A DNA stretch of 64,000 bases from Acidobacteriota bacterium (lineage in GTDB: Bacteria; Acidobacteriota; Thermoanaerobaculia; UBA5066; Gp7-AA6), in contig JAIVJS010000026.1 of assembly GCA_020199905.1 (NCBI GenBank), positions 1-64,000 of the forward strand. The letters are read 5' to 3'. Within the stretch, counting starts at the first letter, position 1. Each line of letters starts with the position of its first letter. Below the pieces are notes generated by a model. It ran no database searches. It was not told the DNA's origin and was given only the letters and a program-made list of their open reading frames with translations. The position numbers were made by a program, and so were the translations under genes. This document shows, piece after piece, positions 1-64,000 of the stretch.

Positions 1-130
1 GCCGGGAGACAACGTGGCGCTGGAGATCCAGCTGATCACCCCCATTGCCATGGAAAAGGGCCTGCGCTTCGCCATCAGAGAAGGTGGACGGACCGTCGGC
101 GCCGGCACGATCACGGAAATCCTCGAATGA
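1..130 (+). CDS. tuf: Elongation factor Tu, C-terminal fragment
   Basis: The window opens inside the gene; the last 42 codons and the TGA stop (128-130) are visible. The residues match the end of EF-Tu domain 3, with the typical [19 protein letters not shown] segment and the short ending ITEILE. EF-Tu delivers aminoacyl-tRNA to the ribosome as a GTP complex. Its place directly upstream of rpsJ is the common str-to-S10 arrangement. The GTPase domain lies outside the window, so only the family assignment can be made. Confidence 0.93.
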
Positions 131-152
131 GCCGGGAATCGAAAGAGCGAGA
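131..152 (+). repeat. Short type-A heptad trace after tuf
   Basis: GCCGGGAATCGAAAGAGC follows directly on the tuf stop codon. The same word order (TGA, then GCCGGGAA, then CGAAAGAG) follows the rpsC stop at 4343-4377, so this looks like a one-unit version of the heptad arrays found elsewhere in the window. Confidence 0.5.
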
Positions 153-233
153 GTCCATCTCGTGCGTTGAAGCCATGGGCTGGTGGAGAGCCGCCGTTTG
201 CTCCCTTCCGGTCCCGTCGAGGGACCGCTAAAC

Positions 234-551
234 ATGAAAAACGACAAGATCAGGATTCGACTGAAGGCCTTCGACTATCGAATCCTCGATCAGTCGGCGA
301 CGGAGATCGTCGATACGGCGCGCCGGACGGGTGCGAAGATCGCCGGCCCGATTCCTCTGCCGACGGCCGTTTCGCGTTACACGGTCAACCGGTCGCCGCA
401 CATCGACAAGAAGTCGCGCGAACAGTTTGAGATGCGCACGCACAAGAGACTCCTGGACATCCTGGAGCCGACGTCGCAGACCGTGGACGCGCTGATGAAG
501 CTCGAGCTCCCCGTCGGTGTGGATGTCGAGATCAAGGCGTTCGGAAAGTAG
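234..551 (+). CDS. rpsJ: 30S ribosomal protein S10
   Basis: This 105-residue protein starts [20 protein letters not shown] and contains the family motif around [17 protein letters not shown], so the length and sequence are those of S10. It sits in the 30S head and, in many bacteria, also acts as NusE in antitermination. An ATG at 234 was chosen because it gives the family-standard N terminus; an in-frame extension to 183 has no family support. A GAGGGA stretch lies about 8 nt upstream. It is the first gene of the S10 block, with rplC 4 nt downstream. Confidence 0.98.
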
Positions 552-555
552 CGTT

Positions 556-1215
556 ATGCCAGTACACGGAATCATCGGACGAAAAGTGGGCATGACCCAG
601 ATCTTCACGGCGGACGGGACGGTCATCCCGGTCACCGTCGTCCAGGCGGGTCCGTGTCTCGTCATCCAGAAGAAGACGGTCGAGAAGGACGGCTACGAAT
701 CCGTGCAGATCGGACTCGTGGAGTCCCGGCCGGACCGGCGCGCCAATCGCGCGGCCAGGGGCCGCTTCGAGAAGGCAAACGTCGCCCCGATGCGCCTTCT
801 CGCCGAGTTCCGCCTCGACGCGGGCGACGAATTGAATCCCGGCGACAAGGTGCTCTGCGATTCCTTCCACGAGAAGGACTCGGTGGACGTGATCGGCGTC
901 TCCAAGGGCAAGGGCTTCGCGGGCGTGGTCCGCCGGCATCACTTCCGCGGCGGCGCGGCGACGCACGGCTCCATGTTTCACCGTGCGCCGGGCTCCATCG
1001 GGCCGTCCGCGTTCCCGTCCCGCGTCTACCCGGGGACCCGCTCGTCGGGCCGGCTCGGCGGACGCCAGGCGACCGCGAAGAACCTGACCGTCGTCCGCGT
1101 GGACGCGGAGAACAACCTCCTGTACATCAAGGGCGCCGTACCGGGGGCCCGCAACTCGGTCGTCAAGATCGTGCGCTCGGGCAACGGCGCCGCGGCCACT
1201 TTGGCCGCGAAGTAA
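556..1215 (+). CDS. rplC: 50S ribosomal protein L3
   Basis: L3 is a 219-residue early-assembly protein of the large subunit that reaches toward the peptidyl transferase centre. The start [17 protein letters not shown] is the family N terminus, so the ATG at 556 is preferred over an in-frame GTG-type extension from 517 that overlaps rpsJ. The internal loop with [14 protein letters not shown] and KNLTVVRVD is diagnostic. The gap to rpsJ is 4 nt and to rplD 12 nt, consistent with one transcript. Confidence 0.98.
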
Positions 1216-1227
1216 GGGACAAGAGCG

Positions 1228-1857
1228 ATGGCAACAGTTCCCGTTCTCAACTGGAAGAAGGAGCGCGTCGGCGAGGTGGACCTTCCCGCCGAGGTGTTCG
1301 AGTACCCCTACCGGCGCCACCTCGTGTGGGAGGTCGTCAAGGCCTACCGCGCGGGCCAGCGCGCCGGGACTCACAAGACCAAGGTGCGTTCCGAGGTCTC
1401 CGGCAGCGGCAAAAAACCCTTCAAGCAGAAGGGCACCGGCCGCGCCCGCCAGGGAGGCAGCCGTCCGCCGATCCACCGGCATGGCGGAACGTCGCACGGC
1501 CCGCGGCCGCGCTCGTACGCGCAGGGCCTGTCGGTCGGCGAAAAGAAGAATGCGTTGAAGGCCGTTCTCTCCCGCCGCGTCAAGGAAGAGCGGCTCCTCG
1601 TGGTGGACACGATGGAGCTCGCGAGCCACCGCACGCGCGACCTCGTCGCCGCAATCGGCGGGCTCGGCGTCACGGGCCGGACGCTCTTCGTCGACACGCG
1701 AGACAACGAGAACTTCTCGCGCGCCTCGCGCAACGTGCAGGATTGGAAGATCGTCGATTCGCTCGGCGTCAACGTCTACGATGTCATGAATCACGGCACG
1801 CTGGTCCTGTCGAAGGCGGCGCTGTCGCGCGTCGTCGCGACCCTGGGAGGGGAGTGA
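1228..1857 (+). CDS. rplD: 50S ribosomal protein L4
   Basis: L4 has 209 residues here. It lines the peptide exit tunnel, and in gamma-proteobacteria it also represses the S10 operon; whether that applies here is unknown. The conserved tunnel loop ([15 protein letters not shown], about residues 66-80) and the HGPRPRSY segment are clear. The TGA stop shares its last base with the ATG of rplW, so the two are translationally coupled. Confidence 0.98.
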
Positions 1858-2147
1858 TGGACCCGCAACAGATCATTCGCCGGCCTCTCATCACAGAGAA
1901 GTCGACGCGGATCAAGGAAGCCGCCAACACGATCTGTTTCGAGGTCGCGCGCGACGCCAACAAGATCGAGATCGGGCGGGCGGTCACCGCGCTCTTCGGG
2001 GTCAAGGTCGCCGAGGTGCGGGTGGCGAACCGCCAGGGCAAATTGAAGCGGATGGGACGGTTTCTCGGCCGGCGCAAAGACTGGAAGAAGGCCTACGTGC
2101 GGCTGGCGGCGGGCGAGAAGCCCATCGAGTTCTTCGAAGGCGTTTAG
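1857..2147 (+). CDS. rplW: 50S ribosomal protein L23
   Basis: L23 has 96 residues. It sits at the tunnel exit and is the docking site for trigger factor and SRP. The N terminus [17 protein letters not shown] is typical, and the C-terminal [18 protein letters not shown] matches the family. The ATG at 1857 overlaps the rplD stop by one base (TGATG), which fixes the start. It is followed after 12 nt by rplB, in standard S10-block order. Confidence 0.98.
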
Positions 2148-2159
2148 GAAGCGAGCACC

Positions 2160-2990
2160 ATGCCAGTCAAAAAGTACAAGCCCACATCCGCGGGACGCCG
2201 TTTTCAGACGACGCTCGACTTTCAGGAGATCACGGCCTCGCGGCCGGAGAAGACCCTGACCGTCGGTCTGCGTTCGACGGGCGGCCGCAACAACCAGGGC
2301 CGGATCACATCCCGGTTCATGGGCGGCGGCCACAAACGGCTGTATCGGATCATCGACTTCCGCCGCGACAAGTTGAACGTGCCGGCGAAGGTCGCCACGA
2401 TCGAGTACGACCCGAACCGGACGGCGAGAATTGCGCTGCTCCACTACGCGGACGGCGAGAAGCGTTACATCCTCGCTCCGAACGGACTGCAGGTCGGCGC
2501 GCAGGTCGTGTCGGGCCCCGCCGCCGACATCGTCCCGGGAAACGCCCTGCCGCTGCGGGGGATCCCCCTCGGGACGACGATCCACAACATCGAGTTGAAA
2601 CGCGGCAACGGCGGGCAGATGGTCCGCTCCGCGGGCGCCGCGGCCCAGCTGATGGCCAAGGAAGGGGACTACGCCCAGGTGCGCCTGCCCTCCGGCGAGG
2701 TCCGCCAGGTGCACATCGAGTGCTACGCGACGATCGGCCAGGTCGGCAACCTCGAGCACGAGAACGTCTCGATCGGCAAGGCGGGCCGCAACCGCTGGCT
2801 GGGATGGAAGCCCCACAACCGCGGCGTCGCGATGAATCCCGTCGACCACCCGATGGGCGGCGGCGAAGGAAAGACCTCGGGCGGAAGGCACCCGACCTCG
2901 CCGTGGGGCTGGAAGACCAAGGGCATGAAGACGCGAAATAACAAGCGGACGGACGCCATGATCGTCCGCCGCCGCAAGTCGAAGGGCTAG
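2160..2990 (+). CDS. rplB: 50S ribosomal protein L2
   Basis: This 276-residue protein is of normal family length. L2 is needed for subunit joining and lies near the peptidyl transferase centre. The sequence carries [12 protein letters not shown] at the start, the GRNNQGRIT segment, and the highly conserved C-terminal region with [13 protein letters not shown] and [10 protein letters not shown], which includes the functionally important histidine. It is followed after 7 nt by rpsS. Confidence 0.99.
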
Positions 2991-2997
2991 GCAGAAC

Positions 2998-3336
2998 ATG
3001 TCGCGTTCAGTCAAGAAGGGCGCTTTCGTCGACGAGCACCTCATGAAGAAAGTGGGCGCGATGAACGACGCTCGAGAGAAGAAGGTCGTCAAGACGTGGT
3101 CCCGGCGCTCGACGGTGATTCCGGACATGGTGGGTCACACGATCGCCGTGCACAACGGCCGGAAGTTCATCCCGGTGTACATCGCGGAGAACATGGTCGG
3201 GCACAAGCTCGGCGAGTTCTCCCCAACCCGGATCTTCAAGGGTCACAGCGGCAAGAAGGCCGAGGCGGGCGCCCCCGCTCCGGGCAAGCCGGTCAGCGCA
3301 CCGGGCGCCGCTCCGGCTCCGGCGGTCAAGGCATGA
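2998..3336 (+). CDS. rpsS: 30S ribosomal protein S19 with an Ala/Pro tail
   Basis: S19 binds the 30S head with S13. The core ([15 protein letters not shown] through [17 protein letters not shown]) is standard. The protein has 112 residues against about 92 for typical S19; the extra 25 or so residues after GKK are almost all Ala, Pro, Gly and Val and look disordered. The stop overlaps the rplV start as ATGA (3333-3336), so the tail is fixed by the downstream gene rather than by a missed stop. Confidence 0.97.
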
Positions 3337-3692
3337 CGATGAAGGCCACAGCAAAGCTTCGCTTCATGAAGGGCTCCGCGCAGAAGGTGCGGCTGGTCGC
3401 CGACCTCGTGCGCGGCAAGAAGGTGAACGACGCGGTCGCGATCCTCCGCCACACGCGGAAAGTCGCGGCGCGCGACATCTTAAAGACGCTCCGCTCGGCG
3501 GTTGCCAACGCGGAGCAGCAGGAAGCCCGGGTCGATGTGGACGAGCTGGTCGTCCAGCGGATTTACGTCGACAAGGGACCGCAGGAGAAACGCGTCCGGC
3601 CGGCGCCCATGGGGCGCGCCTATCGGGTTCTCCATCGGAAGAGCCACCTCACGATCGAACTTTCGGACACGGGCTCCGAGGCGAGGGGTTAA
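3333..3692 (+). CDS. rplV: 50S ribosomal protein L22
   Basis: L22 (119 residues) has an extended beta hairpin that lines the exit tunnel; in other bacteria, changes in this loop give macrolide resistance. The sequence contains [15 protein letters not shown] near the N terminus and the hairpin tip segment [15 protein letters not shown]. The ATG at 3333 overlaps the rpsS stop by 4 nt. A second in-frame ATG lies two codons later and cannot be excluded as the start. The gap to rpsC is 2 nt. Confidence 0.97.
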
Positions 3693-3694
3693 GC

Positions 3695-4345
3695 ATGGGA
3701 CAGAAAGTCCATCCGTACGGATTTCGCCTCGGGTTCAACCGGACCTGGCACTCGCGCTGGTTCTCCGTGAAGGACTACCAGAAATACCTGCACGAGGACC
3801 TCGCGCTCCGGAAGGAGCTGAAGGGGCGGTTGTCGCATGCCGGGGTCTCGGAGATCGACGTGGAGCGGTTCGCCAACAAGCTGAAAGTCAACATCCAGAC
3901 GTCGCGGCCCGGGATCATCATCGGCAAGCGCGGCGCGGAGGTCGACAAGCTTCGCGACGAGCTTCAGAAGCGGACCAAGTCCGAGGTCCATATCAACATC
4001 ATCGAGATCCAGCGCCCGGAGACGGACGCCCAGCTCGTTGCCGAATCGATCGCCCTGCAGCTCGAGCGGCGGGTCGCGTTCCGGCGGGCGATGAAGAAGG
4101 GGATCGAGTCGGCATTCCGCTTCGGCGCCCAGGGAATCAAGATCCGCTGCGCGGGCCGCTTGAACGGCGCCGAGATCGCGAGAGCGGAATGGTACCAGGA
4201 GGGCCGGCTTCCCCTTCACACGCTGAAGGCCGACATCGACTATGGATTCGCGGAGGCGAACACGACTTACGGAAAGATCGGCGTGAAGACGTGGATCTAC
4301 CGAGGCGAGCAGCACAAGGCGAAGAATCGGAGAAAGACGGCCTGA
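3695..4345 (+). CDS. rpsC: 30S ribosomal protein S3
   Basis: S3 (216 residues) forms the mRNA entry site with S4 and S5. It has the family start [14 protein letters not shown], the KH-domain GXXG loop in [15 protein letters not shown] (about residues 70-84), and the C-terminal domain with [14 protein letters not shown]. The TGA stop is followed immediately by a heptad array (4346-4377), so the otherwise tight operon opens here to a 124-nt gap before rplP. Confidence 0.98.
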
Positions 4346-4449
4346 GCCGGGAAACGGGAAACGGGAATCGAAAGAGGAGATGACGCAAATTCAAACGGAC
4401 GGGCGGATGAGGGCGTCGATTCCCGATTCCCGATTTCCGATTCCCGACC
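4346..4449 (+). repeat. Inverted pair of type-A heptad arrays between rpsC and rplP
   Basis: The left arm (4349-4376) reads GGGAAAC, GGGAAAC, GGGAATC, GAAAGAG. The right arm (4418-4445) reads GATTCCC, GATTCCC, GATTTCC, GATTCCC, which is the reverse complement type. The arms are separated by about 40 nt of unrelated sequence. As RNA they could pair into a stem of about 20 bp with a few mismatches between two cotranscribed ribosomal genes. No ORF or ribosome-binding signal explains them. Confidence 0.85.
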
Positions 4450-4469
4450 GGACATAGCGAGCAACGACC

Positions 4470-4895
4470 ATGCTAATGCCCTCAAAGGTGAAGTACCGGA
4501 AGCAGCAGCGCGGGCGCATGCGCGGCAAGGCGTATCGCGGCGGGACGCTCGCTTTCGGCGACATGGGCCTGCAGATCCTGGAGCCCGGGTGGATCACCGC
4601 CCGCCAGATCGAAGCCGCCCGCATCGCGATGACGCGCGCCGTCAAGCGCGGGGGCAAGATCTGGATCCGGATCTTCCCCGACAAGCCGTACACGAAGAAG
4701 CCGGCCGAGACGCGCATGGGCAAGGGCAAGGGTGCCCCGGAAGGCTGGGTCGCCGTGGTCAAGCCCGGCCGGATCCTGTACGAAATGGAGGGGGTCGACC
4801 TCGCGACGGCGAAAGAGGCGCTGTCGCTGGCATCCGACAAGATCGGACTGCGGACGCGGTTTGTGACTCGCGATACCGAGACGGAGATCCTATGA
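4470..4895 (+). CDS. rplP: 50S ribosomal protein L16
   Basis: L16 (141 residues) sits beside the A site in the large subunit. The start [19 protein letters not shown] is the family N terminus, so the ATG at 4470 is used although a second ATG follows at 4476. The segment [20 protein letters not shown] is diagnostic. The stop overlaps the rpmC ATG by 4 nt. It is separated from rpsC by an inverted pair of heptad arrays. Confidence 0.97.
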
Positions 4896-5101
4896 AGAAG
4901 AAGGAACGCGAGACGCTGGCGAGCCAGGGAGCGCCGGAGCTCGCCGAGAAGGCCAGGCAGCTCAAGGAAGCCTCGTGGAAGCTGCGCCTCCAGAAGGCGA
5001 CCGGTCAGCTCGAGAACCCGAGCCGGCTGAAGGTCGTGCGGCGCGACATCGCCCGGGTGCGGACGTACCAGCGGGCGCTCGAGCTCGCGGAGAAGAAGTA
5101 A
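4892..5101 (+). CDS. rpmC: 50S ribosomal protein L29
   Basis: L29 (69 residues) lies at the tunnel exit next to L23. It is a helical hairpin; the conserved second-helix pattern [19 protein letters not shown] is present, and the N-terminal half carries the less conserved [20 protein letters not shown]. The ATGA overlap with rplP fixes the start, and rpsQ begins directly at the next base after the stop. Confidence 0.95.
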
Positions 5102-5377
5102 ATGGAACAGCCGGCAGAAAGAAAAGCGCTCGAGCGGCAGACCAAGGTCGGCCGCGTCGTCTCGGACAAGATGGAAAAGACGATCGTCGTCGAGGTCGAA
5201 CGGCGCGTGCAGGAAGCGCAGTACCAGCGAACGATCCGCCGGACGAGCCGCTTTCTCGCCCACGACGAGGCCGGCACCGCCAAGATGGGCGACCGGGTCC
5301 GGATCGAAGAGACGCGGCCGCTCTCGAAGAAGAAGCGGTGGCGGCTGCTCGAAGTGTTGACGAAGGCGGAAGCGTGA
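5102..5377 (+). CDS. rpsQ: 30S ribosomal protein S17
   Basis: S17 (91 residues) is an OB-fold primary 16S rRNA binder. The motif GRVVSDKMEKTIVVEVERRV and the later FLAHDE...KMGDRVRIEETRPLSKKKRW are characteristic. The gene follows rpmC with no gap. Its stop is followed after about 13 nt by a heptad array that occupies much of the gap to rplN. Confidence 0.97.
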   Translation: MEQPAERKALERQTKVGRVVSDKMEKTIVVEVERRVQEAQYQRTIRRTSRFLAHDEAGTAKMGDRVRIEETRPLSKKKRWRLLEVLTKAEA

Positions 5378-5390
5378 TGAAGAACCAGAT

Positions 5391-5474
5391 CCGGGAAACG
5401 GGAAACGGGAAACGGGAAACGAGGCCGTCCGGCCCCCGTCCGTTTGACGTTTTACGTTTTCCGTCTCCCGGCCG
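5391..5474 (+). repeat. Inverted pair of type-A heptad arrays between rpsQ and rplN
   Basis: The left arm has four exact GGGAAAC units (5393-5420). The right arm (5442-5469) reads GTTTGAC, GTTTTAC, GTTTTCC, GTCTCCC, a decayed reverse complement of the left arm, ending 14 nt before the rplN start. The spacer is about 20 nt. The arrangement is the same as at 4346-4449 but with a shorter centre. Confidence 0.82.
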
Positions 5475-5483
5475 GGGGCTCGC

Positions 5484-5861
5484 ATGATCCAGATGGGCAC
5501 CATCCTCGAGGTCGCGGACAATTCCGGCGCGCGGCGCATTGCCTGTATCCGGATGCGCGGCGGCTCGGCCGGACGGTACGCGCGCCTGGGCGACGTGATC
5601 ACCGCGTCCGTGAAAGAGGCGGCTCCCGACTCGCCGTTCGTCGAGAAGCACGGAAAGCGGGTCGTTCGGGCCGTGATCGTGCGGACCCGCCGAAACCACC
5701 GGCGCCGGGACGGGTCCTACATCCGGTTCGACGACAACGCGGCCGTGCTGATCTCCAACGAGGGCGAGCCCGTCGGAACGCGCGTCTTCGGGCCCGTCGC
5801 CCGCGAGCTGCGCGAAAAGAAATTCATGAAGATCATCTCTCTCGCGCCGGAAGTGCTGTGA
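5484..5861 (+). CDS. rplN: 50S ribosomal protein L14
   Basis: L14 (125 residues) forms an intersubunit bridge with 16S rRNA. The start [18 protein letters not shown] and the segments [19 protein letters not shown] and FDDNAAVLI are family hallmarks. It is slightly longer than the usual 122 residues because of a small insertion near residue 50. The TGA shares its last base with the rplX ATG (5861). Its upstream spacer is filled by inverted heptad arrays, the right arm of which ends just before the start. Confidence 0.98.
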
Positions 5862-6187
5862 TGAAGAAGAAGACGAAGCTGAGGAAAAACGACGTGGTCA
5901 TGGTGATCGCGGGCAAGGACCGCGGACGTCAGGGGCGGATCCTGCGGGTGCTTCCCGCGGCGGACCGCGTCATCGTCGAGCGCGTCAACATGATCAAGAG
6001 GCACACGCGTCCGAACCCCTCGAAGAACATCGCGGGAGGCATCTCGGAAAAAGAAGCGCCTCTTCATATCTCCAACGTGATGTTGATCGACCCGGACCGC
6101 AGCGTCCCGACCCGGATCGGGCGGCGCCGGGATGCCGAGGGAACGCCCGAGCGTTTTGCCAAGAAGAGCGGCGCCGCTCTGGCATGA
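5861..6187 (+). CDS. rplX: 50S ribosomal protein L24
   Basis: L24 (108 residues) is an assembly initiator with an N-terminal KOW/SH3-like motif: [20 protein letters not shown] at residues 9-28, then [13 protein letters not shown]. The start overlaps the rplN stop by one base. The TGA stop is followed directly by GCCGGGAAAC, the start of another short heptad array (6188-6204). Confidence 0.97.
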
Positions 6188-6208
6188 GCCGGGAAACGGG
6201 AAACGAAG
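6188..6208 (+). repeat. Type-A heptad array between rplX and rplE
   Basis: Two GGGAAAC units (6191-6204) preceded by GCC sit between the rplX stop and the rplE ribosome-binding region. The array begins right at the stop codon, as it does after tuf and rpsC. Confidence 0.75.
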
Positions 6209-6216
6209 GAAATTCA

Positions 6217-6759
6217 ATGGCAGCCAGACTGAAAGAGCGGTACATGAAGGAAGTGGCCCCGAGCCTGGGCAAGGAGCTCGGGATCGACAACGCGATGGCG
6301 ATTCCTCGCGTCGAGAAGGTCGTGCTGAACATGGGGCTCGGCGAGGCGGTCGCCAACCCCAAGATGCTCGACGGCGCCGTGGACGAGCTCTCGTCGATCG
6401 CCGGACAGCGGGCCGTAGTGACCAAGGCGAAGAAGTCGATCGCGACCTACAAGCTGCGTGCGGGTATGCCGATCGGCGCGCGCGTCACCCTGCGCGGCGA
6501 GCGGATGTACGAGTTCCTCGACCGCCTGATCAACATCGCGCTGCCGAGGGTCCGCGACTTCCGCGGAGTTCCGACGAAGGCGTTCGACGGGCGCGGAAAC
6601 TACACGCTCGGGATCCGCGACCATTTCATCTTTCCGGAGATCGACTACGCGAGGACCGACAAGTCCAAGGGTTTGAATGTGACGATCGTGACGACGGCCG
6701 GCCGCGACGACCGGGCTCGCCAGCTCTTGAAGGAGCTGGGGATGCCGTTCGGCAAGTGA
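6217..6759 (+). CDS. rplE: 50S ribosomal protein L5
   Basis: L5 (180 residues) contacts 5S rRNA and the P-site tRNA. The start [17 protein letters not shown] is family-like, so the ATG at 6217 is preferred over an in-frame ATG at 6184, whose extra residues are encoded by the heptad array. Conserved segments include [26 protein letters not shown] and [15 protein letters not shown]. An AAGGAAA stretch lies about 8 nt upstream of the chosen start. rpsN follows after 65 nt. Confidence 0.98.
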
Positions 6760-6824
6760 GCATGAAGCAGGGGACCTTGCGGTCCCCCGCACCCCCAGGT
6801 ATCTGAGTTTTAGAGAGGCGACCA

Positions 6825-7010
6825 ATGGCGAGAAGGGCAATGCGAATCAAGGCGGCGAGGAAGCCGAAGTTCATGACGCGGACGGTTCGGCGCTGCCGGG
6901 TCTGCGGGCGCGCGCGCAGCGTGCTCCGCAAATTTGAGCTGTGCCGGATCTGCTTCCGCCAGAACGCGAACCTCGGGTATCTGCCCGGGGTGAGGAAGGC
7001 GTCATGGTGA
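6825..7010 (+). CDS. rpsN: 30S ribosomal protein S14, zinc-binding type
   Basis: This is the short (61-residue) S14 form. Four zinc ligands are visible as C24-x2-C27 and C40-x2-C43, and the ending [11 protein letters not shown] is the family C terminus. S14 completes the 30S head with S3 and S10. The stop overlaps the rpsH start (ATG at 7004), so the two genes share 7 nt. Confidence 0.97.
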
Positions 7011-7426
7011 AGGCTCGCAAGGTCTCGACGACGACGGGCGATCCGATCAGCGACCTGCTGAACCGGCTGCGCAACGGGATGACGGCCGGGCACGAGCGCG
7101 TCGAAATGCCCGCCTCGCGGCTCCGGGAAAATCTGCTGCGGGTCCTCGCCGAAGAGGGCTACATCGCCTCGTACCGCCGCGTGGACGAGAAGGGCCGCCC
7201 CTGGCTGCGCGTCGGGCTGAAGTACGACCCGGAAGGCGAACCGATCGTGACGGGACTCGAGCGGGTGTCGCGCCCGGGCCGGCGCGTTTACTCCGCCGCC
7301 AAGGAGATCCCCGAAGTGCTCGGGGGTCTTGGAATCTCGATCGTGTCCACGTCGAAGGGGATCGTCACCGGCAAGGCGGCGCGCGAGTCGCGCCTCGGCG
7401 GCGAGATCCTTTGCAATATCTGGTAA
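7004..7426 (+). CDS. rpsH: 30S ribosomal protein S8
   Basis: S8 (140 residues) is a primary 16S binder and, in E. coli, the spc-operon repressor; its role as repressor here is unknown. The sequence contains [13 protein letters not shown] near the start and the C-terminal [17 protein letters not shown] signature. The ATG at 7004 matches the family N terminus; an in-frame upstream ATG at 6941 lies inside rpsN. It overlaps rpsN by 7 nt. Confidence 0.97.
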
Positions 7427-7454
7427 CGCCAAATCTGGAAATGAGAGCCACCCG

Positions 7455-7997
7455 ATGTCACGCGTAGGAAAAATGCCGGTCGTGATCCCGAAAGGGGTCG
7501 ATGTGAAGTCGGAGGGGGACTTCGTGCGGGTCAAGGGACCGAAGGGGGACCTGACGACGCGCGTGCCCGCGGGGCTGACGGTCGCCATCGAGGACGGCGA
7601 GGTCCGCTTCTCGCGCTCGAACGATGAGCCGCAACAGCGGGCGTTTCACGGTCTTCTTCGCGCGCTCGTCGCCAACAACGTCGAAGGCGTCACGAAGGGG
7701 TTCAGCAAGGACCTCGAGATCGTGGGCGTCGGGTACAAGGCGGAAGTGAAGCCGAAGGCGATCGTTTTCTCGCTCGGGTACTCCCATCCGGTCAATTTCC
7801 CGATTCCCGACGGGATCACGGTGAACCTCGACGCGAAGGCGGGGAAGCTGACGGTCTCCGGGGCCGACCGGCAGAAGGTTGGCCAGACGGCGGCCGAGAT
7901 CCGGAAGCTCCGCGTCCCGGACCCCTACAAGGCGAAGGGGATCAAGTACGCGAACGAGGTGATCCGGCGCAAGGTCGGAAAGGCGGGCGGAAAGTAA
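7455..7997 (+). CDS. rplF: 50S ribosomal protein L6
   Basis: L6 (180 residues) lies near the factor-binding site. The start MSRVGKMPVVIPKGV is standard and the C-terminal PDPYKAKGIKYANEVIRRK is the L6 signature. Two similar half domains can be followed in the sequence (about residues 1-80 and 85-180). The gap to rpsH is 28 nt, and rplR follows after 3 nt. Confidence 0.98.
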   Translation: MSRVGKMPVVIPKGVDVKSEGDFVRVKGPKGDLTTRVPAGLTVAIEDGEVRFSRSNDEPQQRAFHGLLRALVANNVEGVTKGFSKDLEIVGVGYKAEVKPKAIVFSLGYSHPVNFPIPDGITVNLDAKAGKLTVSGADRQKVGQTAAEIRKLRVPDPYKAKGIKYANEVIRRKVGKAGGK

Positions 7998-8000
7998 GCC

Positions 8001-8366
8001 ATGAAAGCCGAAGAGAGAATCGAATCGCGGCGGCGGGTGCGCGTGCGCATCCGTGAAAAGGTCAAGGGCTCGGGCGCGCGCCCGCGGCTCGCGGTCTACA
8101 AGAGCGGGCGTCACATCTACGCCCAGGTGATCGATGACGCGAGCGGGCATACCGTCGCCCACGCCTCCTCGGTCGAGGCGGACCTCCGGAAGGCCCCCAA
8201 GGCGGGCGCGAACGTCGCCACCGCCGAGCGCGTCGGCGAGCTGGTCGCAGCGCGTGCGAAGGAGAAGGGCGTCCTGAAGGTCGTCTTCGATCGCGGCGGG
8301 TACATCTACCACGGCAAGGTCCGCGCACTGGCCGATGCCGCCCGCAAGGGTGGTCTGGAGTTCTAG
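8001..8366 (+). CDS. rplR: 50S ribosomal protein L18
   Basis: L18 (121 residues) binds 5S rRNA with L5. The conserved blocks are [20 protein letters not shown] (about residues 32-51) and the C-terminal [20 protein letters not shown]. The start at 8001 gives a basic N terminus as usual for the family. rpsE starts 16 nt after the stop. Confidence 0.97.
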
Positions 8367-8382
8367 CCATGAAGGAAATCCG

Positions 8383-8937
8383 ATGAGCAGCAACCGGGGA
8401 GGCGGCCCGCGTCCGCCGCGCGAGCGGGAAAAAGAGCGCGACGCGCAGGGGCGGGAGCTGATCGACCGCGTGGTTCACATCAACCGCGTCACCAAGGTCG
8501 TCAAGGGCGGCAAGAACTTCTCATTCTCGGCGCTCGTGGTCGTCGGCGACGGCCAGGGCCGCGTCGGCTACGGCTCCGGCAAGGCGAAGGAAGTTCCGAT
8601 GGCCATCAAGAAGGGGATCGAGATGGCCAAGAAGAACATGCAGGCGATCAGCCTGCGTGGCTCGACGATCCCCCACGAGGTCATCGGCCGGTTCGGCGCC
8701 GGGCGCGTGCTCTTGAAGCCGGCCGCAGCCGGCACCGGCGTGATCGCGGGGGGACCGGTTCGCGCCGTCCTCGAATCCGTCGGCATCGCGGACATCCTGA
8801 CGAAGTCTCTCCGCACGACGAACCCGCACAACGTCATCAAGGCGACGATGGACGGGCTCACCCGCCTCCGCAATGCCGACGAGATGAAGAAACGGCGCGG
8901 CGCGGCGGGCGAGAAGCTCGAGGCCGAAGCGTCATGA
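8383..8937 (+). CDS. rpsE: 30S ribosomal protein S5
   Basis: S5 (184 residues) is involved in mRNA entry and decoding fidelity. The double-stranded RNA-binding part is seen as [19 protein letters not shown], and the C-terminal part as [13 protein letters not shown]. The N terminus [16 protein letters not shown] is a disordered, Arg-rich extension. The ATG at 8383 was chosen over one at 8335 inside rplR. The stop overlaps the rpmD start as ATGA. Confidence 0.97.
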
Positions 8938-9155
8938 GCGCGGAGCGCAAGAACGAAAAGGCCGAGAGGAAGAGTGACAAGACGTTGACGTTGCGGCTCG
9001 TGCGCAGCGGGATCTGCACGCCCAAAAGCCAGAAGGCGACGCTCAAAAGCCTCGGTCTCCGCCGTATGGGCCAGCAGGTCGAGCGGCCGGACGACCCGGC
9101 CATTCGCGGGATGGTCCTGAAGGTCCGCCACCTGGTCGAAATCGTGAAGGGCTGA
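8934..9155 (+). CDS. rpmD: 50S ribosomal protein L30, N-terminally extended
   Basis: L30 is about 60 residues in most bacteria; this one has 73, with a charged N-terminal extension ([16 protein letters not shown]). The core is clear: [20 protein letters not shown] and [19 protein letters not shown]. The ATGA overlap with rpsE fixes the start and shows translational coupling. rplO follows after 3 nt. Confidence 0.95.
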
Positions 9156-9158
9156 GAC

Positions 9159-9851
9159 ATGGTCGAGAAAAAGGGATCGAAAAAGCCGGCCTCGCCGGCG
9201 CGCCGGGCGGCGAAAGCCAAGGCTTCGGCCGGCGGACGGAAGACGGAAAAGGTCGCGAAGCCGGCCGCCCGGGACGCGAAACCGGCCGGACAGAAGGCCA
9301 AGTCCGCCGGACAGGACAAGTCCGCCCGGTCGGCCGCGCCGCGTCCGCCCCGCCGCGGACGGGCGGCCGCGTCGGCGTCTGCCTCGGCCGACACGCGCCC
9401 GGCGGCGCTGGGCATCCATGACCTGCGGCCCGCTCCCGGCGCGACACACTCCAGGAAGCGCCTCGGGCGGGGACCCGGCAGCGGGCACGGCAAGACGGCG
9501 GGCCGAGGAAACAAGGGCCAGAGGTCGCGGAGCGGATACCGGCACCAGCGCGGTTTCGAGGGCGGTCAGATGCCGCTGCACCGCCGCGTCCCCAAGCGGG
9601 GTTTCACCAACATCTTCCGCGTGGAGTACGACATCGTGAATCTCTCCGATCTGGACCGCTTCGAGGCGGGCCAGGCCGTCAACCCGGAGACGCTGGCGGG
9701 CATGCGCCTCGCGCGCAAGAACCGCCGGGTCAAGATCCTTGGCGACGGTGAGATCGGGAAGGCGCTGACGATTTCCGCGCACAAATTCTCGGCGAGCGCC
9801 CAGGCCAAGATCGAGGCCGCGGGCGGCCGCTGCGAGGTGATCTCGAATTGA
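9159..9851 (+). CDS. rplO: 50S ribosomal protein L15 with a long Lys/Ala extension
   Basis: Typical L15 is about 145 residues; this protein has 230. The first 80 or so residues are Lys, Ala, Ser and Arg rich and look disordered. The true L15 core starts near [20 protein letters not shown] and includes [19 protein letters not shown] and [17 protein letters not shown]. The stop TGA overlaps the TTG start of secY by 2 nt (TTGA), so the reading frame across the junction is well fixed. The extension has the same strand and frame as the core and no internal start is compelled. Confidence 0.95.
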
Positions 9852-11236
9852 GCGCTCTTCAGAGCTTCGCGAACATTTTCAGCGTGCCGGACCTGCGCAA
9901 GCGGGTCTTCTTCACGTTCCTCATGCTGGCGATCTACCGGCTCGGGGCGCACATCCCCACGCCCGGGGTCGATCCGACCGCGATCAACGAGTTCTTCCGC
10001 GCGTCCGCGGGGTCGCTGTTCGGATTCCTCGACATCTTCTCGGGCGGCGCGCTGCGGCGGCTGTCCGTGTTCGCGCTCGGGATCATGCCGTACATCTCGG
10101 CCTCGATCATCCTGCAGCTCCTGACCGTGGTGTGGCCGTATCTCGAAAAGCTCTCGAAAGAGGGCGAAATGGGCCGCAAGAAGATCACGCAGTACACGCG
10201 CTACGGGACGGTTCTTCTGTCCTTCGTCCAGGCCACGGGGATTGCGCTGTGGCTCGAGAAGCAGACGGCGCCGGGCGGAGCGCACCTCGTGCCGCATCCG
10301 GGCTGGGCCTTCCGATTGATGACCGTTCTGACGCTCACCACGGGAACCATCTTCATCATGTGGCTCGGCGAGCAGATCACCGAGCGGGGCATCGGCAACG
10401 GGATCTCGCTCATCATCTTCGCCGGCATCGTCGTCGGCCTGCCGCGGGCGATCTTCACCCTGTTCGATCAGATCCGCACGGGGAACATCTCGATACTGAC
10501 GATCCTCTTCGTCCTGGTGTTCATGTGCGGGATCGTGGCGCTCATCGTCTTCGTCGAGAGGGCGCAGCGGCGGATTCCCGTCCAGTACGCGAAGCGGGTC
10601 GTGGGCCGCAAGGTCTACGGCGGGCAGAACACCTATCTGCCGCTGCGCGTCAACACGGGCGGCGTCATTCCGATCATCTTCGCCATCTCCATCATCCAGA
10701 TTCCGTACTACTTCTCCAATTTCATCGGCGCGGACTGGATGAAGCGGGTCGCCGGCTCCCTCTCCCAGGGCCAGCCTCTCTACGTCATCCTCTACGCCGT
10801 CGGGATCCTCTTCTTCTGCTATTTCTACACGTCGATCGTCTTCAACCCGACGGACACCGCGGACAACATGCGCAAGTACGGCGGGTTCATCCCCGGCATC
10901 CGCCCGGGCCGCAAGACCGCCGATTACATCGACGTCGTGCTCTCCCGGCTGACCCTGGTCGGCGCGGTGTATCTGACTTTCGTGGCGCTGCTGCCGGAGT
11001 TCCTGGCCAGCGGCTTCAAGGTCCAGAGCATCCCCTTCATCGGCCCGGGCCTCGACACGCTGCTCCCGCGCTTCTTCACCCAGGGGTTCGGCTTCAACTT
11101 CTACTTCGGCGGCACGTCGCTGCTGATCGTCGTCGGCGTGGCCATGGACACCGTCCAGCAGGTCGAATCGAAGCTGGTCGAGCACCACTACACCGGTTTC
11201 CTGAAGAAGAGCCGGATCCGGGGGCGCCGGGTCTGA
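9848..11236 (+). CDS. secY: Preprotein translocase subunit SecY
   Basis: SecY (462 residues) is the channel of the Sec translocon in the inner membrane. About ten hydrophobic segments can be followed, starting with [20 protein letters not shown], and the hallmark [13 protein letters not shown] and PYYFSNF regions are present. The start is a TTG at 9848 overlapping the rplO stop (TTGA); no ATG lies near the conserved N terminus [16 protein letters not shown]. The adk ATG shares the last base of its stop. Confidence 0.98.
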
Positions 11237-11823
11237 TGCGAATCATCTTTCTCGGCCCTCCCGGCAGCGGGAAGGGCACTCAGGCGAAGCTGCTTTCGGA
11301 GCGGCTCGGCGTTCCCGCGATCTCGACGGGTGAGATCCTGCGGTCGGCCGTCCGGGCCGGATCTCCGCTCGGCCTCCAGGCCAAAGCCACCATGGAGGCG
11401 GGAGAGCTCGTCTCCGACGACCTCATGATCGCCCTGATTCGGGACCGCATCGCATCTCCGGACGCCTCCCGCGGGTTCATCCTGGACGGCTTCCCTCGGA
11501 CCGTCGAGCAGGCGGCGGCTCTGGAGAAGCTCATGGCGGGGAATGGCCCGGGCCTTTCGGCGGTTCTGAATCTCTCGGTTCCCGAGGCGGTCATCGTCGA
11601 CCGTCTGCACGGGCGTTCCAGGGACGAGGGGCGGTCCGACGACCGGCCCGAGACCATCCTGGAGCGCCTCCGCGTGTACCACCAGAAAACGGAGCCTCTG
11701 GCGGATTTCTACCGGGGCCGGCGGCTTCTCGCGGACATAAATGGCATGGGCGACGTTTCCGAAATCTCCGATCGCATCGACCAGGCGCTCGCCGTCGCGG
11801 TCTCCTCCGGGAGGACCGCATGA
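11236..11823 (+). CDS. adk: Adenylate kinase, short-LID form
   Basis: This enzyme interconverts ATP plus AMP with two ADP. The P-loop is GPPGSGKGT at residues 7-15; the NMP-binding part has STGEILR and the DGFPRTVEQA motif. The protein has 195 residues, and between LHGRS and ERLRVYHQKTEP only a short linker replaces the longer LID domain of 214-residue enzymes, so no zinc-finger LID is present. It is coupled by one-base overlap to secY and by ATGA to map, the usual order in the spc block. Confidence 0.96.
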   Translation: MRIIFLGPPGSGKGTQAKLLSERLGVPAISTGEILRSAVRAGSPLGLQAKATMEAGELVSDDLMIALIRDRIASPDASRGFILDGFPRTVEQAAALEKLMAGNGPGLSAVLNLSVPEAVIVDRLHGRSRDEGRSDDRPETILERLRVYHQKTEPLADFYRGRRLLADINGMGDVSEISDRIDQALAVAVSSGRTA

Positions 11824-12602
11824 TCACCATACGCAGCGAGAGAGAGCTGGCCCTGCTGGAAGAGGCCTCGCAGGTGGTCCTGGAGACGCTCGAGCTGATC
11901 GAGAAGGCCGTCACGCCCGGCGTGACGACCGAAGAGCTCGATCGCCTGGCCGAGGCGGAGATCCGCCGGCGCGGGGCGAAGCCCGCGTTTCTGGGCTATC
12001 GCGGGTATCCGAAGACCCTCTGCACGTCGGTGAATGACGAGGTCGTGCACGGGATCCCGGGCAAGCGCATCCTGAAAAACGGCGACATCGTCGGGGTGGA
12101 CTGCGGCGCGGTCGTCGGGGGGTATTTCGGCGACGCCTCGCGCACTCTGGCGGTCGGAACGATCGATCCGGAGAAGGCGAAGCTGCTCGAGGTGACCCGG
12201 CGCGGACTCGACGCCGGCATCGCGGCGGCGCGGCCCGGCAACCGGGTCTCGGACATCGGCGCCGCGGTCGAGGCCGTCGCGATCCCGCACGGCTATGGCG
12301 TGGTCCGCGACTTCGTCGGACATGGCGTCGGGACCGCGCTCCACGAGGAGCCGCAGATCCCGAACTACGGTCCCGCGGGCCGCGGCAGCCTGCTGCGCGC
12401 CGGCATGGTGATCGCCATCGAGCCGATGTTCAACCTCGGCCGCGCCGAAGTCTCGACGGACAAGGACGGCTGGACGGTGAGGACGCGGGACGGCAGTGCG
12501 TCGGCGCATTTCGAGAACACGGTGGCGATCGAGGCGGATGGCGCGGTCGTCCTCGGCATGGGGCGGCTGTTGCGGCGCGCGTCGAGCGCGGTGGCGTCCT
12601 GA
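11820..12602 (+). CDS. map: Methionine aminopeptidase, type I
   Basis: This 260-residue enzyme removes the initiator methionine from nascent proteins. The five metal ligands of the M24 fold can be placed: Asp in GVDCGAVV, Asp in FGDASRT, His in [13 protein letters not shown], Glu in AIEPMFN and Glu in HFENTVAI. The start overlaps the adk stop as ATGA, and the stop shares a base with the infA start, so adk, map and infA are one translational unit. Confidence 0.97.
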
Positions 12603-12820
12603 TGTCGAAAGAAGAGGCCATCGAAGTCATGGCGACGGTCGTCGAGCCGCTGCCGAATGCGATGTTCCGGGTGGAGCTCGAGAACAAGCACCAGGTGCTG
12701 GCCCACATCTCCGGCAAGATGCGAAAGAACTTCATCCGCATCCTGCCCGGGGACAAGGTCTTAGTCGAGCTGTCGCCGTACGATCTGACGCGCGGGCGGA
12801 TCATTTACAGGTACAAATGA
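12602..12820 (+). CDS. infA: Translation initiation factor IF-1
   Basis: IF-1 (72 residues) is a single OB-fold protein that binds the ribosomal A site during initiation. The sequence [20 protein letters not shown], then [19 protein letters not shown] and the ending RGRIIYRYK, is textbook IF-1. It is coupled to map by a one-base overlap. The 48-nt gap to rpmJ is largely a type-B heptad array. Confidence 0.98.
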
Positions 12821-12824
12821 AAAA

Positions 12825-12850
12825 CAGCTGTCAGCTGTCAGCTGTCAGCC
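12825..12850 (+). repeat. Type-B heptad array between infA and rpmJ
   Basis: Three exact AGCTGTC units (12826-12846) plus AGC. The same unit in the opposite sense lies on the other side of rpmJ (13012-13042), so rpmJ is bracketed by an inverted pair. Confidence 0.85.
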
Positions 12851-12868
12851 GGAGAACACGAGGAAGCC

Positions 12869-12982
12869 ATGAAGGTCAGAGCGTCGGTCAAGAAAATCTG
12901 CGTCAAATGCAAGATCGTCCACCGCAAGGGCGTCGTCCGGGTCATCTGCTCGATTCCCAAGCACAAGCAGAGGCAGGGGTAG
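12869..12982 (+). CDS. rpmJ: 50S ribosomal protein L36
   Basis: This 37-residue protein starts [20 protein letters not shown]. The four zinc ligands C11, C14, C27 and H32 are all present, so it is the zinc-binding form. L36 is a late-assembling large-subunit protein. It is preceded by GAGGAAGCC as a plausible ribosome-binding site. The gene is flanked on both sides by type-B heptads in inverted orientation. The position between infA and rpsM is canonical. Confidence 0.96.
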
Positions 12983-13011
12983 AAGCATCGGCGAGAAGCT
13001 CCGGCCCCCGG

Positions 13012-13042
13012 GCTGAGAGCCGACAGCTGAGAGCTGATAGCT
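13012..13042 (+). repeat. Type-B heptad array, inverted, between rpmJ and rpsM
   Basis: Units read GCTGAGA, GCCGACA, GCTGAGA, GCTGATA, GCT. They are the reverse-complement sense of the AGCTGTC/AGCTCTC arrays at 12826 and 13441. Confidence 0.8.
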
Positions 13043-13054
13043 AAAGGATCTCAA

Positions 13055-13438
13055 ATGGCACGAATTGCTGGCGTCGACCTTCCCTTGAACAAGCGCGTCG
13101 AGATCGGCCTGACCTACATCTTCGGGATCGGGCGTCCCAAGGCGAACTTCATCCTCGAGAAAGCCGACGTGCGCGCGGACACGCGCGTGAAGGACCTCTC
13201 CGAGGAGGAAGTCGTCCGGATCCGCAAGGTGATCACCGACGACGTGAAGGTGGAAGGCGACCTGCGCCGCGACACCTCGATGGACATCAAGCGGTTGATG
13301 GACATCGGGTGCTACCGGGGGATGCGCCATCGCCGCAATCTCCCCGTGCGAGGCCAGCGCACGCACACGAACGCGCGGACGCGGAAGGGCCCCCGCAAGG
13401 GCACTGTCGCCGGCAAGAAGAAGGCCACGAAGAAGTAA
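13055..13438 (+). CDS. rpsM: 30S ribosomal protein S13
   Basis: S13 (127 residues) contacts the P-site tRNA and the large subunit. The start [26 protein letters not shown] and the C-terminal [25 protein letters not shown] region (seen in two parts here) are family signatures, with a lysine-rich end. It lies between two type-B heptad arrays, which widen the gaps to rpmJ and rpsK. Confidence 0.98.
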
Positions 13439-13440
13439 CA

Positions 13441-13473
13441 AGCTGTCGGCCGTCAGCTCTCAGCTTTCAGCGC
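13441..13473 (+). repeat. Type-B heptad array between rpsM and rpsK
   Basis: Units read AGCTGTC, GGCCGTC, AGCTCTC, AGCTTTC, AGC, starting 2 nt after the rpsM stop. Confidence 0.8.
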
Positions 13474-13504
13474 AGATACACGAAGAGAGAACTCGAGGAC
13501 ACTT

Positions 13505-13948
13505 ATGGCAGAACAGGCTCCCGTCTCCGCGGCTCCCGAGAAGACCGCGCCCAAGGGCAAGGGCAAGCGCGCCCGCGCCGGCGGGAAGAAGGAAAAGAAG
13601 TCGATCCCGCACGCGGTGGCGACGGTACAGGCTTCCTTCAACAACACGGTCATCGCGATCGCGGACCAGGAGGGCGGCATCCTGGCCTGGTCCTCGGCCG
13701 GCCGGATCGGGTTCAAGGGTTCGCGCAAGGGCACGCCCTTTGCGGCGCAGCTCGCCGCGGCCAACTGCGCGGAAGGCGCGAAGGAGCATGGCGTCCGCTC
13801 GGTGGACGTCCGCGTGACGGGGCCCGGAGCGGGCCGCGAATCGGCGATTCGCGCCCTCCAGGCCAACGGGCTCGACATCAAGTCCATCAAGGACACGACG
13901 CCGATCCCGCACAACGGATGCAGGCCGCGCAAACGCCGCCGGGTTTGA
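13505..13948 (+). CDS. rpsK: 30S ribosomal protein S11 with a basic N-terminal extension
   Basis: S11 (platform of the 30S subunit) is usually about 129 residues; here it has 147. The first 30 or so residues are Ala, Pro, Lys and Gly rich. The core contains [30 protein letters not shown] and the C-terminal [16 protein letters not shown] signature. The TGA stop is followed after 3 nt by a copy of the dispersed core repeat (13952-14008). Confidence 0.97.
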
Positions 13949-13951
13949 GGC

Positions 13952-14008
13952 GAGCCGAGCGACCAAGGGGAGCGAGACGGCCGCGGTACCCCGCGGTCAA
14001 CTAGTTCG
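13952..14008 (+). repeat. Dispersed core repeat, copy 1
   Basis: Plus-sense copy of an approximately 50-bp element whose consensus begins GAGCCGAGCGACCAACGGG, continues AGCGAGACGG and contains CCGCGG, a 4-nt loop and CCGCGG, then TCAAC. This copy reads TACC in the loop. It lies between rpsK and rpsD in the alpha block. The other copies are at 16804, 32704 and 39188. Confidence 0.85.
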
Positions 14009-14037
14009 GAAAAACGGGAGTTGAAGACACGAAAATT

Positions 14038-14075
14038 CTGAGCTGATCGCTGATGGCTACGAGCTGACAGCTATC
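14038..14075 (+). repeat. Type-B heptad array upstream of rpsD
   Basis: Five consecutive heptads from 14041: AGCTGAT, CGCTGAT, GGCTACG, AGCTGAC, AGCTATC. The array lies between core repeat copy 1 and the rpsD ribosome-binding site. Confidence 0.75.
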
Positions 14076-14152
14076 CCGTCTGTAAACCGGCGTTGGATCC
14101 CTGGCCGGGAAGAAGGACGTAAATCAAGTTTAGGGATCTGGGAGGTTCTGAC

Positions 14153-14779
14153 TTGGCTCGTCACACCGAGGCGGTCTGCCGGCTCTGCCGGCGAGAAGGG
14201 ATGAAGCTGTTCCTGAAAGGGGACCGCTGTTTCAAGGACAAGTGCTCGATCGAGCGGCGGAACTATCCGCCCGGACAGCATGGCCGGCGGCGCTCCAAGC
14301 TGCTCGGCTACGGGATTCAGCTCCGAGAGAAGCAGAAGGTCAAGCGGATCTACGGGCTCCTGGAGAGCCAGTTCCGGCTGACTTTCGCGCGCGCCGAGCG
14401 GCGCAAGGGGATCACGGGCGCGAACCTGCTGGCGGAGCTCGAGCGCCGTCTGGACAACGTGGTGTACTCGCTGGGGTTCGCGGCCTCCAGGCCGCAGGCG
14501 CGCCAGCTGGTCCGCCACGGGCACGTCACGATCAATGGGAAGAAGGTCACGATTCCTTCGTACAGCGTGTCGAAGGGCCAGGTCGTGGCGATCAAGGAAA
14601 AAAGCCGGGTGAACGAGCAGATCAAGGCGTCGGTCGAAACGGCCCGCGCCCGCGGCGTTCCGGGCTGGCTGGACCTGTCCCCGGAAAGCTTTGCGGGGCG
14701 GGTGGTGGAACTGCCGAAGCGCGAAGACATCAAGCTGCCGATTGCCGAGCAGCTGATCGTCGAGCTGTACTCCAAGTAA
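14153..14779 (+). CDS. rpsD: 30S ribosomal protein S4, zinc-binding type
   Basis: S4 (208 residues) nucleates 30S assembly. The start is a TTG: it gives the family N terminus [15 protein letters not shown] and is preceded by GGAGG at 14141-14145 with a 7-nt spacer. C9, C12, C26 and C31 form the zinc site of C+ type S4. The S4 RNA-binding domain follows at about residues 95-160 ([20 protein letters not shown], then [13 protein letters not shown]). A core repeat and a heptad array lie upstream. Confidence 0.97.
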
Positions 14780-14801
14780 GCCGCGGACGGAGGAAAAACA
14801 C

Positions 14802-15782
14802 ATGACTCTCTGGAAGGGATTTCAAAAACCGAAGCGGCTCGAAGTCGACGGCGAGACGCTCACCGGCACGTATGGAAAGTTCTACGCGCAACCGTTCGAG
14901 CGCGGGTTCGGAACCACGGTGGGCAACGCGCTGCGGCGCGTCCTGCTGACGTCGATCGAGGGCGCGGCGATCACCGCGGTCAAGATCGAAGGCGTCCTGC
15001 ACGAGTTCTCATCGCTGCCGGGAGTCGTGGAAGACGTCACGGACATCATCCTGAATTTAAAGCAGATCCCCATCAAGATGCACACGATGGAGGAGAAGAT
15101 CCTGACCCTCGACACCGAGAAGAAGGGGAAGATCACGGCGGCCGACCTGACTGGCGATCCGTCGATCGAGATCCTCGATCCCTCGGCGCCGATCGCGACG
15201 CTGTCGGAGAACGGAAAGCTGCAGATGGAGCTGCGCGTCTCGATGGGACGCGGCTACGTCTCCGCCGACAAGAACTTCGACGAGGACATGGGCATCGGAT
15301 ACATCCCGATCGACTCGGTCCACTCGCCCGTGCGGCGCGTGAACTACCACGTCGAGGCGGCCCGCATCGGCCAGGCCACGGACTACGACCGGCTGGTGCT
15401 GGAGGTCTGGACGAACGGGACCGTCTCTCCGGCCGACGCGGTCGGACTCGCGGCGACGCTGCTGCGCGACCATCTGACCATTTTCATCAACGTCGAGCAT
15501 GAGACGGCGCTCGACGGCGCGGGAGACGGCGAGCTGCCGGAGAACCTCGCGGAGTACCTGAACCGCTCGGTCGACGAGCTCGAGCTCTCGGTCCGCAGCG
15601 CGAACTGCCTGAAGAACGCCGGCATCCGGACCATCCGGGACCTCGTTCAGAAGAGCGAGAAGGACATGCTCGAGACCAAGAACTTCGGGCGCAAGTCCTT
15701 GAACGAGATCCGCGACATCCTCCGGCCCATGGGGCTGTCGCTCGGCATGGAAATCGAGCCGATTGAAGCGAAGAGCGAATAA
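14802..15782 (+). CDS. rpoA: RNA polymerase alpha subunit
   Basis: The alpha subunit (326 residues) dimerises to start RNA polymerase assembly. The N-terminal domain has the typical [20 protein letters not shown] and [20 protein letters not shown] segments; the C-terminal domain, which binds UP elements and activators, covers about residues 245-315 ([19 protein letters not shown], then LNEIRDIL). GGAGG lies about 8 nt upstream of the ATG. rplQ follows after 3 nt. Confidence 0.99.
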
Positions 15783-15785
15783 ACC

Positions 15786-16394
15786 ATGATGCACAACCGG
15801 GCCGGGCGAAAGCTCCGGCGCACGACATCTCATCGCATGGCGATGTTTTCGAATCAGCTCGATTCGCTGATGACGCACGAGCGGATCCAGACGACGCTGA
15901 CCAAAGCGAAGGAGCTCCGGCCGCTGGCCGAAAAGCTCATCACCGCGGCCAAGAACGACGGGGTTTCCGCCCGACGCAAGGTGTCGCAGTGGATTCCCGA
16001 CCGGACGACGGTGAAGAAGGTTTTCGAGAACATCGCGCCCCGCTTCGTCGATCGGCCGGGCGGGTACACCCGCATCCTTCGCCTCGGCGCCCGCAAGGGC
16101 GACGCGGCGGAGGCGGCGATCCTGGAGTTCGTGGACTACCGGTTCGAGCCGAAGGAGAAGGGCCCGCGCAAGGAGTCCCTCTCCGACCGCGCGCGCCGCG
16201 CCTCCGGAGGGCGTGTCGAAACGGTCCGGAAGGACAAGCCCGAGCCGGAGGAAGGTGGCGACGAGGGCGCCGCCGAGCGGAAGGCGGCTCCGCGCCAGCC
16301 GAAGCCGGGACGGGGCGACAAGGCCGCCAAAGGGACGAAGACGGCGCCGAAGAAGGGTCCCAGCCGCACCGGCCCCTCCAAGCGCGGGGCGTAA
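15786..16394 (+). CDS. rplQ: 50S ribosomal protein L17 with a long charged tail
   Basis: The first 118 or so residues are normal L17 (MMHNRAGRKLRRTTSHRMAM, then the LITAAK and LRLGARKGDAAEAAILEF segments). L17 is a large-subunit protein near the tunnel exit. The remaining 84 residues are Lys, Arg, Glu, Pro and Gly rich and resemble no folded domain. It is the last canonical gene of the alpha block; the VanZ-like frame begins within a few bases of its stop. Confidence 0.96.
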   Translation: MMHNRAGRKLRRTTSHRMAMFSNQLDSLMTHERIQTTLTKAKELRPLAEKLITAAKNDGVSARRKVSQWIPDRTTVKKVFENIAPRFVDRPGGYTRILRLGARKGDAAEAAILEFVDYRFEPKEKGPRKESLSDRARRASGGRVETVRKDKPEPEEGGDEGAAERKAAPRQPKPGRGDKAAKGTKTAPKKGPSRTGPSKRGA

Positions 16395-16398
16395 CGGA

Positions 16399-17016
16399 CT
16401 GAACGATTCCTCGCGGCGATTCGATCGCCTCAGGCGGGCGCGTCTGGCAGCGCTCGTCTGGGGCGCTTTTCTTTTGACCCTGACATCGTGGCCGAGCCCG
16501 CCGTCGATCCCTATCGCCGAACGCATTCCGAACATCGACAAGGTCGTCCACCTCTGCCTGTACGCGGGGGAGGGGCTCCTGATTTACCTGGCCGTCCGCT
16601 GGCCGGGGCGGGCCGGGTTCTCTCTGGCGCGCGTGCTCGCCGTCGCCGGAGCGATGGCGGTCTTCGGGATACTCGACGAAATCCATCAGACCTGGATCCC
16701 CGGCCGGTCCTGCGAAGTCGGGGACGTGGCGGCCGACGTGGGGGGCGCGGCGACGGGCGCGCTCGTGGCCTCCGCCCTCGCAGGACGCCGGGGGACGAGG
16801 GCCGGGCTCCGAGCGACCAACGGGAGCGAGACGGCCGCGGTACTCCGCGGTCAACCAGATCGGGAATCGGGAATCGAGTTCGCTACGACGGAGATCGGAC
16901 GCTCGCGCGTCCTGACTCCCGCTAACGCGGAGGCGTCGGCTGCCGATCCGGTTGATCCTCCGGCAACCGCACGACCTGTCCCAGGTGGTGCCGCAGGTGC
17001 AAAACGTAGTCGATGA
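16399..17016 (+). CDS. VanZ-like membrane protein, start uncertain
   Basis: The translated region shows a VanZ-like pattern: a first hydrophobic segment (ARLAALVWGAFLLTLTSW), then NIDKVVHLCLYAGEGLLIYL, a third segment, and the signature FGILDEIHQTWIPGRSCEVG. No ATG, GTG or TTG lies between the rplQ stop and the first membrane segment in this frame. The CTG at 16399 is only a placeholder; a GTG at 16255 inside rplQ or a TTG at 16474 are alternatives. After the VanZ domain (about 16795) the frame runs through core repeat copy 2 and over the 3' end of the minus-strand DinB gene, so its own stop seems lost. VanZ-family function is generally unknown. Confidence 0.7.
   Translation: MNDSSRRFDRLRRARLAALVWGAFLLTLTSWPSPPSIPIAERIPNIDKVVHLCLYAGEGLLIYLAVRWPGRAGFSLARVLAVAGAMAVFGILDEIHQTWIPGRSCEVGDVAADVGGAATGALVASALAGRRGTRAGLRATNGSETAAVLRGQPDRESGIEFATTEIGRSRVLTPANAEASAADPVDPPATARPVPGGAAGAKRSR
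16804..16878 (+). repeat. Dispersed core repeat, copy 2, with heptads
   Basis: This plus-sense copy has the full core (CCGCGG at 16835-16840, loop TACT, CCGCGG at 16845-16850) followed by two exact GGGAATC heptads (16862-16875). It lies at the 3' end of the VanZ-like frame, which reads straight through it. Confidence 0.87.
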
Positions 17017-17437
17017 TCAGGTCTTCGAGCGACGCGGGCTCGGATTCGGAGAACTCTCGCCAGCCGAGCCGGTGGAAATTGTGCCGCTTCCTCTTTCGCC
17101 GCATGACCTCGCCCGGTATCTCGTCGATGACCCTCGCCAGGTGGAGGTTGTAGGCCCGCCAGAGAGCAACGAGATCCCGCCAGGGCGCGCAGGCGTACGC
17201 CTGGATGCGGACGAAACCCTCCTGCTCGTATCCCGGGAACACGAGATCTTCTTCGAGCTGTCCGCGCACGAAGCGGACATGGTTGTTGGCGGCCGAATCG
17301 ACGAGGTGGCCGATCACTTCGCGCGGCGACCATTTGCCGGGGGCTCGCGGCTCGGCCGAGGCCTTCTCGCCGATTGCCCGGAGGAGCGGGACGCTTGCCG
17401 AGACCGATTCCCGCAGGAGGTCGGCGGGAGGCGTCAC
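16922..17437 (-). CDS. DinB-superfamily protein
   Basis: This 171-residue four-helix protein has the DinB pattern: KWSPREVIGHLVDSAANNH near residue 35 and LHLRHHLGQVVRLPEDQ near the end, which supply the three histidines that usually bind a metal. Many family members are thiol-dependent or metal-dependent enzymes of unknown substrate. The GTG start at 17437 overlaps the stop of the upstream propeller gene as GTGA, so the two are coupled. The substrate cannot be told from sequence. Confidence 0.88.
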   Translation of the reverse strand: MTPPADLLRESVSASVPLLRAIGEKASAEPRAPGKWSPREVIGHLVDSAANNHVRFVRGQLEEDLVFPGYEQEGFVRIQAYACAPWRDLVALWRAYNLHLARVIDEIPGEVMRRKRKRHNFHRLGWREFSESEPASLEDLIIDYVLHLRHHLGQVVRLPEDQPDRQPTPPR

Positions 17438-18516
17438 GGGCTCTTTCTGCCTCCCGGGGAGGGCGCCGGCCGCGCGCCGCGCCGCGAGCTCGCGTCCCGC
17501 GGATCGAACCGGACGACGCGTCCCGCGGGCCCGACCGCCCAGCCGTCCGCCGCTCCGCCGAAGGCAATCGCGTTCCACCCGCCCTCGCCGGCGGTCCACG
17601 TCACGCCTCCATCCGAAGACCAGCCGGAAATCTCGGTTCCCGCGGCGACGAAGACAGGAGGAGACGTCCCCGGCACGACGGCGACCGCCGACAGAAAGCG
17701 GTCGAAAGCGGGAGGAGCGGCGACCGCCGTCCAGGTGAGCCCGCCGTCGTCGGTGCGCGCGATCGCCGCCGGCCCGTGCGCTTTCCGGTAGTCGCCTCCC
17801 ACGGCGACGCCGTGAAGGGCGTCGGCAAAGGCGATGGAAAAGATACCGGCGGACGGGGTCGCCGCCGGAATGGGCGTATTCGTCACCGTCCAGTTTCGAC
17901 CGCCGTCGTCCGACCGGAACACGCGCGCCCGACCCGCCCCGCCGGTACCGAACCACGCGCGCCCGCTGCGGTCGAGGGCGAGGCACGTGCCGCTCGCCGC
18001 GAACGCGCCCTCGGACGCCAGGGCGGCGGGGATCCTCGACGGATCGAGCCGGGTCCAGCGGCGGCCTCCGTCCTCCGTCGAGAAAATGGCGAAACACCCG
18101 TCGACGGGATCGCCGAGAGCGAGGCCCTGCCGGCGGTCCCGGAAGGCGATCGCGTCGAAGAATCCCTTCGGGTCGGGGTTCTGAAGCGCCAGCGACCAGT
18201 GCGAGCCGCCGTCAACCGTCGTGTAGATCCGCGACGCGGGGCCTTCGCCCGCGCTCATGACGACCGCTTCTCCCGGCCCGAAGGCCTCAACATCGCGGAA
18301 GTCGAGCGCTTCGGCGCCCGGGACCGGGACGGTGCGCCACGTGTGGCCCGCATCCCGGGTCACCAGACAGGCTCCCCGGGTCCCCGTGATCCAGGCGACG
18401 CCTTCCGACGGGGCGGAGACTCCCCGAAGGTCCGAGGAGGTGGGGGAGGCGACGGGGACCCAGGCGGTGGCGAGGAGAAGGAGGACGGCGAGCAGGGGAA
18501 GGGATCGGCGGAACAT
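17434..18516 (-). CDS. Secreted beta-propeller protein (Ycf48/sialidase-repeat type)
   Basis: This 360-residue protein has an N-terminal signal peptide (MFRRSLPLLAVLLLLATAWV, then VASPTSS). Six or so Asp-box repeats are visible, such as RDAGHTW, VDGGSHW, EDGGRRW, DDGGRNW, DDGGLTW and SDGGVTW, spaced through the chain as in Ycf48 and sialidase-type propellers. No sialidase catalytic residues can be assigned. It is coupled to the downstream DinB gene by GTGA, and its 5' end overlaps the C-terminal coding region of the PilT-like gene by 157 nt. Confidence 0.85.
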   Translation of the reverse strand: MFRRSLPLLAVLLLLATAWVPVASPTSSDLRGVSAPSEGVAWITGTRGACLVTRDAGHTWRTVPVPGAEALDFRDVEAFGPGEAVVMSAGEGPASRIYTTVDGGSHWSLALQNPDPKGFFDAIAFRDRRQGLALGDPVDGCFAIFSTEDGGRRWTRLDPSRIPAALASEGAFAASGTCLALDRSGRAWFGTGGAGRARVFRSDDGGRNWTVTNTPIPAATPSAGIFSIAFADALHGVAVGGDYRKAHGPAAIARTDDGGLTWTAVAAPPAFDRFLSAVAVVPGTSPPVFVAAGTEISGWSSDGGVTWTAGEGGWNAIAFGGAADGWAVGPAGRVVRFDPRDASSRRGARPAPSPGGRKSP

Positions 18517-19808
18517 CTGGCGCGGATGAGGGTTTTTACCGTTTCTCCGCCACATCGCTGAATTTGAGCCCATCCGGCCGCGCCTGGGACGGGCGCCGCC
18601 GGACATGGGGCGAGCGCTCTCAGCCGCAGGCGCCACTTTTCTTCCTGCTCTTCGTAGAGACGCTTCACGTCCATGAGCTGGGTGATGGCGGAGAAATCGT
18701 TGTCCGACGCCATGGATCCTCCTCGGTGTTCTTCCTCGATCTGAGGGAAGAGCTTGCGAAGCTTGAGAGAGAGGTCTTCGGGGTCCGTCGAGAGCTCCAT
18801 CGCGCGGCGGTACGTGATCTTTCCGTTGACGAGAAGCGCGATGAGCGACTGATTCATCGTCTGCATGCGGTAGTAGCCGACGGAGGACTCGATCTCGTCG
18901 AGAATCTCCTTCGTCTCGCCGCCTTCGATCTGCTTGGCGATCTTGGGCGAGTTGATCATGATCTCGCACACGGGGGTCATTCCCGACCCGTCGGATTTCT
19001 CGATCAACCGCATCGAAACGATTGCCCGAAGCACGAGCGCGAGCTGGGCCCTCAGCTGGTTCTGCTGCCCGGCCGGGCAGGTGTCGATGATCCGGTCGAT
19101 CGACTGCGCCGCGCTGTTGGTGTGCAGGGTGGAGAAAACGAGGTGGCCCGTCTCCGCCGCCGTGATGACGGTCTGGATCGTGCTCCAGTCCCGCATCTCG
19201 CCGACCATGATCACGTCGGGGTCCTGCCGCATCATGTTCTTGAGCGCCTCGTTGAAGTTCGGGGTATCGGTGCCGATCTCGCGCTGGGAGACCGCGGCTT
19301 TTCCGTCGGCGAAGAGGTATTCGATGGGGTCCTCGATCGTGACGATGTGGACGGCGCGCTTCTCGATCGTGGAACGGATCACCGAGGCCAGGGTCGTCGA
19401 CTTGCCGGACCCCGTCGGGCCGGTGATCAGAACGAGGCCCGTCGGAATGTGGATGAAGGTCTCGAGCACCTCGGGGAGTCCCAGCTCCGAGATCTCCGGT
19501 ATTTTGAAGGAGATACGCCGGAAGACGGCCGCGAAGGAGCCCCGCTGGATGAAGATGTTTGCCCGGAAACGGGCCACACCGGGGACTCCGTACCCGAGGT
19601 CGACCGACTGGTTCTGGTCGAGCTTGGCCTGCTGGGCGGGGGTCAGGATCTCCCGGAGCATGATCTCGAGGTCCTTGGGCTGCAGGGCCTCTGTATTCAA
19701 AGGGATGAGTTTTCCCTTGATCCGCAGGAGGGGCGGACGCATGGGCTTCAAGTGGAGGTCGGACGCCTCCTTCTTGGCCATGAACTTGAGGAGCTCGACG
19801 AGGGTCAA
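18360..19808 (-). CDS. pilT: PilT/PilU-family twitching motility ATPase
   Basis: This is a hexameric ATPase of the type IV pilus retraction family. Visible motifs are LLKFMAKKEASDLHLKPMRPP at the N terminus (shown in part), the Walker A loop GPTGSGKST at residues 130-138, the Asp box TIEDPIEYLF, the Walker B region PDVIMVGEMRD and the His box HLVFSTLHTNSAAQSIDRI. Family members are about 345-380 residues; this frame has 482. Homology fades after about residue 400, and the last 50 or so residues overlap the signal-peptide region of the next gene in another frame. The start is a TTG nine bases after a TATAAT box. Confidence 0.9.
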   Translation of the reverse strand: MTLVELLKFMAKKEASDLHLKPMRPPLLRIKGKLIPLNTEALQPKDLEIMLREILTPAQQAKLDQNQSVDLGYGVPGVARFRANIFIQRGSFAAVFRRISFKIPEISELGLPEVLETFIHIPTGLVLITGPTGSGKSTTLASVIRSTIEKRAVHIVTIEDPIEYLFADGKAAVSQREIGTDTPNFNEALKNMMRQDPDVIMVGEMRDWSTIQTVITAAETGHLVFSTLHTNSAAQSIDRIIDTCPAGQQNQLRAQLALVLRAIVSMRLIEKSDGSGMTPVCEIMINSPKIAKQIEGGETKEILDEIESSVGYYRMQTMNQSLIALLVNGKITYRRAMELSTDPEDLSLKLRKLFPQIEEEHRGGSMASDNDFSAITQLMDVKRLYEEQEEKWRLRLRALAPCPAAPVPGAAGWAQIQRCGGETVKTLIRARCSADPFPCSPSSFSSPPPGSPSPPPPPRTFGESPPRRKASPGSRGPGEPVW

Positions 19809-19817
19809 GGGTGGGCG

Positions 19818-19823
19818 ATTATA
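19818..19823 (-). promoter_or_regulatory. -10 box before the pilT-like gene
   Basis: The minus strand reads TATAAT, then 9 nt, then the TTG start. The expected transcription start would leave a leader of only 1-3 nt. No clear -35 hexamer is seen. Confidence 0.45.
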
Positions 19824-19839
19824 GCCCGGACGGCGAGTT

Positions 19840-21048
19840 TTAGGGCGACGCGTCCGCTCCCGAAGCCGGCGGATACGCTTCGAGGAGCCAGGCCTTCGCC
19901 TCGTTTCGGCTTCGCAGGCGTCCCCGCAGTCCCTCGATTTCGACGCGCCGGAGGATGTTTCCTATCTCGGGGCCCGGAGACATCCGGAGCCAGGCGAGCA
20001 GGTCCGCGCCACCGACTCTTGGCGGTTTTCGCGCCGCGGCGAGGGCGCGGGCGGCCGCCGAGAGGCTTCGTGAGGAACCTGGAAAGAGGAGACGCGCGAG
20101 GAGAAGGGCCTCTCGCGCGTCTTCCCGGGCGTCCCTGACCCAGGCCCACCGCGCATCCGCGTCCGCCACCGTTAGACGTCCGGCCTCCGAGGCGAGCCGG
20201 AGAAGCCGGGCAACGCCGGCGGCGGCCGTCCGGGAGAAGCGCCTCGAAGCCAGCCACCGCACGGCCTCCTCCGGCGAGAGCTCGAGAGCCGCGGCGAGCA
20301 GCGCGAGGCGCAATCGAAGCCGGGTGTCGTCGGGGAGGCGTCGTACGGCGGCAGCGTCGAAGGAGCCCCGGCGCACCATGGCGAGCACCTGCCCGGCCGT
20401 CACCGGGCGTCCGAGCGCGGGTGCGATCAGGCCCGCCGCCGCCGCCCACGCGAGCGCGGGACCGACGCGGGGGGATGACAGGAGCTTCTCGAGCTCGACC
20501 CGGACGCGCTCCGGGGCCGCGGAATCGAGGAGGGAAGCGGAGCGCCTGCACGCCGCGCTCGTCGGCCGGTCGGGGAGGAGCCCGATCGATGCGATGAACC
20601 GCGCGGCGCGCAGAGTCCGGAGCGGATCGTCGCGCAGGTTCGCCTCGGAGATCATGCGGAGGCGCCGGTCGCGGAGGTCCGCGATGCCGCCATACGGGTC
20701 GATCCATGCCCGGGTCGAGAGCGAGATCGCTATCGCGTTGATGGTGAAGTCGCGCCGCGCGAGGTCCTCGCGGATTTCGCCGCCCTCGACCTGCGCCAGA
20801 TCGAGCTCGCGGCGGCCGGCGAGCCGGGCCACCCGCGGCGACGCGTCCGAAAGTGGGACGACTGTTCCGAATCCGGCCTGAGCCAGCGCGTCCGCGACGG
20901 GAAACGGGTCCGCGGAAATCGCCGCGTCGAGGTCAGGATCGGCGCGGCCGAGGAGCAGATCCCGCGGCGCGCCTCCGACGAGCCAGCCCTCGGCGTCTCG
21001 CGTCTTCAAAGCCCGACGCAGGGCTCGAAGCACCGGCCGCCTCCACAT
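19840..21048 (-). CDS. tRNA nucleotidyltransferase / poly(A) polymerase family protein
   Basis: This class II nucleotidyltransferase (402 residues) has the head-domain motifs WLVGGAPRDLLLGRADPDLD (metal Asp pair) and RRDFTINAIAIS, then DPLRTLRAARFIA. Such enzymes add or repair the CCA end of tRNA or polyadenylate RNA; the two cannot be separated from sequence alone. The tRNA-Pro in this window already encodes CCA, so a repair role is possible. The ATG at 21048 gives a short natural N terminus but has only a weak ribosome-binding site. It is divergent from gatC with about 110 nt between. Confidence 0.88.
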   Translation of the reverse strand: MWRRPVLRALRRALKTRDAEGWLVGGAPRDLLLGRADPDLDAAISADPFPVADALAQAGFGTVVPLSDASPRVARLAGRRELDLAQVEGGEIREDLARRDFTINAIAISLSTRAWIDPYGGIADLRDRRLRMISEANLRDDPLRTLRAARFIASIGLLPDRPTSAACRRSASLLDSAAPERVRVELEKLLSSPRVGPALAWAAAAGLIAPALGRPVTAGQVLAMVRRGSFDAAAVRRLPDDTRLRLRLALLAAALELSPEEAVRWLASRRFSRTAAAGVARLLRLASEAGRLTVADADARWAWVRDAREDAREALLLARLLFPGSSRSLSAAARALAAARKPPRVGGADLLAWLRMSPGPEIGNILRRVEIEGLRGRLRSRNEAKAWLLEAYPPASGADASP

Positions 21049-21149
21049 CGCTTCGACCGCGCGCGCAACCCGGGGCGGCGGCCCGCCGGCGCGAGCCGAG
21101 CGCGAGGTTCCCGCGGCGCGGCGTGTGTTCGAAATCAGCGGAGTGGCCT

Positions 21150-21155
21150 TACAAT
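21150..21155 (+). promoter_or_regulatory. -10 box for a leaderless gatC transcript
   Basis: TACAAT ends 7 nt before the gatC ATG and there is no Shine-Dalgarno sequence, so transcription should start at or within a base or two of the ATG. Confidence 0.5.
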
Positions 21156-21162
21156 TCTGTCG

Positions 21163-21471
21163 ATGTCGTTCGAGCCCTCGCCGGTCGCGCCGGACATGGT
21201 CCGCAAGGTGGCGGCCCTGGCGCGGCTCCGGGTGCCGGACGCCGATCTCCCCGCCTGGACCGACCAGCTCGGACGCATTCTCTCCTACGTGGGGCAGCTC
21301 GAACGGATTCCCGAGCGTCCCGCCGCCGCCGAAGCGCCGCTGCCGCCGACGCCGGTGCGAAGAGACGTTTCGCGTCCGGGTTTCGGAAGCGAGGCGCTTG
21401 CGGCGAACTGCCCGTCGACGATTCACCGGTATGGCAGCGTCCCTCGGATCGTCGGCAGCCTGACCTCGTGA
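21163..21471 (+). CDS. gatC: Asp/Glu-tRNA amidotransferase subunit C
   Basis: GatC (102 residues) stabilises GatA in the GatCAB complex, which converts Glu-tRNA(Gln) or Asp-tRNA(Asn) to the amidated form. The pattern VRKVAALARLRVPDADLPAW and LGRILSYVGQLERI is typical. No Shine-Dalgarno is seen; a TACAAT box 7 nt before the ATG suggests a leaderless transcript. gatA follows at once; gatB is not in the window. Confidence 0.93.
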   Translation: MSFEPSPVAPDMVRKVAALARLRVPDADLPAWTDQLGRILSYVGQLERIPERPAAAEAPLPPTPVRRDVSRPGFGSEALAANCPSTIHRYGSVPRIVGSLTS

Positions 21472-21478
21472 TCCCGTG

Positions 21479-22951
21479 ATGGACCGCCCCGCGGAAGCGG
21501 AGCCGACCGGCGTCCTCGAGACGGCGGCGGCGGTCGCCGGCGGCGCCCGGAGCGCCGTCCAGGTGCTGACGGAGGCCCTGGAACGCGTGGAGGCGGGGGA
21601 CGGGCGCGTCCGCGCGTTTCTGGAAGTCACCTCGGCGCTCGCCTTCGAAGAAGCGAAGTCCGTCGACGCGCGGGTCGCAGCGGGAGAGCGTCTGCCGCTC
21701 GCGGGCGTCCCGATCGCCGTCAAGGACAACCTCTGGATCGAAGGCCGGCGGGCCACCTGCGCATCCCGGATTCTTCAGGGTTTCCGCCCCTCCGAGGACG
21801 CCACGGCGGTCGCGCGGTTGCGGCGGGCCGGGGCGGTCTTCGTCGGCCGGACGAACATGGACGAGTTCGCCATGGGCTCCTCGACCGAGAACAGTTCCGT
21901 TCAGACGACGAGCAATCCCTGGGACCTCACGCGGATCCCGGGGGGATCGTCGGGGGGAAGCGCGGCCGCGGTCTCGGCGCGGTTCGTGCCCGCCGCCATC
22001 GGGTCCGATACGGGAGGCAGCATCCGCCAGCCCGCGGCATGCTGCGGCGTGGTCGGGTTCAAGCCCACGTACGGGCGCGTCTCGCGATTCGGCCTCGTCG
22101 CCTTCGCCTCCTCTCTCGATCAGGTCGGTCCCCTGACCCGGAATGTGCGGGACGCCGCGCGCGTCTACTCGGTGATCGCCGGCGAGGACCCGCGGGACTC
22201 CACGAGCTCTCCGGAGCCCGTGGGAGACCCGGAAGGGGCCTCGGGCCGGGGCTTTGCCGGGAAGACCGTCGGCTTCCTGGCGGAGGCCGAGGTGGAAGGC
22301 CTCGACCCGGACGTGGCGAGAAATCTGGGCGACCTGAAGAAGGCGTTTCGAGCGGCGGGCGCCACGGTGACGACCGTTTCCGTGCCCCGTGCGACGGCGG
22401 CCATTGCCATCTATTACGTCGTCGCGAGCGCCGAAGCGTCGTCGAACCTCGCGAGATTCGACGGCGTCCGGTACGGGCCGCGAGCCGAGGCCTCGGACCT
22501 GCTGTCCCTCTACGTCGAGACCCGGACCTCGGGGTTCGGAGCGGAGGTCAAGCGCCGCATCCTGCTCGGGACGTTTGCCCTCTCCGCCGGGTATCACGAG
22601 GCGTATTACGAGCGCGCGATGTCCGCGCGCCAGCTTCTGTCCGAAGACTTCGACCGCGCCTTCTCGCGCGTCGACGCTCTCGTCTGCCCCTCGATTCCGA
22701 CCCCGGCGTTCCGCCTCGGCGAGAAGACGGAAGACCCGCTGAGCATGTACCTCTCGGACGTCTTCACCGTCCCCGCTTCCCTCGCGGGGCTTCCCGCGAT
22801 CACGCTTCCGTCCGGGCTCTCCCGCGAGGGCCTGCCTCTCGGAGTCCAGATCCTCGCGCCGCGCCTGGCGGAAGAAGCTCTGTTTGCCGCCGCCGGCGCC
22901 CTCGAGCGGGAGATCGCTTTTCCGCAGGAGTTACCCCCTGGGATGGCGTAG
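21479..22951 (+). CDS. gatA: Asp/Glu-tRNA amidotransferase subunit A
   Basis: GatA is the amidase-signature subunit that releases ammonia from glutamine. The Ser-cisSer-Lys triad can be placed: Lys in PIAVKDNLWIEG, the Gly/Ser-rich loop PGGSSGGSAAAVSA and SDTGGSIRQPAACCGVVGF with the nucleophilic Ser. The protein has about 490 residues. A GTG at 21476 directly precedes the ATG at 21479 and either could be used. It forms an operon with gatC, and the next gene may begin inside its last 70 nt. Confidence 0.95.
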   Translation: MDRPAEAEPTGVLETAAAVAGGARSAVQVLTEALERVEAGDGRVRAFLEVTSALAFEEAKSVDARVAAGERLPLAGVPIAVKDNLWIEGRRATCASRILQGFRPSEDATAVARLRRAGAVFVGRTNMDEFAMGSSTENSSVQTTSNPWDLTRIPGGSSGGSAAAVSARFVPAAIGSDTGGSIRQPAACCGVVGFKPTYGRVSRFGLVAFASSLDQVGPLTRNVRDAARVYSVIAGEDPRDSTSSPEPVGDPEGASGRGFAGKTVGFLAEAEVEGLDPDVARNLGDLKKAFRAAGATVTTVSVPRATAAIAIYYVVASAEASSNLARFDGVRYGPRAEASDLLSLYVETRTSGFGAEVKRRILLGTFALSAGYHEAYYERAMSARQLLSEDFDRAFSRVDALVCPSIPTPAFRLGEKTEDPLSMYLSDVFTVPASLAGLPAITLPSGLSREGLPLGVQILAPRLAEEALFAAAGALEREIAFPQELPPGMA

Positions 22952-24674
22952 CGTCGCCGGTCTCCTCTCGAGCTCGTTTCTCCTCGCGATGTCGCTCGCG
23001 GCGGAAAAGGAAGGGCCGCTCCGGACGGTCCGGGTCTCCGACGAGATCAAGGTTTCCATCGAGGCGGGCGACGAAGTGTTTCTCTCGGCTCGCCCCCTGC
23101 CGCTCGAGAATCTCGACGCCTTCATCAAGCGGTTTACGGACGATCCGAAGACGAAGAAGGAGATCCTCGCGCAGAACGCCGACTTCAAGCTGCTTCGTCG
23201 AGAGGTGTTCGTGCGGGTCCCGTACCGCCTGCTCTCCGACAGCTACAAGAAGATCGCCATCGAGGCTCTGTTTCCCGCCGACAAAGGGGACCCGCGGGGT
23301 TGGACCCACGTGGTCGGCTCGTCGAGCGGCCGCCCCGAGAGTCTCTGGAAGATCGCGGAGTGGTTCACCGGCGACGGAGCGAACTACCGCGAGATCCGGG
23401 CCGACGGGTCCGTCGTGACGGAAACGGGGGAGACGGTCCGGATTCCCGCCCGCCTCCTTCTCCCGTCCTTCCGGAGCGAGGCGGCGGCGAGCGCGCCGGC
23501 GATTCCGGGGGAGCCCGTTCTCGAGTATGGAAAAGACGCCCAGGGGCGCTACGCGCTCTATCGGCTCCGGCGGGGCGAGGCGCTCTATTCCGCGGTCATC
23601 GTGCGCTTCACCGGACGGGTCCACGCGGAGGACGTCAACGCCAAGGCAGTCGAGATCGCCGCGCGAAGCGGGATCGCGGACGTGCGGGCCATCCCGGTCG
23701 ACGCCCCGATCAAGATCCCGGTCGAGGACCTCGCCGCAGAGTTCCGGCCGGCGGACGATCCCGCACGCATCGAGGCGGAGAAGTCGAGGCTCGAAGCGGC
23801 CCAGTTCGTCAATCGCGTCCGCGCCGCCAATCTGTCCGGCGTCACGTTCGTCCTCGACGCCGGACACGGGGGCCGGGACACCGGCGCCTCGGTCGACGGG
23901 ATGCAGGAGGCGAAGCACGTCTATGACCTGGCATGCCGGGTCGAGTCGCTGCTGCGACATTATTCGAAGGCGCGGGTCGTCCTCACGGTGGCCGGCAGGA
24001 CGCCGTGCCGGATCCACGCTTCCGAGGCGGTGGTCGACTGGCGCACGGCGGAGGTCCAGACGCACCCCCCCTACCCCATCGAGGACACGGTGGCGGGCGT
24101 GAACCTGCGGTGGTACCTGGCCAACGCCGTTCTGCGCCGCGCCGAGAAGGAAGGTGGCTCCGAGGACCGAACTGTCTTCGTGTCCCTCCACGCGGACTCT
24201 CTCCATCCGGCGGTGCGCGGGCTCATGGTCTACATCCCCGGAGAGAAGTTCTTGAACGGCCGGTTCGGGCGAATGGGGTCGATCTACGCGAGCCGCAGGG
24301 AAGTGCGGGAAGCCTCCATGACCTCGTTCTCGCGGAAGGAGCGCGTCAAGGCGGAGGGCGTCTCACGGGACCTCGCCGAGAGGATCGTCGCCGCGTTCCG
24401 GGCGGCCGGTCTTCCGCTCCACGCGTTTCAACCCATCCGCCGCAACGTGATCCGCGGCGGCAACGAGTGGGTCCCGGCGATCCTCCGCTACAACCGGATA
24501 CCGGCTCGCGTCCTTCTCGAGATCTGCAATTTAAACAACCCGGAAGACCGGAAGCTCCTGGTCACTGCGGCCTACCGGGACCGGGTGGCGCGCGCGCTGG
24601 TGTCCGCTCTCATCGCCTTCTACGGCGGTCCGCCCGCCGGAACCGCGCTCGCGGCGGAGAAGAAAGCGAGTTAA
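22884..24674 (+). CDS. Secreted N-acetylmuramoyl-L-alanine amidase (Amidase_3)
   Basis: The C-terminal half (about residues 320-585) is a zinc-dependent Amidase_3 domain that cleaves peptidoglycan stem peptides: FVLDAGHGGRDTGAS carries the first His, SLHADSLH another, and LLEICNLNNPEDR the catalytic Glu. The N-terminal part contains two segments that may be LysM-like (around residues 45-110 and 215-270), at low certainty. The TTG at 22884, preceded by GGAAGAAG, gives a signal peptide with the hydrophobic run VAGLLSSSFLLAMSLAA; an ATG at 22989 would remove it. It overlaps gatA by 68 nt. Confidence 0.87.
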   Translation: MPPPAPSSGRSLFRRSYPLGWRSVAGLLSSSFLLAMSLAAEKEGPLRTVRVSDEIKVSIEAGDEVFLSARPLPLENLDAFIKRFTDDPKTKKEILAQNADFKLLRREVFVRVPYRLLSDSYKKIAIEALFPADKGDPRGWTHVVGSSSGRPESLWKIAEWFTGDGANYREIRADGSVVTETGETVRIPARLLLPSFRSEAAASAPAIPGEPVLEYGKDAQGRYALYRLRRGEALYSAVIVRFTGRVHAEDVNAKAVEIAARSGIADVRAIPVDAPIKIPVEDLAAEFRPADDPARIEAEKSRLEAAQFVNRVRAANLSGVTFVLDAGHGGRDTGASVDGMQEAKHVYDLACRVESLLRHYSKARVVLTVAGRTPCRIHASEAVVDWRTAEVQTHPPYPIEDTVAGVNLRWYLANAVLRRAEKEGGSEDRTVFVSLHADSLHPAVRGLMVYIPGEKFLNGRFGRMGSIYASRREVREASMTSFSRKERVKAEGVSRDLAERIVAAFRAAGLPLHAFQPIRRNVIRGGNEWVPAILRYNRIPARVLLEICNLNNPEDRKLLVTAAYRDRVARALVSALIAFYGGPPAGTALAAEKKAS

Positions 24675-24718
24675 GGGTTGAGAGTTGAAAGTTGAGAGTT
24701 GAGAGTGAGGAGTCGAGA
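24675..24718 (+). repeat. Type-C heptad array between convergent genes
   Basis: Six heptads from 24677: GTTGAGA, GTTGAAA, GTTGAGA, GTTGAGA, GTGAGGA, GTCGAGA. The array begins 2 nt after the amidase stop codon and lies in the 97-nt gap before the end of the minus-strand TPR gene. Confidence 0.85.
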
Positions 24719-24771
24719 GCGAAGCAGCCCACGTGGAGCCGGACCGAGAACGGATCACTGAAATCTGATGA

Positions 24772-26124
24772 CTATTTCTTCTTCTTCTTTTTCTCGTTCA
24801 GAAACGCGACCCAGGCGGGGTCCGTCGCGATCGAAAGGTAGGTGGGGTCGGATCTCAACGCGAAACGGTCGAGCTCCCGCTGCGACTCGAGCCGGCGCAG
24901 GGCCGCGACGCATCCGGCGGCGTCGCCCGCGCGCGCGCGGACCTGGGCCTCGAGCTCTTCGCCGCGCCAGCCTTCTCCGGTGACGAGCGCGCGGGCGGCG
25001 GCAATCGCGGCCAGCGCGGCGTCCGACCGGCCGAGATTCGTCTCGACCACCGCGAGAAGCGAAAGCGCGTCCGGGTCCGGGCCGGCCATCGAGAGGTAAC
25101 GGCGAAGGAGCGGCTCCGCTTCGGCGAACCGGCCCGCCTCGACTTCCATGGAGGCGAGCTCCTTCGCGGCTCCCGGCGCGGGCCTCCGTTCGCCGAGAGC
25201 GCGGAGAAAACCGGCGCGCGCGCGATCGAGGTCCCCCCGCCTGCGCGCCGCCATTCCGATCTCGTATTCGATCGGCCCGGCGGGGCCGCCCGCCGAAAGC
25301 GCCTGGCTCCAGTGCTCACGGGCTTCGTCCAGCCGCCCCTCGCGTTCCGCGGCGGCGGCGAGCTGCTCGGCCTGCCGCCACCGCTCCGAGACCGGCGCCC
25401 CGAGCATGAGGTAGGACTCCGACGTCGCGCGGTGGATGGCGAGGGCGCCGTCGATCGCGAAGAGCGCGGCGGGAGCGCTTGCCGTCAGGTACAGGAGGGG
25501 CCTCCGGGATCGGGGCACGCGAAAAGACAGGGCGAGGACGACCAATCCGACGGCCGCGATCGCTCCCAGGCGGGGGATGGCGTTCGCCCAGACTTCCTGT
25601 CGGCGTGTGCGCCGCTCGAGAGGCCGGCGTCCGAGCGACTCTCCGGCTCCGGCGGCGAGCGAAACGCCCGGTTCCGTCAACACGATGTCTTCGACGTGCC
25701 ATCCGCCGCGCGCTCGCCGGACGACCCAGCGCGTCTTCAGGAGCCGATCGCCATACCGCAGCCCGAAGAGAACGTCGACGGCGTTGCCCGCGGGCACGAC
25801 GGCCGACCATGGCACGTCCGTCACGGCGGAGCGGGGGGGAGCGAGCGTCTTCAGGAACCTTTCCCTCACCGCCTGGCGCAGCTCTTCGCGCTGGCGCTCC
25901 GCCAGAGCCTTCCAGGCGCGCGAGCCCAGGCGCCTCTGCACAATCCCGTCGGCGTCGAGCGCCGCGGAAAAGAGGTGCGCGGATGGGTTGCGAAGAACGT
26001 CGAACGCGGCGCGGCGGGCGACCTCGGAAGCCTCCGCGATCTCCGCGGGGCCGAGCTGCGCCGTCAGCGGGGCGCCGGAGAGAACCAGGACGGCGAGCGC
26101 CGCGGCCGCGCGCCCGCGGATCAA
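24772..26124 (-). CDS. Secreted/membrane TPR-repeat protein
   Basis: This 450-residue protein of unknown function has a clean signal peptide (MIRGRAAAALAVLVLSGAPL, then TAQ), an N-terminal domain of about 180 residues resembling ABC-type toluene-tolerance (Ttg2/MlaC-like) proteins only in broad outline, then two hydrophobic segments near residues 210-250 (GAIAAVGLVVLALSF and LTASAPAALFAI), and a C-terminal TPR region from about residue 280. It ends with a run of six lysines. The TTG start overlaps the M24 peptidase stop as TTGA, so the two genes are coupled. Confidence 0.75.
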   Translation of the reverse strand: MIRGRAAAALAVLVLSGAPLTAQLGPAEIAEASEVARRAAFDVLRNPSAHLFSAALDADGIVQRRLGSRAWKALAERQREELRQAVRERFLKTLAPPRSAVTDVPWSAVVPAGNAVDVLFGLRYGDRLLKTRWVVRRARGGWHVEDIVLTEPGVSLAAGAGESLGRRPLERRTRRQEVWANAIPRLGAIAAVGLVVLALSFRVPRSRRPLLYLTASAPAALFAIDGALAIHRATSESYLMLGAPVSERWRQAEQLAAAAEREGRLDEAREHWSQALSAGGPAGPIEYEIGMAARRRGDLDRARAGFLRALGERRPAPGAAKELASMEVEAGRFAEAEPLLRRYLSMAGPDPDALSLLAVVETNLGRSDAALAAIAAARALVTGEGWRGEELEAQVRARAGDAAGCVAALRRLESQRELDRFALRSDPTYLSIATDPAWVAFLNEKKKKKK

Positions 26125-27194
26125 GCCGGGATCGGCTCCAGGCGCGATACCCGGGGAGACAGGCTCTCGGCGCCTCGCTCCGTGACGAGGATGTCGTCCT
26201 CGATCCGGACGCCGAAGCGGCCCAGGAGATAGATGCCCGGCTCCGACGTGAACGTCATTCCCGGTTCCAGGATCGTCTGGTCGTGGCCGACCATGTAAGG
26301 CGGCTCGTGCACGTCGATCCCGAGACCGTGACCGAGCCGGTGCGTGAAGTACTCGCCGTATCCGGCGGCGTCGATCACCCGGCGCGCAGCGGCATCGACC
26401 TCCGAGCAGGGCACGCCGGGAGCGGCCGCCTCGATTCCCGCGGTCTGCGCGTCGAGCACGACGGACCAGATCTTCCGGTACTCGTCCGTCGGCGTGCCGA
26501 AGAAGGTCGAGCGCGTGATGTCGTAATAGTAGCCGCCCGGCCGGTCCCACGCGTCGATCAGCACGGCCTCGCCCGGCGACAGCGCGCGCGCCCCCGAGGC
26601 TCCATGGGGCAGCGCGGACGACGGGCCGAACTGCACGACGTTGTCTCCGCCGAAACGGCCGGAGATCTCCGCCTCGACGCTGCCCGAAACGAGGGACCCG
26701 AAGGCTCTCGCAAAACGGGGGATGGCCGAGGCGATCGCCTCACGGATGGCGTCGATCTCGTCTCGAGTCTTGACCATCCGGAGCGCCCCGAAAACCATGG
26801 CCGCGGAGACGCCCTTCCAGCCACTGCGCGCCCGAAGCAGCCTTTCGACGTCGTCGAACGCGGTGGAGGGCTCGATGGCGAGGGTGCCGGCCGAGGCGGG
26901 AAAGAGCGAAGCCGACAGCGCGAAGGGATCCTCCGTCTCGGCCCACGTGTGGATCTCCGCGACCGCCGACATTCCGCGAAGCCGATCGGCTTCGAAAGCC
27001 GGGCAGACGACGAACGGCTCGCGATCGCGGAACAGGAAGAGAGCCGTCAGGCGCTCGCTCCGGTGGAAGTCGATGCCGGTCAGGTAGAAGAGGTTCGAGG
27101 ACGGGGTCGCGAGGACTCCGTCGGCGGAGAGGCTCCGGAGGCGGTCTCGCATCGCCGCCAGCCGGCGGGCATAAACTGAGCGATCGAAGGGCAT
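26121..27194 (-). CDS. Xaa-Pro aminopeptidase-like M24 peptidase
   Basis: This 357-residue protein has an N-terminal creatinase-like domain (about 1-125) and a C-terminal pita-bread domain. The ligands are Asp in VLIDAWDRPGG, Asp in YYYDITRS, His in RLGHGLGIDVHEPP, Glu in TSEPGIYL and Glu in VRIEDDILV. The usual D-x-G of the first motif is D-A-W here, which is unusual. It probably removes N-terminal residues before proline in the cytoplasm. A TACGAT box lies 6 nt upstream of the ATG, with no Shine-Dalgarno. It is coupled to the TPR gene. Confidence 0.9.
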   Translation of the reverse strand: MPFDRSVYARRLAAMRDRLRSLSADGVLATPSSNLFYLTGIDFHRSERLTALFLFRDREPFVVCPAFEADRLRGMSAVAEIHTWAETEDPFALSASLFPASAGTLAIEPSTAFDDVERLLRARSGWKGVSAAMVFGALRMVKTRDEIDAIREAIASAIPRFARAFGSLVSGSVEAEISGRFGGDNVVQFGPSSALPHGASGARALSPGEAVLIDAWDRPGGYYYDITRSTFFGTPTDEYRKIWSVVLDAQTAGIEAAAPGVPCSEVDAAARRVIDAAGYGEYFTHRLGHGLGIDVHEPPYMVGHDQTILEPGMTFTSEPGIYLLGRFGVRIEDDILVTERGAESLSPRVSRLEPIPA

Positions 27195-27200
27195 TTCCGG

Positions 27201-27206
27201 ATCGTA
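27201..27206 (-). promoter_or_regulatory. -10 box for a leaderless M24 peptidase transcript
   Basis: The minus strand reads TACGAT, 6 nt, then ATG. There is no Shine-Dalgarno between them. Confidence 0.45.
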
Positions 27207-27223
27207 GCAGAGGGTCCTGGTGA

Positions 27224-27300
27224 GTTTTCGGTTCTCAGTTCTCCGTTCTCGGTCCGAGGTTTCCGGGGGCTCACACGACTCTCAACTCTCGGACTCTGAA
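27224..27300 (+). repeat. Type-C heptad arrays between the M24 gene and the Oar-like receptor
   Basis: The first array (27224-27258) reads GTTTTCG, GTTCTCA, GTTCTCC, GTTCTCG, GTCCGAG. A second, shorter one follows at 27278-27298: ACTCTCA, ACTCTCG, GACTCTG. The rest of this 308-nt gap holds the receptor promoter and no recognisable gene. Confidence 0.75.
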
Positions 27301-27428
27301 CCTCCGGCTCCGTGTCCGTTCCTGCCCCACCGGGGCGGGCAGTCCCCCGCGGCGGCTCCGAACGGATCGGCAGGTTTCAGTTTCCCAAATCGGAAATGGG
27401 TTAATTGGATGCAAATCCAAAAACTTGA

Positions 27429-27456
27429 TTGACGCGGCCTCCTCCCGGGATAGAGT
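27429..27456 (+). promoter_or_regulatory. Possible promoter of the Oar-like receptor
   Basis: TTGACG (27429-27434), 16 nt, TAGAGT (27451-27456). It lies in a locally AT-richer stretch about 50 nt upstream of the chosen ATG. Confidence 0.35.
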
Positions 27457-27502
27457 CTCGCCCGAATAACCTGTGTTTCAACAACTTACGCGTCGGGCGG
27501 AG

Positions 27503-29995
27503 ATGGCTTTCATCTTGCAAGACTTCCGGATCTCACGGATCGTTCCGCTCGCCCTCGCGGTTCTCGCGATGGCCGGCCTCGCTCTCGGGCAGGCCCAGAG
27601 CGGGAACATCTACGGGAAAGTCATCGCTGAGGATGGGAGCGCGCTCCCAGGCGCCCAGGTGACTCTCACCGGCGGGGGGGCGACTCAGGTTTTTACGACA
27701 GACGCACGTGGCGATTTCCGCTTCTTGAATCTCGCACCGGGAGACTTCTACAACGTCCGCGTGGAGCTTCCGGGCTTCAGTACTGTTGACCAGAAGGCCG
27801 TGTCCGTCAACCTCGGCCGCAACACCGAAATGCGAGTCGGCCTCAAACTGACCAAGGTCGAGGCGAGCGTGACGGTTTCCGGCGAGGCGCCGCTTCTCGA
27901 CACACGAAAAGTTGGTACGGGTGCGACGATCACGCGTTCCGAAATGGACATGATCCCGAGCGCGCGAGACCCGTGGGTCGTGATGCAGACAGTTCCCGGC
28001 GTCCAGATCGACCGGTTGAACGTCGGGGGAAATCAGAGCGGCCAGCAGTCCATCTTCGTCGCCAAGGGCGCTCAGACCACTCAGGGAGCCTGGAACCTCG
28101 ACGGTGTGACGGTCTCGGACATGGCGTCGGGCGCGTCGTCACCGACTTACTGGGACTTCGACGCCTTCCAGGAGTTTCAGGTCGTCACCGGCGGGAACGA
28201 TCCCGCGATTGCGACCGCCGGGGTGACTTTCAACATGGTCACCAAGCGTGGCACCAACGACGTGCACGGTACGGCGCGTGTCTTCATCACCGATCCCGCA
28301 TGGCAGGCTCACCCTTCGTTGACTGACGAGATGAAGGCGCAAGCCGCAGCGGGCAATGGCAACTTCGTGGGGAGCCAGATCACCGGAATCCAGGATTACG
28401 GTCTCGAGGTCGGTGGGCCGGTTCTTCGCGACCGTCTCTGGCTCTGGGGATCCTACGGACGCCAGCAGGTCGACCTGACCACGGTCACGAACTTTCCGGA
28501 CAAGACGACTCTCGAGGACGTCAACGGAAAGTTGAACTTCCAGGTCGTCCCGAGCAACGCTATCACCGGTTTCTATCTCCGCGGAGACAAGCGCAAGCAG
28601 GGTCGCAGCGCGTCCATCACGCGGCCGCCGGAGACGACGGTCGACCAGAAGGGCCCGACGGCGCTCTACAAGATCGAGGACAACCAGGTGTTCTCTTCGA
28701 GCCTGGTGGCGGACGCGTTCTACTCGTATCTCGACGAAGGCTTCCAGCTCGTGCCGCAGGGCGGTCTCAACCGGCAGACCTTCCAGGACTCGGGCGCCGT
28801 GTGGCACACGTACGCCGTCGGGGCGTCGCGCAAGACCCTCGCGCGCCTCTCCTACGCGCGGTACGCGAATCAGCTCGGGGCCGGCTCTCCCGTCAGCCCG
28901 CTGTCCGCGATTCCCGGTGTCGCTTACGCCTACTACCCGTGGAATGACGCCAACAGCAACCGCCTCATCGATGCGGGCGAGCTCGACACGTCGGGCACGG
29001 CGATCCGGACGATCAACTTCAACCCGGCGAATCCTTCCGCGCCGGTCTCGGTGCACCGGATCGATCCAAACTTGAAGTCCCAGAAGACCGACGAGGTCGT
29101 GGCGGGAGTGGGACACGAGCTGCTCCCGAACTTCGCGGTCGACGTCGCCTACACGTATCGTCACTCCAAAGACTACTGGTTCAGTCATCGAATCGGACTG
29201 ACGGACGCCGACTATCACCTCGACCATACCGTTACCGGCACACTGCCCGACGGCACCCCCTACAGCGCTCCGATCTACTCGATCAACGGGGGCCGGGCCG
29301 CCGTGCCGTCCGGCTTCATCGCGGAGAACCGTCCAAACTACTCGCAGGACTTCAATGGAGCCGAGCTGACACTGAACAAGCGCCTCTCGTCGGGCTGGCT
29401 GATGCGCGGGAGCTTCGCCTACAACGATTCGAAACAGAAGGTTGGCCGGGGCGCCTGCGTCGACCCGACGAACGGGATCTCCGGGACGTTCACGGCCTTC
29501 GGCGGCGAAGACTCCGTCCCGGGCATCTGCGCGGACGGCGGTCTCGTCGCGCCGAACGCGGGCGGCGGCTCGGGCAGCTTCGGCAACGTCAACCTGCAGT
29601 CCAAGTGGCAGTTCAACGTCAGCGGCGCCTATCAGCTGCCGCTCGGGTTCACGGTGGCGGGCAACTTCTACGGCCGGCAGGGATATCCGATCGCGTATTA
29701 CGTGATTGACGCGACATCCGCGGATGGAATCTCCCGCCGCGCGTACGCCACCAAAGTCGACGCGGACAGGTACGGCTGGGCTCACCAGCTCGACCTGCGG
29801 GTCGACAAGGCCATTCCTATCACCTCCACCATCACGGCATCTCTCGCGGTCGATTTCTTCAACGTGTTGAACGACATCACGATTACGCAGCGGAATTCGC
29901 GCCTCCTGCAGGCCTCGAAGACGACCGGAACGAACACGATCTTCGAGACGCAGTCTCCTCGGATCCTTCGTTTTTCCGGACGGATTTCGTTCTAG
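27503..29995 (+). CDS. Oar-like TonB-dependent outer-membrane receptor
   Basis: This is an outer-membrane transporter of about 830 residues. After a signal peptide ending near ALGQAQS comes a carboxypeptidase-regulatory-like beta domain (GNIYGKVIAEDGSALPGAQ through about residue 110), then a plug region (about 120-240), and a beta barrel that ends in FSGRISF with the terminal Phe needed for barrel assembly. This architecture is common and expanded in Acidobacteriota. The ATG at 27503 is used; a GTG at 27473 would add ten residues. The substrate is unknown. It is followed by a strong terminator, so it is probably monocistronic. Confidence 0.9.
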   Translation: MAFILQDFRISRIVPLALAVLAMAGLALGQAQSGNIYGKVIAEDGSALPGAQVTLTGGGATQVFTTDARGDFRFLNLAPGDFYNVRVELPGFSTVDQKAVSVNLGRNTEMRVGLKLTKVEASVTVSGEAPLLDTRKVGTGATITRSEMDMIPSARDPWVVMQTVPGVQIDRLNVGGNQSGQQSIFVAKGAQTTQGAWNLDGVTVSDMASGASSPTYWDFDAFQEFQVVTGGNDPAIATAGVTFNMVTKRGTNDVHGTARVFITDPAWQAHPSLTDEMKAQAAAGNGNFVGSQITGIQDYGLEVGGPVLRDRLWLWGSYGRQQVDLTTVTNFPDKTTLEDVNGKLNFQVVPSNAITGFYLRGDKRKQGRSASITRPPETTVDQKGPTALYKIEDNQVFSSSLVADAFYSYLDEGFQLVPQGGLNRQTFQDSGAVWHTYAVGASRKTLARLSYARYANQLGAGSPVSPLSAIPGVAYAYYPWNDANSNRLIDAGELDTSGTAIRTINFNPANPSAPVSVHRIDPNLKSQKTDEVVAGVGHELLPNFAVDVAYTYRHSKDYWFSHRIGLTDADYHLDHTVTGTLPDGTPYSAPIYSINGGRAAVPSGFIAENRPNYSQDFNGAELTLNKRLSSGWLMRGSFAYNDSKQKVGRGACVDPTNGISGTFTAFGGEDSVPGICADGGLVAPNAGGGSGSFGNVNLQSKWQFNVSGAYQLPLGFTVAGNFYGRQGYPIAYYVIDATSADGISRRAYATKVDADRYGWAHQLDLRVDKAIPITSTITASLAVDFFNVLNDITITQRNSRLLQASKTTGTNTIFETQSPRILRFSGRISF

Positions 29996-30018
29996 TCGGT
30001 CTTCCGATCTCTGATCAG

Positions 30019-30053
30019 GCCCGGCGGGCGACCCCGCCGGGCTTCCTGTTCTT
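30019..30053 (+). terminator. Rho-independent terminator after the Oar-like receptor
   Basis: A perfect 10-bp stem (GCCCGGCGGG at 30019-30028 and CCCGCCGGGC at 30033-30042) with a CGAC loop, followed by the T-rich tract TTCCTGTTCTT. It starts 24 nt after the receptor stop. Confidence 0.88.
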
Positions 30054-30184
30054 GCGATATCCGAGCGGGTATCCGCCGGCCGTCTCCGCAATCTCCGCTT
30101 GCCACGTCCGACCGCCGTGTCGGCCGAGAGTTGCGCGCCCCGTGTTCCGGGGAGAAGATAAGACCCGCGTTAGGAGGAGTGGCC

Positions 30185-32329
30185 ATGCGCTCGGTGATCC
30201 GACTCTTCTGCAGCCTTTTCACCGCGAGCCTCCTCGTCGGCGCTTCCCCATCGGGAGATAAACCGACCCCGGAGCGGGGGGTCCGCGAAGAATCTCGTGT
30301 CGTTGTCGTCGAGGTACCTGTCAATGTGGTCGCCGGCGACGGACGGCCGGTGCAGGGCCTGACGGCCGCAGACTTCCAGGTCTTCGACGACGGGAAGGCG
30401 CAAACGATTACTGGCTTCGAAGTCCTCGATCAGCGAGCGCCGCTTCCAGCCCGCGCCGCGGCCGATTCCGCGATCAATCCCGCTGCGCGCCGGCACTTCC
30501 TGCTGGTGTTTGATCTCTCTTTCGCGTCTGCCCGCGGTGTCGTGGCGGCCCGCAAGTCGGCCCGGGACTTCGTCGTGAATCGAATGAAGGAGCTCGATAC
30601 TGCCGCCGTCGCAACGTACTCGGTCGAGACGGGCTTTCGACTGCTGATCCCGTTCACCGGGGACCGCTCGCAGCTCGCGGCGACTCTCGAGACGCTCGGA
30701 CTTCCCAATCTCGCACAACGATCGCCGGACCCAGTCGGGTTCCTCGTGGCCCTGCCGAACCGGACCAGCGACGGGCCCTTCGCGACAGCGGGCAACTCGG
30801 GAGACGCGATCGACGCCGCCATGGGGGAGACGATTGAGAACATCCAGACGATGTACCAGAAGAGCGCACGCTCTATCTACCGAGATCGCGTCACTCGGAT
30901 GCTCGATTCCTTCGCCAAGCTCGCGGTGTCGCTCGACGCGGTCCCGGGGCGCAAGCACATTTTGTATCTCTCAGAGGGATTCGACAGCCGCGAGCTCTCA
31001 GGGGGAACGGGCCCTAACGCGGGTGCGAAAGAGGGCGAGTGGGCGCTCCGAGGCCAAACGTGGAAACTCGACAATGACGTCCGCTACGGGAACACGGACC
31101 TGAAGGAGATGATGACGCGGGCGTTGGCTCTCTTCAACCGCTCGGACTGCACGATTCACTCCATCGACATCGGAGGTCTTCGAACCAATGTCTCGGTCGT
31201 GACCACGGAGAGTCCGGTGGACGGGCAGGAGTCCCTGTACGCTATGGCCGAGCAGACCGGAGGGGTGTTCCTGAAGAACGCGAACGACCTCGGGCCCGGG
31301 CTGGAGAAGCTGCTCGAACGCACGGGCCTCGTCTACGTCCTCGCCTTTCAGCCCGTTCGCATCCCCGAGAATGGCAAATTCCACACGCTGAAGGTCAAGG
31401 TAAAAGATCGATCCTGGCGCGTTTCCGCTCGCAGCGGGTATTACGAGCCGAAGACCCACCAGCAGCTGACGCCGATCGAGCGAAAGCTCGTAATGACGTC
31501 GGCAATCGCCTCCGCGACCCCGAAGTCCGACCTGCCGGCGTGGGTGGTCGCCGTGCCGTTTCCGAATGGAAAAGATCCAGCGCGCGTTCCCGTCGTCGTG
31601 GAGATCCCGGGCGACCGGCTGCTCGCGAAGCACGACGGTCCGGCGATGAACGTCGAGGTGACGGTCTATGCGATCGACGCGAAAGGCACGACGCGCGACT
31701 TCCTCTACCAGCCGGTGGGACTCGACCTCACCCGGGTGCGGAGCACGCTCCAGAACGGCGGGCTCAAGATTTACGGGGAACTCGCCCTGCCCCCGGGCCA
31801 GTACATGCTTCGCACTCTCGTCCGCGACGCGGAGACGGACCGTTTCGGCGTCACCGTGAGCGCGTTGAACGTACCTTCCGACCCGGCCGCGGCGTTTGCC
31901 CTGCCTCCTCTCTTTCTGGAGGAGGGGCGCCAGTGGATCATGGTGAAGGCCAAGCCGCACGGAACAGCACCAGCTGTCGCCTCCGAGTACCCGTTCTCGA
32001 TAGACGGCGAGGCTTTCATCCCGACGGCGCTGGCGGGAACGAGCCGGAGCGGTGAGGCCATGCAGGTCTGCATGATCGGTTACAACTTTTCGCAGACCTC
32101 GGATCTGCAGTACACCGGGCGCGCCATCGGAGTCGACGGGAAGACGCATGGACGGGTCGAGTTGAAACTCCTCAAGGCCTCGGATCGCGAGCACACCGGT
32201 GCGCGCAAGCTCCTGCTCCAGGTGAAGACGTGGGGCCTCGATCCCGGACGCTATGCGTTGAACGTCAGGCTCGATGACGCCAAAGCCGGAAGGACGGCCG
32301 AGAACTCGTTCCCCTTCGACGTGAAGTGA
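30185..32329 (+). CDS. Secreted VWFA-related protein (acidobacterial family)
   Basis: This 714-residue protein has a signal peptide (MRSVIRLFCSLFTASLLVGA). The N-terminal block VPVNVVAGDGRPVQGLTAAD, then FQVFDDGKAQTITGFEV, followed by a von Willebrand A domain (LLVFDLSFASARGV with a partial MIDAS; YLSEGFDSREL), is the layout of the VWFA-related family greatly expanded in Acidobacteriota. The C-terminal 300 residues are unassigned beta-rich sequence. AGGAGG at 30172-30177, 7 nt before the ATG, fixes the start. The broken sulfatase-like gene starts 2 nt downstream and probably shared its operon. The cellular role is unknown. Confidence 0.9.
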   Translation: MRSVIRLFCSLFTASLLVGASPSGDKPTPERGVREESRVVVVEVPVNVVAGDGRPVQGLTAADFQVFDDGKAQTITGFEVLDQRAPLPARAAADSAINPAARRHFLLVFDLSFASARGVVAARKSARDFVVNRMKELDTAAVATYSVETGFRLLIPFTGDRSQLAATLETLGLPNLAQRSPDPVGFLVALPNRTSDGPFATAGNSGDAIDAAMGETIENIQTMYQKSARSIYRDRVTRMLDSFAKLAVSLDAVPGRKHILYLSEGFDSRELSGGTGPNAGAKEGEWALRGQTWKLDNDVRYGNTDLKEMMTRALALFNRSDCTIHSIDIGGLRTNVSVVTTESPVDGQESLYAMAEQTGGVFLKNANDLGPGLEKLLERTGLVYVLAFQPVRIPENGKFHTLKVKVKDRSWRVSARSGYYEPKTHQQLTPIERKLVMTSAIASATPKSDLPAWVVAVPFPNGKDPARVPVVVEIPGDRLLAKHDGPAMNVEVTVYAIDAKGTTRDFLYQPVGLDLTRVRSTLQNGGLKIYGELALPPGQYMLRTLVRDAETDRFGVTVSALNVPSDPAAAFALPPLFLEEGRQWIMVKAKPHGTAPAVASEYPFSIDGEAFIPTALAGTSRSGEAMQVCMIGYNFSQTSDLQYTGRAIGVDGKTHGRVELKLLKASDREHTGARKLLLQVKTWGLDPGRYALNVRLDDAKAGRTAENSFPFDVK

Positions 32330-32330
32330 A

Positions 32331-32705
32331 GTGGGCCGCGGCGCGGCGCGGATGGCGAGCCTCGCCCTGGCGCTCGTTATCGCGGCCGGGGGATGCCGCC
32401 GGACCACGTTTCCGGCGGCCCCCGTTTTCGTCATCTCGATCGACACGCTCCGGGCGAACCACGTTCCCGCCTACGGCTACAAGGGCGTCGAGACGCCGGC
32501 CTTAGATGCTCTCGCCACAGACGGAGTCGTGTTCGAGATCGCCATCGCTCAGGTTCCTGACCCTGCCGTCACACGCGGTCCTCTTTACGGGTCAGCTCCC
32601 GTTCGTCAACGGAGTCCGCGACAACCTCGGATATCGGCTCGCGAAGGGCGCGAAGACCCTGGCGGGAGAGCTGCGGAGTCGCGGGTACTCGACGGGAGGC
32701 GCGCT
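32331..32705 (+). pseudogene. Sulfatase-like gene, frameshifted and truncated
   Basis: A GTG start gives a lipoprotein-like signal (MASLALALVIAAGGC, preceded by seven residues) and then the alkaline phosphatase/sulfatase-superfamily start PVFVISIDTLRANH, AYGYKGVETPALDALATDG. At about 32553-32556 the family reading continues one frame over (LTLPSHAVLFTGQLPFVNGV, then RDNLGYRLAKGAKTLAGEL and STGGAL), consistent with a 2-nt deletion or 1-nt insertion. Homology ends at about 32705, exactly where core repeat copy 3 begins; the remaining several hundred codons are absent. A sequencing error could explain the frameshift but not the truncation. Confidence 0.82.
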
Positions 32706-32772
32706 GGTTGACCGCGGAGTACCGCGGCCGTCTCGCTTCCGTTGGTCGCTCGGCTCCCGGCTCCCGTGCCCG
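32704..32772 (-). repeat. Dispersed core repeat, copy 3, at the broken sulfatase-like gene
   Basis: On the minus strand this reads GGGAGCC, GGGAGCC, then GAGCGACCAACGGAAGCGAG, then ACGG, CCGCGG, TACT, CCGCGG, TCAAC. The core is nearly identical to copy 2. It fills the space between the truncated sulfatase-like frame and the gpmI stop. Confidence 0.87.
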
Positions 32773-32778
32773 AGGCGC

Positions 32779-34308
32779 CTACTCGTCCAGCAGCAGGCTC
32801 CTTCCGGTCATTTCCCAGGGCTCGGGGATTCCCTGCAGCGCCAGGAGCGTCGGGGCGACGTCGCCGAGAGAGCCTCCCTCGCGAAGGAGCCGCACCGCCG
32901 GAGCGCCCCTGAGGAGAAAGGGGACCGGGTTGGCCGTGTGCGCGGTGTGGGGCTGGCCCGTCGTCTCGTCGAGCATCTGTTCCGCGTTGCCGTGGTCGGA
33001 CGTCATCGCGAGGATCGCTCCCGCCCCGTCGGCCGCCGCTTCGAGCCGGCCGAAGCAGGCATCGAGCGTCTCGATCGCCGCAATCGTCTCGGCGATCATT
33101 CCGGTGTGGCCGACCATGTCGGCGTTGGCGTAGTTGACGACGTATGCGGGCGCGCGATCGGCCTCGAGCGCGCGGACGACTTCGGCGGTGATCTCGGCCG
33201 CGCTCATCTGGGGGTGGAGGTCGTAGGTGGCGCCGCGCCAGGAGGGGACCAGGACGCGCTCTTCGCCGGGGAAGGCGGCTTCGACGCCCCCGTTGAAGAA
33301 GTACGTGACGTGGGCGTACTTTTCCGTTTCCGCCACGCGGAGATTAGCGATGCCGTGCGCGCCCCAGACCTCGGCGAGAATCTTTCGCAGGACGACCGGC
33401 GGAAACGCCACCGGAAGACCGAACTCCTTCTTGTACTCCGTGAACGTCGCGAGGGTCAGGTCCGGCTGCGGCCCGCGCGGGAAGCCGTCGAAGGCCGGAT
33501 CCGCGAGCGCGCGTGTCAGCTGGCGCGCCCGGTCCGCGCGGAAGTTGAAGAAGACCGCGGCGTCGCCGTCCGAGATTTTCGGGGAAGGGGACCCTTCGCT
33601 TCCGATGACGGTCGGAACGATGAATTCGTCGCTCTCGCCGGCCGCATACGCGTTCTCGACCGCCTCGCGCGCCGTCGCGGCCCTCCGCCCGTCTCCGTTT
33701 CTCAGGGCGGCCCAGGCGAGCGCGATCCGTTCCCAGTGCTGGTCCCGGTCCATCGCGTAGTAACGGCCTACGACGCTCGCGATCGACCCGCCGGTTCGCG
33801 CCAGCACCGCCTCGAGCTCGGCCAGGTACGCCAGCGCGGACCGGGGCGGCGTATCCCGCCCGTCCGTGAACGCGTGGACCCGGACTCGCGGGACCCGCGC
33901 CCGTTGCGCGAGCTCCAGGAGCCCGAAGAGGTGCCTGACGTGCGAATGGACCCCGCCATCCGAGAGCAGACCCATCACGTGGAGCGTGGAGCCGGGTGCC
34001 CGCGCCGCCTCGGCCACGGCGACCAGAGCGGGGTTGGAGAAAAAGGATCCGTCGCGCAGGGTCAGGTCGATGCGCAGGAGGTCCTGGGGGACCATGCGCC
34101 CGGCGCCGAGATTCAGGTGCCCGACCTCGGAGTTTCCCATCAGGCCCGCAGGGAGGCCGACCGGTTCACCGGACGCGTCGAGCGTGGTCGCGGGGCAGCT
34201 CGCGATCCAGCGGTCGAAGACAGGGGTGCGGGCGCTCGTGATCGCGTTGCCGCGGGAGGGGGGCGCGATTCCCCATCCGTCGCAGATGACGAGGACGACC
34301 GGCCGCAT
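32779..34308 (-). CDS. gpmI: 2,3-bisphosphoglycerate-independent phosphoglycerate mutase
   Basis: This 509-residue enzyme interconverts 3- and 2-phosphoglycerate in glycolysis. It has the alkaline-phosphatase-fold motifs: ICDGWG (metal Asp), MGNSEVGHLNLGAGR with the phosphorylated Ser, FTDGRDTPP, NFRADRARQLTRAL, NYANADMVGHTG and TSDHGNAEQM. Its length is normal for the family. The ATG shares a base with the stop of the GH57 gene (TGATG), placing it at the end of the alpha-glucan operon. Confidence 0.97.
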   Translation of the reverse strand: MRPVVLVICDGWGIAPPSRGNAITSARTPVFDRWIASCPATTLDASGEPVGLPAGLMGNSEVGHLNLGAGRMVPQDLLRIDLTLRDGSFFSNPALVAVAEAARAPGSTLHVMGLLSDGGVHSHVRHLFGLLELAQRARVPRVRVHAFTDGRDTPPRSALAYLAELEAVLARTGGSIASVVGRYYAMDRDQHWERIALAWAALRNGDGRRAATAREAVENAYAAGESDEFIVPTVIGSEGSPSPKISDGDAAVFFNFRADRARQLTRALADPAFDGFPRGPQPDLTLATFTEYKKEFGLPVAFPPVVLRKILAEVWGAHGIANLRVAETEKYAHVTYFFNGGVEAAFPGEERVLVPSWRGATYDLHPQMSAAEITAEVVRALEADRAPAYVVNYANADMVGHTGMIAETIAAIETLDACFGRLEAAADGAGAILAMTSDHGNAEQMLDETTGQPHTAHTANPVPFLLRGAPAVRLLREGGSLGDVAPTLLALQGIPEPWEMTGRSLLLDE

Positions 34309-35519
34309 CACGCGCCGAGCGGCCGGGCAGCGGGACTCCGGCGGGCGGGCGTCGTCACGCGATGCTCGAGGTCCGAGACGACGTGCATGAACGCCATGTA
34401 CGCCTCGTAGGGAGAGTCGAAAGGCGAGAAATACGCGTGGACCTCGCCGTCGCCGTACGACTTCGTGGCCATGTAATAGAAGTGATCGGAGGTCGTGAGC
34501 CGCCGGAAGTCGCGCATCGCCGTGTCGGACCCCGATGCCTTTGCGCGGTCCTCGAGGGCAAAAAGGCGCCGGAGCGCGTCCCGCTGGAGGTCGTTGCCCT
34601 GCCAGGCGGACAGGTCGCGCGCTTCGTCCGCCCAGGAGAGCAGGCGAGGCGCGGAGAGCCGGTCGCGCGCCGGAAGCGCCGCGATCGCCTGCGAAGGGGT
34701 CAGGAACCGGGCCCCCGGCCGTGACAGGTACAGCTCGACCCAGGCCTCGAAGAACTGAAAGATCCCCGTCTCCTTCCACTGGTGCTCGCCGAACGTCTCG
34801 AAATCCATGAAGAGCGAAAGGATCTCGCCCGTCAGCGCGCCGACCCAGCGGTCGTACTTCTCGGAGGTCAGAGGGTGCTCCTTCCACGTCCGATTTGAGA
34901 AACGGAACGCGATGTCGTCCGAGAGCCGGTAGTCGCGGAGAAGGAGCGGCAGGCCTCCCGGGGTCGCGGCGCTATAGACGTGGTCGGGCGACAAGGGCCC
35001 TAAGAGGGGCTCGACGCCATCCGCCAGCACTCCAGCGTATCCGCGCTCCTCGAGATACCGCGCGAGGTCGTCGGAGTAGATGAGCTCCGTGTTTCGAAAC
35101 ACTCGCGGCTCGACGCCGAAGTCCTCGCGAACGCGTTCCCGGTGGAGCTCGATCTGGGCCTGGAACTCGGCCGTTGAAGCGAGCCACGCGAGCGAGTGGT
35201 GAGAGGTCTCGGCCAGGAACTCGACGCGGCCCGTGGCGGCGAGCTCCTGGAAGGCCTTCCGAACTTCCGGTGCGAAGTCCCGAAACTGCTGCAGGAGGCA
35301 CCCGGACAGGGAGAAGGACACGGAGAACGCCGGATGCCGCTCGAGCAGCCGCATCAGCATGGCGGTCGCGGGCAGGTAGCACTTGTCCGACACGCGGCGG
35401 AGCAGGGCCCGGTTCTTGTCGTCGTCGAAGTAGCGATGTTCGCGGCCGATGTCGAAATAGTTGTAAGGCCGCAGCCGGTACGGCTGGTGAACCTGAAAGT
35501 AGAGACAGACGGGAATCAT
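34308..35519 (-). CDS. GH57-family alpha-amylase / glucan hydrolase
   Basis: This 403-residue glycoside hydrolase has the GH57 start CLYFQVHQPYRLRPYNYF (HQP motif), a VFRNTELIYSDD segment that probably holds the nucleophilic Glu, and LFMDFETFGEHQW with the likely acid/base Asp. It has no signal peptide, so it acts in the cytoplasm on alpha-glucan. It is coupled to gpmI by TGATG. The ATG lies 11 nt after a TACAAT box. The exact specificity (alpha-amylase, branching or glucanotransferase) is not certain. Confidence 0.9.
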   Translation of the reverse strand: MIPVCLYFQVHQPYRLRPYNYFDIGREHRYFDDDKNRALLRRVSDKCYLPATAMLMRLLERHPAFSVSFSLSGCLLQQFRDFAPEVRKAFQELAATGRVEFLAETSHHSLAWLASTAEFQAQIELHRERVREDFGVEPRVFRNTELIYSDDLARYLEERGYAGVLADGVEPLLGPLSPDHVYSAATPGGLPLLLRDYRLSDDIAFRFSNRTWKEHPLTSEKYDRWVGALTGEILSLFMDFETFGEHQWKETGIFQFFEAWVELYLSRPGARFLTPSQAIAALPARDRLSAPRLLSWADEARDLSAWQGNDLQRDALRRLFALEDRAKASGSDTAMRDFRRLTTSDHFYYMATKSYGDGEVHAYFSPFDSPYEAYMAFMHVVSDLEHRVTTPARRSPAARPLGA

Positions 35520-35530
35520 CGGGCGCGGGG

Positions 35531-35536
35531 ATTGTA
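35531..35536 (-). promoter_or_regulatory. -10 box upstream of the GH57 gene
   Basis: The minus strand reads TACAAT, 11 nt, then ATG, giving a predicted leader of only about 4-5 nt. It could allow transcription of GH57-gpmI apart from the upstream GT4 gene. Confidence 0.4.
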
Positions 35537-35543
35537 TCGGCGT

Positions 35544-35634
35544 TGGGAGCCGGGAATCGGGAGCCGGGAGCCGGGAATCGGAAATCGAGGGGACCGTTCC
35601 CCTCCGAACGCTCAACGCTCGACGCTCAACTCTC
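35544..35634. repeat. Compound type-A and type-C heptad arrays between GH57 and GT4 genes
   Basis: From 35545: GGGAGCC, GGGAATC, GGGAGCC, GGGAGCC, GGGAATC, GGAAATC. Then a perfect small hairpin AGGGGA-CCGT-TCCCCT (35588-35603). Then from 35608: ACGCTCA, ACGCTCG, ACGCTCA, ACTCTCT. The last array overlaps the C-terminal codons and stop of the GT4 gene. Confidence 0.85.
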
Positions 35635-36856
35635 TATAGACCTCCAGGCACTTTAAAGCCGCATCCTTCCAGGAGAGCCGCGCGACCTCGCTGCGTCCTC
35701 CCGCCCCGAGGGCGTCGGAGAGGGGACGGAAGAGCAGCACCGAGAGGATCTTTGACGCGAGGTCGTTCGTGTCGCCGAAGTCGACCCGGAGAACGTTCCG
35801 CACGACCTCCGAGACTCCGGCGTTGCGCGAGACGATGGCCGGTGTGCCGTGGCGAAGCGCCTCGAGCGCGGTCAGCCCGAACGGCTCGGAGACGGAGGGC
35901 ATGACGTAGACGTTCGCTCGGGCATAGAGCCGGTCGAGCTCCGCCGGCGGAAGGAACCCGGTGAACAGGAAGTGGCGTTCGATCCCGTGAGCCGCGACCC
36001 GGTCCATCATCGGGCGGAGTCGGTCCCCGGAGCCCGCGACCGCGAAGCGAACGTTGGGGATCTCCCGGGCGACGAGAGCCGCGGCGTCGACGAAGAACTG
36101 CGGTCCCTTCTGCCACGTAATGCGCCCTGCAAAGAGAACGAGCGGGTCGTGCTCCGAGACTTCCCAGGCCCCGACGCTCTCGTGCGCGTCGATGGCGTTG
36201 TGGACGACGCGCATCCTCTCGCGCGGAACGCCGTACCGCTCGGAGACGGTGTCCGCCGTGTACCGCGAGACGGCGATGACGCGGTCCGCCGTCGAGACCC
36301 CGAGGCGCTCCGTCTCGCTCACGAACGCGTTTCCGCCCATCGGAGACCGGTCGAACTCCGTCGCATGGACGTGGACGGCGAGCGGCTTGCCGGAGGCGCG
36401 GCGCGCTTCGATGCCCGCGAGATAGGTCAGCCAGTCGTGCGCGTGGATGACGTCGAAGCGCTCCCGCCGCGCGATCCGGCCCGCGACCTCCGCGTAGCGG
36501 AGGACCTCCGTCGCCAGATCCGGACCGTAGAGGCTGCGGAACGTGGTCCCGGTCTCGCGCGCCGCGACGAAGTCTTCCTGGTACGAGGTCTCGGTCACGT
36601 ACGGCCTGAGAAGGCTCGGGACGCGGCGGAGCCGCAGCAGGAATCGCTTCCGATGGGGCCGGTCGTCCGCCGCGGCGACCTCGCCCGAGTCGACGATCGC
36701 AAGAAGCGGATGCCCGGCCGCGAACGGGTGACACGGGAGGACGAGAATGACCTCGGTGCCCGTCTCGAGCAATCCGCCGACGAGTCCCGCCGAAGCGACT
36801 CCCAGGCCTCCCGTGACGTGGGGCGGGTATTCCCACCCGAACATGAGAACGCGCAC
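35612..36856 (-). CDS. GT4-family glycosyltransferase (glycogen synthase-like)
   Basis: This GT-B fold protein has 414 residues. The N terminus MRVLMFGWEYPPHVTGGLGV is that of glycogen/starch synthase-like GT4 enzymes, and the nucleotide-binding half contains LFAGRITWQKGPQFFVDAA and SVSEPFGLTALEALRHG with the E-x7-E pattern. In context with GH57 and the debranching enzyme it probably makes or extends alpha-glucan from a sugar nucleotide. The last codons and the TGA stop are contributed by a GTTGAGC-type heptad array. The GTG start has a TACCGT box 6 nt upstream. Confidence 0.9.
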   Translation of the reverse strand: MRVLMFGWEYPPHVTGGLGVASAGLVGGLLETGTEVILVLPCHPFAAGHPLLAIVDSGEVAAADDRPHRKRFLLRLRRVPSLLRPYVTETSYQEDFVAARETGTTFRSLYGPDLATEVLRYAEVAGRIARRERFDVIHAHDWLTYLAGIEARRASGKPLAVHVHATEFDRSPMGGNAFVSETERLGVSTADRVIAVSRYTADTVSERYGVPRERMRVVHNAIDAHESVGAWEVSEHDPLVLFAGRITWQKGPQFFVDAAALVAREIPNVRFAVAGSGDRLRPMMDRVAAHGIERHFLFTGFLPPAELDRLYARANVYVMPSVSEPFGLTALEALRHGTPAIVSRNAGVSEVVRNVLRVDFGDTNDLASKILSVLLFRPLSDALGAGGRSEVARLSWKDAALKCLEVYRELSVER

Positions 36857-36862
36857 CGGGAG

Positions 36863-36868
36863 ACGGTA
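36863..36868 (-). promoter_or_regulatory. Possible -10 box for a leaderless GT4 transcript
   Basis: The minus strand reads TACCGT, 6 nt, then GTG. It fits the TANNNT spacing seen upstream of several genes in this window, but is the weakest match of the set. Confidence 0.3.
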
Positions 36869-36953
36869 TCAGTCGGGTGTCGGCGAACAGGAGACCGTTT
36901 TCGTAATCTCCTGCTGCGCGCCGGCGACGCTCTCGCTGCGAGGGGAATGCTCG

Positions 36954-36987
36954 AAAAAGGGCTCGTGTGGCGTAGCCCGGCTACGCC
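36954..36987 (-). terminator. Weak terminator-like hairpin after the debranching enzyme gene
   Basis: A palindrome GGCGTAGCC-C-GGCTACGCC (36969-36987) is followed on the minus strand, after about 10 nt, by TTTTT. The long spacer makes efficient termination doubtful. It lies in the 191-nt gap between the debranching enzyme and GT4 genes. Confidence 0.35.
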
Positions 36988-37047
36988 TCCCCGCCCTCTT
37001 CCTGCTCTCCCGCTCTCGCTTCGGCCTCACCGCGCTCGCGACGGACA

Positions 37048-39102
37048 TTACTCGGACGGACTCCTTTGACGCTCGGGCGTGTCCATTCCCTCGCGGGGAG
37101 GCGAAAGATCGTCGCGCAGGTGAAGCACGAGCGCGCGCGAGATCTCCGCGACGCTCGCCGCGCACGCCCGGGATCCTCGCGGCCGGTGAGGAGGCTCGCC
37201 GTCGAAACGCTCCGGGATCGAGCCGAGGCCGGCGTCGCGGACGTAGGCCCGAAGAGGGGCGAGCCACACCCGGAACGTGCGCAGGGATTCCGTGTGATGT
37301 CCCAGCACCCGGAAATGCGCGTCCGCGAACGCGCCCGTCAGCCACGGCCAGACCGACCCCTGGTGGGCCGCCAGATCCGACTCTCTCTGCGTTCCTCCCC
37401 CACTGGGGCGATACCGAGGGTCGGCGGGATCGAGGGTTCGGAGCCCGAATGGCGTGAGGAGCCGGTCGCGGACGGCAACGTAGACCGCCCGCGCGCGGTG
37501 GGGCGGCAGCAGGTCGTCGGAGAGCGAGACCGCGAAGATCTGGTTGGGCCGCAGGGTGGGATCCGGCCCGTCGTCGCCGATGACGTCGTACAGGTGCTCC
37601 TTCTCCGCCGACCAGAAAGTCTCGTTGAAGCGGCGCGCGACCTTCCAGGCCTGCGTCTCGAGGTCGCGCGCGAGGCCGGGCTCTCCGGCGAGCCGCTCGA
37701 GCCTCGCGGCGGACTTCAAGGCGGCGTGCCACAGCGCCTGGATCTCGACCGGCCGTCCCGCGCGCGGCGTCACCGCCTCTCCGTCGACGACCGCGTCCAT
37801 CCAGGTCAATGCCCGCCCGGGGGCGCCGCCCACCTGCACGAGCCCGTCCGCGGCGACGCGGATTCCGAAGCGCGTTCCGGCGCGATAGGAAGCGAGCACC
37901 GACCGCACCATCCCGAGAAGCGGCGAAGGACGCGTGGGGTTGCGGCGCCATCGGCCGAACCACTCGACCGCGAGGACGAGCCACAGGGGGGCGTCGGCCG
38001 AGTCGTATTCGGGCTGTCCCTCTTCGCTCACGAAGCGCGCGGGAATCAGGCCGTCTCTCCGCATTGCCGCGAAAGAGTTCACGACGCGCGCCGCCGATCC
38101 GAAGCGCCCCGTCGCCAGCGCGAGGCCCGGGGCGGAAATCATCGCGTCGCGGCCGTGGTCGGCGAGCGCGGGGAAGCCGGCGATGATCGAGGCTTCCCGG
38201 TCGTCGCCGTCCACGAGGAACGTCTCCGCGCGGCGGGCGACCTCGTCGAACAGCAGGTCGCCGGAGCGGGGAAATGCCCCGCGGCGCCGCCTCTCCGCTT
38301 CGAGGAGATGCCGGGGGTCGCTCGCGACCTCCTCGCGGGAAAACAACGCCCAGGCATCCGCCCGCGGCTCGAGGGTCCACGTCCAGCGCAGCGGGCTCCA
38401 CAGGTCCTCGGAGGCGTCGCGTCCGCTCTCCGCGTCGCGAGGGTAGAAAAACGAGCGATACCAGAGCGGATCGGCGGCGCTCTCCGAGCCGACGGCGCGC
38501 AGATACAGGCGCGGCAGGAACGCTGCGGGTCGCACCCAGGACACTTCTCCGCGGACCTCGATGGTCGGATCGATCTCGTCATGCTCGGATCGAAGCTCGT
38601 GCGCGCTGCGGAAGCGGAGCAGGGGCCGGACGGAGAGGTCCAGCGGATGTTCGCCCGCGTTGCGGTAGCGCACGATCGTGATCGATCGGTCGCGGACGAG
38701 GCACAGCGTCCGCTCCAGGGAGAAATGTTCCGTCTCATAGCGCCAGGCGGGGAAGGGGTCCAGAGAGAACTCGGTCAGGAGCCGGTCTCCCTGCGGATAG
38801 ACGGCGTCGCGATAGATCTGTGTCGAGATGCCCGTTTCCCTGCCTCCCGCCGTCACGTACTCCTCGCAGCCCGCGACGAACAGCCAGCGGCGGCGAGGCG
38901 GCGGGATCGCCGGGACGTACCAGCCGTGCTCCCGGCGAGTGCGCGCGCCCGCGACCGTCCCGCAGGCGTATCCGCCGAGGCCGTCCGTCTCGAGCCATTC
39001 GAGCGCCAGACGCCGTTCGCGGTCCTGCAGCGCCGCCGCCGTCCAGGCGAGCCGGGGCGGCGAGCCGGATCCGCCGGCATGCAGCGCGACCGGGGAAGCC
39101 AC
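37048..39102 (-). CDS. Glycogen debranching enzyme (amylo-alpha-1,6-glucosidase family)
   Basis: This 684-residue protein has the GDE architecture: an N-terminal beta domain with LEWLETDGLGGYACGTVAG (about residues 35-53) and a C-terminal (alpha/alpha)6 barrel with GFPALADHGRDAMISAPGLA, ALTWMDAVVDGEAVTPR, VEIQALWHAAL and AAHQGSVWPWLTGAF. It removes alpha-1,6 branches from glycogen-like polymers. The GTG start is preceded by TAGAAT with a 6-nt spacer and no Shine-Dalgarno. It heads the minus-strand glucan operon, divergent from tkt. Confidence 0.94.
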   Translation of the reverse strand: MASPVALHAGGSGSPPRLAWTAAALQDRERRLALEWLETDGLGGYACGTVAGARTRREHGWYVPAIPPPRRRWLFVAGCEEYVTAGGRETGISTQIYRDAVYPQGDRLLTEFSLDPFPAWRYETEHFSLERTLCLVRDRSITIVRYRNAGEHPLDLSVRPLLRFRSAHELRSEHDEIDPTIEVRGEVSWVRPAAFLPRLYLRAVGSESAADPLWYRSFFYPRDAESGRDASEDLWSPLRWTWTLEPRADAWALFSREEVASDPRHLLEAERRRRGAFPRSGDLLFDEVARRAETFLVDGDDREASIIAGFPALADHGRDAMISAPGLALATGRFGSAARVVNSFAAMRRDGLIPARFVSEEGQPEYDSADAPLWLVLAVEWFGRWRRNPTRPSPLLGMVRSVLASYRAGTRFGIRVAADGLVQVGGAPGRALTWMDAVVDGEAVTPRAGRPVEIQALWHAALKSAARLERLAGEPGLARDLETQAWKVARRFNETFWSAEKEHLYDVIGDDGPDPTLRPNQIFAVSLSDDLLPPHRARAVYVAVRDRLLTPFGLRTLDPADPRYRPSGGGTQRESDLAAHQGSVWPWLTGAFADAHFRVLGHHTESLRTFRVWLAPLRAYVRDAGLGSIPERFDGEPPHRPRGSRACAASVAEISRALVLHLRDDLSPPREGMDTPERQRSPSE

Positions 39103-39108
39103 GGCCGG

Positions 39109-39114
39109 ATTCTA
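39109..39114 (-). promoter_or_regulatory. -10 box for a leaderless debranching-enzyme transcript
   Basis: The minus strand reads TAGAAT, 6 nt, then GTG. No -35 hexamer and no Shine-Dalgarno are visible. Confidence 0.5.
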
Positions 39115-39187
39115 TTCCGGGCGCCCCCGGTGCCCGCGGGGGGCGGCAGGCGGGAGTCGGAAGGGGGCCTCTCCGGGTCCCCGATTG

Positions 39188-39272
39188 CCGATCCCGTTGA
39201 CCCGCGGAGTACCGCGCCCGTCTCGCCTCCCGCTGGTCGCTCGGCTCCCGATTCCCGATCCCGGGGGAATCC
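39188..39272 (-). repeat. Dispersed core repeat, copy 4, with heptads
   Basis: On the minus strand: GGGATCGGGAATC, GGGAGCC, then GAGCGACCAGCGGGAGGCGA, then GACGGGCGCGGTACTCCGCG, then GGTCAAC. It carries a few changes from the consensus, including GCGCGG in the left palindrome arm. It lies in the 326-nt divergent region between the debranching enzyme and tkt; a TAATAAGAT stretch at 39291-39299 may serve tkt, and the rest shows nothing recognisable. Confidence 0.83.
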
Positions 39273-39428
39273 GCCCCCGCTCCGACCCCGTAATAAGATT
39301 TGAATCGGCCGCCGGGCGGCCGGATCCCGATTCGGAATTCCGTTCGGTCCCGATGCGGAGGGCTTTCCCGGCGGACGCCGTTCCTTCCGACAGCCGCGAC
39401 CCTTTGTCCTCGCGAAAGAGAGGCGCTC

Positions 39429-41441
39429 GTGAGCACCGTGCAAAAGTCCGTCGACGAGCTCTGCGTGGACACCATCCGGACGCTGGCTATCGACGCGGTC
39501 CAGAAGGCCGAGTCGGGTCATCCCGGGCTGCCGCTCGGCGCCGCTCCCATGGCCTACGTCCTCTGGCAGAAATATCTCAAGCACGACCCGAGAGATCCGA
39601 AGTGGCCCGACCGCGACCGCTTCGTGCTCTCCGCGGGCCACGGCTCCATGCTTCTGTACTGCCTGCTGCACCTGACCGGGTACGACCTCTCGCTCGACGA
39701 CCTGAAGAGCTTCCGGCAGTGGGGGAGCAAGACGCCGGGGCATCCGGAGTATCTCGATACGCCCGGCGTCGAGGCGACGACGGGTCCCCTGGGGCAGGGG
39801 ACGGCGAACGCCGTCGGCATGGCGATCGCGGAGCGGATGCTGGCGTCGCACTTCAACCGGCCCGAGCACGAGATCGTGAACCACCGCACCTTCGCCCTCG
39901 TCTCCGATGGCGACCTGATGGAAGGAATTTCGAGCGAGGTCTCGTCCCTCGCCGGACACCTCGGCCTCGGCAGGCTCGTCTACCTCTACGACTCGAACCA
40001 GGTGACCCTGGACGGTCCGACGTCCGTCACGTTCACCGAAGACGTGGCGCGCCGTTACGACGCGTACGGCTGGCAGGTTCTCCACGTGGACAACGGAAAC
40101 ACCGACCTCGACGCGATTGACAACGCCATCGGGGCGGCGATCGCGGAGGTCAGCCGGCCGTCCCTGATCGTCATCAAGACGACGCTCGGATACGGCTCTC
40201 CGAACAAGGGCGGCACGAGCGAGGCGCACGGCAGCCCGCTCGGGGTGGAAGAGGTCGCCCGCACCAAGAAGGCGCTCGGATGGGTCTCCGAGGAGCCGTT
40301 CTACGTGCCTCCCGAGTCGCTCGAGCACTTCCGCAAAGCCGTGGCGAAGGGCGAGGCCGCGAAGAACGACTGGTCCGATCGTTTTTCCCGCTATGCGAAG
40401 GCCTTTCCGGAACTCGCCGCCGAGTGGCCGCGCTGGATGAACGGCGACCTGCCCGAGGGGTGGGACGCGAAGCTTCCGCAGTTTGCCGCGGGCGAGAAGG
40501 AGGCCACCCGGACCGCCGCCGGCAAGGCCATGAACGCGATCGGCGACACCGTGCCCTGGTTGATCGGCGGCGACGCGGACCTCGGGACCTCCACGAACAC
40601 CGTGTTGAAGAAGTTCGCAAGCTTCGAGGCGGGCACCGGGACCGGCCGCAACGTTCACTTCGGCGTCCGCGAGCATGCGATGGCGGGCATCGCGAACGGC
40701 ATCTCGTACCACGGAGGCCTGCGCCCCTTCGTGGCGACCTTCTTCTGCTTTTCCGATTACATGCGCCCGTCCGTGCGCCTGGCCGCCTTGAACGAGCTGC
40801 CGGACATCTTCGTCTGGACGCACGACTCGATCGGCCTCGGCGAGGACGGCCCGACGCACCAGCCCGTCGAGCACCTCTCCTCGCTGCGCGCCATGCCGAA
40901 GATGACGATCATCCGGCCGGGCGACGCCAACGAAGCCGTGGAGGCCTGGCGCGTGACGATGGGCAGAAAGCGCGGTCCTGTCGGGCTCGTGCTGTGCCGC
41001 CAGAAGCTGCCCGTGATCGACCGCACGAAGTACGCGCCGGCGTCCGGGCTGGCGCGGGGCGCCTACACCCTGGCGGAGGGGTCCGCGAAGCCGCCGCGGC
41101 TCATCCTGATCGCGACGGGCTCGGAAGTGGCGCTCGCCCTCGCCTCGAGGGAAACCCTCGAGGCCGAGGGCGTCTCGACGCGGGTGGTCTCCATGCCCTC
41201 GTGGGAAATATTCCTGGAACAGGACGCGGCTTACCGCGAGGAGGTTCTCCCGCGGTCGGTCGGAGCCCGCCTGGCGATCGAGGCGGGGACGTCCTTCGGG
41301 TGGCACCGATGGGTCGGCGACCGAGGGGACACCGTGACGATCGACCGCTACGGCGCCTCGGCGCCGGGCGAGGTCGTCTTGAAGGCGCTGGGATTTTCGG
41401 TCGAGAACGTGGTCAAGAAGGCGAAGGCCCTGTTCGCATGA
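39429..41441 (+). CDS. tkt: Transketolase
   Basis: This thiamine-diphosphate enzyme of the non-oxidative pentose phosphate pathway has 670 residues. Motifs include [59 protein letters not shown] (ThDP/metal site), [32 protein letters not shown] and [15 protein letters not shown]. The GTG at 39429 has GAGAGG about 6 nt upstream; another in-frame GTG follows three codons later. The stop overlaps rpiB as ATGA. Confidence 0.97.
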
Positions 41442-41917
41442 AAGTCGCTATCGGCTTCGATCATGCCGGTTTTCCGCTCAAGTCCGAGGTGATCCGCATC
41501 GTCCGCGAAGCGGGGCACGAACCGATCGACTTCGGGACCGACAGCACCGACGCGGTGGATTACCCGGACTTCGCGCGCGCCGTGGCGGTCTCGGTCGCCA
41601 GTCACGAGACCGACCGCGGGATCGTCGTGTGCGGCAGCGGTGTCGGCGCGTCGGTCGCGGCGACGAAGGTGCCGGGCATCCGGTCGGCGCTCTGCCACGA
41701 CACGTTTTCGGCGCGCCAGGGCGTCGAGGACGACAACATGAACGTGATCTGCCTCGGGGCGCGGGTGATCGGCCCGGCTCTTGCGGCAGAGGTCCTGCGC
41801 GCCTATCTCGGCGCGAAGTTCTCGAAGGCGGAGCGGCATGTCCGCCGTCTCGCGAAAGTGAATCAAATCGAGTCCGATGCCCGCAGGGGTATCTTCGACA
41901 GGGAGGGCGTGTCATGA
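41438..41917 (+). CDS. rpiB: Ribose-5-phosphate isomerase B
   Basis: RpiB/LacAB-family isomerase (159 residues) interconverts ribose-5-phosphate and ribulose-5-phosphate. The start [18 protein letters not shown], the phosphate-binding [17 protein letters not shown] and the [13 protein letters not shown] motif are typical. The start overlaps tkt and the stop overlaps tal, both as ATGA, so tkt-rpiB-tal form one coupled unit. Confidence 0.96.
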
Positions 41918-43050
41918 CCGGAAACCCGCTTCAGCGTTTGAATGCGCTCGGCCAGAGCATCTGGTACGACTACATCCGCCGGGATCTCTTCACGAGCGGC
42001 CGGCTCGACAGGATGATCCGCGAGGACGCTCTGACCGGCATGACCTCCAATCCAACGATCTTCCAGAAGGCGATCGCCGACAGCGACCTCTACGACGAAG
42101 ATATGCGCCGCCTGGCGGGGCAGGGCCTCGACACGTACCGGGTTTTCGAGGGTCTCGAGGTGCAGGACGTTCAGCGAGCCGCCGACCTTTTCCGGCCCGT
42201 CTTCGACCGGACGGGCGGCGACGACGGCTTCGTCTCGATCGAGGTCGGGCCCCATCTCGCCCTGGACCGCGACGGCACGATCGAAGAGGCGAGACGGTTG
42301 TGGAAGTCGTGCGACCGGCCGAACGTGATGGTCAAGATCCCCGGGACGAAAGAGGGCGTGCCCGCGATCCGGCAGTGCCTGGAGGAGGGGATCAACATCA
42401 ACATCACGCTTCTCTTCTCCGTCTCCCGGTACAGGGAGGTGATGGAGGCGTATCTCGCGGGGCTGGAGGCGCGGGCGGCGGCCGGAAAGCCTGTCGATCG
42501 CGTGCGCTCCGTCGCGAGCTTCTTCGTGAGCCGGGTCGACACCATGGCCGACAAGAAGCTCGACGCCCGGGCGAAGGAAGCCGGTTCGGACCGCGAACGA
42601 GCGCTCGCGAAGGACCTCCGGTCGAAGGTCGGCATCGCGAACGCGCGGATCGCCTTCCAGGCCTTCGAAGAGATCTTCGGCGGGGGCCGATTCGAGGCGC
42701 TCGCGAAGAAAGGGGTGAAGCGCCAGAAACCCCTCTGGGCCTCGACCTCGACCAAGGACCCCGCTCTTCCGGATCTCTATTACGTCGAGGCGTTGGTTGC
42801 CCCCGACACGGTCGACACGATGCCGCCCGAGACCCTCGAAGCGTACCGGGACCACGGCGAGCCCGCCGTCCGGATCCACGACGATCTCCAGGACGCGCAC
42901 GCCGTCTTCCGCGGACTGACCGAGCTCGGAATCGACGACAAGGCGATCTTCCGCGACCTCGAGGACGAGGGGATCCGGAAGTTCTCCGACTCGTACGATT
43001 CGCTGATGAAGACGCTGGCAGAGAAGCAGCAGGCCGTGGGGGCGCGTTGA
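41914..43050 (+). CDS. tal: Transaldolase
   Basis: This 378-residue transaldolase belongs to the long bacterial type. It has SIWYDYIRRDLFTSGRL near the start, MTSNPTIFQKAI, and the Schiff-base lysine in PNVMVKIPGTKEGV; KKGVKRQKPLWASTSTKDPA is also conserved. It transfers a dihydroxyacetone unit in the pentose phosphate pathway. In some bacteria this type is fused to glucose-6-phosphate isomerase; here a TGA stop separates them with a TTGA overlap. Confidence 0.96.
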   Translation: MTGNPLQRLNALGQSIWYDYIRRDLFTSGRLDRMIREDALTGMTSNPTIFQKAIADSDLYDEDMRRLAGQGLDTYRVFEGLEVQDVQRAADLFRPVFDRTGGDDGFVSIEVGPHLALDRDGTIEEARRLWKSCDRPNVMVKIPGTKEGVPAIRQCLEEGININITLLFSVSRYREVMEAYLAGLEARAAAGKPVDRVRSVASFFVSRVDTMADKKLDARAKEAGSDRERALAKDLRSKVGIANARIAFQAFEEIFGGGRFEALAKKGVKRQKPLWASTSTKDPALPDLYYVEALVAPDTVDTMPPETLEAYRDHGEPAVRIHDDLQDAHAVFRGLTELGIDDKAIFRDLEDEGIRKFSDSYDSLMKTLAEKQQAVGAR

Positions 43051-44681
43051 AGCTCGAGCTCGGAGCGGCGGCGGAAGCGCACCAGGAGGCGTTGCGCGGG
43101 CTGGCCCGCGACCGCGCGGTCGAGCGGATCTGGGCGGGAGACGCCTCGCTCTGGAAGGACGAGCCGTCGCATCGGAAATGGATCGAGAACGCCCTCGGAT
43201 GGCTCACGATCGCCGACCGCATGGCGGAAGGAGCGGGCGAGCTGCAGCAGTTCGCCGCCTCGTGCGCCCGGGAGGCGGATCGCGTCGTGGTGCTCGGGAT
43301 GGGCGGCTCGAGCCTGGCTCCGCTCGTTTTCGCCGACTCGTTCTCCCGCCGGGCGGGATATCCGGCGCTGGAGGTCCTCGATTCCACGTCCCCCGCGGCC
43401 ATCCTGGAGACCGCGCGGGGAGCGGCTCCCGCCCGCACTCTCTACGTCGTCTCCTCGAAGTCCGGGTCGACGCTCGAGCCGAATATCTTCTTCGACTACT
43501 TCTATGAAGCCGCGAGGGCCGATCTCGGCGACTCCGCGGGCCAGCGCTTCATCGTCGTCACGGACCCCGGCTCGGCGCTCGAGAACGAAGCCGCGCGCCG
43601 CAGAGTCCGGCGCGTCTTTCCCGGCGACCCGGCGATCGGCGGCCGATACTCTGCGCTCTCGAATTTCGGGATCGTTCCGGCGGCGCTCGCGGGAATCGAC
43701 GTCGTGGAGCTCCTTCGGCGAGCCCGGGCGATGGCTCAGTCCTGCCTCACCGCGGGACCGGACAACCCCGGCCTCGTCCTGGGTGCGGCGATGGGGGTCC
43801 TCGCGCTCTCCGGGCGGGACAAGCTCACGTTCGACGTGGGGACTCCGATCCCCCGCTTCGGCATGTGGATCGAGCAGCTGGTCGCGGAGAGCACCGGCAA
43901 GGAAGGAAAGGGAATCCTCCCCGTCGAGGGAGAGACGCCCGGGCCCCCGGACGTCTACGGAAACGACCGGTTCTTCGCCTCGATCGCGACCGAGGACCGC
44001 GAAATGGAGCACGACGCGCGGCTGGGGCCGCTCGCGGCGGCGGGGCACCCGATCGCCCGCTTCCAGATCCAGGACGCGCTCGATCTCGGGGCCGAAATGT
44101 TCCGGTGGGAGTTCGCGACCGCGGTCGCCGGCAAGATTCTCGGGATCAATCCCTTCGACCAGCCCAACGTGCAGGAAGCGAAAGACGGAACCAACGCGAT
44201 CCTCGACGGCGGCGAAATGTCCGACGCGCTTCCGGCCGACCAGAGAGATCCGGCGGCTCTCGAAGAACTTCTCGGCTCGATCCGGCCGGGGGACTACTTC
44301 GCGATCATGGCGTACATTCCTTCGACGGCGGAAAACGAGGCGGCCCTGAATCGGCTTCGGCTGCGTGTGCGCGACGCCCGTCACGTCGCGACGACCGTGG
44401 GATTCGGACCACGTTTTCTCCATTCGACGGGACAGCTTCACAAGGGAGGGGCTCCCTCGGGCGTGTTCCTGCAGCTGACGTCGACGCCGGGCGAGGACGT
44501 CGAAATCCCGGGAAGGCCGTGGGGGTTCGGCCGCGTCATCGAGGCGCAGGCGGCGGGGGATCTCGGGGCGCTGAAGAAGCGGGGCCGGAGGGCGGTCCGG
44601 TTCTCTCTCGACGGAGACGTGGCATCCGGCCTCACGGAGCTCGGCGCGCGTGTCAACGAGATCCTGAATCGCGAAAAATGA
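43047..44681 (+). CDS. pgi: Glucose-6-phosphate isomerase
   Basis: This 544-residue isomerase converts glucose-6-phosphate and fructose-6-phosphate. Motifs are VVLGMGGSSLAPLVF, VVSSKSGSTLEPN, FDQPNVQEAKDGTNA and FLHSTGQLHKGGAPSG. The start is a TTG overlapping the tal stop (TTGA); no ATG precedes the conserved N terminus. The same enzyme type occurs as the C-terminal half of tal-pgi fusions. A GC-rich palindrome follows before gnd. Confidence 0.96.
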   Translation: MKLELGAAAEAHQEALRGLARDRAVERIWAGDASLWKDEPSHRKWIENALGWLTIADRMAEGAGELQQFAASCAREADRVVVLGMGGSSLAPLVFADSFSRRAGYPALEVLDSTSPAAILETARGAAPARTLYVVSSKSGSTLEPNIFFDYFYEAARADLGDSAGQRFIVVTDPGSALENEAARRRVRRVFPGDPAIGGRYSALSNFGIVPAALAGIDVVELLRRARAMAQSCLTAGPDNPGLVLGAAMGVLALSGRDKLTFDVGTPIPRFGMWIEQLVAESTGKEGKGILPVEGETPGPPDVYGNDRFFASIATEDREMEHDARLGPLAAAGHPIARFQIQDALDLGAEMFRWEFATAVAGKILGINPFDQPNVQEAKDGTNAILDGGEMSDALPADQRDPAALEELLGSIRPGDYFAIMAYIPSTAENEAALNRLRLRVRDARHVATTVGFGPRFLHSTGQLHKGGAPSGVFLQLTSTPGEDVEIPGRPWGFGRVIEAQAAGDLGALKKRGRRAVRFSLDGDVASGLTELGARVNEILNREK

Positions 44682-44694
44682 AATCGTGATCCGC

Positions 44695-44735
44695 GCTGCA
44701 GCGCTGCGCCGCTGCGGCGCTGCCGCGCGGCGAAC
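44695..44735 (+). other. GC-rich palindromic stretch between pgi and gnd
   Basis: The sequence contains repeated GCGCTGC/GCCGCTGC words and a perfect inverted repeat GCGCCGC-T-GCGGCGC at 44706-44720. There is no T-tract, so it is not a standard terminator; it may be an mRNA hairpin dividing the operon. Confidence 0.5.
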
Positions 44736-44767
44736 GGGATTGTCTCCACACCGTTGAAGGAGCTCGA

Positions 44768-45664
44768 ATGAAACTGGGATTCGTCGGCCTCGGGAAGATG
44801 GGCGGCAACATGGTCCAGCGGCTTCTCCGCGACGGCCACCAGGTCGTGGCGTTCGCGCGCAGCGCCGAGTCGGTCCGCGAAGCGGAGTCGCGCGGCGCCG
44901 ACGGGGCCGCGTCGTTGAAAGACGTCGTCGGGAAGCTCGCCGCCCCGCGAGTGGTCTGGCTGATGATTCCCGCGGGAAAGCCCGTGGACGACTCGATCAC
45001 GGAGCTCACGCCGCTCCTCTCCCGCGGAGACATCATCGTGGATGGCGGAAACTCCCGCTGGACGGACTCCGCCCGGCGCGCGGGAGAGCTTTCCGCCGCC
45101 GGGATCGGGTTCATCGACTCGGGGACCTCCGGCGGCGTCTGGGGGCTGGAGAACGGGTACTGCCTGATGGTGGGCGGAAGGCCCGAGGACTTCCGCGTCG
45201 TCGAGCCCGCCTTGAAGACGCTCGCGCCGCCCGACGGGTACGCCCACGTGGGCGGTCCCGGCGCCGGGCACTACGTCAAAATGGTTCACAACGCGATCGA
45301 GTACTCGATGATGCAGGGCTACGCGGAGGGTTTCGAGCTTCTCGCGAGGAGCGATTACGGCCTGAAGCTCGATCAGATCTCCCGGCTCTGGACACATGCG
45401 TCCGTGGTGCGCTCCTGGCTCCTCGATCTCCTGGTACTCGCGTTCGAGAAGGACCCGGGACTCCAGGGGATTCGGGGCTACGTGGAGGACTCCGGAGAGG
45501 GCCGCTGGACGCTCCAGGACGCGATCGACAAGGCCGTGCCGATGCCCGGTCTGGCGGGCGCCCTGTTCGCCCGGTTCTCTTCCCGCCAGCCGGACGCCTT
45601 CGCCGCTAAGGTCAACGCGGCGCTGCGAAACGAATTCGGCGGCCACGCGGTCAAGACCAAATGA
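44768..45664 (+). CDS. gnd: 6-phosphogluconate dehydrogenase, decarboxylating (short form)
   Basis: This 298-residue enzyme belongs to the short class of 6PGDH rather than the 470-residue form. It has the Rossmann start MKLGFVGLGKMGGNMVQRL, IIVDGGNSRWTDSARRA, DSGTSGGVWGLENGYCLMVG and GPGAGHYVKMVHNAIEY with the catalytic Lys. It oxidises 6-phosphogluconate to ribulose-5-phosphate; short forms often prefer NAD. AAGGAG lies 7 nt before the ATG. The stop overlaps zwf as ATGA. Confidence 0.95.
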   Translation: MKLGFVGLGKMGGNMVQRLLRDGHQVVAFARSAESVREAESRGADGAASLKDVVGKLAAPRVVWLMIPAGKPVDDSITELTPLLSRGDIIVDGGNSRWTDSARRAGELSAAGIGFIDSGTSGGVWGLENGYCLMVGGRPEDFRVVEPALKTLAPPDGYAHVGGPGAGHYVKMVHNAIEYSMMQGYAEGFELLARSDYGLKLDQISRLWTHASVVRSWLLDLLVLAFEKDPGLQGIRGYVEDSGEGRWTLQDAIDKAVPMPGLAGALFARFSSRQPDAFAAKVNAALRNEFGGHAVKTK

Positions 45665-47211
45665 GCGCGGTCGTCGTCCCGTTCGAGCCCCGCGTCGAGC
45701 CCGCGGCTTCCGACGATCGGGAAGTGCGGGGAGAAGAGGAGGCTCGGCCGCCCTGCACGCTCGTCATCTTCGGGGCGTCCGGGGATCTGACCCGGCGCCT
45801 CCTCGCGCCCGCCATCGCCCATCTGCTGCGCGACGGCGCGGTGTCCCCCGACTTCGCGATCGTGGGGCTCGCCCGATCGGAGATGAGCGACGCCGAATTT
45901 CGCGCGTACCTGGAGGGCGGTGCGCGGGAATTCACGCCTCCCACGCAGGGGCGGCCGGGCGAGCTGCCGCCCACCGTGCGGTACCTGGCCGGCGATTTCG
46001 GCGATCCCGGCCTCTACGACCGTTTGAAATCCACTCTGGATCAGATCGAAGGCAAGCGGCCCGGCTCGCGGAACCGGATCTTCTACATGGCGACGCCTCC
46101 CGAAGCGGATCCGACGATCGTGAAGTTCCTTGGCGACAAGGGGCTCGCATCCCCCGACCAGGGATGGGCGCGTGTCGTCGTCGAGAAGCCGTTCGGGCAC
46201 GACCTGCAGTCCGGGAAGGACCTGAACGACGAGCTCCGCTCGGTCTTCAAGGAGCGGCAGATCTATCGGATCGATCACTACCTCGGGAAGGAAACCGTTC
46301 AGAACATCTTCGTCCTCCGCTTCGCCAACGGCGTGTTCGAGCCCCTGTGGAACAACCGGTACGTGGACCACGTGCAGATCGCGGTGTCCGAGACCGTCGG
46401 GATCGGGCATCGCGCGGGCTATTACGAGGGCGCGGGCATCGTCCGCGACATGTTCCAGAACCACCTGCTGCAGCTCCTCTGCCTGACCGCGATGGAGCCT
46501 CCCGTCGCCTTCGAGGCGGACGCCGTCCGCGCGGAAAAAGTAAAGGTGCTCCAGTCCATCCGGCCGATCCCGGAAAACGCGATCGACGAGTGGGCCGTGC
46601 GCGGACAGTACGGACCGGGCGTCGTGGGCGGCAAGAAGGTGCCGGGATACCGGGAAGAAGAGAAGGTGGATCCCGCCTCGGGAACGCCCACCTACGCCGC
46701 GGTCAAGTTCGCCATCGACAACTGGCGGTGGGCCGGCGTGCCGTTCTACGTGAGGTCCGGGAAACGGCTTGCGGAGAGGGTCTCCGAGATCGCGATCGAG
46801 TTCAAACGCGTGCCTCATCCTCTCTTCTCGAAGGCGGTCGGAACCTTGAACCCGAACGTGCTCCGCGTGCGGATTCAGCCGGACGAGGGCGTGTCGCTGA
46901 AGTTCGACGCGAAGATCCCCGGCACGGTGATGCAGATCCAGTCGGTGTACATGGATTTTCCGTACAACAAGCTCGGAGCGCCGATCCAGGGCGGCTACGA
47001 GAGGCTCCTTCTCGACGTCACCCACGGCGACCAGACTCTTTTCACCCGGGGCGACGAGGTCGAGCAGGCCTGGCGGGTGGTCTCGCCGATCCTGCGCGCG
47101 TGGGAAGGGCACCCCGCGACCGACTTTCCCAACTACGCGTCGGGGACCTGGGGTCCGGAATCCGCGGACCGGTTCCTCGAGAGGGAGGGGCGGCGGTGGA
47201 GGACGTTGTAG
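45661..47211 (+). CDS. zwf: Glucose-6-phosphate 1-dehydrogenase
   Basis: This 516-residue enzyme starts the oxidative pentose phosphate pathway. The cofactor-binding IFGASGDLTRRLLAPAI (about residues 36-52), VVVEKPFGHDL and the active-site RIDHYLGKETVQNI are all present, as is the C-terminal SYASGTWGPE-like ending (NYASGTWGPESAD). It is coupled to gnd by ATGA; pgl follows. Confidence 0.97.
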   Translation: MSAVVVPFEPRVEPAASDDREVRGEEEARPPCTLVIFGASGDLTRRLLAPAIAHLLRDGAVSPDFAIVGLARSEMSDAEFRAYLEGGAREFTPPTQGRPGELPPTVRYLAGDFGDPGLYDRLKSTLDQIEGKRPGSRNRIFYMATPPEADPTIVKFLGDKGLASPDQGWARVVVEKPFGHDLQSGKDLNDELRSVFKERQIYRIDHYLGKETVQNIFVLRFANGVFEPLWNNRYVDHVQIAVSETVGIGHRAGYYEGAGIVRDMFQNHLLQLLCLTAMEPPVAFEADAVRAEKVKVLQSIRPIPENAIDEWAVRGQYGPGVVGGKKVPGYREEEKVDPASGTPTYAAVKFAIDNWRWAGVPFYVRSGKRLAERVSEIAIEFKRVPHPLFSKAVGTLNPNVLRVRIQPDEGVSLKFDAKIPGTVMQIQSVYMDFPYNKLGAPIQGGYERLLLDVTHGDQTLFTRGDEVEQAWRVVSPILRAWEGHPATDFPNYASGTWGPESADRFLEREGRRWRTL

Positions 47212-47229
47212 TCGAGAAGAGGGTCGATC

Positions 47230-47257
47230 GTTGAGCGTTCAGCGTTGAGCGTCGGAC
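47230..47257 (+). repeat. Type-C heptad array at the pgl start
   Basis: Units read GTTGAGC, GTTCAGC, GTTGAGC, GTCGGAC. The third unit contains the TTG used as the best available pgl start codon. Confidence 0.8.
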
Positions 47258-48096
47258 GGCGGGACCGGACGCGACGAGAGAACGGCGGGGGAGAAGCGAA
47301 GAACGGAACGGGGCTGCGCACGACCCTGCCGGCCGAGGCGCCGCCTCGCTTCGAGGTGCGGGTGCTGCCGGGGGCGGCCGGCCTCGCCGAGGCGGCGGCG
47401 CGCGAATTTCGATCGGCATCCGATGAGGCCATCGCGGCGCGCGGCGTGTTTCGCGTCGCGCTCTCCGGAGGGTCGACGCCCCGCCTTCTTCATGAGCGCT
47501 TGACGCGGCGTCCGTTCCGGCGCGGCATCGAGTGGGGGAGGATCCGCTTCTTTTTCGGCGACGAACGGTGCGTTCCGCCGGATTCGGATCGCTCCAATTA
47601 CCTCATGGCCGCCCGGACGCTGCTCGGGCCGCTGAAGATTCCGGCGGACCGCGTCTTCCGGATTCACGGAGAATTTCCGCCAAAGAGGGCCGCCGCCGAG
47701 TACGCAGGCGCTCTCGAAACGGAGTTCGCCGGGGAGCGGGGCAGGCCGCGGCTCGACCTCGTCCTCCTGGGCCTCGGGCCCGACGGACACACGGCGTCTC
47801 TCTTTCCGGGGACGCGCGCTCTCGAGGAACGGGACACCCCGGTCGCCGCGAACTGGGTCCCGAAGCTCCGCGAGTGGCGGATCACGATGACCTACCCGGT
47901 CCTGGACGCCGCCCGGCGCGTCGTCTTCCTCGTGGCCGGCCAGGAGAAAGCCGCGCCCGCCGCGGCGATTATCCGCAGGACCAAAGCGGGAAAAGACCTG
48001 CCCGCCGCCCGCGTCCGCCCGCGCCGGGGAAGCCTCCTGTGGCTACTGGACGAATCGGCAGGCGGGCGGCCTTGCCCGCCTTCGACTGCGCGATGA
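47245..48096 (+). CDS. pgl: 6-phosphogluconolactonase
   Basis: This DevB/SOL-type lactonase hydrolyses 6-phosphogluconolactone. Motifs are VALSGGSTPRLLHERL, IRFFFGDERCVPPDSDRSNY and LVLLGLGPDGHTASLFPGT. The start is uncertain: the TTG at 47245 lies within a heptad array and adds about 35 poorly conserved residues before RFEVRVLPGA; no ATG is available, and a GTG near 47356 would leave a minimal domain. The 3' end overlaps the convergent EF-G-like gene by 128 nt. Confidence 0.92.
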   Translation: MSVGRRDRTRRENGGGEAKNGTGLRTTLPAEAPPRFEVRVLPGAAGLAEAAAREFRSASDEAIAARGVFRVALSGGSTPRLLHERLTRRPFRRGIEWGRIRFFFGDERCVPPDSDRSNYLMAARTLLGPLKIPADRVFRIHGEFPPKRAAAEYAGALETEFAGERGRPRLDLVLLGLGPDGHTASLFPGTRALEERDTPVAANWVPKLREWRITMTYPVLDAARRVVFLVAGQEKAAPAAAIIRRTKAGKDLPAARVRPRRGSLLWLLDESAGGRPCPPSTAR

Positions 48097-50131
48097 TCTT
48101 TTCCTGGGCCGCGTGGGGCACTTCCGAGTAGTGCGAGAACTCCATGTGGAAGGTTCCCCGCCCCTGCGTGATCGAGCGCAGCTGGGCGCCGTACGTCAGC
48201 ATTTCGGCCATCGGCACCTGCGCCTTGATCACCGTATCCTCCGACTCCGCGTCCATGCCCTGGACGTGGCCGCGGCGGGAGGAGAGGTCTCCCATCAGGT
48301 CGCCGACGTACTCGTTGGGCGTGGAGACCTCGACGTTCATCACGGGCTCGAGCAGCGTCGGCCGCGCCTTTTCCATCGCCTCTTTGTAGGCGAGTGATCC
48401 TGCGATCTTGAAGGCGAGCTCGGAGGAGTCGACGTCGTGGTACTGGCCGTCGTAGAGGATCACGCGGAAGTCCACCATCGGGAAGCCCGCCAGGAATCCC
48501 TTGCGGCGGACCTCCTGGATGCCCTTTTCCACGGCGGGAATGAAGTTGCGCGGAATCGAGCCTCCGTAGATGTCGTCCACGAACTCGAAGTCCGCGCCGC
48601 GCGGAAGTGGCTCGACCCGGATGCGGCAGTCGGCGAACTGCCCGTGGCCGCCGGACTGCTTCTTGTGCCTCCCGTGCGCCTCGGCCTTCCCCTTGATCGT
48701 CTCGCGGTAGGGGACCTTCGGGGGATGGAGGATGACCTCGACGCCGTACCGTCGCTTGAGCCGGGCCACGGCGATCTCGACGTGCAGCTGCGACGCGCCC
48801 GACAGGTGAAACTCTTTGGTCTCGTCGTCGCGCTGAAAATGCAGCGACGGGTCCTCCTCGATCAGCTTGTGGAGGGCGGTCGAGATCTTGTCTTCGTCGC
48901 CCTTCGCGCGCGGCTCGATGGCGTAGGCGATCGAGGCCTCCGGCACGACGAGCTTCGGGAGGACGACCGGATGGTCCTTCGCGGTCAGCGTGTCGCCGGT
49001 GGTCGTCTCCTTCAGCTTCGCGACAGCGACGAGGTCGCCGGCACGCGCCTCCGGCACGTTGACGTGCTCCTTGCCCTGGGGGAGAAAGAGCCCCGAGAAG
49101 CGCTCGGGGATGCCCCGGGTCGAATTCCAGTACGTGCCGTCGGACTGAAACTTCCCGGAGCGCACGCGAAGGTAGGAGATCCTGCCGGCGAACGGGTCCG
49201 AGACGGTCTTGAAGACCTGGGCCACGGCGGGATCGGTCTCATTGGTGAAGATCTTCGCCGGCTTGCCGTCCTTGTCGGTCCCCTCGACCGCGGCGCCCTC
49301 GGGAGACGGAAGGATGGCGACGCAGGCGTCCAGGATCCGGACGAGGCCGATCTCGTGCGCGGAGGAGGCGCAGAGGACCGGAAAGATCTTCCGGTCGGCC
49401 ACTTCGGACTTCAACCCCGGCATCAGGTCCGCCGGATCGAGCGTGCCCTGAGCGAAGAACTTCTCCATCAGCCCGTCCTCGCCTTCCGCGACGAGCTCGA
49501 CGAGCTGCTCGTGCTGGGCGCGCGCCTGCTCGGCGAGATCTTCCGGGATGGGGCCGTCCACCCGCTTTCCGCTGTCGTGCGAGTGCGCTTCCATCCGGAC
49601 GAGGTCGATGGTCCCGCGGAAAGCTCGCTCCTCCCCGACCGGGATCTGGAGGGCCACGACGCCCCTGCCGAATCGGTTCTTCATGGCCTCGAGCGCCCGG
49701 TCGAAGGAGGCGCGCTCGCGATCCATGCGGTTGATAACGAAGAGGACCGGCCGGTTGAACTCCGAGGCGAATTTCCACGCTTTCTCCGTCTGGACCTCGA
49801 CTCCCGAGACGGCGTCGAGGACGAGGAGCACCGAGTCGGCCGCGGAAACCGCGGCCCGCGCCTCGGGGGAGAAGATCCCGTAGCCGGGGGCGTCGATGAA
49901 GTTGATCCGCACGTCCCGATGCATGACGTGGGCGCACGCGAGGTTGATCGAGATCCGCCTTTCGATCTCCTCTCCGTCGAAGTCGGTCGGGCACGTGCCC
50001 TCTTCGATCTTTCCGGGGCGGGTGGTCGCGCCGGCCGCGTGCAGCAGCCCGGCGATGAGCGTGGTTTTGCCCACCGTGTTGTGCCCGAGGACGGCGACAT
50101 TTCGGAGCTCCGGAGCCGAAAGAATTTTCAT
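47969..50131 (-). CDS. EF-G-like GTPase paralogue
   Basis: This 720-residue protein has the full EF-G domain order. The GTPase motifs deviate from translational EF-G: G1 is GHNTVGKTTL, G3 is DAPGYG rather than DTPGH, and G4 is NRMD. Domain IV has KKQSGGHGQFADCRI, and domain V the usual SSRRGHVQGMD. This is the EF-G-like class found beside a normal fusA in many bacteria; its role in elongation or recycling is not settled. A TATAAT box ends 7 nt before the ATG. The last 30 or so residues run past the family end and overlap pgl. Confidence 0.9.
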   Translation of the reverse strand: MKILSAPELRNVAVLGHNTVGKTTLIAGLLHAAGATTRPGKIEEGTCPTDFDGEEIERRISINLACAHVMHRDVRINFIDAPGYGIFSPEARAAVSAADSVLLVLDAVSGVEVQTEKAWKFASEFNRPVLFVINRMDRERASFDRALEAMKNRFGRGVVALQIPVGEERAFRGTIDLVRMEAHSHDSGKRVDGPIPEDLAEQARAQHEQLVELVAEGEDGLMEKFFAQGTLDPADLMPGLKSEVADRKIFPVLCASSAHEIGLVRILDACVAILPSPEGAAVEGTDKDGKPAKIFTNETDPAVAQVFKTVSDPFAGRISYLRVRSGKFQSDGTYWNSTRGIPERFSGLFLPQGKEHVNVPEARAGDLVAVAKLKETTTGDTLTAKDHPVVLPKLVVPEASIAYAIEPRAKGDEDKISTALHKLIEEDPSLHFQRDDETKEFHLSGASQLHVEIAVARLKRRYGVEVILHPPKVPYRETIKGKAEAHGRHKKQSGGHGQFADCRIRVEPLPRGADFEFVDDIYGGSIPRNFIPAVEKGIQEVRRKGFLAGFPMVDFRVILYDGQYHDVDSSELAFKIAGSLAYKEAMEKARPTLLEPVMNVEVSTPNEYVGDLMGDLSSRRGHVQGMDAESEDTVIKAQVPMAEMLTYGAQLRSITQGRGTFHMEFSHYSEVPHAAQEKIIAQSKAGKAARLPIRPVATGGFPGAGGRGRRAGLFPLWSCG

Positions 50132-50138
50132 GCGCCGG

Positions 50139-50144
50139 ATTATA
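50139..50144 (-). promoter_or_regulatory. -10 box for a leaderless EF-G-like gene transcript
   Basis: The minus strand reads a perfect TATAAT, 7 nt, then ATG. There is no Shine-Dalgarno, so a leaderless mRNA is expected. Confidence 0.55.
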
Positions 50145-50398
50145 TTCACGGGTCCGGCACCGCAGAGGCGCGCCGGTGAGGGGGTTCTCCCGGCCTTTTG
50201 CGAGAGGCCGCTCCGTCGGGCGCCCGGGCGAGCGACTCTCGGGGCTCCTCCGGGCGTCTCGAGGTCCGGAAGACGACGCCGAAGGCGCTGAAGTGCGCCG
50301 CGTCCTCTTTTCGCCGTCCCACGCCGGGGAGGAGGCGCCGTCGGGTGGCATTCGGGTCGAAGAAAACGCGCCGCCTGGCCTCGAATGACACGCGCGCA
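50145..50398. other. Divergent intergenic region without a recognised gene
   Basis: This is most of the 373-nt gap between the EF-G-like gene and the kinase. Short open frames exist on both strands but none has a recognisable domain, a good ribosome-binding site or a convincing length. No heptad array or core repeat is seen. Confidence 0.5.
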
Positions 50399-50427
50399 TT
50401 GACCCTCCTGCACGGCGACGCTACAAT
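50399..50427 (+). promoter_or_regulatory. Sigma-70-type promoter of the Ser/Thr kinase
   Basis: TTGACC (50399-50404), exactly 17 nt, TACAAT (50422-50427). It predicts a leader of about 70 nt before the ATG at 50505. Confidence 0.7.
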
Positions 50428-50504
50428 TTCGGAAATCCGTTCTCTCTCGGGAGGCGTGTTCGGGGAGATTTCGCCTTCGGGGGAAAGGAGTTTCTTCGAG
50501 TCCA

Positions 50505-52901
50505 ATGGGGGATAAAGGAGTCGCGGGGGCCCGGCTTCTCAAGCTCGGCCGGTACGAGGTACTGAGCGAGCTCGGGAAGGGCGCGATGGGGGTCGTGTAC
50601 CTCGCCAAGGACCCCGTGATCGGCCGCATGGTGGCCATCAAGACCATCCGGGCGTCCAGCATGGCCGGCGACGACGACTCCGAATCGCGCGAATTCCGGG
50701 AGCGGTTCGTCCGCGAAGCCCAGACGGCCGGGATCCTTTCCCACCCTCACATCGTCACGATCCACGACATCGGGGAGGACCCCGAGACCTCGACGTCCTT
50801 CATCGCGATGGAGTACATCGAGGGGAAGAATCTGAAGTCTCTGCTGGCGGAACGGGCGCCTTTTTCGTACGACCAGATCGCGGAAATGATCGCCCAGGTC
50901 GCGGAGGCGATCGACTACGCCCACCGCAAGGGGATCATCCATCGGGACATCAAGCCCGCGAACATCATCATCACGACGGACGAGAAGGTGAAGATCACCG
51001 ACTTCGGGATCGCGAAGGTCGCGTCTTCGAACCTCACGACGACGGGACAGTTTCTCGGGACCCCGAACTACATGTCTCCGGAGCAGGTCTCCGGCGCGCC
51101 GGTCGACGGCCGCAGCGACATCTTTTCCCTCGGGGTGGTTCTGTACGAGCTTCTGACACACCGCAAGCCGTTCGTCGGCGAGAACCTGACCGCCATTTCG
51201 TACAAGATCGTCCACGAGGACTTCACGCCTCCCGCCGAGCTTTCGAGCGAAGTCCCTTCCGAGTTCAACCCGATCGTCGCCCGAGCGATGGCAAAGGATC
51301 CCTGGAACCGGTACCAGCGCGGCAAGGACTTCGCTCTCGCGCTCTACCAGCTTCGCGCTCATCTGGAGGAGCAGCGGGCGCTCCAGGACCTCGGCACGAT
51401 CGTGTCCGAGGCGGAGTTCATGCCGACTCTGAAGCTCGCCAACATCGACCAGCTGGTCCTGGAGGCCGCGGAAGAGAACCGCCATCAGACGGAGGCGCGC
51501 TCGGGGCGCAGCACGCAGGTCCGGCCGCCCGTTCGCCTCGAAGACGCGACGCAAGCGTTCCGAGAGGATCCGGGAGTCCCGATTTCATCGGACCCGCGCG
51601 CGACCCCGGAAGCAACGCCCCCGCAGGCCGGCGCCGAGGCATCGGGTTCCGCCTCGTCGCCGGCGGGCCCGGCGGTCTCCACCCCGGGGGAGGCGCTTCC
51701 ACCGTTGACTCCCGTCATGCCGGCGGGGTCCGGTTCCGGAAAGGCCGACGCCCTTCCGGGAGGGGATGGCTCCGGCGCTCCGGCGGCCGCCGCGCAGTCC
51801 CCGGCCGCCTTCGCCGCATCCCGCGCCCCGACGACGCCGTTCGCGCTCCCGGCCAGGCGGAGGTCGGCTCCCAAGGACTCGAGCAAGGGACGTCCTCCCT
51901 CGCTCGCCCAGAAGCTGCAGGAGAAGGCGGCCTTTCTCAAGGGCCAGGACTGGAAACGGCTCGTCCGCTCCGAGGTCAATCCCGCCTGGTTCTGGCGCGT
52001 GGTCGGGATCGCGGTGCTCGTGCTGGTCGCGATCGTCGGCGGACTCCTGTGGCGGCGCGCGAGGGTTTCCCGCCCCACGATGCCGGTCGACGCGGCGCTC
52101 GAGAAGGAGACGCGCGATCGACGGGGATCGCTCGAGGAGGGCAAGAAGCTCTTCGCCGACGGCCAATACGAGGAAAGCCTCGCCCTCTTCCGAAGCCTGC
52201 TGGCCCGCAGTCCGAACAACGCGCAGGCCCGGCAGTATGCGCAGATGGCGGAAAACGCGCTCCAGGGCAAACAGGAGCAGTCGCGCAAGACGGCGGAAGC
52301 CGACAAAGCGATGCAGGCTGCGGTCGCGGCCTTCGCCGCGGGCAACTTCGACGAAGCGAAGAAGCGCGCCGACGACACGCTCGCCATGGATGGCGGACGC
52401 GTGGAGGCCCAGCAACTGCGGGAGCAGGCGAGCGCGAAGATTGCGGAAGCCGATGTCGCCGCCAGGAAGAAGCTGAAGCCGACGGCGGCACCCGTCCGGC
52501 GCGCCGCCGTCGCGCCGGTGAAGGAGGTCCGTCCGACGACCGCCGCCGCGCAGCCCACCGCGCCGCCCGTGGCCGTCTCGACGAGCGGCATGCTGCGGCT
52601 GCTCTTCGACTCTCCCGTGTCGGAAGGCCATGTGATGGTGGCGGTGAACGATCAGATCCTGCTGCGGAAGCAGTTCTCCTTCAAGCACAAGGAAGGCCTC
52701 TTCAAGACCGTGAGGGAGCGCGGCACGATCGACGAATCGATCCCGGTCCACGCGGGCGCGGCCTCGGTGAAGGTCTGGCTCTCGGGCCCGGACATCCCGG
52801 CGTCGGTGCTCGCGACCGCCACGGCCCAGGTCGGCGGTGGGGAGACGCGCACGCTCCGGCTCGACTACGCCAACGGCCGTCTCTCCGCGCGCGTTCAGTA
52901 G
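50505..52901 (+). CDS. Membrane-anchored PknB-type Ser/Thr protein kinase
   Basis: This 798-residue protein starts with a Hanks-type kinase domain (about 17-285): GKGAMGVVY glycine loop, K46 in [12 protein letters not shown] with catalytic D148, DFG at 166-168, and [11 protein letters not shown] Pro/Ala/Ser-rich linker follows (about 330-470), then one membrane segment near 495-517 ([18 protein letters not shown]). The outer part has TPR-like helices ([18 protein letters not shown]) and a C-terminal beta domain of unknown type. It probably senses an envelope signal. No partner phosphatase is nearby. Confidence 0.93.
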
Positions 52902-52931
52902 CGGCGGAGCGGCTCCGGAGCCCGCCGCGCC

Positions 52932-52961
52932 TTGAACCCGCGCCGGCGAACGCGATATAAC
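52932..52961 (+). promoter_or_regulatory. Promoter of tRNA-Pro
   Basis: TTGAAC (52932-52937), 18 nt, TATAAC (52956-52961). The tRNA begins 15 nt after the -10 box. Confidence 0.6.
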
Positions 52962-52976
52962 CGCTCCCTCTTCTCT

Positions 52977-53362
<386 letters not shown>

Positions 53363-53368
53363 TAGAAT
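53363..53368 (+). promoter_or_regulatory. -10 box for a leaderless PilZ transcript
   Basis: TAGAAT, 6 nt, then the GTG start. No Shine-Dalgarno is present. Confidence 0.5.
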
Positions 53369-53374
53369 CGGCCC

Positions 53375-53695
53375 GTGCCGGAAAGACAACGCCGACTCCG
53401 TAAGAAGCGGCGGTTTCTCGTTGAATTCGAAGCGGCCGGGGTCAAGCACACCGGCTTTACGCACGACGTGTCGCCCTCCGGCCTCTTCGTTTGCTCCATC
53501 CGGGCCCCGAAGCCGGGAACCGCTCTTTCCATGACCCTCCGCTCATCGAAAGACACAGACGTTGGTCTCCGGGGCGTTGTCGTGAGGTCCTTTCGTGGAC
53601 CACCTGCTCTGGCAGCTCTCATGCCGAGTGGCTTCGGAGTCCGGTTCTCCGAGACTCCTCCCGAGGATTACTTTCGGCTCCTGGCAACACTCTGA
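53375..53695 (+). CDS. Single-domain PilZ protein
   Basis: This 106-residue protein consists of one PilZ domain, which usually binds cyclic di-GMP. The arginine-rich switch RLRKKRR (residues 7-13) and the D31-x-S33-x-x-G36 motif (DVSPSG) are both present. Such small PilZ proteins act as second-messenger receptors on motility, secretion or enzymes. The GTG start is predicted to be at the very 5' end of the mRNA. A link to the PilT-like ATPase elsewhere in the window is possible but not shown. Confidence 0.88.
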   Translation: MPERQRRLRKKRRFLVEFEAAGVKHTGFTHDVSPSGLFVCSIRAPKPGTALSMTLRSSKDTDVGLRGVVVRSFRGPPALAALMPSGFGVRFSETPPEDYFRLLATL

Positions 53696-53858
53696 GGTTG
53701 GGCGGCCAGAGCCGGATCCTCCCGCCAGGGCGCTTCGAGCAACTCATGCCGCGGACGTGTCTGGATCGATGCCAACGCCGTCTCTGAGGCATCGCGACGC
53801 TTCGAACCGGACCACGCAGGTGCGGTCTCACCGGCTGGTGTACGCTGCGAACACTCGA

Positions 53859-55550
53859 ATGAACAACTTCGGCCCGCCTCGTCGGGTGCGCGCCCGCCCC
53901 GATCTCCCTCAGACTCCGACGTCTCTTCCGGTCCCGTCGCCGCGGGGGAGGAAGCTGCGGGTCGGCATCGTCGACATCGTCGAGCGGAGCCCCACGCGAG
54001 CCCTCTACGCGCGCGTCATGAACCCCAACCTCGCCAGCGTGATGCCCCAGGTGATCGGGGCGTGGTGTCGCGAGGATGGCCACGACGTGCGGTTCGTCTG
54101 TTACACGGGTTTCGAGGACCTGCTCAGAGAGCTGCCGACCGGCGCGGACATCGTGTTCCTCGGCGCCTTCACGGAAGCCGCGCACACTGCGTACGCCCTT
54201 TCCGCCCTCTTCCGGAAGCATGGCGCGGTCACGGTGCTCGGGGGTCCTCACGCGCGCTGCTACCCTGAAGATGCGCAGAAGTATTTCGACTACGTCCTCG
54301 GGTTCACCAACCGGGAGATCCTCCGCGACGTCCTGAAGGATTGCTCGCCCCACCGGCCGGCGGGACTGCACCTCGCGGCGGCCGCACAGCCGCTGGCGCT
54401 GCCCGGCGTTCAGGAACGCTGGCCCTTCATCGAGCCGACGCTGGCGAAGGCCCCTCTTATCAAGATGGTTCCGATGCTCGGAAGCCTGGGTTGTCCGTAC
54501 ACGTGCCGCTTCTGTATCGACTCCGAGGTGCCGTACCAGCCGCTCGAATTCGGCGTCCTCCGGGAGGACCTCCGCTTTCTCCGCACGAAATTCGAGCGGC
54601 CGCTCGTGGGCTGGCACGACCCGAATTTCGGCGTGCAGTTCGACCGCTATCTCGGGATGATCGAGGAGGCGGTGCCTCCGGGCAGCGTCGATTTCATCGC
54701 CGAGAGCAGCCTGTCACTCCTGTCCGAACCGCACCTGAAGCGCCTCGCGCGCAACGGCTTTCGGGCCCTGCTTCCGGGAGTCGAGTCCTGGTACGACCTC
54801 GGGAACAAGTCGAAGACGGGAGCGAACCAGGGAATGGAGAAAGTCCGCCAGGTGTCTGAGCACGTCAACCTGATCCTGCGGCACATCCCGTACGTCCAGG
54901 CGAACTTCGTGCTCGGGCTCGATTCGGACGAAGGCCCCGAGCCTTTTGAGCTCACGAAGCGGTTCGTCGACATGACTCCCGGCGCCTTCCCCGGATTCTC
55001 CCTCCTGACGGCGTTCGGGAGAGCGGCGCCGGTGAACCTCGAGTACCAGCGCGACGGGCGCGTGCTGCCGTTTCCTTTTCATTTCCTGAACAACAACCAG
55101 TCGATGAACGTGCGGCCCAACCATTACCTCTGGCCGGAGTTCTACGACCGCGTAATCGACTTGACGCGATACGCCTTCTCGAAGCGGGCCATCTGGAATC
55201 GCTTCCGCGGCACGTCGGGCGCCATCCCGCGCCTGATGAACGTCGTGCGGGCGGTGTCGACGGAGGGGTCCGGCCGGATCCGGTACCACACCGAGATCCG
55301 CCGCCGCCTCGAAGACGACCGCGAGTTCCGGCCTTTCTTCCAGCAGCGCGCGACAAAGCTGCCCGCCTTCTATTCCCGCATGGTGCGGCGGGATCTCGGG
55401 CCTTTGTGGCCGTGGCTTCCCGACGGCGCTCTCGAGCACGACCCGACGGCGTACTGGAAGTCGGTGTCGTCAGCCCGGGAGCCGGCGCGGGCGGCGCGCG
55501 TCCGACCACCCGCCGCCCCGCTGACGCCGCGACCCGCTCCCTCCGCCTGA
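53859..55550 (+). CDS. B12-binding-domain radical SAM protein
   Basis: This 563-residue protein has an N-terminal Rossmann-like region resembling a cobalamin-binding domain (about 35-150, with IVFLGAFTEAAHTAYALSA and VLGGPHARCYPED) and a radical SAM core whose iron-sulfur ligands are C212, C216 and C219 in GCPYTCRFC. The motif HDPNFGVQFDRYLGMIEE follows. Members methylate or rearrange unreactive carbons, or thiomethylate; the substrate is not clear. The ATG at 53859 was chosen; a GTG at 53838 is possible. No precursor peptide gene is seen beside it. Confidence 0.85.
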   Translation: MNNFGPPRRVRARPDLPQTPTSLPVPSPRGRKLRVGIVDIVERSPTRALYARVMNPNLASVMPQVIGAWCREDGHDVRFVCYTGFEDLLRELPTGADIVFLGAFTEAAHTAYALSALFRKHGAVTVLGGPHARCYPEDAQKYFDYVLGFTNREILRDVLKDCSPHRPAGLHLAAAAQPLALPGVQERWPFIEPTLAKAPLIKMVPMLGSLGCPYTCRFCIDSEVPYQPLEFGVLREDLRFLRTKFERPLVGWHDPNFGVQFDRYLGMIEEAVPPGSVDFIAESSLSLLSEPHLKRLARNGFRALLPGVESWYDLGNKSKTGANQGMEKVRQVSEHVNLILRHIPYVQANFVLGLDSDEGPEPFELTKRFVDMTPGAFPGFSLLTAFGRAAPVNLEYQRDGRVLPFPFHFLNNNQSMNVRPNHYLWPEFYDRVIDLTRYAFSKRAIWNRFRGTSGAIPRLMNVVRAVSTEGSGRIRYHTEIRRRLEDDREFRPFFQQRATKLPAFYSRMVRRDLGPLWPWLPDGALEHDPTAYWKSVSSAREPARAARVRPPAAPLTPRPAPSA

Positions 55551-55807
55551 CGGGGCCGCGACGCGGCGAGGGGCCGGGGCGGGTGGCCTCAACCGCGCGG
55601 GCGGCCTCCGTTGTCCATATCGGAGAAAATGAGCCACTTGCCGTGAGGCGACCTGCGCAGGTCAGCGTGAACTTGCCGACGTCGGGCTTTCCGGCCTCGC
55701 GGGAAAACCCGCCGGAGGATGTACCCGCGGCGACGGTGCTCGGCCGGCAGGGGAGTCCGCGTTCCGGATTTGACTTCGCTCGGAACCGGCGGCTAACCTT
55801 GAACCCG

Positions 55808-56524
55808 ATGTTTCCCAGGATTCTGCTTGGAATTCTTATTGGCGGCGGGCTCGTCACCGCGTCCCTGGCCGAGGGCCCGCGTCCCTCTCCGGCCGAGATG
55901 CCCGTTCTCGAGTTCGCGGCGTTCTCGCCCGATTCCTCATCGAGCCGGTCTTCGCGCCGAGGGGAATCGAATCGGCTCGAGGCGGGGAGCCTCGTGGAAG
56001 TCCGCTGGTCCGGTTTGTCCCCGTCGGCGAATGAGGTCGAGCTCCTGCTCTCCGTGGACGGGGGGCGGACGTATTCCGTCCGGCTCACCGACGAGCTCGA
56101 ATCGGAAGCGGGCTCGTGGGTCTGGAAAGTTCCGCGACTCGACACGAACCTCGCGCGCCTCGCGATCCGGATGGGGGGGGACGGCAGGGAGGTGATCGCC
56201 GCCGCGAGCCGCCCGTTTCAGATCGTTCCCGATCCCTCCGCGGCCCGGATCCGCCTGCGCTGGCATTCGGGAGAGATCTGGGCGGAGGCGGAGGGCGGCG
56301 CCCGCACTGACCGGCCGCTCTCCGACGGAGACCTCTCCGCCTCTCCGGAGAGCATGACCGTTCTGCCGGAAGCCCCCGACGCGGCCGAAATCCCGCGCCG
56401 CATGGCGGGACACCCGATAGCCGTCCGTGAGACTCACCGCGAATTCCTGGTGCCCCGAACGTTTCTGGTCCTCTTTTCGCGTCCTCCCCGCTCTTCTCCT
56501 CTCGCCATTCCCCAGCGGATCTGA
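55808..56524 (+). CDS. Secreted protein of unknown function
   Basis: This 238-residue protein has a signal peptide (MFPRILLGILIGGGLVTASL, then AEG) and a probable beta-sandwich domain at about 60-140, with the pattern LVEVRWSGLSPSANEVELLL, SVDGGRTY and WVWKVPRLDTNLARLAIRM. This resembles Ig-like modules that sit next to sialidase-type proteins, but no family is firmly recognised. The C-terminal part is low complexity. A TAACCT box lies 8 nt before the ATG. Confidence 0.6.
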   Translation: MFPRILLGILIGGGLVTASLAEGPRPSPAEMPVLEFAAFSPDSSSSRSSRRGESNRLEAGSLVEVRWSGLSPSANEVELLLSVDGGRTYSVRLTDELESEAGSWVWKVPRLDTNLARLAIRMGGDGREVIAAASRPFQIVPDPSAARIRLRWHSGEIWAEAEGGARTDRPLSDGDLSASPESMTVLPEAPDAAEIPRRMAGHPIAVRETHREFLVPRTFLVLFSRPPRSSPLAIPQRI

Positions 56525-56656
56525 GAGAGCCGCTGGCGGCGAGCCCGCCGGGATCTCTGTCCCGCGTCCGGACTCGGACGGGAGTGCCCCGTCCCGCGTC
56601 CACCGCGGCCATCCAACCAGATCGGTTTCGCTTCGACGGCGAAGCGGGAGAAGAAC

Positions 56657-57262
56657 ATGACGCATTCATCGGAAGCGCGCTCTCCGCGGGAGAGCGGCGA
56701 CCGCGTACGCTTCGAGAGCCACGGCAAGCTGATCGATACGCTCGGCGAAGTCCTCGCGAGCTCCGCCCGTGAGAGTTTCGAAGTCCGGATGACAGCGCGG
56801 CTCTGGCTCGAGAAGAACGGGGAAGCGGCCGCGCGGGCTCTCGCCTCGGCCTCGACGCGGCCCGAGCGACTCGAGGCCGATTGCGACTGCCGGCAGGAGC
56901 AGCCCCTGGCCGTCTGGGAGAACGACTTTCCGGGCCTTCCGATCCAGACTGGCGCGGGATCGCTGACGCCGCGCGAGATACGGGTTCTCCGCTCGAGCCC
57001 GGGGATCGCCGGCCGGCCGCGGCCACTCGCGAGGATCGCGCCCGAGCTCGGGTTGAGGCGCGAGCGCGTGCGGCAAATCGAGTCGGGAGCCCCGCAGCGA
57101 CTCGGCATCCGGCTTCCGAAGGGCATGCACCGCCGCTCCGGGGGACGGTGGAAGCGCGCGAGGATCGTGTTGCGGAAGCTCGCCTCTCTGCGCTCGCCGT
57201 TCCCGGGAACGACGGACACAATCGGCGTCTCGGGTTCGGATCCGCTCGAGGTGCGGCCTTGA
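56657..57262 (+). CDS. Small protein with a sigma-70 region 4-like domain
   Basis: This 201-residue protein has a segment LTPREIRVLRSSPGIAGRPR then LARIAPELGLRRERVRQIES (about residues 103-142), which matches the pattern of sigma-70 region 4, including the recognition helix ERVRQIE. Regions 2 and 3 are absent; the first 90 residues contain a predicted helical part with no known match, and a CDC motif. GGGAGAAG precedes the ATG. The stop overlaps the TTG of the TonB receptor gene (TTGA). It may be a partial sigma factor, an anti-sigma mimic or a decaying gene. Confidence 0.62.
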   Translation: MTHSSEARSPRESGDRVRFESHGKLIDTLGEVLASSARESFEVRMTARLWLEKNGEAAARALASASTRPERLEADCDCRQEQPLAVWENDFPGLPIQTGAGSLTPREIRVLRSSPGIAGRPRPLARIAPELGLRRERVRQIESGAPQRLGIRLPKGMHRRSGGRWKRARIVLRKLASLRSPFPGTTDTIGVSGSDPLEVRP

Positions 57263-59412
57263 GCTCGCCGAAAGGAAGCCAGCTGCTGCCGCGAATTCTG
57301 GTGGCGCTTCTGGCGCTCGCGCCGACGTCGGCCCCGCTGCTGGGACAGGCGGCGCCTCCGGCGGGTTCTGCGGGTGCGCCGGCGACCCGCGAAGACGTGG
57401 TCGTCTCGGCCACGCGACTCCCGGAAGCCGAGACGGAAATTCCCGGCCAGGCGACGGTGATCACGGGCGAACAGCTCCGAAGGGAAAACGTCAAGACTCT
57501 CGCGGAGGCGCTTCAGGACGTCGTCGGCGTGGACACCGGGCTCGGAAGCGACAACGGCGGACGGCTGCCCAACATAGGGATGCGGGGGTTGAAGGAGTTC
57601 GACGCCTTGCTCGTCATGGTGGACGGAATGCCCGCGGGCGGCGCTTTCAATCCGTCCCTGTCCCAGATCAACATCGAGGACGTCGATCGCATTGAAATCG
57701 TGAAGGGGCCGCAGGGAACTCTCTACGGCGTCTCGGCCTTCGCGGGAATGATCCAGGTGTTCACGCGGCCGGCGGCGCAGGGCAGCGACCTGCGCGCCGG
57801 GGGAGGTTCTTTCTCCGAAGGCCGGCTGCACCTTTCCCGCACGCAGGACCTCGGGATCGCGAAGCTTCGGCTGTTCGGAACCTTCGATCGCGCGAAAGGA
57901 TGGCAGCAACGGACGGACTACCGCGAAGATCGAGGCGGAGTGCGGCTCGACGTCCCCCTTTCGGGCGGAGGGGGGTTTTCCGGAATGGCCGACGTCTTCC
58001 GCACGACGCAGTTCTTTGGATCGCCTTTGCCGGTCGACGCGGGGGAGCCGCTGCCGGGGTTCCGGATCGACCGGAATTACGGGGTGGATGGAGGCCGTCT
58101 CGACCATCGGGTCTACTCCGTGAGAACCCGCGTGGCGAAGCCCCTCTCGAAGTCCCTCTCTTTGGAGAACGTATTCGGCGCAACCCGCGACGACCAGATC
58201 TCGGTCCGTTCGTTCGTGGGCGAGGTTGACGGGAACACCGCCGCGGCCGCGGGCGTCTCGTTGAAGCCTCACGAAACCGTTCTTTACGACGATCTGCACG
58301 TGACGGCCCTCTTCGATGCCGCCGGCCGGCACCGGCTGGTCGGGGGCGCCGCGATCACCTGGGGACGAACGACCGCGTCGGGAACGGGGTTCGACATCGA
58401 CCTCCAGATCGACCCCGTCGTCGTGCCGCGCTTCGCGGACACGCCCACGGGAGACAACCGGTCGTTCGTGGACCGCCGGACGTTCGTTGGCTTCTACGTG
58501 AACGACGAATGGACGCCGGTGCCGTTCCTCACGTTGACGGGAGGCGCGCGCTTCGACTCCGTTTCAGAGCGCCTCGTCGCGCAGAGTCAGGAGGTCGGAG
58601 CCCCGGAAGCGGACGTCACGCGGGATTCACGATCCGATGGGAAGTGGTCGGGGGGTGTGAGCGGCCTCGTGCGGCTCGTCTCCGATCGTCCCGGCGGCGT
58701 CAATTCCGTCCACTTCTACGTGGCGGCCAAGTCGGCGTTCAAGCCGGCGGCGCCCAACCTGACAGAGGCCGAGAACGCCCGCATCCTGGATCCGGAAAGA
58801 ACCCGGAGCGGCGAAGTCGGGCTCAAGACGCGGTGGTTCGACCGCCAGGTGTCCGTGGATCTCGCTCTCTTCCACATGATCTTCGAAAACATCGTGGTCT
58901 CGAATCTCGGCGCGGATGGAACGCCCGTGCTTCTCAACGCCGGATCGGAGAGGTTTCAGGGAGCGGAGATCGAAGTGGGATATCGGCCGGCCCCGCTTCC
59001 CGACCTGTCCTTCTCGGCCGGCTATGCCCACCACGATGCCCGATTCATACGGTTTTCGTTCCTGACGCCGGACGGTGAGCTGCGCGTGGTCGACGGGAAA
59101 CGGCTCGAGCTCGTTCCTCGCGACCTCTGGAACGCGAAGCTCTCCTGGGCGCCACGCACCGGCGCCGGGATCTTCGTGGCCGTTCGCCACCAGGGGCGTC
59201 GGCCGCTCAACCGCCGCAACGGGTTCTTCACGGACGCCTTCTATGAGACCGACGCCGGGGTGAGCTGGGATCTCGACCGGTTTCGGATCTCGGTCGTCGG
59301 CCGGAATCTCGGCGACAGCCGGCACTACACGTCGGAGAGCGAGATCGGCGACAGCCAGTTCTACGTCGCGGCCCCCCGCCGCTTCTTCGCGGAAGTTGCC
59401 CTGCGTTTCTGA
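57259..59412 (+). CDS. TonB-dependent outer-membrane receptor
   Basis: This 717-residue receptor starts with a TTG overlapping the upstream stop. A hydrophobic signal (ILVALLALAPTSAPLLGQA) is followed by a plug domain with REDVVVSATRLPEAETEIPG, VLITGEQL-like VITGEQLRRENVKTLAEAL, and RIEIVKGPQGTLYGVSAFAG. The barrel ends in FFAEVALRF with the terminal Phe. Unlike the first receptor it has no carboxypeptidase-regulatory domain. The neighbouring natural-product genes make a siderophore or vitamin substrate possible, but this is only context. Confidence 0.9.
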   Translation: MSSPKGSQLLPRILVALLALAPTSAPLLGQAAPPAGSAGAPATREDVVVSATRLPEAETEIPGQATVITGEQLRRENVKTLAEALQDVVGVDTGLGSDNGGRLPNIGMRGLKEFDALLVMVDGMPAGGAFNPSLSQINIEDVDRIEIVKGPQGTLYGVSAFAGMIQVFTRPAAQGSDLRAGGGSFSEGRLHLSRTQDLGIAKLRLFGTFDRAKGWQQRTDYREDRGGVRLDVPLSGGGGFSGMADVFRTTQFFGSPLPVDAGEPLPGFRIDRNYGVDGGRLDHRVYSVRTRVAKPLSKSLSLENVFGATRDDQISVRSFVGEVDGNTAAAAGVSLKPHETVLYDDLHVTALFDAAGRHRLVGGAAITWGRTTASGTGFDIDLQIDPVVVPRFADTPTGDNRSFVDRRTFVGFYVNDEWTPVPFLTLTGGARFDSVSERLVAQSQEVGAPEADVTRDSRSDGKWSGGVSGLVRLVSDRPGGVNSVHFYVAAKSAFKPAAPNLTEAENARILDPERTRSGEVGLKTRWFDRQVSVDLALFHMIFENIVVSNLGADGTPVLLNAGSERFQGAEIEVGYRPAPLPDLSFSAGYAHHDARFIRFSFLTPDGELRVVDGKRLELVPRDLWNAKLSWAPRTGAGIFVAVRHQGRRPLNRRNGFFTDAFYETDAGVSWDLDRFRISVVGRNLGDSRHYTSESEIGDSQFYVAAPRRFFAEVALRF

Positions 59413-59618
59413 GGGAAGCGCACCGGCCGGGCGCCCCCGAGGAGAGTCGAGGCGCCTGGCCCCCCGCGGAAGGCCTGATACGGTCCCGCCGGTCAGGAAA
59501 AGAGCGCGGCGACCCCCCGCGTGCCGCCGGTCGGGGGAGGGGAACGGCCGGCCGCCCGGGGCCCGGCGGTGCCCCCGGACCGTCTGCGGCCATACGCGAG
59601 GATTTTTCCAGCCTGAGC

Positions 59619-61478
59619 ATGTGCGGGATCTGCGGCATCGTCAACGTCCGGGGGCCCGGTGAGATCGACGAGGGCGTTCTCGCGCAGATGACGGAGAGGC
59701 TGATTCACCGTGGGCCGGACAACGCGGGATTCTTCGTGGACGACCGCGTCGGTTTCGGTGTTCGGCGGTTGAGCATCATCGACCTCGCGTGCGGAAATCA
59801 GCCGATGTCCAACGAGGATGAGTCGATCCATCTGGTCTGCAACGGCGAGATCTTCAACTATCTGGACCTGCGAGACGATCTCGCAGGCCGCGGTCATCGA
59901 TTTCGCTCCCGGTCGGACGTCGAGGTCCTGGTGCATCTCTACGAAGACGTCGGGTCATCGCTTCTCAACATGCTGAACGGTCAGTTCGCGCTGGCGATCT
60001 TCGATCAACGGAAGCAGACCGTTCTGCTGGCGCGGGATCAGTTCGGCGTCATACCGCTCTTCTTCACGATCGTCGGAGACACGCTGCTGTTCGCGTCGGA
60101 AATCAAGTCCCTCCTCGTTCACCCGCTGGTGGATCGCAGGGTGGATCTGACCGGCCTCGACCAGGTACTCTCCCTTCCCGGTCTCGTCAGCCCGCGGACG
60201 ATGTTCCAGGGAATTAGAAGCCTTCCTCCCGGCCATCTCCTCGAGGTCCGCAATGGCGTGGTCAGGACCGCGGAATACTGGGATGTGCCGTATCCGAAAG
60301 AATCGGAGGCGATCTATCTCCGGTCGGAGAGCGAGGACCTGGCGGAGCTGGAGGAACGGCTGCTCTCCTCCGTCCGGCGCCGCCTTCAGGCCGACGTGCC
60401 CGCGGGAGCGTATCTGAGCGGCGGGCTCGACTCCTCTCTCGTCACGAGCATGATCCGAGCCGTGTCTCCTGAGGAGAAGACCACCTTCTCGGTCGTTTTC
60501 AACGACGCGTACTTCGCGGAGCGGGATTATCAGTCGGTCATGGTGGAGGAGCTGAAGTTCCCTCACCGGGAGATAGACTTCGGCGTCGCCGACGTCGCCG
60601 ACAGCCTCTCGAACGTCATCTGGCACTGCGAGTGTCCTTTGAAGGAAACCTACAACGCGGCGACGCACGCGCTGTCGGCCGCGGCGCAGTCGGAAGGCGT
60701 CCGGGTGGTCCTGACGGGGGAAGGCGCCGACGAGCTCTTCGCGGGGTACACGAGCTATCGGTTCGACGCGTTTCGACGGCAGCAGCAGGACGGCGGCGCC
60801 GGCGCCTCCGAAGAGACCATCCTGCGTGAGACTCTCTGGGGCGATCCCGGTTTTCATTACGAAGCGCATCAGTCCGCCCTCCGCGCCGTCAAGCGATCGC
60901 TCTTTTCGGAGCAGGTTGCCGCCCGCTACGCCGACTTCGACTTCATCCGATTCGGAGTCGTCGACCCCGGCAAGATCGCCGGACTTCATCCCATTCACAA
61001 ACGGTCGTACGTAGACTTGAAGGTCCGGCTCGCCGACCATCTCCTCGGCGACGCCGGAGATCGAATGCTCCTGGCGCACTCCGTCGAGGGGCGCTTTCCG
61101 TTTCTGGATCTCGGAGTGCTGGATTCGGTCGCGAGGATGCCCCCGGACCTGAAGCTTCGCGGATTCCAGGAGAAATACGCCCTGCGCCAGATCGCCTCGC
61201 GGTACCTTCCCCCGGTGATTGCGCAGCGGGAAAAATTTCCCTTCGCCTCGCCCGGAAGCCCTCAGCTTCTGCGGCTGAAAACCGAATGGGTGGAAGACCT
61301 TCTGTCGAATGACACCATCGCCCGGCAGGGCTATTTCAACGCCGCGGAGGTCGGCCGGTTGCGAAAGCAGTACGCGGATCCCGACTTCATGCTCAATATT
61401 CCCTATGAGACGGACTTGCTGCTGATCGTCCTGACGTTCGGGCTCTTTCTCCGGCTTTTCGAGATGCCGAGCCTGTGA
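59619..61478 (+). CDS. asnB: Asparagine synthase (glutamine-hydrolysing)
   Basis: This 619-residue class II amidotransferase has Cys2 as N-terminal nucleophile (MCGICGIV), LIHRGPDNAGFF and NGEIFNYLDLRD in the glutaminase half, and the PP-loop SGGLDSS near residue 267 plus LTGEGADELFAGYTSYRF in the synthetase half. It forms amides from carboxylates, normally Asp to Asn. The multidomain adenylation gene starts 46 nt downstream, so it may instead serve in natural-product amidation. The upstream 206-nt gap is very GC rich with no clear promoter. Confidence 0.94.
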   Translation: MCGICGIVNVRGPGEIDEGVLAQMTERLIHRGPDNAGFFVDDRVGFGVRRLSIIDLACGNQPMSNEDESIHLVCNGEIFNYLDLRDDLAGRGHRFRSRSDVEVLVHLYEDVGSSLLNMLNGQFALAIFDQRKQTVLLARDQFGVIPLFFTIVGDTLLFASEIKSLLVHPLVDRRVDLTGLDQVLSLPGLVSPRTMFQGIRSLPPGHLLEVRNGVVRTAEYWDVPYPKESEAIYLRSESEDLAELEERLLSSVRRRLQADVPAGAYLSGGLDSSLVTSMIRAVSPEEKTTFSVVFNDAYFAERDYQSVMVEELKFPHREIDFGVADVADSLSNVIWHCECPLKETYNAATHALSAAAQSEGVRVVLTGEGADELFAGYTSYRFDAFRRQQQDGGAGASEETILRETLWGDPGFHYEAHQSALRAVKRSLFSEQVAARYADFDFIRFGVVDPGKIAGLHPIHKRSYVDLKVRLADHLLGDAGDRMLLAHSVEGRFPFLDLGVLDSVARMPPDLKLRGFQEKYALRQIASRYLPPVIAQREKFPFASPGSPQLLRLKTEWVEDLLSNDTIARQGYFNAAEVGRLRKQYADPDFMLNIPYETDLLLIVLTFGLFLRLFEMPSL

Positions 61479-61524
61479 GGACCCCGCCGCGGGGCCCCTT
61501 CGGCGCTCCGGAGAGGAATGTGAA

Positions 61525-64000
61525 GTGACAGACTCGACGCCTGTTTCCTCGAGTGCTCTGAACCATCCGGTCTCGCTGACTCTGACGGACCTGCTCGAGC
61601 GGCGGGCTGGCTCGCGCCCCGAGGCGATCGCGCTGGCGGCCCCGGGGCGCAAGCCCGCGACGTACGGGGACCTCGCCGCCTCCGTGGCGGCGATCGCCGG
61701 GCGGTTGAAGGAGGCCGGGGTCCGTCGGACCGATCGCGTCGCGGTCGTGATACCGAACGGCCCGGAAATGGCGGCGTCATTCCTCGGCGTCTCGGTCGCC
61801 GCCATTTGCGCGCCCTTGAATCCCGCATACCGGCAGCCGGAGTTCGATTTCTTTCTCGACGATCTCGGCGCCCGGGCGTTGATTCTCCCCGAGGGCGTCG
61901 ATTCTCCCGCACGGCCCGCCGCGCTCGCCCGGGGCATTCCGATTCTCGAGATCTCGCCCGAGCTCGATGCCCCGGCGGGGCGGGTCCGTTTTGCCGGTCC
62001 GGCGCAGGGCGCCTCCGGCGGTGGCGGGGTATCCGCGCGTCCCGAGGATCCCGCTCTCGTGCTTTACACGTCGGGCATGACGTCGCGGCCGAAGGCGGTT
62101 CTTCTCTCGCAAAGGGAGCTCTGCACGGCGGCCCACAACATCGCCGTCGCGCTCGAGATCCGTCCCGAGGACCGTTGCATCAACGTGATGCCTCTCTTCC
62201 ACGCTCACGGGCTGATCATCGCCACACTCTCGTCCCTGACGGCCGGAGCCTCGGTCGTCAGTACGCCCGGTCTTCGGATCCCTGAGTTCTTCGATTGGGT
62301 GAGGACCTTCCAGCCCACCTGGTACACGGCCGCTCCGACGATCCACCAGGCCATCGTCGAGAACGCCGGGGCGCACCGCGGCGCGCCGCAGGACCGCCTC
62401 CTGCGCTTCATCCGGTCATCCGCCGCTTTTCTTCCGCCGTCCGTCAAGACGGGACTGGAGCAGGAGTTCGGATGTCCGGTCATCGAGGCGTATGGCATGA
62501 CCGAGTGCGTTCAAATCACCTCGAACCCGCTCCCGCCCGGCCGCGGCCGCGCGGGGTCGGTCGGTGTCCCCGCCGGCCCTGCCGTCGCGATCATGAACGA
62601 GTCGGGCGAGAAGCTTCCCGCGGGCGAGGCCGGCGAAATCGTGATCCAGGGCCTTCCCGTCATGCAGGGGTACGACCGGAACCCCGCCGCCAACGAGGCG
62701 TCCTTTACGCGGGGATGGTTCCGAACCGGAGACCAGGGCGTCCTCTCCGAGGATGGATTTCTTTCGTTGACAGGCCGGCTGAAAGAGATCATCAACTGCG
62801 GCGGCGAAAAGCTCTCGCCTTTCGAGGTGGATGAGGCCCTCATGGGACATCCCGCGGTACTGCAGGCGGTCGCCTTCGCAGTGCCGCACCCGACCCTCGG
62901 CGAAGACGTTGCGGCCGCGGTCGTCCTCCGGCCGGGCGCCTCGGCGTCGGAGGCGGAGCTTCGGCGGTTCGCGGCCGCCCGGCTCGCCGAGTACAAGGTC
63001 CCGCGCCAGATTCTCATCCGCGAAGAAATCCCGAAGGGGCCCACGGGAAAGCTGCGTCGGATCGGCCTCGCGCAGGCTCTCGGCCTCGCGCCCCCCGAAA
63101 GCGGAGAAAGCCCGGCGGAGGAAAAGCGCCCGGCGGAGGAGACGGTTTCGGTCGAGGCGCCGCTGGCGAGGATCTGGTGCGATCTTCTCAAGATCGAGCA
63201 TGCGGAGCCGGACGGAAACTTTTTCCGACTGGGCGGCGATTCGATCCGGGCTTCCCTCCTCGTGGCTCGCGTCCGGAAGGACCTCCGCGTGGAGCTTCCG
63301 CTGCGCGCGCTCTTCGATACGCCGACGTTCGCGGAGGTCTGCGCGGCGGTGGAACGCGGCCGGGGAAAATCGCCGGTCCGCGGGCCCATCGCCCGCCGCT
63401 CTCAGCCGGCTCCCTCGCCGGAGCCGCTCGCGTCTCCCCGCGTGGAGCGCGCCGCACCGCCCGAGGCTCCGGCGCGCGCGGCGGCCTCGAAAACGCCGGG
63501 GCCACGCGGTCCCGACTCGCCCCTTCAGTTCAGCCTGTTTTTCTTTTCAGCCGACGGATCCGCGGACTCGCCGGAAAAGTACCGGCTGGTGCTGGAGGCG
63601 TCGCGGTTCGCCGATCAGCACGGGTACGCGGCGGTCTGGACCCCCGAGCGGCACTTCCACTCGTTCGGCGGCCTGTATCCGAACCCGGCCGTGGTCGGGG
63701 CGGCAATCGCCGCGGTGACCAGCCGGATCCAGATTCGCGCGGCGAGCGTCGTCTTGCCCCTCCAGGACCCGATTCGGGTGGCCGAGGAGTGGTCGGTCGT
63801 CGATAACCTGAGCGGCGGGAGGGCGGGAGTCTCGTTCGCGTCGGGCTGGCACGTCAACGATTTCGCGCTCTCTCCCTCGACGTTTGGTGACCGCCGGAAC
63901 GTCATGTTCGAGCGAATCGGGATCGTCCGAGAGCTGTGGGCCGGCCGGCCGATCACGCTCCCGAACGGCGCGGGAAACCCGATCGAGGTGATGACCTACC
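61525..64000 (+). CDS. Adenylation / carrier / luciferase-like monooxygenase protein, partial
   Basis: The gene runs off the window after 825 codons. Residues about 15-520 form an AMP-binding enzyme: VLYTSGMTSRPKAVLLS (A3), YGMTECVQ (A5), GWFRTGD (A7), GRLKEIINCGGEKLSPFEV (A8) and PKGPTGKLRR with the A10 Lys. A carrier domain follows with FFRLGGDSIRAS; S573 would carry phosphopantetheine. From about residue 667 a flavin-dependent luciferase-like monooxygenase begins (LQFSLFFFSADGSADS, AAVWTPERHFHSFGGLYPNP). This layout is known from NRPS/PKS assembly lines. The GTG at 61525 has GGAGAGGA 7 nt upstream. Confidence 0.92.
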   Translation, partial: MTDSTPVSSSALNHPVSLTLTDLLERRAGSRPEAIALAAPGRKPATYGDLAASVAAIAGRLKEAGVRRTDRVAVVIPNGPEMAASFLGVSVAAICAPLNPAYRQPEFDFFLDDLGARALILPEGVDSPARPAALARGIPILEISPELDAPAGRVRFAGPAQGASGGGGVSARPEDPALVLYTSGMTSRPKAVLLSQRELCTAAHNIAVALEIRPEDRCINVMPLFHAHGLIIATLSSLTAGASVVSTPGLRIPEFFDWVRTFQPTWYTAAPTIHQAIVENAGAHRGAPQDRLLRFIRSSAAFLPPSVKTGLEQEFGCPVIEAYGMTECVQITSNPLPPGRGRAGSVGVPAGPAVAIMNESGEKLPAGEAGEIVIQGLPVMQGYDRNPAANEASFTRGWFRTGDQGVLSEDGFLSLTGRLKEIINCGGEKLSPFEVDEALMGHPAVLQAVAFAVPHPTLGEDVAAAVVLRPGASASEAELRRFAAARLAEYKVPRQILIREEIPKGPTGKLRRIGLAQALGLAPPESGESPAEEKRPAEETVSVEAPLARIWCDLLKIEHAEPDGNFFRLGGDSIRASLLVARVRKDLRVELPLRALFDTPTFAEVCAAVERGRGKSPVRGPIARRSQPAPSPEPLASPRVERAAPPEAPARAAASKTPGPRGPDSPLQFSLFFFSADGSADSPEKYRLVLEASRFADQHGYAAVWTPERHFHSFGGLYPNPAVVGAAIAAVTSRIQIRAASVVLPLQDPIRVAEEWSVVDNLSGGRAGVSFASGWHVNDFALSPSTFGDRRNVMFERIGIVRELWAGRPITLPNGAGNPIEVMTY

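Follow-up and report, generated by a model that had tools for sequence, protein, structure and literature searches.

Luciferase-like monooxygenases (LLMs) of the MupA/OocM/PuwE type (TIGR04020), for which a carrier-bound substrate is expected, are best known from MupA, which works inside a polyketide line and hydroxylates the α carbon of an ACP-bound β-keto thioester; neither the β-hydroxy form nor acetoacetyl-ACP was turned over (PMC10952193). The 2-hydroxy group of puwainaphycin has been assigned to its monooxygenase (PMC4219810); α-hydroxylation has been proposed for the palmerolide LLM, and a link of other LLMs to Baeyer-Villiger-type chain shortening has been cited (PMC8739492). LLMs of the MupA/OocM/PuwE type are tied to ketosynthase modules. 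In a second group, the LLM is embedded in the adenylation (A) domain of NRPS modules and splits it; we take myxothiazol MtaG to be an example.

AsnB homologues have been proposed to amidate dicarboxylic thioesters both in glutarimide pathways (PMC7756379), where an acyltransferase loads malonate for the PKS and the malonamyl starter set comprises an AsnB homologue and a carrier, and in the actinonin and matlystatin pathways (PMC5719088), whose warhead genes (MatA/MatC) couple AsnB-like amidation to oxygenation of a succinate-type unit; deletion of matC abolished matlystatin formation. The stand-alone fatty-acid-amide systems of the OaaA/OaaACP/OaaC type combine one carrier with a free condensation (C) domain, whose motif is mostly (D/H)HxxxDS or -DA, with glycine in 17% (PMC13142362).

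The locus described here lies at the end of a window of 64,000 nucleotides that starts at base 1 of contig C103 (77526 bases) in a 3.9 Mb genome of 115 contigs (G000); the remainder of the contig was also read. A-T-LLM denotes the order adenylation, carrier, luciferase-like monooxygenase. The features are:

52977..53053, plus strand: tRNA-Pro (cgg), predicted by ARAGORN, left border of the lineage-specific stretch
56881..59412, plus strand: TonB-dependent receptor, open frame (barrel, PF00593, 105.5 bits; plug, PF07715, 82.8 bits)
59619..61478, plus strand: asnB, AsnB-type glutamine-dependent amidotransferase, 619 aa (TIGR01536, PF00733, GATase_7)
61525..64000 in the window and to 64587 on the contig, plus strand: A-T-LLM protein, 1020 aa, GTG start (AMP-binding, AMP-binding_C, PP-binding, Bac_luciferase)
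64604-65890, past the window end on C103, plus strand: class III CoA-transferase (PF02515, 421 bits, cut-off 23.3)
65907-67448, likewise past the window end on C103, plus strand: stand-alone condensation domain (PF00668, 359.3 bits)

The initial annotation had placed asnB directly before a chain containing an AMP-binding domain, a carrier with LGGDS and a luciferase-like monooxygenase. This observation is confirmed, with domain scores far beyond chance: the two genes are 46 nt apart, the LGGDS motif is present, and the four domains follow in the claimed order (AMP-binding, residues 24-383; AMP-binding_C, 434-509; PP-binding, 547-609; Bac_luciferase, 671-980). The frame starting at 61525 is cut by the window end and is complete on the contig. 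All four frames of the run, from asnB to the C domain, are open and on the plus strand, separated by 46, 16 and 16 nt, from which we infer that they are transcribed jointly. The run ends at 67448, so that only 3.4 kb of it (64001-67448) lies past the window, contrary to the earlier expectation that most of the cluster would be found there. The further modules anticipated downstream amount to the CoA-transferase and one free-standing C domain, after which come genes of other kinds: a Pro/Thr-rich frame on the minus strand that matched nothing in Pfam, two more matchless frames, a DsbD-like (PRK00293, 298.7 bits, cut-off 330) and a thioredoxin-like gene, and nuo-like genes, the nuo label having been assigned from sequence by reading. 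With the contig read to its end, a large NRPS/PKS cluster past the window was ruled out. Domain profiles revealed no ketosynthase in the run, and in terms of Pfam domains the run holds a single carrier and no release domain. The proposal of a natural-product locus thereby survives as a biosynthetic run with carrier-tied oxidation and an amidating-type enzyme directly in front, and loses its large assembly line.

We tentatively interpret asnB, the A-T-LLM gene, the CoA-transferase and the C domain as a short one-carrier natural-product pathway that would load, α-hydroxylate, amidate and hand over a single unit, and we give this reading somewhat less than an even chance. It builds on the observed gene content, order, domain families, cluster end and place, with all substrates and the order of reactions presumed. 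The A domain, or another loading route if it is impaired, would convert a small acid, short and probably dicarboxylic, into a carrier thioester. Using reduced FMN and O2, the LLM fused behind the carrier would then hydroxylate the carbon α to that thioester, and amidation of a free carboxylate of the carrier-bound unit would fall to AsnB, in line with proposals for malonamyl starter units. The CoA-transferase may activate or salvage the acid, which is most likely dicarboxylic and short, and the stand-alone C domain would transfer the unit to an amine that most likely sits on a carrier of another synthetase. Domain order, tight spacing, the TIGR04020 membership of the LLM, its match to PuwE and a neighbourhood difference of ~14 kb from a relative of the same family (G002) speak for this reading. 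Against it stand the lack of a ketosynthase in the run, whereas MupA requires a β-keto substrate, the altered residues of the A domain, the weak support in the LLM tree, the Baeyer-Villiger-type chemistry cited for the LLM family, an AsnB that passes a general model only, and a CoA-transferase below all named-family cut-offs.

The LLM covers the whole Bac_luciferase profile (170.4 bits) and belongs to the MupA/Atu3671 family, with 448.9 bits against the TIGR04020 cut-off of 244.45; its best solved-structure match is PuwE (6ket, E 2.5e-104). It shares this family with enzymes tied to ketosynthase modules, whereas here it is fused behind an A-T pair and the ketosynthase or PKS context that would provide a β-keto thioester for MupA-type α-hydroxylation is not found in the run. 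As in the A-embedded NRPS enzymes, the LLM and an A domain occupy one protein; those LLMs split the A domain (8 of the 29 tree rows), whereas the window LLM comes after the carrier. A location inside the A domain was considered and rejected on the domain limits (A, 24-509; T, 547-609; LLM, 671-980). In the LLM tree (29 rows labelled from locus context, seven of them without a label), the fork that holds the window row contains seven rows linked to PKS, three without a label and none of the eight A-embedded ones; this separation is weak, as the fork has a support of 78/90 and the A-embedded group of 36/38. The best-studied family member needs its β-keto substrate within a polyketide line; a fused A-T-LLM protein with no ketosynthase in the run would permit a direct in vitro test of other substrates of the family.

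AsnB starts with MCGICG, carries LSGGLDS and scores 445 bits against the TIGR01536 cut-off of 267.1, which places it in the glutamine-hydrolysing asparagine synthase type. More specialized assignments were rejected, namely a lasso-peptide cyclase (NF033535, 224.7 bits, cut-off 525), an XrtA amidotransferase (TIGR03108, 394.5 bits, cut-off 816.9) and an N-acetylglutaminylglutamine (NAGGN) amidotransferase (TIGR03104, 337.2 bits, cut-off 570.1). Because only the general asparagine synthase model is passed, the protein may also be an ordinary asparagine synthase. The pairing of an AsnB homologue with a carrier recalls the glutarimide malonamyl starter sets, with an A domain, an LLM, a CoA-transferase and a free C domain here in place of the malonate-loading acyltransferase. 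Four more AsnB-like places occur in the same genome (C110, C74, C48 and C69), together with a short fragment on C34; those on C110 and C34 adjoin NRPS domains. The C34 fragment (L114 7886-8029) is a 48-aa asnB remnant that matches the C-terminal part of the window AsnB at 60% identity and stands directly before a single C-A-T module (L114 8440-11643).

The initial annotation had also raised an N-oxidized product. N-oxidation by the LLM is possible, the reaction demonstrated for MupA being on the α carbon. If AsnB made an amide and the LLM oxidized its nitrogen, the product would be a hydroxamic acid of the actinonin and matlystatin kind; joining an AsnB-like enzyme to an oxygenase that acts on a dicarboxylic unit is the very logic proposed for those pathways (PMC5719088), and the TonB receptor nearby would also suit such a product. 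The actinonin/matlystatin oxygenase, however, is AurF-like and not luciferase-like, neither an AurF-like oxygenase nor the ethylmalonyl-type genes of those pathways were matched at the window locus, and the MupA chemistry reported in PMC10952193 is on carbon, so we regard the hydroxamate route as very improbable. The receptor itself, which had been reported upstream, is real and ends 206 nt before asnB. It scores 147.5 bits over the full TIGR01783 siderophore-receptor model, below the cut-off of 223.5. Its plug domain begins at residue 185, and the true start is probably later than that of the open frame. Its membership in the cluster is uncertain, and the product uptake that the initial annotation suggested for it stays conjectural.

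The A domain belongs by overall sequence to the oxalyl-CoA synthetase family (AAE3, Pcs60), and among solved structures it is most similar to oxalyl-CoA synthetases (5ie0, E 2.9e-110; 6qjz, E 6.3e-110), ahead of malonyl-CoA synthetase (E 1.3e-57). It differs from this family in its attached carrier and LLM and in residues of the pocket and the ATP loop. In a tree of 38 loci and the window (from 46 loci, 8 were dropped, two for want of a hit, L013 and L014, and six as partial), it clusters with two ligases, one from Rhodobacteraceae bacterium SC52 and one from Methylobacterium bullatum, to which it is 51 and 54% identical; this grouping has a support of 99/95. Both of these directly adjoin a panE-like reductase gene (514.9 and 436 bits, cut-off 223), and a fumarylacetoacetate-hydrolase-like gene is adjacent to one and 4 kb from the other. 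In the presumed oxalate pocket, the window protein reads RSSAAF and TECV-QITSN, with an Ala and a shortened loop at the positions where its two nearest ligases have Ser and His; L078 and L079 retain both residues. We take these positions to be the oxalate contacts of AAE3. At position four of the ATP-loop motif, the window has Met and 37 of the 38 other rows have Thr (Ser in the remaining one), and Cys precedes GGEK where six of the seven other clade members have Arg. Loading by this domain may fail because of the ATP-loop Met, the Cys in place of Arg and the absent Ser and His, and the domain may be weak or dead.

The CoA-transferase is assigned to class III and falls below the cut-offs of every named family that it matched, the nearest being succinate-glutarate CoA-transferase (330.7 bits, cut-off 750); against CoA:oxalate CoA-transferase (PRK11430) it scores 277.3 bits with a cut-off of 522. 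Its loop, PKRLGNMHP, contains the GNxH of the acetyl-CoA:oxalate CoA-transferase YfdE, for which the published pattern is P-X-[RKQ]-[ILVM]-G-N-[RKQ]-H-P (PMC3720670), and has Met where this pattern has R, K or Q. Together, the family of the A domain, the nearest relatives of the CoA-transferase and the GNxH loop point to a short dicarboxylic acid. That acid could be oxalate itself: the A domain would take oxalate, AsnB would make an oxamyl unit, and the C domain would form an N-oxalyl or oxamyl amide, possibly a TonB-imported metal ligand. The oxalyl-CoA synthetases as nearest solved relatives (E 3e-110) and the GNxH loop fit this chemistry, as do the panE-like genes beside the closest ligases, PanE of Methylobacterium extorquens being an oxalyl-CoA reductase (PMC9485241). 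We nevertheless judge it quite unlikely, given the Ala and shortened loop in place of Ser and His and the Met in the CoA-transferase where the YfdE pattern asks for R, K or Q. Moreover, oxalate has no α hydrogen for the LLM and the pocket is altered; we therefore favour another short acid.

The C domain has the motif HHIVTDG, a type that fits carrier-bound acceptors (PMC13142362). Since it is typical of carrier-dependent acceptors, the acceptor carrier would be encoded elsewhere; in the same genome, contigs C6, C12, C34 and C96 carry A, T and C domains. Direct amidation of a free amine, with the A-T pair and the free C domain releasing the product as in the stand-alone fatty-acid-amide systems, would account for a run without a second carrier, and one carrier with a stand-alone C domain is what the OaaA/OaaACP/OaaC systems contain. 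HHIVTDG, a canonical motif, nevertheless does not conform to the (D/H)HxxxDS or -DA of most such C domains, a type that we rejected for this protein. AsnB, the LLM and the CoA-transferase are extra with respect to those systems. With glycine occurring in 17% of them (PMC13142362), we consider this route improbable.

The altered residues of the A domain also bear on whether the locus still has a joint product. It could be decaying or mosaic, with an A domain that no longer activates acids. The ATP-loop Met, seen in one of 39 rows, the Cys for Arg in the GGEK region and the lost pocket residues would be expected in that case, as would one carrier with no release domain found in the run, and the 48-aa asnB remnant by the C-A-T module on C34 shows that such gene sets decay in this genome. 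All four frames are open, however, the carrier, C-domain and AsnB motifs that were checked are retained, the LLM and the C domain score far above their cut-offs, and the GC content is as in the rest of the window; decay is accordingly an unlikely explanation in our estimation. Returning to the short one-carrier pathway, a stronger version of it would be a self-contained four-enzyme unit that builds an amidated, α-hydroxylated short dicarboxylic block on its own carrier (e.g., a 2-hydroxymalonamyl thioester), with a PKS-independent LLM, delivery in trans by the free C domain and an A domain recruited from oxalyl-CoA synthetase and re-tuned for carrier chemistry. We find this version rather unlikely; if the unit does work alone, it would offer a compact route to an amidated hydroxy acid, an unusual building block.

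LLMs at E 1e-50 or better were found in nine of 396 genomes of the phylum, that of the window included. Among the other eight, one splits an A domain (L074), four lie in polyketide-type frames (L073, L075, L076 and L077) and three stand at or close to frame ends in NRPS surroundings (L070, L071 and L072); none has A-T ahead of the LLM in one protein. On plasmids, 91 of 72,556 records match at E 1e-60 or better and 80 records hold an LLM at E 1e-50 or better, with at least 80% of the A-T-LLM protein covered in one place in none of the 72,556; on a Bradyrhizobium plasmid (L094), a KS-containing protein ends in a carrier with an LLM after it. A scan of genome contigs, which relies on short exact peptides, gave 41 loci, of which only L013 and L014 matched over the LLM (by BLAST for five, by the match table for the others); each of these two LLMs splits an A domain. 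A search of open-licence PMC returned no paper on this gene set. The enzymes are of known kinds, and their arrangement was not found elsewhere among the phylum genomes, plasmids, contig scan and literature covered. Plasmid pDK3 of Rhodococcus sp. DK176 (L105, 2851-12099) carries a free-standing MupA/Atu3671-type LLM with a SidA-like monooxygenase, a cupin, a class I tRNA-ligase-like protein, a lysine 2,3-aminomutase and separate A and carrier proteins as neighbours, a gene set reminiscent of hydrazine-forming pathways.

By comparison with G002, the locus is lineage-specific: the interval from tRNA-Pro to the conserved right flank measures 16.8 kb in the window genome (53053 to 69837) and 2.6 kb in G002 (577 to 3193 of L091), a difference of ~14 kb. 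The right flank is conserved in G001 as well; because the 20 kb fetched from that genome contain no tRNA-Pro, the left border is supported by G002 alone. GC content is 66.9% in 53054-67448 and 67.2% in the window overall. An island bounded by a tRNA-derived repeat was rejected, as the longest exact match to tRNA-Pro in 53054-72000 has only 12 bases, on the minus strand. The flanking DsbD-like gene scores 429.6 bits with the selenoprotein model TsoB (cut-off 805); its homologues in L088 (G008) and L089 (G007) each have one in-frame TGA, possibly encoding selenocysteine, for whose place a check found nothing. Within the lineage-specific stretch, 53595-55550 encodes a putative B12-binding/radical SAM-like protein with CPYTCRFC, both of whose Pfam scores (21.9 and 21.2 bits) are below the cut-offs. 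A PilZ-domain frame (53375-53695) and a frame with sigma-70 region 4 (56657-57262) are situated between tRNA-Pro and the TonB receptor.
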